A program made the translations under genes and the position numbers. A stretch of 26,441 bases of DNA from a virus: IMG/VR virus record IMGVR_UViG_3300007345_000225, positions 1 to 26,441 of that record, one strand, 5' to 3'. The notes under the pieces are model-generated. The model searched no databases. It was not told where the DNA came from and saw only the letters and a list, made by a program, of their open reading frames with translations. Below are positions 1-26,441 of the stretch, one piece after another; position 1 is the first letter of the stretch, and each line of letters begins with the position of its first letter.

Positions 1-2
1 AA

Positions 3-269
3 TTAGATGATACTTCTAAATTTAAAAAATTTAAGAATTTTGTCATGAAGGGTAGATTAGTCGAAAAAGAAAGGTCTTTTACCAAAGAAGACGTACAAAA
101 AATGGCAGAAGAAATACTAATCCAAAAATCTGATGATTTAGGAATCACATCAAAAGACGATGAAGATGTTTCACCTATTATAAAAAGAAATATAAAAGCC
201 TTAAAAAACATGGCAGATGCCGAAGGTATCTCAATACCTAAGCTAATTAAGATGTTTAAAAATGAATAA
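3..269 (+). CDS. Hypothetical protein, 5' end outside the window
   Basis: The reading frame is open from the first complete codon of the window to the TAA at 267-269, so the gene probably starts upstream; the ATG at 45 is a possible internal methionine. The visible 88 residues are charged and predicted helical, with a lysine/phenylalanine-rich start (KFKKFKNFVMKGRL), an acidic middle (SKDDEDVSP) and a C-terminal helix ending KLIKMFKNE. I recognise no domain. It overlaps the next gene by 8 nt, so it belongs to the plus-strand operon that follows. If the real start is the ATG at 45, the protein is 74 residues; the similar composition upstream of 45 favours the longer form. Confidence 0.65.
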   Translation, partial: LDDTSKFKKFKNFVMKGRLVEKERSFTKEDVQKMAEEILIQKSDDLGITSKDDEDVSPIIKRNIKALKNMADAEGISIPKLIKMFKNE

Positions 270-726
270 GGATTTATACCATAGAAAGGCAAAACTACCC
301 GATTCATTAAAAAACCATTTACAAAAGTCTTTTGAAATGGTTGAGGGAGATAGTAATACTGAGGGTTATAATCGTAACAAAGAGTTACGAGAGACCGGTA
401 TTGTTAGTTACCCTGTCATTAAAAGAATTAAAAATTGGTTTGATTCTTACAATGGTGATGGTAAGGATAGTCCATACATTTTAAATGGTGGTGACAGAAT
501 GAATAAATGGTGTAACCATGTTTTAGATGGGTGGAGAAAAACATTAGACAGTGGAAAAACTGTTAAATCAGATACAGGTATGGAAAATCAATTTATAGAT
601 TCCCATGAAAAAGATGGTATTGTGGTTAACCCTCATGATAAACACGAAAAAGGAATAAATAAATTCGACACCTCAATTACTGAGGAAATAAAAAAAATAA
701 ACCAACTATTTAAATCAATAAAATAA
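262..726 (+). CDS. Hypothetical phage protein (154 aa)
   Basis: The ATG at 262 lies inside the end of the preceding gene (8-nt overlap) and the stop overlaps the next start by one base (TAATG), which is typical of translationally coupled phage genes. The protein is soluble and charged. The most structured part is the middle (about residues 50-95): an aromatic helix (RIKNWFDSY), an SPYILNGGD turn and a tryptophan-rich helix (MNKWCNHVLDGWRK). The C-terminal third is polar, ending in a lysine-rich helix. No catalytic motif is visible. Its place among small genes just before structural genes hints at a virion or assembly role, but that is guesswork. Confidence 0.7.
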   Translation: MNKDLYHRKAKLPDSLKNHLQKSFEMVEGDSNTEGYNRNKELRETGIVSYPVIKRIKNWFDSYNGDGKDSPYILNGGDRMNKWCNHVLDGWRKTLDSGKTVKSDTGMENQFIDSHEKDGIVVNPHDKHEKGINKFDTSITEEIKKINQLFKSIK

Positions 727-1022
727 TGGCAACTCAAAACGATAGACTAGATTTCGAACAACCGAAAAACCAATTATCTGCAATAGCAGAAGCTGAAAGA
801 GCTAAGTTATTCCCAAAAAATGATTTCTCACCGAGGTCAGATAAATACTCTCCTGTACACCCTGATGCGGTAGCAGACGGTGATGAAATTGGTAGGGGTA
901 CGGGAACATTCTTAGATGTATATAACGAAAACGCAGGTACGTCCACTGATGTATTTGAAAGAAAAGATGATATAAAAATCAATAAGTATAATTCTAAACA
1001 ACCGTATACCGTAGAAGGATGA
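726..1022 (+). CDS. Hypothetical small phage protein (98 aa)
   Basis: The gene overlaps both neighbours by a few bases (start in TAATGG at 726, stop overlapping the ATG at 1019), which supports it as a real member of the operon. After a short N-terminal helix (QLSAIAEAERAKLF) the sequence is low in hydrophobics and rich in Asp, Gly, Pro and Ser, for example SPRSDKYSPVHPDAVADGDE and GRGTGTFLDVYNENAG. That suggests an extended or partner-ordered chain such as a small virion or connector component. No family is recognised. The antisense frame over it is open only because of composition and was not called. Confidence 0.65.
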   Translation: MATQNDRLDFEQPKNQLSAIAEAERAKLFPKNDFSPRSDKYSPVHPDAVADGDEIGRGTGTFLDVYNENAGTSTDVFERKDDIKINKYNSKQPYTVEG

Positions 1023-1417
1023 AATTAATAACAACGTTCAAATCTTTATTGACAGAAGTCGCTTCATTGGGGGATATTCAAGACTCAATAAAGAAGAGAA
1101 TTGTTGTTACAGTATATTATGATGGTGACATACCCGGCGGTAAAGGTTATAGAAGAATTGAACCCGTATGTGTCGGGTATAGTAAAGCAGGTAACCTTGT
1201 GGTTAGGGCTTGGGATATCGACGGAGCCTCCCATACTGCTTCAATCGGTGAAAAGCCCTTACCTGGTTGGAGATTGTTTAGAGCGGATAAAATATTTACT
1301 TACCAACCAACCGCAGATACCTTTAGTGAAGTAAGACCCAACTATAACCCTAACGGAGATAAAAGTATGGAAAGGGTCATATTAAACGCAAAATTTAACG
1401 TAGAACCAGATGAGTGA
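1019..1417 (+). CDS. Standalone WYL-like domain protein with capsid-targeting-like N-terminus
   Basis: Residues about 25-115 resemble the Sm-like barrel of WYL domains. There is a first strand KKRIVVTVYY, then YRRIEPVCVGYSKAGNLVVR, where WYL proteins have the R-x-(v/i)-x-P strand and the strand bearing the W-Y-L residues, then the closing element GWRLFRADKI, equivalent to the R-x-F-R-x-D-R-I signature. The W-Y-L triplet itself is replaced (NLVVRAW). There is no DNA-binding HTH, unlike bacterial WYL regulators. The first 13 residues (MKLITTFKSLLTE) look like the N-terminal leaders of T4 internal proteins (the MKTYQEFIAE type) and end in L-T-E, a match to the gp21 protease consensus (L/I)-x-E. 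The gene overlaps its neighbours by 4 and 8 nt. The WYL call is good; packaging in the head is inference. Confidence 0.65.
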   Translation: MKLITTFKSLLTEVASLGDIQDSIKKRIVVTVYYDGDIPGGKGYRRIEPVCVGYSKAGNLVVRAWDIDGASHTASIGEKPLPGWRLFRADKIFTYQPTADTFSEVRPNYNPNGDKSMERVILNAKFNVEPDE

Positions 1418-1991
1418 TTTAATGCAAAAATTAGCAATGTCTAAAAAAATAATGGATAAACACAATGAAGTTCCTAGAGGGCAGACAGGAGGTTTATCAA
1501 TGGTTAACGAGAATACTAATGCGAAATATAACATACCACAAGACGTATTATCGGAATCTGCACCTCAACAACAACCAAATATCCAAAATACTATCTCAAC
1601 TAAAACGGTAACAAATGATGCAGTACTTAACTCTAAGTTACCCGACGAGATTAAAAAACTTATGCTTGAGAACCCGATTGTACAACCACAAATGAACGGA
1701 GCAACACTTTCTAATGATGTTATAGAAGGAGCAGTAAGACTAATGAACAATGGGACTACAAATACACAAGTAACACAAGAATCTACCAACACAAAAACAT
1801 CTAATAATGATTTAAAACAGATGATAAGAGATGTTGTTAGAGACACTGTAAGAGATGTGGTAAAAGAGGAATTAACTAATGCAGGTCTAATAAGTGAAAG
1901 TAGTCAAAAAACAAATGAAACTTTATCATTAAGAGTGGGTAAACATATTTTTGAGGGTAGAGTCACAAAAATCAAAAAAGTCAAACAATAA
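1410..1991 (+). CDS. Hypothetical Asn/Gln/Thr-rich protein with C-terminal helix and basic tail (193 aa)
   Basis: The start lies 8 nt inside the preceding gene. Residues 1-60 are polar and probably disordered. Residues 70-110 contain PDEIKKLML and LSNDVIEGAVRLMNNG helices, followed by a Thr/Asn-rich linker. Residues about 133-157 form a strongly amphipathic repetitive helix (MIRDVVRDTVRDVVKEEL) likely to self-associate as a coiled coil. The last 25 residues (LSLRVGKHIFEGRVTKIKKV) look like a small basic beta hairpin. No enzyme motif is seen. It is the last gene before a 49-nt gap, so it may end the first transcription unit. A structural or assembly role is possible. Confidence 0.65.
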   Translation: MSDLMQKLAMSKKIMDKHNEVPRGQTGGLSMVNENTNAKYNIPQDVLSESAPQQQPNIQNTISTKTVTNDAVLNSKLPDEIKKLMLENPIVQPQMNGATLSNDVIEGAVRLMNNGTTNTQVTQESTNTKTSNNDLKQMIRDVVRDTVRDVVKEELTNAGLISESSQKTNETLSLRVGKHIFEGRVTKIKKVKQ

Positions 1992-2040
1992 CTTTTCTTA
2001 TAAAACATTATTTACTATACTTTTTCTAAACTGAATAAGT

Positions 2041-3255
2041 ATGTCAAAAATTAATGTTTTAGTTTTACCATCTGACCGTACAGGTGTTGGTAAATTCAGG
2101 TCTGTTGACCCCCACGTATATCTACAAAACCATTATTCTGAAGAATTCCACGTAGATATTGATTACGAACCAAAAATCAACGATGAAAACTACTGGAAAA
2201 AGTACCAAATAGTACATTTTCACAGAGTTATCGGTAGAGATTACGTAAATTCCCCTAAAATTATTGAACAATTAAGTAAATGGGGAATAGTCACTATTTG
2301 TGATATCGACGACTATTGGTCTCCAGGTAAAGAACATCCCGCATATGACTTAGTTAAAAAAAATAATTTAGAGTTTCATATACAAGAAAATATAAAAGCG
2401 GCTCAATACGTAACTACTACAACTACTTTATTTGCTGAAGAGATTAAAAAAATCAACAAGAACGTATTCGTACTACCAAATGCAGTAGACCCTGAAGAGG
2501 AACAATTTAAATCAAAGACAGAAGAATCCGAAAAATTACGTTTTGGTTGGTTAGGTGGCTCATCTCACTTACACGATTTAATGTTGTTAGATGGTACGGT
2601 CAGTAAATTAATTGAATTCAAAAACGAATTTCAAATGTATGTGTGCGGGTTTGACACAAGAGGTACTGTAACTGAAATCAATCCTCAAACGGGAGAACAA
2701 AAACAAAGACCTATTAAACCACACGAAACTGTGTGGAAGAAATACGAAGAGATTTTCACTAATAATTATAAAACATTAAGTGAAGACCATCACAACTTTT
2801 TAATGAGGTTTGAGGTAGATGGTGATTATTCCGATAAGGACGCATTTTATCACAGAGTGTGGACACAACCCGTCACAAGCTACGCAAAAAACTATTCTAA
2901 ATTTGATGTGTCATTAGCACCTATTAAAGATACTATGTTTAATAGGATGAAGTCCCAACTTAAAGTTATTGAGGCAGGATTCTATAAAAAAGCGTTAATT
3001 GCGTCTGATGTTGGTCCATACACAATTGATTTAATCCACGCTCTTGATAAAGGAGAATTCACTAATGGTAACGCTCTTGTTGTTGATAAACACAGAAATA
3101 AATCTGATTGGGCAAAATATATTAAAAAGTTAATTAAGAACCCTTCTTTTGCCGAGGATTTGGGAGAGAGGTTGTATGAGACAGTTAATGGAACTTATGA
3201 CATGAAAACTGTAACGAAGACTCGTTCAGAAATTTATAAAGAATTAGTAAGATGA
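2041..3255 (+). CDS. Glycosyltransferase, GT-B fold, GT4-like
   Basis: This 404-residue protein has the two-lobe pattern of GT-B transferases. The N-terminal lobe starts INVLVLPSDRTGVGKFRS and includes a W-G-I-V-T-I-C-D-I-D-D strand. The C-terminal lobe begins near residue 167 with LRFGWLGGSSHLHDL. The nucleotide-sugar-binding region near residues 290-325 reads DVSLAPIKDTMFNRMKSQLK followed by VIEAGFYKKALIASDVGPY; the glutamate (IEAG) sits where the EX7E-type glutamate lies in GT4 enzymes. About 65 residues between, with an acidic insert, may be a specificity loop. It would move a sugar from a nucleotide donor; donor and acceptor cannot be read from sequence. It is the first gene after a 49-nt gap and overlaps the exonuclease gene by 4 nt. 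Confidence 0.85.
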   Translation: MSKINVLVLPSDRTGVGKFRSVDPHVYLQNHYSEEFHVDIDYEPKINDENYWKKYQIVHFHRVIGRDYVNSPKIIEQLSKWGIVTICDIDDYWSPGKEHPAYDLVKKNNLEFHIQENIKAAQYVTTTTTLFAEEIKKINKNVFVLPNAVDPEEEQFKSKTEESEKLRFGWLGGSSHLHDLMLLDGTVSKLIEFKNEFQMYVCGFDTRGTVTEINPQTGEQKQRPIKPHETVWKKYEEIFTNNYKTLSEDHHNFLMRFEVDGDYSDKDAFYHRVWTQPVTSYAKNYSKFDVSLAPIKDTMFNRMKSQLKVIEAGFYKKALIASDVGPYTIDLIHALDKGEFTNGNALVVDKHRNKSDWAKYIKKLIKNPSFAEDLGERLYETVNGTYDMKTVTKTRSEIYKELVR

Positions 3256-3953
3256 TTGAAGTACCACTAAATAAACTTTTATTTTTTGATTTAGAAACTG
3301 TAGGAATCGAAAAAGATTATACTACACTAAATAACAAAAATCCTGAGATGGGTAGACTTTTTGAAAGTTACCGTAATTGGTTTGAGAAGAGATACCCCGA
3401 TGATGTAGGTAAATCACTTGATGAAATTTTTACTAATCACGCGGCATTAGTATCTGATTTTTCTAAAATTATCGTAGCGTCATTTTCATTTATAACCCCT
3501 AAAGGTGAAATACATACAACCACTTTTGCTGAAGACGATGAGAAAAAATTATTGTTAGGTGTAAAAGACTTATTAAACAAAGTTTTAAAATTAGACTTTC
3601 ACCTTTGTGGACATAACATAAAAGGGTTTGATATGCCGATGTTATCAAAGAGATTTGTAGTTAATGGGATTAAACCACCAAAAATATTACCATCATTAGG
3701 TACTAAACCGTGGGATTTAAAAGCGGTAGATACTAAAGAGTTTTGGCAATTTGGTTCATTTAACTCACCCGCATCTTTGGATTTAATGTGTGTCGCTTTA
3801 GACGTACAAAGCCCAAAAACAGGTGAAGTTTCAGGTAACTTAGTGCATGATACCTACTGGAATTCTAATGGTTTACAACCTATTGCGGATTATTGTGAAA
3901 GAGATGTAAAAGTATTAGTGGATGTAATGAAAAAAATATACGATTTAAAATGA
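3252..3953 (+). CDS. DEDDy 3'-5' exonuclease (PolB-exonuclease-like)
   Basis: The three exonuclease motifs are present: Exo I with D13 and E15 in FFDLET, Exo II in GHNIKGFDMPML (N122, D127), and Exo III in YCERD (Y214, D218), which places it in the DEDDy rather than DEDDh group. Such RNase H-fold enzymes remove nucleotides from DNA 3' ends using two metal ions. The length of 233 residues fits a standalone exonuclease without a polymerase. Family knowledge suggests similarity to the predicted exonucleases related to PolB proofreading domains. The start ATG overlaps the preceding stop (ATGA) and the stop overlaps the dUTPase start. It may process phage or host DNA, or serve repair or recombination; proofreading in trans is less likely but not excluded. 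Confidence 0.85.
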   Translation: MIEVPLNKLLFFDLETVGIEKDYTTLNNKNPEMGRLFESYRNWFEKRYPDDVGKSLDEIFTNHAALVSDFSKIIVASFSFITPKGEIHTTTFAEDDEKKLLLGVKDLLNKVLKLDFHLCGHNIKGFDMPMLSKRFVVNGIKPPKILPSLGTKPWDLKAVDTKEFWQFGSFNSPASLDLMCVALDVQSPKTGEVSGNLVHDTYWNSNGLQPIADYCERDVKVLVDVMKKIYDLK

Positions 3954-4552
3954 TAGGAAAATTTAACGAATTTAAAGACAGTTTAAAAACACTTAAGGAA
4001 CTTGAGTCTAAACTAACCAACGTGGACATGTCCGACCCTACTGAAATGCTAAAGAATTTAGGTATAAACATAGATGAGATTGAAAGTAATTTTAACGAGG
4101 AGTATGAGATACCTAAAATAACTTTAAATTATGTTTACAAATCAGACAATCAAGAACCTGAATACGCATATTCAACAGACTCAGGATTTGATTTAAGGGC
4201 TAACGAAACCGTTAATTTAGAACCTTTCGGTAGAGCGTTAGTACCAACAGGACTATTCTTAGACGTACCCGAAAGATGTGAAATACAAGTGAGACCTAAG
4301 AGTGGATTAGCAATAAAAAGAGGATTATCAGTATTAAACACACCTGGTACCGTAGATTATGGTTATACAGGAGAAATTAAAGTTATTATTTTTAATTTTA
4401 ATAATGAACCACAAACAATTTATAAAGGTGATAAAATTGCTCAAGCAGTTGTTTGCCCCGTGGCTCAAGGTAATCAAGTAAATCTAGTTAAAGTAGAGTC
4501 AATAAAAGAAAAAGACCGAAATGATAATGGGTTCGGGTCTACAGGAAATTAA
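3950..4552 (+). CDS. dut: dUTPase with N-terminal extension
   Basis: The enzyme hydrolyses dUTP to dUMP and pyrophosphate, keeping uracil out of phage DNA and feeding dTMP synthesis. All five motifs of the trimeric dUTPase family are present: DSGFDLRA (77-84), RPKSGLAIKRG (115-125), NTPGTVDYGYTGE (130-142) with the catalytic Asp, GDKIAQAV (160-167), and the C-terminal GFGSTG (194-199). The core ends at a usual length, but about 50 residues precede it: a charged helical stretch (LKTLKELESKL) and DPTEMLKNLGINIDEIESNF. This extension is absent from most dUTPases and could bind a partner or regulate assembly. The start overlaps the preceding stop by 4 nt, so the long form is favoured; no internal methionine fits the core better. 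Confidence 0.95.
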   Translation: MIGKFNEFKDSLKTLKELESKLTNVDMSDPTEMLKNLGINIDEIESNFNEEYEIPKITLNYVYKSDNQEPEYAYSTDSGFDLRANETVNLEPFGRALVPTGLFLDVPERCEIQVRPKSGLAIKRGLSVLNTPGTVDYGYTGEIKVIIFNFNNEPQTIYKGDKIAQAVVCPVAQGNQVNLVKVESIKEKDRNDNGFGSTGN

Positions 4553-4558
4553 TTAATT

Positions 4559-4987
4559 ATGAAAAAAACAATCGAATTAAAGACAACAACAAATGATGAG
4601 GGATATGCGAATAGTCCTACATTACCCGATGGATTAAAAAACTATCTAATAGATATTGATGGTACAATCACTGATGATGTACCTAACGAGGAACCTGAAC
4701 GTATGAGACAAGTAATACCTTATGAGGGGTCGGTTGAGACTTTAAATAGATGGTTTGATGAAGGTCACATTATAACTTTCTTTACTTCACGCACAGAAGA
4801 GGTAAGAGAGATTACTGAGGAATGGTTGGATAAATGGGGATTTAAATATAGTAATTTATTAATGGGTAAACCTCGTGGTGGTAATTATCATTGGATAGAT
4901 AATCATATTGTTAGAGGAACAAGATATAAAGGTCAGTGGACTGAGTTAACACTTAAGACATTAGAAATAGAAGTATTTGATGACTAA
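4559..4987 (+). CDS. HAD-superfamily phosphatase-like protein
   Basis: All four HAD motifs can be placed: motif I IDIDGT with nucleophile D32 and acid/base D34, motif II FFTSR (T76), motif III lysine in MGKPRG (K104), and motif IV WIDN (D114). The protein is short (142 aa), with little room for a cap domain, so it may act on a large or exposed substrate or as an oligomer. Small HAD phosphatases of this type occur in polysaccharide and nucleotide-sugar loci, and here it lies directly before a glycosyltransferase fusion gene (TAATG overlap), so a sugar-phosphate substrate is plausible. A nucleotide or polynucleotide 3'-phosphate is an alternative. The motifs are convincing; the substrate is unknown. 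Confidence 0.8.
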   Translation: MKKTIELKTTTNDEGYANSPTLPDGLKNYLIDIDGTITDDVPNEEPERMRQVIPYEGSVETLNRWFDEGHIITFFTSRTEEVREITEEWLDKWGFKYSNLLMGKPRGGNYHWIDNHIVRGTRYKGQWTELTLKTLEIEVFDD

Positions 4988-6636
4988 TGATAACCATCGG
5001 ATTTAGTACGAGAGAAGTTAGCCCTGATTTTATAGAACACATAAAATCTACATGTGGTCCTAAAAACATTGAAATAATACCCTTTGAAAATAAAGGTACA
5101 CACTCTTTGTCAGAGGCTTATAATATAATATTAGAAAAATCTTCTAATGATATTGTAATTTTATGTCATGATGATATATACTTTGATAAAAAGGGTTGGG
5201 GTAATAAAATAGTTAAACATTTTAATAAAAACCCCGATTACGGTATACTTGGTTTAGCCGGTAGTATATCAATGCCCGATACAGGAAGATGGTGGGACGA
5301 TAATACAAAAATGAAAGGTATTGTTAACCATGAGCACGAAGGGAAAAAATGGGAGTCTAAGTACTCAAATAGTTTAGGTAATAAGGTTGAGGAAGTTCTA
5401 TTAGTTGATGGTTTATTTATTGCAATAAATAAAAATAATATAGTACATACGTTTGATGAGTCAGTAAATGGGTTTCATTTTTATGATATTTATTTTTCAT
5501 TTAAAAATCATTTATCGGGTGTTAAAATAGGTGTGATGTATGATGTTCGAGTAACCCATTTATCGATAGGACAAACCAATGATGAGTGGGAAAAAAACAG
5601 AATCTTATTTACTGAAAGGTTTAAATCTGATTTACCTAAAAAACTACCTGAGTTATTTGAAAACAAAAAGTTAAAAGTTCTATTAGGAGTTTTAAACTTC
5701 CAAGGGCTTACAGGTTCTGAAATTTCAACTATAGAGTTAGCTAAGGGATTATCTAAAAAAGGATGTGATGTTTCTGTTATATCATTTAACGTAAGTAATC
5801 ACTTTAAACAAGTATGTAATAATCACGGAATTAAGACATATCTTATGTCTGAACCACCTGGTTATAAGGTTGGGGATGGGTTATGGTCTATGAAAACCCC
5901 AAACGGGTTAAAGACATCTGAGAAAGGAAAACTATATAGATTAAAGAATGTTAATTTTGACATCATACAAACAAACCACACACCAATAACTGAAAGGTTA
6001 TTAGAACTTTATCCCGAAAAAAAATTCGTAACAATTGTAAGGTCAGAAATTATAGACTTAGAAAATCCTGTTGTTAATGATAATGTAAAAGGGTATATCG
6101 CAATAAGACCTTCAATTAAAGATTACTTAATCAGTGATTTCGATTTAGATAGTGATTCTATTGAGGTTATATATAATCCTTTCGACGATACTCGATTTAA
6201 ACCAAAAACTAAACAGGAAATAAGTAAAAAAATAACCTTATTTGTTGGTACTATGGATTACCTTAGAAAAAGTAGTATTGAAGATTTAATAACATCTTTA
6301 GATAAAAGTAAGGAAGAGTTGTGGTTAGTCGGTAAGGACACCATGGGATATGCGAGTAAATATGGGGAGATGTATGACCACGTAAATTACTACCCTCCGA
6401 CAGAAAAAATAGAAGATTTTTATCATCAGTGTGACGTAACCGCAGGTATAATGTTAGGTAGAACTACTATTGAGGGTTACTTATGTGGTAAACCTGGTAT
6501 AATCTACACTGTGGATAAGGAAGGAAATATTAAAGGAAAAGATTTTACGGAAGTTCCTTTAGATATTGAAAAATTCAATAAAGAGACAATCATAAATAAC
6601 TTTAAAAATTTTTATATAAAAAAAATAAATGAGTAA
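4987..6636 (+). CDS. Two-domain glycosyltransferase (GT2-like plus GT4-like)
   Basis: Two transferase modules appear fused in 549 residues. Residues 1 to about 215 look like a GT-A, family-2-type domain: an initial strand ITIGFSTRE, a SLSEAYNIILEKS helix, and an acidic metal-site-like motif LCHDDIYF with D62 and D63, followed by GWGNKIVKHF and a late VTHLSIGQ segment. From about residue 229 a GT-B, GT4-like domain begins (LKVLLGVLNFQGLTGSEIST) and runs to a C-terminal lobe with LFVGTMDYLRKSS and GRTTIEGYLCGKPGIIY, where the glutamate of TIEG matches the donor-site glutamate of GT4 enzymes. Fusion suggests two successive sugar additions to one acceptor. It starts inside the HAD gene's stop and overlaps the next gene by 8 nt. 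Confidence 0.85.
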   Translation: MITIGFSTREVSPDFIEHIKSTCGPKNIEIIPFENKGTHSLSEAYNIILEKSSNDIVILCHDDIYFDKKGWGNKIVKHFNKNPDYGILGLAGSISMPDTGRWWDDNTKMKGIVNHEHEGKKWESKYSNSLGNKVEEVLLVDGLFIAINKNNIVHTFDESVNGFHFYDIYFSFKNHLSGVKIGVMYDVRVTHLSIGQTNDEWEKNRILFTERFKSDLPKKLPELFENKKLKVLLGVLNFQGLTGSEISTIELAKGLSKKGCDVSVISFNVSNHFKQVCNNHGIKTYLMSEPPGYKVGDGLWSMKTPNGLKTSEKGKLYRLKNVNFDIIQTNHTPITERLLELYPEKKFVTIVRSEIIDLENPVVNDNVKGYIAIRPSIKDYLISDFDLDSDSIEVIYNPFDDTRFKPKTKQEISKKITLFVGTMDYLRKSSIEDLITSLDKSKEELWLVGKDTMGYASKYGEMYDHVNYYPPTEKIEDFYHQCDVTAGIMLGRTTIEGYLCGKPGIIYTVDKEGNIKGKDFTEVPLDIEKFNKETIINNFKNFYIKKINE

Positions 6637-7315
6637 TATTAATATAACAAATAACCCTTATAAATTTTATATAGATAAAATAAACAATAAGGAAAATTTT
6701 TCGTTTACGAGATGGGGAGATGGTGAGTGGTTTTGTACGTGGGGTGTGTCTGGTCGAAACACTGATAGTCATGAATATTTTCCTGAACTTAGAAGTGGCT
6801 TAAATAAGGCACTTAAAAACGACAAAGGTTACTACAAGGCAATATGGAATATAACACATGGACAAATTGCAAGAATATTAAATCCACTAACAAATTTTCT
6901 AAATCAAGAAAATATTATAGTTGACTGGGTTAACGCCGGAATATGGGAAGACCTTGTTTTGAAAGGTGGTATTGAAGAATTGATTGAATCACTAGAAAAA
7001 AGAAATTTTGTAATAGTTTCTAACGATAGTTTAAGAGATTTAAACGTAAAATATACTGATTTTATCTCAGTTCCTTTAGTAAATTGTTTCTTAGATAAAG
7101 AAAGAATTAAAAAAGAAATGATAGATATCTCAGAAAAATATGACAATGTGGTTTTTGGTATGTCTTCCTCTATGGCAACAAATGTTATAGTGGATGAGTT
7201 ATATGATGTAATAGGTGATAAATGTAGTATGATAGATTTTGGTTCTATATGGGACCCGTTTGTCGGAAGAAATACAAGAGGATACCATAAAGATTATGTA
7301 AAAATGAAGTTATGA
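6629..7315 (+). CDS. GT-D-type glycosyltransferase (DUF1792-like)
   Basis: The N-terminal part has FSFTRWGDGEWF; the D31-G32-E33 triplet in an R-(F/W)-G-D-G-E context is the hallmark of the DUF1792/GT-D fold, which uses D-x-E for metal and UDP-sugar binding. Later conserved-looking segments are VDWVNAGIWEDL and VVFGMSSSMATNVIVDEL, the latter like the second Rossmann-type strand and loop of this fold, then SMIDFGSIWDPF near the end. The length of 228 residues fits the family. Known members extend O-glycans on bacterial surface proteins such as serine-rich adhesins. The gene is coupled by overlaps on both sides (8 nt and 4 nt) to other glycosyltransferase genes, which supports a joint pathway. 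Substrate unknown. Confidence 0.75.
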   Translation: MSNINITNNPYKFYIDKINNKENFSFTRWGDGEWFCTWGVSGRNTDSHEYFPELRSGLNKALKNDKGYYKAIWNITHGQIARILNPLTNFLNQENIIVDWVNAGIWEDLVLKGGIEELIESLEKRNFVIVSNDSLRDLNVKYTDFISVPLVNCFLDKERIKKEMIDISEKYDNVVFGMSSSMATNVIVDELYDVIGDKCSMIDFGSIWDPFVGRNTRGYHKDYVKMKL

Positions 7316-8022
7316 TTAATTGTATACCCTATGGTGGTATATCTAATCGGATGAAATGTATAATTTCGTCAATCGCAGAATATGAAAAAATAAACCTACA
7401 GTGGGACACTAAACCCTCCGTTGGTGGTGTAAGGTGTGAATTCTCAGATTTGTATGAGAATACTTTTAAATGTGACTATAATGAAAGTGTATCAGATTGT
7501 CAGTTTATTCACCCTAATATGAACACTCACAACACCAACATTGGAAAGGACGATATAGACTTTAGTATACAACAAAAATACATCGAAGTAATAAATAATC
7601 TACGTCCCATAGATTATATAAAAGAAAGAGTGTCTATTGAAAAAGATTATTTAGGTGAGTTTGATACTGTATCTGTTAGGACATTTAAAAGTTTTCCAAG
7701 AGAATATAAATCATGGGGTCATAAATTTAAAATAGAAAAGTTATATAAATATATGGATAATATTAAACACAAAATATTATTAACTTGTGATGATGAGGAC
7801 ACAGTATGTCATCTCAAAGAAAGATATGACGTATACACCACTATTAAAAGAACAAAATTTGGAGACTTCTCAAGTGTAGAAGGAATGCAAGATATATTAA
7901 TTGATTTATATCTCGGTGGTTTATCTAAAAATATATATGGCACTAAGGAAAGTAGTTTTACAGAAATGCAGTGGTGGTTGGGCCAATGTAAATCTAATTA
8001 TATAAACATGGATTTACATTAA
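7312..8022 (+). CDS. Putative fucosyltransferase-like GT-B protein
   Basis: The N-terminus MINCIPYGGISNRMKCIIS matches the G-G-(L/I)-x-N-R-(L/M) opening loop seen in alpha-fucosyltransferase and O-fucosyltransferase-type families (NodZ, GT11, GT23, GT65, GT68 relatives). The C-terminal part has VEGMQDILIDLYLGGLSKN followed by IYGTKESSFTEMQWWLG, equivalent to the strand-loop with G-(S/T)-x-x-S-(T/S)-F-(S/T)-E where GDP binds in this group. The middle carries VSVRTFKSFPREYK, which replaces the usual H-x-R-x-x-D-type basic loop. The protein is 236 residues, short for the group, so it may be a minimal or diverged version. It overlaps the GT-D-like gene by 4 nt. If correct, the donor would be GDP-fucose or a similar GDP-sugar; that is inference. 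Confidence 0.55.
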   Translation: MINCIPYGGISNRMKCIISSIAEYEKINLQWDTKPSVGGVRCEFSDLYENTFKCDYNESVSDCQFIHPNMNTHNTNIGKDDIDFSIQQKYIEVINNLRPIDYIKERVSIEKDYLGEFDTVSVRTFKSFPREYKSWGHKFKIEKLYKYMDNIKHKILLTCDDEDTVCHLKERYDVYTTIKRTKFGDFSSVEGMQDILIDLYLGGLSKNIYGTKESSFTEMQWWLGQCKSNYINMDLH

Positions 8023-8054
8023 CTGAAAAAAGATTAAATTTTAAAAAAAATTAC

Positions 8055-8738
8055 ATGCCATACAAAGTAGTTAAAAAAGAAGAGATAAAGAGTATAATTG
8101 GGAAAGTTTCAAGGAAGAAGTTTTTATCTGAAAATCAAAAAGTATATTATAATGAATTAATAGATAATGAAATAACAATATGCTCTGGTCCTGCAGGTGT
8201 AGGTAAATCATATGTCGCAATGAGGGCGGCTATAGATTTACTAATGGATGATACAAATTCATATGAAAAAATTATTATAGTTAGACCCGCTGTTGAAGCG
8301 GAAGAGAAACTAGGTTCTTTACCTGGTAATTTAGAAGAAAAATTAGACCCGTATATATTTCCATCATATTATCTTTTAAATAAAATAATAGGAAAAGAAT
8401 CAAGAGAAAAATTAAAACAAAATGATGTTATTGAGGTGTTCGCATTGGCATATATGAGAGGTATGAATATAGATAACTCAATATTAATTTTTGAAGAAGC
8501 TCAAAACTCAACACCGTCACAAATGAAATTGTTACTTACACGTATTGGGTTTAATTCTAAGTTTTTTATATCTGGTGATGTTGAACAAACTGATAGATAT
8601 AGAGATAAGACACAATCGGGTTTATATGATGCCTTAAATAGATTTCGCGAAATAGAAAGAATAGGTGTGTTTGAGTTTGAGAATAAGGATGTAATTAGAA
8701 ATCCTTTGATAAGTAAGATTTTAGATAAGTACGAGTAA
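8055..8738 (+). CDS. phoH: PhoH-like P-loop ATPase
   Basis: This is a compact PhoH domain of 227 residues. Walker A is GPAGVGKS (45-52), the Walker B region is ILIFEEAQN (143-151), and the sensor segment SGDVEQTD (173-180) is the usual PhoH G-D-x-x-Q-x-D. The segment VRPAVEAEEKLGSLPGNLEEK (from about residue 77) is the family's RP-x-x-x-x-x-E-x-LG-x-LPG block. PhoH proteins bind ATP and are thought to act in RNA metabolism; they are common in marine T4-like phages, where their role is unsettled. Walker B has E148 where most members have the D of D-E-A-Q-N, a conservative change. It begins 32 nt after the previous gene, the largest gap in this operon, and ends overlapping the next start by one base. 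Confidence 0.92.
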   Translation: MPYKVVKKEEIKSIIGKVSRKKFLSENQKVYYNELIDNEITICSGPAGVGKSYVAMRAAIDLLMDDTNSYEKIIIVRPAVEAEEKLGSLPGNLEEKLDPYIFPSYYLLNKIIGKESREKLKQNDVIEVFALAYMRGMNIDNSILIFEEAQNSTPSQMKLLLTRIGFNSKFFISGDVEQTDRYRDKTQSGLYDALNRFREIERIGVFEFENKDVIRNPLISKILDKYE

Positions 8739-9379
8739 TGAAAATTGCATTTGACTTAAATGGTGTAATTAGAGATGTTTTTCTAAAAACTGAGCAGGTT
8801 TATACTAAATTCTATTTAGAGGAAAAAGACGATGAGGTTGTGTCTAAGTACAACGAGGAAACTGAAGAATGGGAAGAAGAAACTAAATCCGATGGTTTCG
8901 AGTATGGATTAGAGTTACCTGTTACTTCCATGAATTTAATAGACCACTTTAAATTTGAGACTCCTGATGATTTATACAACTTTTTTTATGTGGATTTTCC
9001 GATGAACATTTTTGGTCACAGTCCTTCAATAAGCGGTAATACATTTAATATTTTAAACGACTTATATATTGATTATAGAGATGAAAATGAAATTTATATT
9101 ATATCAGATGAAATCGGTAAATCTAAACCAGCAACATTGTTTTTCTTATCCAAATATGGGTGTTTAGTAGAAAACATTAAATTTTATTCTAAGTCTACTT
9201 TAGAGCATACTTTTGATGAGTTTGATATTATTACTACATCAAATCCGGATTTTTTATCAAAAGATTCAAATAGTAAAAAAATTATAAAGGTTAATACAAC
9301 TTACAATCAGAATTATGAATCCGATTTTACGATTGATGATATTTCGGAGGTTAATGATATATTTAAAAAAATAATTTAA
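8738..9379 (+). CDS. HAD-like protein with altered catalytic motif
   Basis: The N-terminus KIAFDLNGVIRDVF is a HAD motif I in which the second aspartate is replaced by asparagine (D6-L-N8-G). A possible motif II is IYIISDE (about residues 119-125), motif III may be GKSKPATLFFLSKYG, and motif IV could be FDIITTSNPDFL, where the usual acidic pair is reduced. A long acidic insertion (residues about 30-55, EEKDDEVVSKYNEETEEWEE) follows motif I where a cap domain would sit. Loss of the acid/base aspartate is known in phosphonatase-like, phosphomutase-like or inactive HAD proteins, so it may be a binding protein or use a different chemistry. It is coupled to phoH and followed by glycosyltransferase genes. 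Confidence 0.6.
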   Translation: MKIAFDLNGVIRDVFLKTEQVYTKFYLEEKDDEVVSKYNEETEEWEEETKSDGFEYGLELPVTSMNLIDHFKFETPDDLYNFFYVDFPMNIFGHSPSISGNTFNILNDLYIDYRDENEIYIISDEIGKSKPATLFFLSKYGCLVENIKFYSKSTLEHTFDEFDIITTSNPDFLSKDSNSKKIIKVNTTYNQNYESDFTIDDISEVNDIFKKII

Positions 9380-9381
9380 TA

Positions 9382-9651
9382 ATGTTAGAAGTTTTAGGTG
9401 AACTATATTATATAGATTTAGATAATGTTAGTAACACTATCGATATGTCTGATGACAATTTTTCAGGTGAAACTGAACAAACCATAAATTTGGTATCTTT
9501 TGAAGTTATAAAAATGATGTTAGAAATTATAATGACAGAAAGAGAAGAAATAGATAATAATTTGGGCGTACACAATACTAAAGATTTAAGTATTCCTTTT
9601 AGGATTGCTTTTAATACTTTATTAAAACATCAAATATTAAAACATTTATAA
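9382..9651 (+). CDS. Hypothetical small acidic protein (89 aa)
   Basis: Two bases separate it from the upstream stop and two from the downstream start, so it sits inside the operon. The first third is acidic and probably beta or loop (LYYIDLDNVSNTIDMSDDNF). The rest is helical: INLVSFEVIKMMLEIIMTER and IPFRIAFNTLLKHQILKHL. No metal site, membrane segment or catalytic motif is evident. It could be a small partner of a neighbouring enzyme, but nothing in the sequence demonstrates this. Confidence 0.6.
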   Translation: MLEVLGELYYIDLDNVSNTIDMSDDNFSGETEQTINLVSFEVIKMMLEIIMTEREEIDNNLGVHNTKDLSIPFRIAFNTLLKHQILKHL

Positions 9652-9653
9652 AA

Positions 9654-10718
9654 ATGAATGAAGAAACAATATTAAAAGTAGAACAATCTGTTAAAAATTT
9701 ATCAGATAAAAGTTGTCGAATTTATTTTTTGTGTCAAGACACAAAAGGTAATGCAAAGGCAGGTGTTAAAATGATATATGATATGGCATTAACACTAAAG
9801 AATGATGGTTTTAATACCATAATAATGCACGAAAAAAATGACTATGCAGGTGTTGAATCTTGGTTAGGTGAGGAGTATATGAATATCCCTCATTCTTCTA
9901 TTGAAAATCAGGATTTGAAAGTGTCTCCTGAAGATTTTATAGTTATTCCTGAGATATATGGGCACGTTATGGAACAGATATCTAAATTATCTTGTGCAAA
10001 AATTGTTTTATGTCAAGCATACGACCACATGTTAGAAACATTACAACCTGGTACATCTTGGACCACACATGGATTTAATAAATGTATAACTACTAACGAA
10101 AAACAAAAAGAGTATGTTGCTGAAATTATGACAAATGTTAGTTTTGACGTAGTTGAGCCGTTAATTAGTGATGAGTTTTCACCTAAAGATTTACCGTCCA
10201 AACCAATAGTTTCGATACACACAAGAGAACAAAGAGATACGATGAAAATAATAAAAACTTTTTACCTAAAGTATCCACAATATAGGTGGATTACTTTTAG
10301 AGATATGAGAGGTTTGTCACCTAAAGAATTTTCAGAGTATTTAAAAGACTCATTTGTATCTGTGTGGGTTGATGATACTTCAGGTTTTGGTACATTCCCG
10401 TTAGAGTCTATGATTACTAGAACACCTGTTATTGGAAAAGTTCCTAATCTTAAACCTGAGTGGTTAAATGATGAGAATGGTGTTTGGACATATGAACAAA
10501 ACAACATTCACGATATTTTAGCAGAGTTCATTCAAAATTGGTTGGAAGATAATATTAATGAGGATTTATATGATAAAGGTGTTGAGACCGCTCAAAAATA
10601 TAATAACAAAGAGGACTTTGATAGTAAGGTTATATCTCTGTTTGATACATATATCTCTCAAAGAAAAGAGGTCTTTGAGAGTCAGTTAGAAAAAATAAAA
10701 GTTGAAGAAGAAGGATAA
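9654..10718 (+). CDS. Glycosyltransferase, GT-B fold, GT4-like
   Basis: The 354-residue protein begins with a linker helix, then a Rossmann-type strand RIYFLCQDTKGNAKAG followed by a helix, the nucleotide-binding N-lobe pattern. The C-terminal lobe starts near residue 184 (PIVSIHTREQRD) and includes WITFRDMRGLSPKEFSEYL and VSVWVDDTSGFGTFPLESM; E251 in the last segment is the conserved donor-site glutamate context (G-x-x-P-x-E) of GT4 enzymes, followed by TRTPVIGKVP. The tail (from about 310) is a charged coiled coil. It shares this layout with the gene at 2041, but I see no close sequence match, so recent duplication is unlikely. It is followed by a GT2 gene after 2 nt. Confidence 0.8.
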   Translation: MNEETILKVEQSVKNLSDKSCRIYFLCQDTKGNAKAGVKMIYDMALTLKNDGFNTIIMHEKNDYAGVESWLGEEYMNIPHSSIENQDLKVSPEDFIVIPEIYGHVMEQISKLSCAKIVLCQAYDHMLETLQPGTSWTTHGFNKCITTNEKQKEYVAEIMTNVSFDVVEPLISDEFSPKDLPSKPIVSIHTREQRDTMKIIKTFYLKYPQYRWITFRDMRGLSPKEFSEYLKDSFVSVWVDDTSGFGTFPLESMITRTPVIGKVPNLKPEWLNDENGVWTYEQNNIHDILAEFIQNWLEDNINEDLYDKGVETAQKYNNKEDFDSKVISLFDTYISQRKEVFESQLEKIKVEEEG

Positions 10719-10720
10719 AA

Positions 10721-11551
10721 ATGGAAAATTTAAATATATCTGTAGTATTACCAATAGAGTCGTCAAAACATAAAAATTTTGATTTACTTTTCAAATCTTG
10801 TATTACATCAATCAGTAATCAAGTTAAAGAATGTCCTAAAAGAGGAAAGTGTGTGGAGGATATTGAGTTAGTCCTTGTGCACTCAGGAGAAGAGTCCTTA
10901 GAGTCATATATAAGTAATTTTGATTTTAGTGGTATAACTACTAATATCATACATAATACAGGTGAAACCGACTTTTGTAGTCAAATAAACTTGGGTGTTG
11001 AAAAATCAACTCATGAATGGGTAAGTATTTTTGAATTTGATGATGAGTACTCAAGTATTTGGTTTAAGAATGTTTCTAGATATATCGATTCATACCCTGA
11101 GGTTAAAGCGTTTTTACCTTTAGTTGTTGATACCGATGAGAAAGGGGTGTTCGCTGGATTCACAAATGAAGCTACGTTTGCCGCCAACATGAATAGTGAG
11201 ATTGGATATCTAACAAACGAAGTTTTGTTAAACTATCAAAATTTTCAAACAAGTGGTATGGTATTTAAAAAGTCACTATTCGATGATTTTGGAGGGTTTA
11301 AAAAATCAATTAGGTTAACTTTTGTATATGAGTTATTATTAAGATTAACTTATAATTCAACAAAAATTATGACTATTCCAAGAATAGGGTATAAACATTC
11401 TAATATGAGAGAAGGTTCAGTATTTTGGAACTACAAATTTGGTTCTACTCCGCTTACAGAAGATGAGGTCGCTTTTTGGATTGATTCAGCTAAAAAAGAA
11501 CATTTCTTTAAAGAAGATAGAAATATAAAGTATGAATTAGGTGAAGTTTAA
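10721..11551 (+). CDS. Glycosyltransferase family 2-like
   Basis: The fold starts NISVVLPIES, then a helix, and ends the nucleotide-binding half with EWVSIFEFDDEYSSIWF, where D107, D108 and E109 take the place of the D-x-D metal motif of GT-A enzymes. After this, KAFLPLVVD and QTSGMVFKKSLFDDFGGFKK match the acceptor half of GT2 proteins, including the G-F-x-x-x-x stretch after the second strand. Length (276) fits a single-domain family-2 transferase. There is no membrane segment, so it should act in the cytoplasm. The stop overlaps the sigma factor start by one base (TAATG), which joins the glycosyltransferase run to late-transcription control. Confidence 0.75.
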   Translation: MENLNISVVLPIESSKHKNFDLLFKSCITSISNQVKECPKRGKCVEDIELVLVHSGEESLESYISNFDFSGITTNIIHNTGETDFCSQINLGVEKSTHEWVSIFEFDDEYSSIWFKNVSRYIDSYPEVKAFLPLVVDTDEKGVFAGFTNEATFAANMNSEIGYLTNEVLLNYQNFQTSGMVFKKSLFDDFGGFKKSIRLTFVYELLLRLTYNSTKIMTIPRIGYKHSNMREGSVFWNYKFGSTPLTEDEVAFWIDSAKKEHFFKEDRNIKYELGEV

Positions 11552-12294
11552 TGACGATTTCTGGAGATAATAAAAATTCCGAAGTCAAAAAACGGGGGAG
11601 AAAGGCTAAGGCTCAAAATTATTTTGATGTGAGGGAAGAAAAAGCAGTAAGAATGTTTCTTACTGCTTCTACGTGGAATGAAAAAAATCAAATTTATAAT
11701 GAGTATTTAAGGGCTCCTTTAGACAAAATGATTGAGTCTATTATTAGGAGATATAAGTTATATCGAAAAAATATGGATTTTGTTGATATCCACAATGATA
11801 CTCATTCATTTTTAATGACTAAAGTTGAAAAGTTCAAACCCGACAAAAACAAAAAAGCCTATTCCTATTTTGGTACTATATGTAAAAATTATCTTATGGG
11901 TCAAATTATTAAAGACCAAAAAGAACAAAATAGAAAAATATCGTATGAGGATATTACAACTAAGTTAGAGAGTAGACCTGATATGATATATTATTTGGAG
12001 TACGAAAAAGTAACTGCGGAACAAGTAATAAAAGAGTTTTTAAAAGAACTAGAAAAATTTATAGAAGATTCTTCTTTAAATAATAATGAAATAAAATTAG
12101 GATATGCTTTATTAGAGTTATTTGATAATTATGAAGAAATTTTTATAGGTACTGACAATAATAAGTTTAATAAAAACATTATCTTACTTTCTTTGCGTGA
12201 AATGACTAATATGAGTACTAAAGAGATTAGAACTTCTATGAAAAAATTTAAAAATTTGTATTTTGATTTAACAGTTAAGCTTAATAATTTATAA
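11551..12294 (+). CDS. 55: Late transcription sigma factor, gp55-like
   Basis: Residues about 56-128 resemble sigma region 2: a helix (LDKMIESIIRRYKLY), then HSFLMTKVEKFKPDKNKKAY and SYFGTICKNYLMGQI, where F-x-P-x-K-x-x-x-A-(Y/F)-S-Y-(F/L)-x-T-I-x-(K/R)-N-Y-L is typical of T4-like late sigma factors. The C-terminal part (about 210-240, LREMTNMSTKEIRTSMKKF) has a helix-turn-helix-like look. In T4, gp55 gives RNA polymerase specificity for the TATAAATA late promoter and acts with gp33 and the sliding clamp. At 247 residues it is longer than T4 gp55, partly because of a basic N-terminus with KKRGRKAK. The likely target element in this phage may be the TATTTATA octamer listed separately. Good family call, moderate residue-level detail. 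Confidence 0.8.
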   Translation: MTISGDNKNSEVKKRGRKAKAQNYFDVREEKAVRMFLTASTWNEKNQIYNEYLRAPLDKMIESIIRRYKLYRKNMDFVDIHNDTHSFLMTKVEKFKPDKNKKAYSYFGTICKNYLMGQIIKDQKEQNRKISYEDITTKLESRPDMIYYLEYEKVTAEQVIKEFLKELEKFIEDSSLNNNEIKLGYALLELFDNYEEIFIGTDNNKFNKNIILLSLREMTNMSTKEIRTSMKKFKNLYFDLTVKLNNL

Positions 12295-12308
12295 AACCCA
12301 TATTTAAA

Positions 12309-12316
12309 TATTTATA
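12309..12316 (+). promoter_or_regulatory. Candidate late promoter element TATTTATA
   Basis: The octamer TATTTATA lies in the 27-nt gap between the sigma factor gene and the next gene, 5 nt before the ATG at 12322. It is one of six exact copies in the window, all in gaps before genes. If it acts as a -10 element, the transcript would begin at or next to the start codon and be leaderless. Confidence 0.4.
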
Positions 12317-12321
12317 GTATT

Positions 12322-12693
12322 ATGGGAAGACCTAAGAAAAAAGAAATTGTTTTAAGTAAAGACTCTGTGTTGAGTTTAATGCAAGAGATTTATAATGAAC
12401 TTGTTGAGCAAAGGGCCACGGCAATAAGGATACAGAATAAAATGTTAGGGTTGTTGAAAGGTGCTGAAGATATGGCAGTTATTGGTCCTGTTATTAAAGA
12501 ACAACAGAAAATCATAAACGACACTATCGAAAAAAAATTATCTTTATCTAAGTTACAATCATCTATATGGGAAAAATCGTCAAATACGTCTGAAGAGGAA
12601 TTTAATTTATCAGAGATGGATGACGATGTTTTACAAGCCCTAATACAAAAAGATTTAGACAAAGAAAATGATGATGGTTATAAAATGACTTAA
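12322..12693 (+). CDS. Hypothetical protein with AT-hook-like N-terminus (123 aa)
   Basis: The protein starts MGRPKKKEIV, in which G-R-P flanked by basic residues resembles an AT-hook core, so minor-groove DNA contact is possible. Residues 15-80 form long helices (SLMQEIYNELVEQRATAIRI and VIKEQQKIINDTIEKKLSL). The C-terminal 35 residues are acidic (SEEEFNLSEMDDDVLQALIQ). It follows the late sigma gene and precedes virion genes. A DNA- or polymerase-binding partner of the sigma factor, or a packaging protein, would fit this form, but I do not recognise a family and see no similarity to T4 gp33. Confidence 0.6.
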   Translation: MGRPKKKEIVLSKDSVLSLMQEIYNELVEQRATAIRIQNKMLGLLKGAEDMAVIGPVIKEQQKIINDTIEKKLSLSKLQSSIWEKSSNTSEEEFNLSEMDDDVLQALIQKDLDKENDDGYKMT

Positions 12694-12695
12694 TC

Positions 12696-14642
12696 ATGGC
12701 AATAGACGTAAAACAGGGTTATAGAGACGCCACAACAAAGATTAACTCATATAACACCACAATTTCAACGCAAGCGACAGAAAAAACTCTTAAAAAACTA
12801 TCTTTAGGAGATAATTTTGAATTATCTAAAAGTGAATCGTTAAAACAACTTAACGATATTGGGGACACCCAACAAAGACTTCAAGCTGAAATTAAAAATC
12901 AATATGAAGAGTTAATTGATTTAGTAAAAACATCATTACCTAGTAAGCCTACAAGTAATTCTAATACTATTAATTTTTTAGTAAAACAGGTTTTAACTGC
13001 GTCTCAAAATACTAAAAGTAGAATTTCTGAGGTCGTTGTTGAGGAAAGTTTAAAAGTTGCTGGTTGTTCTCAAGAACAAACGTTTGTTGGTAACGATGAT
13101 AATTCGGGACCTAATAAAATTTACGTTAGGTTAAATCAAATCGACTTATTTAAATTACTTAAGAAAGACCCCTCTGAAGGGTATAATAAAATTCTTTATG
13201 AAAAAGAAGACCCTGTAACAGGAATGATTCCATTTCCAATGGATAAAGAATTATATAATAGGTTACAAAATGAAGGAGTGTCATTAAGTGATGAGTTTGG
13301 AAGTGATTATATTGGAGCGTCTGGTAGACAAATAATGGACGTTAAATACGTTACAGAATATGTACAAAACGGAACAACCTATTATGGGGACTTTTACGAA
13401 ATTACTTTACGTAATAGACCAAACTTAAATAGAGTTTCAGACTTTCTTAGAGATTATTATAAATCAATCGATATGTTAAATTTTGATGGGTTAATGGTAA
13501 AAATTATGAATTCTTTAACTGAGTTTATTGACATATCAGGAGGACTAACCACCTCAGACAAAGAGGAACAATCTAAGTTTGAAAAGATAATACAAAGAAT
13601 TTTAGGTTTATGTTTTGATAGTAATAAGGAAATTGATGTTTCGGGTACCGCAAAATTGTCAACATTAGATAATTTAGATGATTCATTTTTTGAAATGACT
13701 ACTGCAGATTTACGTAATATTGAAAATCAAATTAATAATATGGTTTTAGGCGTTACTGAATTTGAAGATTGCGGAAATGTTAAATTACCTGTTAATACTC
13801 AAGCAATATTTGAAGATATAAATGAAATACGAGACTTACCTGAAAATGAAAAAGTTGACGCATTTATAGAAAAAATTGAAAAATTAGGTAAGGATGAGAA
13901 TTGGAAACTTCAATTACCTGATGGCATCAATATCGATATCGCGATTAAAGATGGTTTATTAAAGGTAATACCTAGAGCTGTTGCGATGACGATACTCTCT
14001 CCCAAAGTATTACTAGGTCTTATGATTATATTGAAGTCATTAGGTAGTGCCATAATAAATGAAATCGAAGATTTTGCGACCTTCATGAAAAATATGAAAA
14101 CTTATTTGGTAAATATGATAAGTAGAATCTCATCTATTTTTGTTGAGGAGTTATTTAAATTACTTAAGAAGAATATTAGACGGTTGGTTGAAACTCTGAT
14201 GGTAGAAATTATAAAGGAGTCTAAAAATGCTCAGTTAAAAGTAATAACAGGTATAGTTTATGTATTACTTCAATTGGCTTCTGCAGTTGTGGACTGGAGA
14301 CAATGTAAAAGTGTAGTTGATGAAATATTAAACCTTCTTAATTTAGCTATACCGGGAGGTAGTAGACCTCCAACATTTGCATTAGCGGCGGCAGGATTAT
14401 TACCTGGAGGTTCACCCACAAGAGCACAAGCTAACATCACTGAAAACATTCAAAAATTAGGACTCCCGACAGGGGATATGCCTGATGGTTCACCTAACTT
14501 ATCACTACCCTCCATATTCCAACAAATAAAAGGTAGTAAAGACGAAGATTTAGAAAATGGAGTGGTCCATAGTTGGTGTGCGCCAGTAGCTGTAGGCCTT
14601 GTAGTCACCGGACCGATAAGATGTACAGGAAAAAGTATGTAA
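12696..14642 (+). CDS. Large putative virion protein with hydrophobic helices (648 aa)
   Basis: I recognise no named family. The N-terminal 120 residues are helical and polar (KQGYRDATTKINSYNTTIST onward). Residues about 130-290 are mixed alpha/beta with a DPVTGMIPFPMDKELYNRL segment. Two hydrophobic regions follow: about 422-455 (VIPRAVAMTILSPKVLLGL and the rest) and about 514-534 (LKVITGIVYVLLQLASAVVD). The last 100 residues are Gly/Pro/Ala-rich (PGGSRPPTFALAAAGLLPGG) and end with VGLVVTGPIRCTGKSM. The gene is 2 nt downstream of the preceding gene and 1 nt before a small coiled-coil gene and the OB-fold hub gene, so a tail or baseplate role is likely by position. The hydrophobic helices could pack in a channel or meet the membrane during DNA entry; that is inference. 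Confidence 0.6.
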   Translation: MAIDVKQGYRDATTKINSYNTTISTQATEKTLKKLSLGDNFELSKSESLKQLNDIGDTQQRLQAEIKNQYEELIDLVKTSLPSKPTSNSNTINFLVKQVLTASQNTKSRISEVVVEESLKVAGCSQEQTFVGNDDNSGPNKIYVRLNQIDLFKLLKKDPSEGYNKILYEKEDPVTGMIPFPMDKELYNRLQNEGVSLSDEFGSDYIGASGRQIMDVKYVTEYVQNGTTYYGDFYEITLRNRPNLNRVSDFLRDYYKSIDMLNFDGLMVKIMNSLTEFIDISGGLTTSDKEEQSKFEKIIQRILGLCFDSNKEIDVSGTAKLSTLDNLDDSFFEMTTADLRNIENQINNMVLGVTEFEDCGNVKLPVNTQAIFEDINEIRDLPENEKVDAFIEKIEKLGKDENWKLQLPDGINIDIAIKDGLLKVIPRAVAMTILSPKVLLGLMIILKSLGSAIINEIEDFATFMKNMKTYLVNMISRISSIFVEELFKLLKKNIRRLVETLMVEIIKESKNAQLKVITGIVYVLLQLASAVVDWRQCKSVVDEILNLLNLAIPGGSRPPTFALAAAGLLPGGSPTRAQANITENIQKLGLPTGDMPDGSPNLSLPSIFQQIKGSKDEDLENGVVHSWCAPVAVGLVVTGPIRCTGKSM

Positions 14643-14643
14643 A

Positions 14644-14841
14644 ATGGATGATAAAATTAAAAATATAATTAATGATTATAAATCTCTACCAAATAAAGAT
14701 TTAGAATTTGGTTTAAATCAAATTAGTGAAGATTTTGAAGATACTAAAAAGTTGATAGTTAGATTAACACATCATTTAGATTCGTTAGAAAATAGTTATA
14801 ATAATATTTTAAAAGAGTATAAATCTCGTAATGCTAAATGA
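14644..14841 (+). CDS. Small coiled-coil protein (65 aa)
   Basis: The sequence is almost entirely charged helix: DKIKNIINDYKSLPNKDLEF then FEDTKKLIVRLTHHLDSLEN and SYNNILKEYKSR, with hydrophobics at heptad-like spacing. It starts one base after the 648-residue protein and its stop overlaps the next start by 4 nt. Small coiled-coil proteins between baseplate genes can act as adaptors or chaperones; the role here is unproven. Confidence 0.6.
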   Translation: MDDKIKNIINDYKSLPNKDLEFGLNQISEDFEDTKKLIVRLTHHLDSLENSYNNILKEYKSRNAK

Positions 14842-16424
14842 TTGGTAAAGAAGATAATAGTAGAGAACTCAGGAGGGGTCAAATAATTTACAAAGGTCAG
14901 TGTATTGACAGTAACGACCCTATGCGTTTAGGTCGTATTCGCGCCATATTAAAAACAGAAAACCAATCTGACAGGGAAATTGCAAATGAAAACTATGGTA
15001 AGAAGACTTATCGTAATTGGGATGAAAGAGACCCTTTTGTATTCAAACCATTATTACCTTTTTTTATTAATACTCCCCCTAAAAAAGATGAGTATGTCCA
15101 CTTGTTTTACAATAATATATCAAGAAAAGGGGATAAAGATAAATTTTACATAGGAGGAGTATATAGTTCACCAACAACATCTGAATATGAAAGATATGAT
15201 TCCGCAGTAACTAATTTTGATGAGGGTTCTAGAAATAAACCATTTACTAACTTACTTAATGATGACGGTGAATATTTCTATGAAGACGTTAAAGGTGTAT
15301 ACTCAGAACCTCAAGACGTTACATTATATGGTAGAGGTACCTGTGACATTGTAATTAAAGATGATACAGTATTATTAAGAGCCGGTAAAAACAAAGACTT
15401 TAAAAGAGGTCAAGTACCAAGAAGAAATGAAAAAAGGGCGTTTATACAACTGTCAAAATTTAATCAAAGAACTGTATATGGGGATGCTCAGAAAAAACTT
15501 ATCTTTAATTTCCAACACCAAAACATAAAAAAAATAGTCGAGTATAATATCATTAATCCTGAAAATTCTCAGAATGTTTTTACAGGTAATATATACATAT
15601 ACAACATAGCACAAAAAGATGGATTATCTTTAAGTACAGAAGTAGTTAATGTTGATACTCAAGTACCTGAAACCTCAAAGTCTTTACAAACCACAGTATC
15701 ATTTAGTAGTAAAAGCTTATCAGAGGTCATTAAATTAATTAATGACACATTAGAAGGGTTAATTAAAGGTAATATAGGAAGTATAGTAAACCAAGAGGTG
15801 TCTAATGTGAGTATAAGTGGGCCGCAAAGATTCGACCAGGGTAATACATTCCCATTTTATTTCAGACCCCAAAGTAGTCTATTTAACAAATATGGTGGAG
15901 TTTCCCCAACCACAAACATGCAAGAACAATATAATTTAGGTGTTCTTTTTAATGGAGTTAAAGTGGTTACTCTAGATTTAAGCCCTGGTTATGGATTGGT
16001 TTATGATAAAAATAAGACTGATAGTGTTCCATTTAAACCTACAAAACAAAATCTAATACCAAAAACTACAAAACCTTTTGATAAATCAGTTGGTTTAATC
16101 GGAGGTGATGAAATATACCTACTTTCTCACCTATCACAGAAAACAGATGGGGGTGGTAGAATTGATTTAACCAATACGTTATATGGTATAGATGAGAATA
16201 GAATTGCTGATGAGATAGAACCAAAAACATCCTCGTTAGTAAGGGGTGAAGAATTATTAGACTTAATAAACTTAATAATTAGATATTTGGTAGGTCACGT
16301 ACATGCATATCATGGTTTACCTCCTGTACCACAAAGTATTGATGGTGTTAAAGTGGATGATTTACTTAAAGAGCTATTAGATGCACAGGATAAGATATTG
16401 AATAAGAATATTCGAATTAACTGA
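14838..16424 (+). CDS. 5: Baseplate hub / tail-spike protein with gp5-like OB-fold
   Basis: Residues about 13-40, GQIIYKGQCIDSNDPMRLGR, match the start of the OB-fold domain of T4 gp5 and VgrG/gpV-type spike proteins (a strand, then D-x-x-D-P-x-x-x-G-R-(I/V)). The remaining OB strands run to about residue 150 and include FYIGGVYSSP. T4 gp5 carries a lysozyme domain after the OB-fold; no lysozyme-like motif is seen here. Instead comes a large beta-rich region with VLLRAGKNKDF and repeated short strands, and a C-terminal GHVHAYHGLPPVPQ segment also seen in spike-type proteins. The protein would form the central tip that pierces the outer membrane. Hub-type function is likely; equivalence to gp5 is partial, so the symbol is tentative. 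Confidence 0.6.
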   Translation: MIGKEDNSRELRRGQIIYKGQCIDSNDPMRLGRIRAILKTENQSDREIANENYGKKTYRNWDERDPFVFKPLLPFFINTPPKKDEYVHLFYNNISRKGDKDKFYIGGVYSSPTTSEYERYDSAVTNFDEGSRNKPFTNLLNDDGEYFYEDVKGVYSEPQDVTLYGRGTCDIVIKDDTVLLRAGKNKDFKRGQVPRRNEKRAFIQLSKFNQRTVYGDAQKKLIFNFQHQNIKKIVEYNIINPENSQNVFTGNIYIYNIAQKDGLSLSTEVVNVDTQVPETSKSLQTTVSFSSKSLSEVIKLINDTLEGLIKGNIGSIVNQEVSNVSISGPQRFDQGNTFPFYFRPQSSLFNKYGGVSPTTNMQEQYNLGVLFNGVKVVTLDLSPGYGLVYDKNKTDSVPFKPTKQNLIPKTTKPFDKSVGLIGGDEIYLLSHLSQKTDGGGRIDLTNTLYGIDENRIADEIEPKTSSLVRGEELLDLINLIIRYLVGHVHAYHGLPPVPQSIDGVKVDDLLKELLDAQDKILNKNIRIN

Positions 16425-16425
16425 A

Positions 16426-16433
16426 TATTTATT
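16426..16433 (+). promoter_or_regulatory. Candidate late promoter element, one mismatch (TATTTATT)
   Basis: This lies in the 22-nt gap between the hub gene and the fibre-like gene, ending 13 nt before the ATG at 16447. It differs from the shared octamer TATTTATA at the last base and is followed by TATAAAA. Confidence 0.3.
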
Positions 16434-16446
16434 ATAAAAACTTAGT

Positions 16447-17955
16447 ATGTCTCTTTACAGGTCTTATTTTAGCAAGAACGATACCCTAATTTATAATTCG
16501 TATACTAATACTGCGAGAAACCCTGTTGTAGAACTATTCTACGGTAATGTAGATAATACAATATCAAGTAAAGGGTTCACAAGGTTTATTTTTGATTTAG
16601 ACCTTAATGATTTAGAAACTAAATTATCTAATGGTGAGATTTCTACTGGGTGTAGTTACAATCTTAAACATACTTTAAGAATGACCAACACATCGTCCTT
16701 TGATAAGGAGTTAATCAATACTAAGTGGTCGAATGGTAGACGGAGAGCGTCTTCATTTGATTTAGTTTTATTTAGAATACCTAAAACATCTGGTACAACA
16801 GGTAACCCCCAAACATGGGATGAAGGTGTAGGTCAAGACTATTATAAAGGGAGTCCGATAGGTACTTCAAATACTGTCGCAGTTAAAAATGTTGTTGAGA
16901 CTGACAACTCATACTCAGACAGACCCGTAAACTGGTTTCAAAGGTCCACAGTAAAAGATTGGACTGAAGATGGTATCTATGACAACTCAAACTCTTTAAC
17001 GTCCTTAACGGGTCTTAATTACAGTGCAATAACTATTGTAGACACTCAACACTTTGAGTTTGGTAATGAGGATATAGAATTTGATATGACAAATGAAATA
17101 AATGATATTTTAACAGGTGGTACTACGGGTTCTACAGGTTGGGGTATCGCTTTTGTCCCTGATGTAGAAAATATTACAGGGTTAACTGAGAACTACTCGG
17201 TTGGTTTCTTCTCAAGACACACCCAAACATTTTACGAGCCATTCTTGGAAACGTCATTTAATGATTTAATTCAAGATGATAGAAACACATTCTACGAAAA
17301 AAGAAACAATAAATTATATCTTTATTCTTTTAGGTATGGGGTACCTCAAAGTTTCGACAGTAACCCAACAGTCGATATATTAGATTCTAATGGTGATGCA
17401 GTTGCAGGATTTACAGGATTAACAACTTGTCAAATACAAAAAGGGGTCTATGAGGTTAGTGTAAGTGGTTTAACCTCATCTACTATACCTTGTGTGTTTT
17501 ATGATAACTGGAAAGGTATATCGATTAACGGTGTCTCATTGAACACTGTTGAAAATCAATTTATTGTTAACCCTCTTTCTGACTTATATCAGATTGGTAT
17601 GGAAGATAATGAGCCGAGTCTGTATGGTTTTGATTTCTACGGAATAAAACAGGACGAAAAAATATTAAATACTGACACTAGAAAAGTTAATGTCGTATTA
17701 AAGAAAGCATATACAACTAATGAAGTTTTAACTCAAGTAGACGCGTATTATAGAGTTTACGTTAGAGAAGGTCAAACAGAAGTTCAAGTTGAAGATTGGA
17801 CACCTATAAACAGAACCCCTAATGGTTATTACTTTATTTTTGAAACTAAAGACAAAATTCCGAATGAATATTTCATTGATATCAAGGTCATTACAGACCG
17901 GGAGGTTAATACCTATAAACGAGAGTTAAAGTTCCAAATAGTAAACAAAAAGTAA
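16447..17955 (+). CDS. Tail-associated protein with DNRLRE-like jelly-roll domain
   Basis: The first ~265 residues resemble DNRLRE-type or CBM-like beta-sandwich domains: an opening SKNDTLIYNSYTNTARNPVV with an early strand and a closing GFFSRHTQTFYEPFLETSF, equivalent to the end strand (S-x-x-x-x-x-x-x-x-P-(Y/F)-L) of these domains. A Ser/Thr/Gly-rich middle (ILTGGTTGSTGWGIAFVP) is typical. The second half (about 275-502) looks like Ig-like beta modules: RNNKLYLYSFRYGVPQSF and TVDILDSNGDAVAGFTGL, then RKVNVVLKKAYTTNEVLT. No transmembrane segment or chaperone domain is seen. Such proteins decorate tails, baseplates or capsids and may bind host glycans. It follows the hub gene, so a baseplate or fibre role is the best guess. 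Confidence 0.65.
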   Translation: MSLYRSYFSKNDTLIYNSYTNTARNPVVELFYGNVDNTISSKGFTRFIFDLDLNDLETKLSNGEISTGCSYNLKHTLRMTNTSSFDKELINTKWSNGRRRASSFDLVLFRIPKTSGTTGNPQTWDEGVGQDYYKGSPIGTSNTVAVKNVVETDNSYSDRPVNWFQRSTVKDWTEDGIYDNSNSLTSLTGLNYSAITIVDTQHFEFGNEDIEFDMTNEINDILTGGTTGSTGWGIAFVPDVENITGLTENYSVGFFSRHTQTFYEPFLETSFNDLIQDDRNTFYEKRNNKLYLYSFRYGVPQSFDSNPTVDILDSNGDAVAGFTGLTTCQIQKGVYEVSVSGLTSSTIPCVFYDNWKGISINGVSLNTVENQFIVNPLSDLYQIGMEDNEPSLYGFDFYGIKQDEKILNTDTRKVNVVLKKAYTTNEVLTQVDAYYRVYVREGQTEVQVEDWTPINRTPNGYYFIFETKDKIPNEYFIDIKVITDREVNTYKRELKFQIVNKK

Positions 17956-17957
17956 CT

Positions 17958-18200
17958 ATGATAAGATTGACAGAAGACCAGTTAGTTGAAATGATACAAC
18001 AGATTATAACTGAAAAGAAGAAAAAAAAGAAAAAGAAAAATACTTTATGTGCTAGAGGAAAATCAGCAGCTAAGGCTAAATATGATGTATATCCATCAGC
18101 CTACGCCAATGGTTACGCTGTTCAAGTTTGTAAAGGTACTAAACCTGGTTTAGATGGTAAAAAAAGATGTTCAGGAAAATATTGTTCGGGTAAAAAATAA
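17958..18200 (+). CDS. Lysine-rich basic protein, putative internal head protein (80 aa)
   Basis: The chain has three parts. Residues 1-19 (MIRLTEDQLVEMIQQIITE) form an acidic amphipathic helix ending in I-T-E, a match to the T4 gp21 cut consensus (L/I)-x-E. Residues 20-27 are eight lysines, encoded by a run of A-rich codons that includes an eight-base A tract. Residues 29-80 form a small basic domain with four cysteines (LCARGKSAAKAKYDVYPSAY, then VCKGTKPGLDGKKRCSGKYC); the K-x-(D/S)-V-(Y/W)-P-S-A-Y-A pattern recurs in proteins of T4-like marine phages. After cleavage the product would be very basic and could bind packaged DNA. Its start is 2 nt after the fibre gene, so it is co-transcribed with it. 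Packaging and cleavage are inference. Confidence 0.65.
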   Translation: MIRLTEDQLVEMIQQIITEKKKKKKKKNTLCARGKSAAKAKYDVYPSAYANGYAVQVCKGTKPGLDGKKRCSGKYCSGKK

Positions 18201-18212
18201 ACCCTATATTTG
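18182..18212 (+). promoter_or_regulatory. Candidate Bacteroidota-type promoter
   Basis: TATATTTG at 18205-18212 fits the Bacteroidota -7 consensus TAnnTTTG. TTG at 18182-18184 is 20 nt upstream, the usual distance for the -33 element. It would start transcription just before the 57-residue ORF at 18230. It lies across the end of the preceding gene, so read-through is also possible. Confidence 0.35.
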
Positions 18213-18229
18213 TAACAAACTTCCTGAAA

Positions 18230-18403
18230 ATGAATCAAGTTAATTACTACACATATCAACTTTTTAAAGAAGATAGACTAATAGCGGAGACTGAAGCAGC
18301 CACATTTGATAGAGCAATCGATTATTTTTTCGATACTCACCCTAAGGCTTACAGCGACTCAACTTATTCTTTTAAAAAAGTTAAAATGTCTCACGAACGT
18401 TAA
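18230..18403 (+). CDS. Small hypothetical protein (57 aa)
   Basis: ATG at 18230 opens a 57-codon frame to TAA at 18401-18403, filling the otherwise empty stretch between the lysine-rich gene and the converging cupin-like gene. Translation is MNQVNYYTYQLFKEDRLIAE then TEAATFDRAIDYFFDTHP and a basic tail ending KVKMSHER. The pattern (a strand with Tyr/Phe, a K-E-D turn, then a helix with A-x-x-x-x-D-x-A) looks like a small alpha/beta fold. The stop overlaps by 4 nt with the cupin-like gene on the other strand, so the two genes converge tail to tail. No function is recognised. Confidence 0.55.
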   Translation: MNQVNYYTYQLFKEDRLIAETEAATFDRAIDYFFDTHPKAYSDSTYSFKKVKMSHER

Positions 18404-18663
18404 TACTCCTCTATAAGTATTACCAAGTCCGTAGTACCCTTTATAACTCTATGAAAGGTTTCTTTCGGTATATCAAAAGTCACACCCTTTTTTAAAGGTA
18501 TAGGTAATTTATTATCCATCTGAAAATACCAATCGGTATCTTCGAGAACTTCTACTAAACGATTCTCCTTATCTCTATGCCAAACGAGTTCTTTCTCAGG
18601 AATATCTTGAGAAAAAACTCGTTTGAATTTATTAGATGATATATTTTCTTGTGAGTATATCAT
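18400..18663 (-). CDS. Small cupin-like protein (87 aa)
   Basis: The core resembles a small single-domain beta barrel: ELVWHRDKENRLVEVLEDTD then WYFQMDNKLPIPLKKG and FDIPKETFHRVIKGTTDLVI. The first histidine-containing strand and the F-H-R-V near the end occupy the places of the two cupin motifs, although the usual H-x-H-x4-E triad is incomplete. I place the start at the ATG at 18663: it shares a base with the TGA of the upstream gene (TGATG), whereas a longer form would need TTG at 18669 or GTG at 18666. Tight coupling to the 303-residue basic protein suggests joint expression. Metal or small-molecule binding is possible; no substrate can be named. Confidence 0.65.
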   Translation of the reverse strand: MIYSQENISSNKFKRVFSQDIPEKELVWHRDKENRLVEVLEDTDWYFQMDNKLPIPLKKGVTFDIPKETFHRVIKGTTDLVILIEEY

Positions 18664-19574
18664 CACCAAAATCTACCTGAAACATTTTTACCGAAATCTT
18701 TATGGGCTCTACACGCCCAATACCCCGCCTTTGTCTTATCTTTTTTCTTTGCACACTGATGTCGAGCCGCAAATGACTTTCTTGCATCAGGGTCATTCCA
18801 CTTAGCGGTCATTGTAGGTGAGCCATAACTAACTTTCTTTATTTTACCTGTTTTAGGATTTCTAACGTACACATACCACTTTTTAGAACCACCTGATTTA
18901 GGTTTATTAAGAGACACTTCTTTACCTTTATATTCGGCCTCATTTAAAGTTTCATATTCAAAAGGGAAATCTAACGCCACTGTTTTACCACTTGTTAATT
19001 TTACAAAAGTACCCGCATCAGAATTTAAAATCTCCTCATCAAAATTATTAAATCTATATCCTTCTTTATATAGTTCTCTAGCCTCATTAATAAGGTCAAA
19101 GTATTTTTCACTACCATGTCTAAATGCGTTATCTGTAATAGATAAATTATTATCAAAGTGATATTGTAGTTCTTCAGAGATTTGTATTTTATTTAATATA
19201 GACTTATTAATACTTTCTCTAATTATATCTTTTATATACATAGATTCATTCTTTTTTTTCTTTTTATAGTTTTTAACTTTAATACGAGTAGGTTTTTTAC
19301 CTTTGGTATCTTTTGAACGTCCTTTTTCTTTTTCCCTTTTTCTTCTACAAGCAGAATCTTTAGCTGATTGAGACATTTTACCAGCAACACCTGCCGCTCT
19401 ACATACAGGATAACCTCCTTTATCACTATCACTTCTACCACAAGAAGGGTGACCACCTCCTTTTTTCTTTTTACAGATATTAACCCATGGACCTTTAGGT
19501 TGTTTTGAACCCTTCTTTTTTTTCTTTTTACCAAACCATACGGCTAAATCTTCTGATAAAATATACTTATCCAT
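18663..19574 (-). CDS. Three-module basic protein, putative processed internal head protein (303 aa)
   Basis: The protein is built from distinct modules. Residues 1-15 (MDKYILSEDLAVWFG) are a short leader with L-S-E, then six lysines (16-21). Residues 28-82 form a Cys/Lys-rich domain (WVNICKKKKGGGHPSCGR, YPVCRAAGVAGKMSQSAKDS, ACRRKRE), resembling DUF5872-type phage domains. Another lysine tract (104-108) leads to an acidic helical middle (112-212). Residues 213-303 are a second basic domain with KKWYVYVRNPKTGKIKKVSY, RKSFAARHQC and AGYWACRAH. Four sites match the gp21-type cut consensus: I-R-E|S (120), I-S-E|E (134), I-N-E|A (164) and L-N-E|A (212); I-N-E|A is the same tetrapeptide as in the capsid protein. 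A prohead polyprotein cut into DNA-binding pieces is plausible but unproven. Confidence 0.65.
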   Translation of the reverse strand: MDKYILSEDLAVWFGKKKKKKGSKQPKGPWVNICKKKKGGGHPSCGRSDSDKGGYPVCRAAGVAGKMSQSAKDSACRRKREKEKGRSKDTKGKKPTRIKVKNYKKKKKNESMYIKDIIRESINKSILNKIQISEELQYHFDNNLSITDNAFRHGSEKYFDLINEARELYKEGYRFNNFDEEILNSDAGTFVKLTSGKTVALDFPFEYETLNEAEYKGKEVSLNKPKSGGSKKWYVYVRNPKTGKIKKVSYGSPTMTAKWNDPDARKSFAARHQCAKKKDKTKAGYWACRAHKDFGKNVSGRFW

Positions 19575-19594
19575 TTGACTTTATGTTACTTTTT

Positions 19595-19602
19595 TATAAA
19601 TA
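19595..19602 (-). promoter_or_regulatory. Candidate late promoter element TATTTATA (minus strand)
   Basis: In the 48-nt divergent gap, minus-strand TATTTATA ends 20 nt before the ATG at 19574. On the plus strand the same bases read TATAAATA, the T4 late promoter consensus, ending 20 nt before the ATG at 19623, so it could serve either or both genes. Confidence 0.4.
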
Positions 19603-19622
19603 TTAGGTAAAACTCATTTATC

Positions 19623-19871
19623 ATGGAAGAAAATAACGAAAACGTAAACACTCTATTTAATACTATTAATTACAAAGAACCACACGAACTAAATAAGTTT
19701 ATAGATGAAATGAATGTAGACCAAGCGTTATTTTGTTTGGTTCATGCCACTCGACATGCACACAACCGTGGTTTGTACAATATTGAAGAATCTGAAGTTG
19801 TGTCTAAAGCTATAAGAACTCTGACTACACCCCAACCTTTACCAAAGGAAGAGTCTAATGACGAAGGATGA
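19623..19871 (+). CDS. Hypothetical phage protein (82 aa)
   Basis: The protein has an acidic N-terminus (MEENNENVNTLFNTINYKEP), then two helices with a distinctive histidine pattern, VDQALFCLVHATRHAHNRGL and IEESEVVSKAIRTL, and a polar Pro/Glu tail. H-A-T-R-H-A-H-N-R-G could bind metal or nucleic acid, but this is not a known motif. It is the first gene of a two-gene plus-strand cassette placed against the minus-strand head operon, with its own candidate promoter and terminator. No SD sequence precedes the ATG. The next gene starts 14 nt before its stop. Confidence 0.65.
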   Translation: MEENNENVNTLFNTINYKEPHELNKFIDEMNVDQALFCLVHATRHAHNRGLYNIEESEVVSKAIRTLTTPQPLPKEESNDEG

Positions 19872-20061
19872 ATTAACGAGTAGAATTATTATTCTACAGT
19901 CTGAAATAACAGATGCGATTTTAAGTGGTCACAAAGCACATGATGAAGATGAATTTAAATCACATAGAATCGAATTAATGATACTTCGTTGTATGTTATA
20001 TGGTGAAGATTCTAAAATCTGTAAAACTGAAAAGGCAAATTGTAGAAATTGTAAGAAATAA
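19858..20061 (+). CDS. Hypothetical small protein with Cys-rich C-terminus (67 aa)
   Basis: The start overlaps the preceding gene by 14 nt, so the two are coupled. The body is helical (DELTSRIIILQSEITDAILS, then ELMILRCMLYGED) and the C-terminus carries three closely spaced cysteines (C-x-x-x-x-x-x-C-x-x-C in ICKTEKANCRNCKK) plus C46 in the second helix, which could form a small zinc site. The acidic middle GHKAHDEDEFKSHR adds histidines. No known family is recognised. It is followed after its stop by a strong hairpin terminator. Confidence 0.6.
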   Translation: MTKDELTSRIIILQSEITDAILSGHKAHDEDEFKSHRIELMILRCMLYGEDSKICKTEKANCRNCKK

Positions 20062-20093
20062 AAAAGGGAGACCGAAGTCTCCCTTTTCTTTTT
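20062..20093. terminator. Bidirectional intrinsic terminator between converging genes
   Basis: An 11-bp stem AAAAGGGAGAC / GTCTCCCTTTT (20062-20072 with 20077-20087) encloses the loop CGAA, followed on the plus strand by TTTTCTTTTT. On the minus strand the loop reads TTCG closed by a C-G pair, the very stable UUCG tetraloop, and is followed by a T run. It would stop the two-gene cassette from the left and the capsid gene transcript from the right. Confidence 0.85.
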
Positions 20094-20110
20094 ATGTTTA
20101 AGATATAATA

Positions 20111-21895
20111 TTATCTTAACTCTCTTAGGTCGAATGTTCTAACACCATCAACTGTAATCTTACCGTAGAAACGGTTGTTCACCATCTTCTTAGCGTATCT
20201 TGTCATGATACCCTTGATTGGTGTAAAGTTGAATGGGTTGTACATTGTTGGAGTCAACTGTAGAGGTACGTATGGAGCGTATACATATCCTGTGTCAAGT
20301 AATGATGAACCCTTGTGTCCCAACAATACTGTGTTTGGTGGGAAGTATGGGTCACGGTAAACTTGATATCTACCTGATAATGTACCAACTCTTTCGATAC
20401 CCATGTTGTAGTTGTCCTGGTCAGGAGCCGCGTTTGAAACGTGGAAGTACTCAAGGTCATCGAAGATTGCTGAAATCTCTGAAGATACAACAATCCAGTT
20501 AGCACCACCTCTTAGAGTTGATTTATGGATTTGTGCAGAAATCTGATTGATTGCAGTAATCAATGTCTGATTCCAATCCTTTTGGTTGTAGTTGACAGAA
20601 CCGTTAGATACTCTCTTCCAACCGTTGTAGTCCCATCTTAATGACCAAGCCGCACCTTTTCTTAAGTCTCTTAAAATCTCACGGTCAATCTCAGCAGCAA
20701 CCTGTTCTGACAACAATGCTGTCAATTCAGCTTCCGCGTCGATGTTGTGGAATGCAGAGACGTCTTGTGCGAGTTCTGGTGACCACTGAGCTCTTAACTT
20801 TCTTTCTGTAACAGAAACAGTAACAGCTTCTAAGTCGAATGAAACTTCACCGATAGCGTCTTCAAATTCTAATGTCTCATAAACTCTGTATGAACCAACG
20901 AAGGTATCTCCTGATGCAATTGTTGAACCTGTGTATCCGTCTAATGACTGTGTTCCAATCTCAACTGGAGTTGAGAAATCAACCTCCAAGTAGATTTTAC
21001 CTTCAACATCACATACATTGTCGTACTTTCCGCCAGGACCAGGGTAAGAACCACTATAGAAAGTAGTCTGTTGCTCGTTACCATAGTTAACGATACCCTT
21101 ACCGTACTTCTGAGTTACAACTCTAAAGTTATAATAAGTGTCAGTAGCGCCGGTTTTGTAAGTTTCTAATGATGCTAAGAAGTCCTCAGTATCCATTTCT
21201 TGTCCGTCAGGACCTATTAATTTACTAGCACCTGCTGATGAGAATCCTGTCATCATAAAGATTAATGACCTTACGTTTGCACTTGCTGCAGTACCTGTAC
21301 CACCAGACGCGTAACTTAAAGCAACATCTAGTGTAGTTGCGGTTAAAACACCGTTGTTCCATCTAACAGGAACTAATGTTGGTGTTTGCTCTGCGTAAGC
21401 ACCCTTCGAGTAATCGAACAACCCAGCTGGGTCTGAATTTGGTGTACTACCTTCGTAGAAACGGTCATATAAGTTAGTTGAATTTGTGTAACCTGAATCT
21501 GTTGTTGATGGACCGTTTGGTGCTCCGAATGGAGGAATGTGAGTTCCATCAGCGTTTCTGTTCTGAATCTTTGGAACAAAGTAGAACAACTTACCGATTG
21601 GTAGGTTCATAGCTTGAACTGAAACGATGTCGTTAGCCAATAACTTAGAGAAAACTCTTCTTACGATTGGGAAAACAACTGTTTCGAAAGAACCTGAACT
21701 GTCAGATGCTGCCGCTTCGTTTATCAAATATGATGCTTGGTTCTCATATAACTGAGCCATATTTTCTTTAGTGTGGCCTTTAAGACCATCGAGGAACCCT
21801 AATTTGTCCCACTTGTTAATTGTGTCCTCCTTGATAACCTTAAGGTGCTTAAGACCGATGTTACCAACTAGACCTGATTCTAATAATGCTCCCAT
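20111..21895 (-). CDS. 23: Major capsid protein, gp23-like
   Basis: The 594-residue protein has the T4 gp23 layout. Residues 1-60 are a helical N-terminal propeptide ending in YLINE, and I58-N59-E60 followed by A61 fits the gp21 protease consensus; T4 gp23 is cut at residue 65. After the cut come FPIVRRVFSKLLANDIVSVQ and AMNLPIGKLFYF, the counterpart of the gp23 segment with V-Q-x-M-N-x-P-x-G. The central part is rich in Gly/Ser/Thr with a YAEQTPTLVPVRWNNG strand. Near the end, NPFNFTPIKGIMTRYAKKMV matches the gp23 C-terminal strands. It is the HK97-fold shell protein. The gene follows gp22 in the same operon after a 27-nt gap and ends at a strong terminator; its composition is visibly less AT-rich than its neighbours, consistent with high expression. 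Confidence 0.95.
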   Translation of the reverse strand: MGALLESGLVGNIGLKHLKVIKEDTINKWDKLGFLDGLKGHTKENMAQLYENQASYLINEAAASDSSGSFETVVFPIVRRVFSKLLANDIVSVQAMNLPIGKLFYFVPKIQNRNADGTHIPPFGAPNGPSTTDSGYTNSTNLYDRFYEGSTPNSDPAGLFDYSKGAYAEQTPTLVPVRWNNGVLTATTLDVALSYASGGTGTAASANVRSLIFMMTGFSSAGASKLIGPDGQEMDTEDFLASLETYKTGATDTYYNFRVVTQKYGKGIVNYGNEQQTTFYSGSYPGPGGKYDNVCDVEGKIYLEVDFSTPVEIGTQSLDGYTGSTIASGDTFVGSYRVYETLEFEDAIGEVSFDLEAVTVSVTERKLRAQWSPELAQDVSAFHNIDAEAELTALLSEQVAAEIDREILRDLRKGAAWSLRWDYNGWKRVSNGSVNYNQKDWNQTLITAINQISAQIHKSTLRGGANWIVVSSEISAIFDDLEYFHVSNAAPDQDNYNMGIERVGTLSGRYQVYRDPYFPPNTVLLGHKGSSLLDTGYVYAPYVPLQLTPTMYNPFNFTPIKGIMTRYAKKMVNNRFYGKITVDGVRTFDLRELR

Positions 21896-21922
21896 TTTAA
21901 TATTTTTTAAGGAAATTTATTT

Positions 21923-23314
21923 TTATTTTAATTTACTCATTAAATCTCTCATTCTTAAGAACTGAGGATTTTCATAAGTTTTACTTTCGATAAGATTGTT
22001 TGCTGAACCTTTAGTTGGAGTTTTAGTAACTTTAGATTGTACTGATTCAGTAACAACGTTAGTTTCTTTTCCACCTAAATCTTCTTTAACTGTCTTATAT
22101 AAAGATTTTGATTCTTTAAGAGTCTCGACACCATCGAAACGTCTTAAAATATTTATTTTCTCTTGCTTCGTAGTAGAATGCTCAGTGAATAAACGAGTAG
22201 CGTAAGCTAAATTAGAGTTGAAAACAGCCACTTCGTTAAGCTTCTCTTTGAAAACATTAAGTGCCTTACGGTACTCTTCATTCTTTTCTCTAAGTTGTTT
22301 AACTTCTGCTTTTAATTCTTCATTTTCTCTTACCGCGGGTCTTAATCTACCCTTAGCATAAGTTCTCACCTCTTCAGGTGCAGATTTAGCGTTTGGGTAC
22401 TTTCGTAAAGACGCATTAGTTCTAGCAGTTTCAGTGGTTTCACCTTCGTTACTTTCGTAATCTCTGTGTGACTTAGACTCATCGCCTTTGTTCCCACCGT
22501 AATCACCTTCGTTAGTTTCGTAATCTCTGTGTGACTTAGACTCATCGCCTTTGTTCCCACCGTAATCACCTTCGTTAGTTTCGTAATCTCTGTGTGACCT
22601 AGACTCATCGCCTTTGTTCCCACCGTAATCACCTTCACTCATTTCTTCTTCGTCAGCTTCTTCTTCACCAATCTCGATTTCATATACCACTTCTTCTTCT
22701 TCTTCCATGTGGTCTTCTTCTGTGTACTCACCTTCATATGCTTCTTCTTCTGATTCACCTAACTGAATAACGTATTCAGCATCGGTCTCTTCGTCTGATA
22801 AATGAACGTCACCACCGTCTTGCTTTACAATGATACCGTCTTCTTCACCCATAGCTTTAAATACCTTTAGTATTTCGTCATCAGAAGCTGCGGTTAAATC
22901 GAGAGGTAAAAGAACCTCTTCTTCATCATCAACTTCCAAGTCGTCACCAGGTAAATCGGTCATTAACATTTCCTCATCACCCAAGTCTAACTCTTCGTCG
23001 TTATCAGATTCCATATCGTCACCCATATCAAGACCTAAGTCTTCAAGAGCGTCTTCCATGTCACCTTCTGCGTCATCAACTTCAACCTCATCTTCAACGT
23101 CAATTTCTTCCTGTTCGGACATTTCAACATTTTCTTCTTCAGTTTCTGTTTCAGACATTTCAACCTCTTCTTCACTAAGAGATTCTTTTACTAATTCACT
23201 GATTTCTTCCTTCATAGTAGAAGCAAGTATTCCTTTTGCATTATTAGTTATGGCTTCTTGTAGATTTTCCATCTGCAATAAAGCTTCTTCAACTAGGTTT
23301 TTTTTGTCTGCCAT
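21923..23314 (-). CDS. 22: Prohead core scaffolding protein, gp22-like
   Basis: Position just upstream of the capsid gene and the sequence form support a gp22-like scaffold. The N-terminus (MADKKNLVEEALLQMENLQE) is helical. About residues 45-235 are extremely acidic (runs of Glu and Asp with E-E-x-V-E-M-S-E), then three copies of a 21-residue repeat, then a basic coiled-coil C-terminal half (KAEVKQLREKNEEYRKALNV and so on), ending with FLRMRDLMSKLK. T4 gp22 is also an acidic, helical core protein cut to peptides by gp21. Here the protein is 463 residues, larger than T4 gp22 (about 270), because of the acidic and repeat regions. I chose the ATG at 23314 over a TTG at 23329. Several L/I-x-E sites are visible. 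Confidence 0.75.
   Translation of the reverse strand: MADKKNLVEEALLQMENLQEAITNNAKGILASTMKEEISELVKESLSEEEVEMSETETEEENVEMSEQEEIDVEDEVEVDDAEGDMEDALEDLGLDMGDDMESDNDEELDLGDEEMLMTDLPGDDLEVDDEEEVLLPLDLTAASDDEILKVFKAMGEEDGIIVKQDGGDVHLSDEETDAEYVIQLGESEEEAYEGEYTEEDHMEEEEEVVYEIEIGEEEADEEEMSEGDYGGNKGDESRSHRDYETNEGDYGGNKGDESKSHRDYETNEGDYGGNKGDESKSHRDYESNEGETTETARTNASLRKYPNAKSAPEEVRTYAKGRLRPAVRENEELKAEVKQLREKNEEYRKALNVFKEKLNEVAVFNSNLAYATRLFTEHSTTKQEKINILRRFDGVETLKESKSLYKTVKEDLGGKETNVVTESVQSKVTKTPTKGSANNLIESKTYENPQFLRMRDLMSKLK
22448..22636 (-). repeat. Three tandem 63-nt repeats in the scaffold gene
   Basis: Three in-frame 63-nt units (22574-22636, 22511-22573, 22448-22510) encode the 21-residue unit that starts EGDYGGNKGDES and continues with (K/R)SHRDYE(T/S)N. 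The copies differ by very few bases. The repeat is hydrophilic and mixed-charge. Near identity suggests recent expansion or gene conversion. Confidence 0.95.
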
Positions 23315-23350
23315 ATTATTTTTTTGCAAAAAAGTTTATTATAGTTATCA

Positions 23351-23358
23351 TATAAATA
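23351..23358 (-). promoter_or_regulatory. Candidate late promoter element TATTTATA (minus strand)
   Basis: Minus-strand TATTTATA ends 36 nt before the gp22 ATG at 23314. It lies between the terminator of the preceding gene and gp22, the right place to start a separate gp22-gp23 transcript. Confidence 0.45.
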
Positions 23359-23396
23359 TGTTAAATATGAAAAAAGTGTTTTTTTAATAACTTTAA

Positions 23397-23425
23397 GCAA
23401 AAAAAAATCGGGGATAACCCCGATT
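23397..23425 (-). terminator. Intrinsic terminator after the DUF4494-like gene
   Basis: Minus-strand stem AATCGGGG / CCCCGATT (23406-23413 with 23418-23425) with a 4-nt loop is followed by nine T residues on that strand. It lies 23 nt after the stop of the minus-strand gene at 23449 and would separate the gp21 transcript from gp22. Confidence 0.85.
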
Positions 23426-23448
23426 CAAAAATCTTTTTTTATTTTAAA

Positions 23449-23658
23449 TTACTCATACACCTCGTCGATTTTACTCTCAACACACGCTGTGATTCTCCAA
23501 TCGTAAACAAAATCCTTAAAGTTTTGAGTAACTTTAGCTTCAACGTCAGTTACGTTAAAACCCTTAACAAGTTTTTCTTCTCTAACTTTTTTAATTTTAC
23601 CTGAGTTTTCATCAGGGAGGTCATACTGAACTTTTGCCACAAAATACTTTTCGTCCAT
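23449..23658 (-). CDS. DUF4494-like small protein (69 aa)
   Basis: The form is a single compact alpha/beta domain: an opening strand KYFVAKVQYDLPDENSGKIK, a second strand KVREEKLVKGF, a helix NVTDVEAKVTQNFKDF, and a final strand DWRITACVESKIDEVY. This matches my recollection of the DUF4494 family of Bacteroidota and their phages (W-F-x-x-K-V-x-Y ... T-E-A-E-A-x-I). The function is unknown. It sits between gp21 and gp22 in a T4-like head operon, 19 nt after gp21, and is followed by a terminator. I would regard it as a host-group marker rather than a confirmed head protein. Confidence 0.65.
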   Translation of the reverse strand: MDEKYFVAKVQYDLPDENSGKIKKVREEKLVKGFNVTDVEAKVTQNFKDFVYDWRITACVESKIDEVYE

Positions 23659-23677
23659 GTTTTTTTATTTAAAAGGT

Positions 23678-24400
23678 TTAATAACCTAAATAATCGGAAA
23701 GTCTTTTCATTAAGTCAACACTTTTACCTAAACCACCATCAATCTTTGGTTCTTGTGACCTTAACTGAGTCTCTTCCTCTAAACTTTCTTCATACTTACC
23801 CTTATCATTTTTATCTAAGAATAGATATGCACCTGGTGTAGATGGAGATGAAACTAAATCAAAACAGATTAATTCAAAATCGTCTTGTACTTCATTTCTT
23901 TCACCTTTCTTTACTAATGAGCCAACACCACGAGAAGAAACACCCATAGTGACTCCTTGTCTCATTAAATTAGCCGCTTGGTCACCTGGACACGAAACTA
24001 CACCCTCTGTATGAAATCCAGGTGATGTCAATAATTTAATCTTTCCCATAAGTGTGTTACCTTCCCACCATACGTCTGTGATTAAGTGTGAGACACGGTC
24101 CAAATCTATCAAAGATGATTCAGGGTGGTTAAGTTCAGATATTGATAATCCTTTTTCGATTGCTTTTTTATAAACGTCAGCTTCTCTACGTAAAATCTTT
24201 TCAGGATACACTCTACCGTTTCTATTGGGGGTATCGTATTTTTGTAACGTCGCGTAAAACTCAAATGGTTTTGAATGGTCTAATTGACCATAAGACTCTT
24301 TTATAACTTGTGAATTACGGCTATCGTTAGGATTTACAAATCCGGCATCCCACTCTACTAAGATACCTTTACCTGAATCGTTTGGTCCTAAAATCTTCAT
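23678..24400 (-). CDS. 21: Prohead core protease, gp21-like
   Basis: The protein matches the T4 gp21 serine protease family. The region ELNHPESS (His92) corresponds to the catalytic histidine in T4 (E-L-D-H-P), and MGVSSRGVGS (Ser155 or Ser156) is the catalytic serine motif G-(M/V)-S-S-R. Flanking conserved elements are NRNGRVYP (59-66), VWWEGNTLMGKIKLL and FDLVSSPSTPGAYLF. The C-terminal 45 residues are charged and may be removed on activation. It would cut scaffold and capsid precursors after (L/I)-x-E in the prohead. It is preceded by TATTTATA and the minus-strand gene at 24421, and followed by the DUF4494-like gene. Confidence 0.93.
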   Translation of the reverse strand: MKILGPNDSGKGILVEWDAGFVNPNDSRNSQVIKESYGQLDHSKPFEFYATLQKYDTPNRNGRVYPEKILRREADVYKKAIEKGLSISELNHPESSLIDLDRVSHLITDVWWEGNTLMGKIKLLTSPGFHTEGVVSCPGDQAANLMRQGVTMGVSSRGVGSLVKKGERNEVQDDFELICFDLVSSPSTPGAYLFLDKNDKGKYEESLEEETQLRSQEPKIDGGLGKSVDLMKRLSDYLGY

Positions 24401-24410
24401 GTTTTTTCTT

Positions 24411-24418
24411 TATAAATA
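24411..24418 (-). promoter_or_regulatory. Candidate late promoter element TATTTATA (minus strand)
   Basis: Minus-strand TATTTATA ends 10 nt before the gp21 ATG at 24400, within the 20-nt gap after the upstream gene. The short gap would give a nearly leaderless gp21 transcript. Confidence 0.4.
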
Positions 24419-24420
24419 TA

Positions 24421-24864
24421 TCAGACCACTTCTTTTGTCGTTTTACTCTTGTGTATTTCAAAATACTTCATACCTCTTAAACAATCGGTGTATACTGCTT
24501 GAATGACTTTTTTAATATTTTCTTTTAGTTTTGTTGATTTAAAATCTAAGTGATTTTTAAGATATAAGGTGATTTCTAAGTTCATAAAACTTCTTTTACC
24601 TCTTTGTATTCCACTACTTCTTAAATCTAAATCCACTATATTATGTTTTTCGAAAACTTCGGTATTTAAAACTTCTAATAAGACGTGTTTAATATTACGC
24701 TCCATAGTCCCTGTCGCTCTATCCCAATTCTCAAACTCTTTTATGGGTTCTACCCATGATTGTAAAACAATATAAACTGTTTTTAAATTTTTGGCATCTA
24801 CTGTACCGTAATAACATTTTGAGTCATTGAATATTTTTAATTGTGACGTTTTTCCTTTTTTCAT
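24421..24864 (-). CDS. Hypothetical head-module protein (147 aa)
   Basis: The protein is mixed alpha/beta and basic. It opens with strands SQLKIFNDSKCYYGTVDAKN and LKTVYIVLQSWVEPI, has a helix with ATGTMERNIKHVLLEVLN, then DLDLRSSGIQRGKRSFMNLE and ITLYLKN, and ends with a lysine-rich helix (KENIKKVIQAVYTDCLRGMK). The alternation resembles a small alpha/beta sandwich, such as dsDNA-phage head or tail completion proteins, but no family is recognised. It lies where T4 has gp67/gp68 between the portal and gp21 genes; those are small core proteins, but the sequence gives no evidence of homology. It is transcribed away from the bS21 gene across a 98-nt gap. Confidence 0.6.
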   Translation of the reverse strand: MKKGKTSQLKIFNDSKCYYGTVDAKNLKTVYIVLQSWVEPIKEFENWDRATGTMERNIKHVLLEVLNTEVFEKHNIVDLDLRSSGIQRGKRSFMNLEITLYLKNHLDFKSTKLKENIKKVIQAVYTDCLRGMKYFEIHKSKTTKEVV

Positions 24865-24888
24865 ATAAATTCATACTTACAAAGTTTA

Positions 24889-24945
24889 TTGATTTGTATT
24901 AAATATACTATATTTGTAGTTATATGTCAAAAACATATATTTATA
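24889..24945 (+). promoter_or_regulatory. Candidate promoter region for the bS21 gene
   Basis: Two elements precede the ATG at 24963. TATATTTG at 24909-24916 fits the Bacteroidota -7 consensus, with TTG at 24889-24891 (17 nt upstream, slightly short for a -33 element). TATTTATA at 24938-24945 ends 17 nt before the ATG and is the shared putative late element. The gene may therefore be readable by host and phage sigma factors. No SD sequence is present before the ATG. Confidence 0.4.
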
Positions 24946-24962
24946 GATAAACAAATTTATAT

Positions 24963-25148
24963 ATGCTAATTATTAAGGTGAAAAATAAGAATATAGAGGC
25001 GGCTCTTAAAAACTACAAATATAAAGTTTACAAGACTAAGCAACTTCAGAACCTTAATAAAAATAAGGAGTACACAAAGGATTCAGTGGAAAAAAGAGAA
25101 AAAATGAAAAAAGCAATTTATGTGAATAAGAAGAGAAACGACCTTTAA
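24963..25148 (+). CDS. rpsU: Phage-encoded ribosomal protein bS21
   Basis: The 61-residue protein begins MLIIKVKNKNIEAALKNYKY, matching the bS21 opening strand and first helix (L-I-I-x-V-x-x-x-x-x-I-x-x-A-L-x-x-(F/Y)-K). It ends with the second helix SVEKREKMKKAIYVNKKRN, matching the Bacteroidota form S-V-x-(K/R)-R-E-x-x-x-x-A-x-Y-x-x-K-x-R. bS21 binds the 30S platform by the 16S rRNA 3' end, and in Bacteroidota bS21 helps hide the anti-SD sequence. A phage copy could replace the host protein on ribosomes and change which mRNAs initiate. The gene lies alone on the plus strand inside the minus-strand head operon, with its own promoter candidates. Family call good; effect on translation inferred. 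Confidence 0.85.
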   Translation: MLIIKVKNKNIEAALKNYKYKVYKTKQLQNLNKNKEYTKDSVEKREKMKKAIYVNKKRNDL

Positions 25149-25161
25149 GAGTTAGAATACA

Positions 25162-25392
25162 TTATTCTTCAACTCCTTTACTTCTTGAAAATTTTTCAAG
25201 TGTGGTAAATCCTAACCCCGCACCTACAATATACATCATACCGTCCCACACATATTTTTGTAACGGTATATCCATAAAAATGTTAGCAACAAAGGCAATA
25301 CACATCATGAAAAATGCGATTATGGTAACAAACCTTTTTGATGACTTTTGACCATCAACGTCACCTAATAATGATGTAAAAAATCTTTTCAT
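25162..25392 (-). CDS. Small two-transmembrane protein, holin-like form (76 aa)
   Basis: A basic N-terminus (MKRFFTSLLGDVDGQKSSKR) leads to a first membrane helix (FVTIIAFFMMCIAFVANIFM), a short loop, and a second hydrophobic segment (WDGMMYIVGAGLGFTTLEKF) with a charged tail. Two helices with short cytoplasmic ends are the class II holin pattern. No lysis enzyme is seen next to it, so a holin function is only a possibility; an inner membrane assembly or superinfection factor is the alternative. The start overlaps the upstream stop (TAATG), so it is coupled to the 244-residue gene. It converges with bS21 across a 13-nt gap without a clear hairpin. Confidence 0.6.
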   Translation of the reverse strand: MKRFFTSLLGDVDGQKSSKRFVTIIAFFMMCIAFVANIFMDIPLQKYVWDGMMYIVGAGLGFTTLEKFSRSKGVEE

Positions 25393-26126
25393 TATAACCC
25401 CTTTTCTAATTGCTTAAGTCTATAAAGAGATGTAAGGGTATAATCAGTTTCGTTTATTTTATTTAAAGTTTTTTGAATCTTTTCTTTAAGTTCGTTATCG
25501 TTAGATTCATTTAAATTATTACTTAATTTACTATAGACAGATTTCTTAGACTTATCTATTTCCTCTATTAATTGGTTCTTATTTAGTGACGTAAAAAATT
25601 TAAACTCCTTTTTCTCTTCCTCATTAAGTGAAGAAAACTCTTTATTAAATGTTTTAGTGGCAATCTGTAACATAGAAGAAATAGGTATATTCAAACTAGA
25701 TTCATTTATTTCAACTATATCATTACTTAATAAATTTTTCTTAATTCTATTTTTAGATTCTAATAATGACTCTAGATTTTTAGTTACATTTTTAGTATAA
25801 ACTTGAATATCGATATCACTGTAATTGTTATTAGTTTCAATAACTAATTGGTTAATCCACTGACTAATCTTATTAATTTCATTTTGGTTATCATCAATTA
25901 AACTTCTTAGTTGTTCAAACGATTCAGAGATATACTCGTCTACAATAGTTTCGTTTAAACCTTTTTTAGATGATAATTCATCGTAAATAAAATATACTTC
26001 ACATAAGTCACTATTTTCAAGTATCATAGATTTAAATGACTTAATATGAGTTTTAAAATCTTGTTTTCCGTAAGTTGATTCGAATAACTTTTCAATCTTG
26101 GTTTTGATGATTCCGAATGATGTCAT
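25392..26126 (-). CDS. Hypothetical helical protein of the head module (244 aa)
   Basis: The protein is nearly all helical: MTSFGIIKTKIEKLFESTYG, DEYISESFEQLRSLIDDNQN, VTKNLESLLESKNRIKKNLL, LIEEIDKSKKSVYSKLSNNL and LKEKIQKTLNKINETDYTLT. Heptad-like spacing suggests coiled coils. It lies between the portal-like C-terminus and a small membrane protein, roughly where T4 has the core proteins gp67/gp68, so a scaffold-core or portal-associated role is plausible by synteny, not by sequence. It has its own TATTTATA element 12 nt before the start. The N-terminal EKLFE (L-F-E, residue 16) fits the (L/I)-x-E cut pattern, a weak hint of processing. Confidence 0.6.
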   Translation of the reverse strand: MTSFGIIKTKIEKLFESTYGKQDFKTHIKSFKSMILENSDLCEVYFIYDELSSKKGLNETIVDEYISESFEQLRSLIDDNQNEINKISQWINQLVIETNNNYSDIDIQVYTKNVTKNLESLLESKNRIKKNLLSNDIVEINESSLNIPISSMLQIATKTFNKEFSSLNEEEKKEFKFFTSLNKNQLIEEIDKSKKSVYSKLSNNLNESNDNELKEKIQKTLNKINETDYTLTSLYRLKQLEKGL

Positions 26127-26138
26127 GATATTTTTTTA

Positions 26139-26146
26139 TATAAATA
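26139..26146 (-). promoter_or_regulatory. Candidate late promoter element TATTTATA (minus strand)
   Basis: Minus-strand TATTTATA ends 12 nt before the ATG at 26126, in the 45-nt gap after the portal-like gene. It is the sixth exact copy of the octamer. Confidence 0.4.
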
Positions 26147-26171
26147 TCATGTAAGTAGTATTATTCACAAT

Positions 26172-26441
26172 TTAGTCATTTAGAAGTGAATTCAACTTTT
26201 TTTCTATTTCACCTAAAGACTGTCTACCTTTAGATAAGTCTAATATACTTTTACCTTTTATTAAGTCGTCCTCGACTAATAAATCTAAGTCTTTATTTCT
26301 TACTAGTCTTTCGGTTGGAGTTTCTTCGGGCGCAGTGTCTCCCCCTCCTTCATCACCACCTAAATCACCACCTAAATCACCACCTAAATCACCACCTAAG
26401 TCACCACCTAAGTCACCACCTAAGTCACCACCTAAGTCACC
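26172..26441 (-). CDS. C-terminal part of a large head gene, possibly portal (gp20-like), continuing past the window
   Basis: On the minus strand a frame is open from the window edge to TAA at 26172-26174, 89 codons. It begins with a repeated G-G-D-L, continues GGDEGGGDTAPEETPTERLV and ends KSILDLSKGRQSLGEIEKKL then NSLLND. In T4 the order portal-67-68-21-22-23 precedes the capsid gene; here the order is this gene, 244-aa, 2-TM, 147-aa, gp21, DUF4494-like, gp22, gp23, so a gp20-like portal is the best guess by synteny. The C-terminal sequence itself is low complexity and cannot confirm it. Confidence 0.5.
   Translation of the reverse strand, partial: GDLGGDLGGDLGGDLGGDLGGDLGGDLGGDEGGGDTAPEETPTERLVRNKDLDLLVEDDLIKGKSILDLSKGRQSLGEIEKKLNSLLND
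26353..26441 (-). repeat. 12-nt tandem repeat encoding G-G-D-L
   Basis: At least seven complete 12-nt units (plus-strand TCACCACCTAA(A/G)) run from 26353 to the window end, with a part unit at 26437-26441. Three units end in A and four in G, in two separate blocks. They encode G-G-D-L in the C-terminal part of the partial minus-strand gene. The true length is unknown because the repeat leaves the window. Confidence 0.97.

Follow-up and report, generated by a model that had tools for sequence, protein, structure and literature searches.

Judged from its sequence, the open reading frame at 24963-25148 of a viral DNA is a true gene for ribosomal protein bS21 of the Bacteroidota type, and two aspects of its regulation are new here. 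The gene has the putative late-promoter word of the head protease, scaffold and portal genes, and it lacks the extended Shine-Dalgarno (SD) sequence that precedes the rpsU genes of Flavobacterium-like hosts. The DNA, referred to as the window, is 26,441 nt long (IMG/VR record IMGVR_UViG_3300007345_000225, positions 1 to 26,441). The gene is a true bS21 in a known setting, and the addition is a testable point on regulation.

Of all ribosomal protein genes, bS21 is the one most often reported from phages (Chen et al., PMC9723584; McNutt et al., PMC9976891). Chen et al. (2022) described 47 genomes with predicted Bacteroidota hosts and with bS21 on the reverse strand within the same region; as in the window, it lies opposite the terminase, portal, protease and capsid genes and between two hypothetical genes, position 54 is aromatic, and the phage proteins cluster apart from host bS21, with divergence in the first helix. 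The phage gene is transcribed with structural genes, and those authors propose that its product selects phage transcripts, while also raising packaging (PMC9723584). McNutt et al. (2023) showed that bS21-free ribosomes favour rpsU by way of its extended SD, and speculated on phage bS21 and a phage protease (PMC9976891). An earlier note on this DNA, made from the letters alone, had put forward the placement and logic of the gene as worth a test. Both are in Chen et al. and the anti-SD circuit is in McNutt et al., so that placement, Bacteroidota hosts, late expression and the mRNA-selection idea are already published. In another host phylum, the bS21 of Pelagibacter phage HTVC008M enters E. coli ribosomes stably, and ribosomes with the viral protein are nearly inactive in vitro, at about 5% activity (Mizuno et al. 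2019, PMC6375957). The terms 'promoter' and 'autoregul' and an SD comparison of bS21 genes were not found in the text of Chen et al., nor was an SD comparison for phage bS21 found in open-licence main texts that included PMC10783764, PMC10931766, PMC9578407, PMC13157829 and PMC12619734.

The features of the bS21 region of the window are as follows.
20111-21895, minus strand: major capsid protein gp23, from family matches
21923-23314, minus strand: prohead scaffold, from position and a homologue in Flavobacterium phage immuto
23678-24400, minus strand: T4-like prohead protease (Peptidase_S77), from a family match
24421-24864, minus strand: n147, a conserved 147-aa gene divergent from bS21, from locus comparison, alignment and a fold model
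24902-24930, minus strand: putative promoter of n147, TTGACA (24925-24930), 17 nt, TATATT (24902-24907)
24909-24916, plus strand: TATATTTG, which fits the Bacteroidota -7 consensus TAnnTTTG; putative second bS21 promoter
24938-24945, plus strand: TATTTATA, putative phage late-promoter word of bS21, 17 nt from word end to ATG
24963-25148, plus strand: bS21 gene, 61 aa, from translation, Pfam, PDB matches and residue alignment; its Tyr53 corresponds to Tyr54 of F. johnsoniae bS21
25162-25392, minus strand: n76, a small, probably membrane, protein of 76 aa, convergent with bS21, from the reading frame and locus comparison
25392-26126, minus strand: n244, a conserved 244-aa protein adjoining the portal gene, from the reading frame and locus comparison
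26172-26441, minus strand: probable portal gene, C-terminal end, cut by the window edge; gp20 is shown in relative L036

The reading frame and its 61-residue translation are as the earlier note gave them, and the assignment to bS21 holds. In a Pfam profile search the protein matched PF01165 (Ribosomal_S21) with E 5.6e-9 and 36 bits (gathering score 27), and its residues 4-55 aligned to positions 2-54 of the 55-position profile, nearly the full length. The NCBIfam equivalog TIGR00030 gave 18.8 bits, under its cut-off of 28.95; all three host bS21 controls passed this cut-off, as did three of five phage relatives (37, 57.1 and 36.1 bits; the other two scored 25.7 and 21.5). The profile search proposed in the earlier note thus supports the family and stops short of the equivalog: by these profiles the protein is a member of the homologous family, and TIGR00030 gives no warrant for identical function. 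The match to the PHROG S21 family was weak (E 0.0095). In the PDB, the protein matched best to the bS21 chain of 9i5v (E 7.7e-9) and next to that of 7jil (E 6.5e-7), the Flavobacterium johnsoniae ribosome (PMC9723584). AlphaFold2 predicted two linker-joined helices, 11-33 and 40-60 (pLDDT 85, pTM 0.37), and Foldseek returned seven matches to this model, every one a ribosome chain and none significant (best E 0.69). The net charge of the protein is +13.

The Bacteroidota form that had been claimed is borne out by the key residue: Tyr53 aligns to Tyr54 of the 7jil bS21, a residue known in F. johnsoniae to stack on A1534 and to redirect the 16S tail (PMC9976891). Position 54 is aromatic or His throughout 114 distinct phage bS21 (Y 109, W 2, F 2, H 1), and K22, K40, S42, R46 and A52 are invariant among them. 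In 71 distinct host rows, P5, G9, R18, R21, F23, D24 and R30 are present in all and G27 in 70; the same eight positions are altered in the window and in most phage rows. Phage and host proteins diverge chiefly in the first helix and linker (F23 to V in 100/114, G27 to K in 95/114, T28 to Q in 93/114), a contrast sharpened by the search because both sets were gathered with peptide patterns that touch some of the contrasted positions and favoured those letters (e.g. KV[IQ]KTKQ). Uncorrected pN/pS was 0.05-0.14 between the window and nine relatives, with a median of 0.11 and a maximum of 0.35 over 44 pairs; the frame is really coding and under purifying selection. A tree of 85 rows, of the kind the note had suggested, placed 42 of 43 phage rows together and apart from hosts, which agrees with a separate phage group, albeit with weak support (SH-aLRT 82). 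A single clade of all 43 phage rows was not rejected (AU p 0.685), and the 64 columns resolve little.

All head genes at 20111-26441 are on the minus strand and bS21 is the sole plausible plus-strand gene in the block. This agrees with the isolated, opposite-strand position described before, and the gp23 capsid, scaffold and Peptidase_S77 protease beside bS21 confirm the T4-like head block. The portal fragment at 26172-26441 itself gave no family match; in relative L036 the portal is followed by a T4-type terminase, and TerL is outside the window. The stretch 20111-26126 is carried at 100% identity by a 71-kb IMG/VR contig and at 73-81% identity, in three main pieces, by a 270-kb IMG/VR contig, so that this T4-like phage is probably a jumbo phage. 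Going by sequence type, its host is probably a member of the Bacteroidota. The first 25 kb of the window had no near DNA match among 50,697 phage records. Flavobacterium phage immuto (NC_055915.1), a cultured T4-like phage, shares the terminase-portal-protease-scaffold-capsid gene order; its capsid is 42% identical over 56% of the query, which places a cultured phage of a Flavobacterium host among the capsid matches listed. Unlike the window, immuto has no bS21 in its whole 160-kb record, and a profile search of a 19.6-kb region of it found no homologue of n147, n76, n244 or n69.

Five scans of viral contigs with bS21 queries yielded 40, 308, 149, at least 477 and 12 relatives, of which the best 80 at most were kept per scan. 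These relatives, three records of the phages collection and the window made up 270 loci with bS21. After removal of L351 (no start) and of L002 and L262 (too little upstream), the remaining loci collapsed to 126 non-redundant ones: 123 came from IMG/VR, two (L121 and L123) came from the phages collection, and the last was the window itself. The head-block, opposite-strand arrangement of the phages of Chen et al. was found in the window and in 108/126 loci, with bS21 divergent from n147. Four loci showed the portal side only, and for 12 the retrieved flank contained no head gene. The bS21 of L255 is in the head operon on the same strand, and in L245 only the 76-aa neighbour is present, sharing the strand of bS21. 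One 72-kb viral contig (L340) has a bS21 that is 77% identical to Flavobacterium bS21 and lacks an SD; it is either a recent capture or host DNA within the contig.

The host-like and late promoter elements that the earlier note had pointed out, TATATTTG and TATTTATA, are on the bS21 strand, and both are conserved before the bS21 of relatives. Read in reverse complement, TATTTATA is TATAAATA, the T4 late box. Single sites of such words are not beyond chance in the AT-rich window (TANNTTTG, 37 found vs 39.8 expected; TATAAATA on either strand, 7 found vs 6.2 expected), and the evidence therefore rests on position and conservation. Six of the seven exact TATTTATA/TATAAATA sites immediately precede a gene and read as TATTTATA on the strand of that gene (12309, 19595, 23351, 24411, 24938 and 26139). 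The word TATTTAT was scored in distinct leaders, within 45 nt of the gene start (the first Met of the frame) and on the strand of the gene itself. It precedes the protease in 85/90 leaders, the scaffold in 78/82 and the portal in 72/77, n244 in 37/92, and n147 and the capsid in 1/94 and 1/73; dinucleotide shuffles across gene classes gave means of 0.4 to 10. Before bS21, it was found in 63/107 distinct leaders (shuffle mean 6.6, max 14) and TAnnTTTG, the Bacteroidota -7 consensus (PMC6847099, PMC9723704), in 45/107 (shuffle mean 8.3, max 13), although the loci are related by descent and counts set against shuffles overstate independence. The broader form TAYTTAT precedes bS21 in 83/107. Among non-overlapping genes other than bS21, the late word is on the gene's own strand in 257/525 and on the other strand in 41/525, and it precedes 7 of 22 genes of immuto. 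In T4 late promoters, an 8-bp TATA box precedes the start by about one turn (PMC2988020). The TATTTAT-type word is likely to be the late-promoter word of these T4-like phages, and its sharing by bS21 fits, as judged from DNA, synthesis of bS21 late, together with the head. Its near absence from capsid leaders and the sub-threshold match of the late sigma candidate weigh against this.

A short reading frame upstream of bS21 (ATGTCAAAA...) was considered as a leader peptide and rejected, because L006 is one base short of L005 in this stretch, which shifts the frame, and because the TTGACA of the n147 promoter falls in the same block. Elsewhere in the window, a 247-aa protein at 11551-12294 (plus strand) has a sub-threshold Sigma70_r2 match (E 0.014) and no PDB match; it is a candidate late sigma factor.

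The divergent gene, n147, encodes a conserved protein of some 140-155 aa, in which the YGT, W37, IVD-D and K-SF residues do not vary across 48 aligned rows. Its putative promoter, TTGACA-N15-19-TAnnTT, is present in the window and in 31/94 leaders in all (shuffle mean 0.3). TATAAATA on the minus strand was rejected as its late promoter, since the word is in just one of the 94 n147 leaders and the protease, scaffold, portal and bS21 genes have the word on their own strand. Three loci (L398, L412 and L428) have n147 and no bS21, so n147 can do without it. Going by description, the n147 gene is perhaps the bS21_CN of Chen et al.; they report an opposite-strand neighbour with matching expression that is missing from two phages without bS21 (PMC9723584). 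The AlphaFold2 model of n147 (pLDDT 88) had no Foldseek match in the PDB at E 0.001 or better, and VIA-align gave a best Z of 7.2, among unrelated folds. Against BFVD the best match was an uncharacterised Myoviridae protein (E 2e-11), followed by a tail completion protein (TM 0.34).

The lack of SD sequences noted earlier was confirmed by duplex energies with the 16S tail. The bS21 leader of the window pairs at -1.5 kcal/mol, short of the about -13 of a host-type extended SD, and 5/36 window genes reach -6 kcal/mol or lower. By this measure phage bS21 is like any other phage gene (6/117 at -6 or lower, against 26/525 other phage genes). Flavobacteriales host rpsU belongs to the same family and has the same anti-SD pocket residue; unlike the phage gene, it has the extended SD preferred by bS21-free ribosomes. 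All 80 Flavobacterium-like rpsU leaders, the best 80 of 563 matches to a Flavobacterium-type query and mostly from Flavobacteriaceae, pair at -13.1 to -19.4 kcal/mol. Four contigs of this set are labelled Lentimicrobium, Rhizobium, Limnohabitans and Pelagibacter; they are metagenome bins and probably misbinned. McNutt et al. report the extended SD in about 80% of Flavobacteriales (PMC9976891). A mixed Bacteroidota set was patchy, which disfavours a phylum-wide reading of the 80/80: of 23 usable loci, 7 reached -13, 11 reached -9 and 11 were weaker than -6, with 27 of 50 loci dropped for want of an ATG near the expected start (many may use GTG or TTG). In some Bacteroidota genomes bS21 was matched two or three times (L474 in G108; L481 and L482 in G123); L474 and L481, whose leaders pair at -1.1 and -8.0 kcal/mol, represent a second, divergent type.

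A different signal was found in a minority of phage leaders. AGGAG at -18 to -4 is present in 7/107 distinct bS21 leaders vs 1/423 others (Fisher p 7.8e-5). Six of the seven come from one sister sub-clade (L036, L156, L183, L184, L200/L189 and L226, of which L183 and L226 are nearly alike), and the seventh is L123, from the 735-kb phage LR756501. In those six, the spacing of AGGAG stays at 7-9 nt, and neighbouring bases vary. The motif before bS21 probably represents one or two events, and its enrichment in phages otherwise SD-less is suggestive and no proof. Of the 83 bS21 leaders with the late word TAYTTAT, 47 have it ending no more than 8 nt from the ATG. None of these 47 contains AGGAG, and all seven AGGAG leaders are among the other 36. 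An adenine pattern was also considered as a phage-specific initiation code. A is frequent in the window's 36 genes at -3 (24/36), -12 and -13; across the locus set (423 leaders) its frequency is 0.42 at -3 and 0.40 at -12, both at background, and 0.53 at -13, and the code was rejected.

We lean towards a joint reading in which a phage bS21 made late would replace host bS21 on the 30S subunit, hide the anti-SD and escape host feedback. Its grounds are the family, the key residue, the placement, the missing SD, the shared late-type word and purifying selection, with outside evidence from the co-transcription with structural genes seen by Chen et al. and the stable entry into ribosomes seen by Mizuno et al. 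bS21 would be made alongside the head proteins from the phage late promoter, in some clades also from a host-type promoter, and would substitute for host bS21 on the 30S platform. There, Tyr53 would keep the 16S 3' tail sequestered, and SD-less initiation would continue. The SD-less leader of the phage gene would be translatable by bS21-replete ribosomes and, because it has no SD, would place the gene outside the host bS21 feedback loop. Any preference for phage mRNAs would sit in the altered first helix and linker. We infer the host, late expression in the window's phage, incorporation, replacement and any such preference. If phage bS21 hides the anti-SD, host rpsU should be held down, and the phage protein perhaps silences the host bS21 feedback. 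Replacement could inhibit rather than redirect translation, given the low activity of the ribosomes of Mizuno et al.

The earlier note had gone further and suggested a variant bS21 favouring SD-less phage mRNAs, which is not established. Host Bacteroidota mRNAs are likewise SD-less (PMC9976891, PMC6847099); a missing SD therefore cannot mark phage against host transcripts, and hiding the anti-SD alone cannot favour the phage.

A variant that we hold as tentative is that phage bS21, translated without an SD and still hiding the anti-SD, fills vacant 30S subunits and thereby shuts off host bS21 synthesis, leading to phage-marked ribosomes. If so, new and recycled ribosomes would both be phage-marked with no need for a protease, and the phages of the AGGAG sub-clade would follow another strategy, their bS21 gene competing within the host loop. 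It seems unlikely, on the other hand, that phage bS21 is a plain supply, with infection outgrowing a loosely bound, exchangeable host bS21, the phage topping it up and mRNA choice unchanged. The residue at position 54, aromatic or His in 114/114, agrees with such a role, as do phage genes that are SD-less to the degree reported for host genes and a late-type promoter that suits a need for volume. Neutral supply predicts neither the first-helix and linker differences that phage proteins share (F23, G27 and T28, partly search-favoured) nor the weakly supported separation of 42/43 phage rows from hosts.

Those same differences lie where mRNA selection would call for them, mainly in the first helix and linker as in Chen et al. 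(PMC9723584), and an altered N-terminal helix and linker could bias the 30S towards late mRNAs of the phage, perhaps towards ones with very short leaders. If transcription starts about one helical turn past the box, as in T4, the 47 bS21 leaders whose putative late word ends at most 8 nt from the ATG would yield near-leaderless mRNAs. However, the word is that close in just 49/209 other phage genes, and the host-type adenine pattern seen in the window is absent from the 423 leaders, so no phage-specific initiation code was found; we consider selection of this kind distinctly improbable. A role in the particle or head assembly, with the basic 61-residue protein packaged (as Chen et al. too have raised; PMC9723584) or used off the ribosome, would suit its charge, its gene's place in the head block and the linkage of n147 (bS21 in 77/80 loci of an n147 search, the best 80 of at least 596; n147 fused to the prohead protease in L305, unless by assembly fault), but is very hard to credit given the conserved ribosomal fold, including the Tyr that stacks on the 16S tail, and immuto, which has the same head-gene order and no bS21.

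The circuit of host bS21 in Bacteroidota has been worked out in a genetic system, and the missing SD makes the role of the phage gene testable with reporters. SD-less and SD-bearing phage bS21 genes in neighbouring sub-clades provide a ready comparison.

Very lysine-rich proteins with lysine runs are encoded near the capsid gene at 17958-18200 (plus strand) and 18663-19574 (minus strand). The scaffold contains GGNKGDES-SHRDYE repeat units at about 22366-22638 (minus strand), and GDLG repeat units are found in the coding sequence of the probable portal end at 26172-26441 (minus strand).
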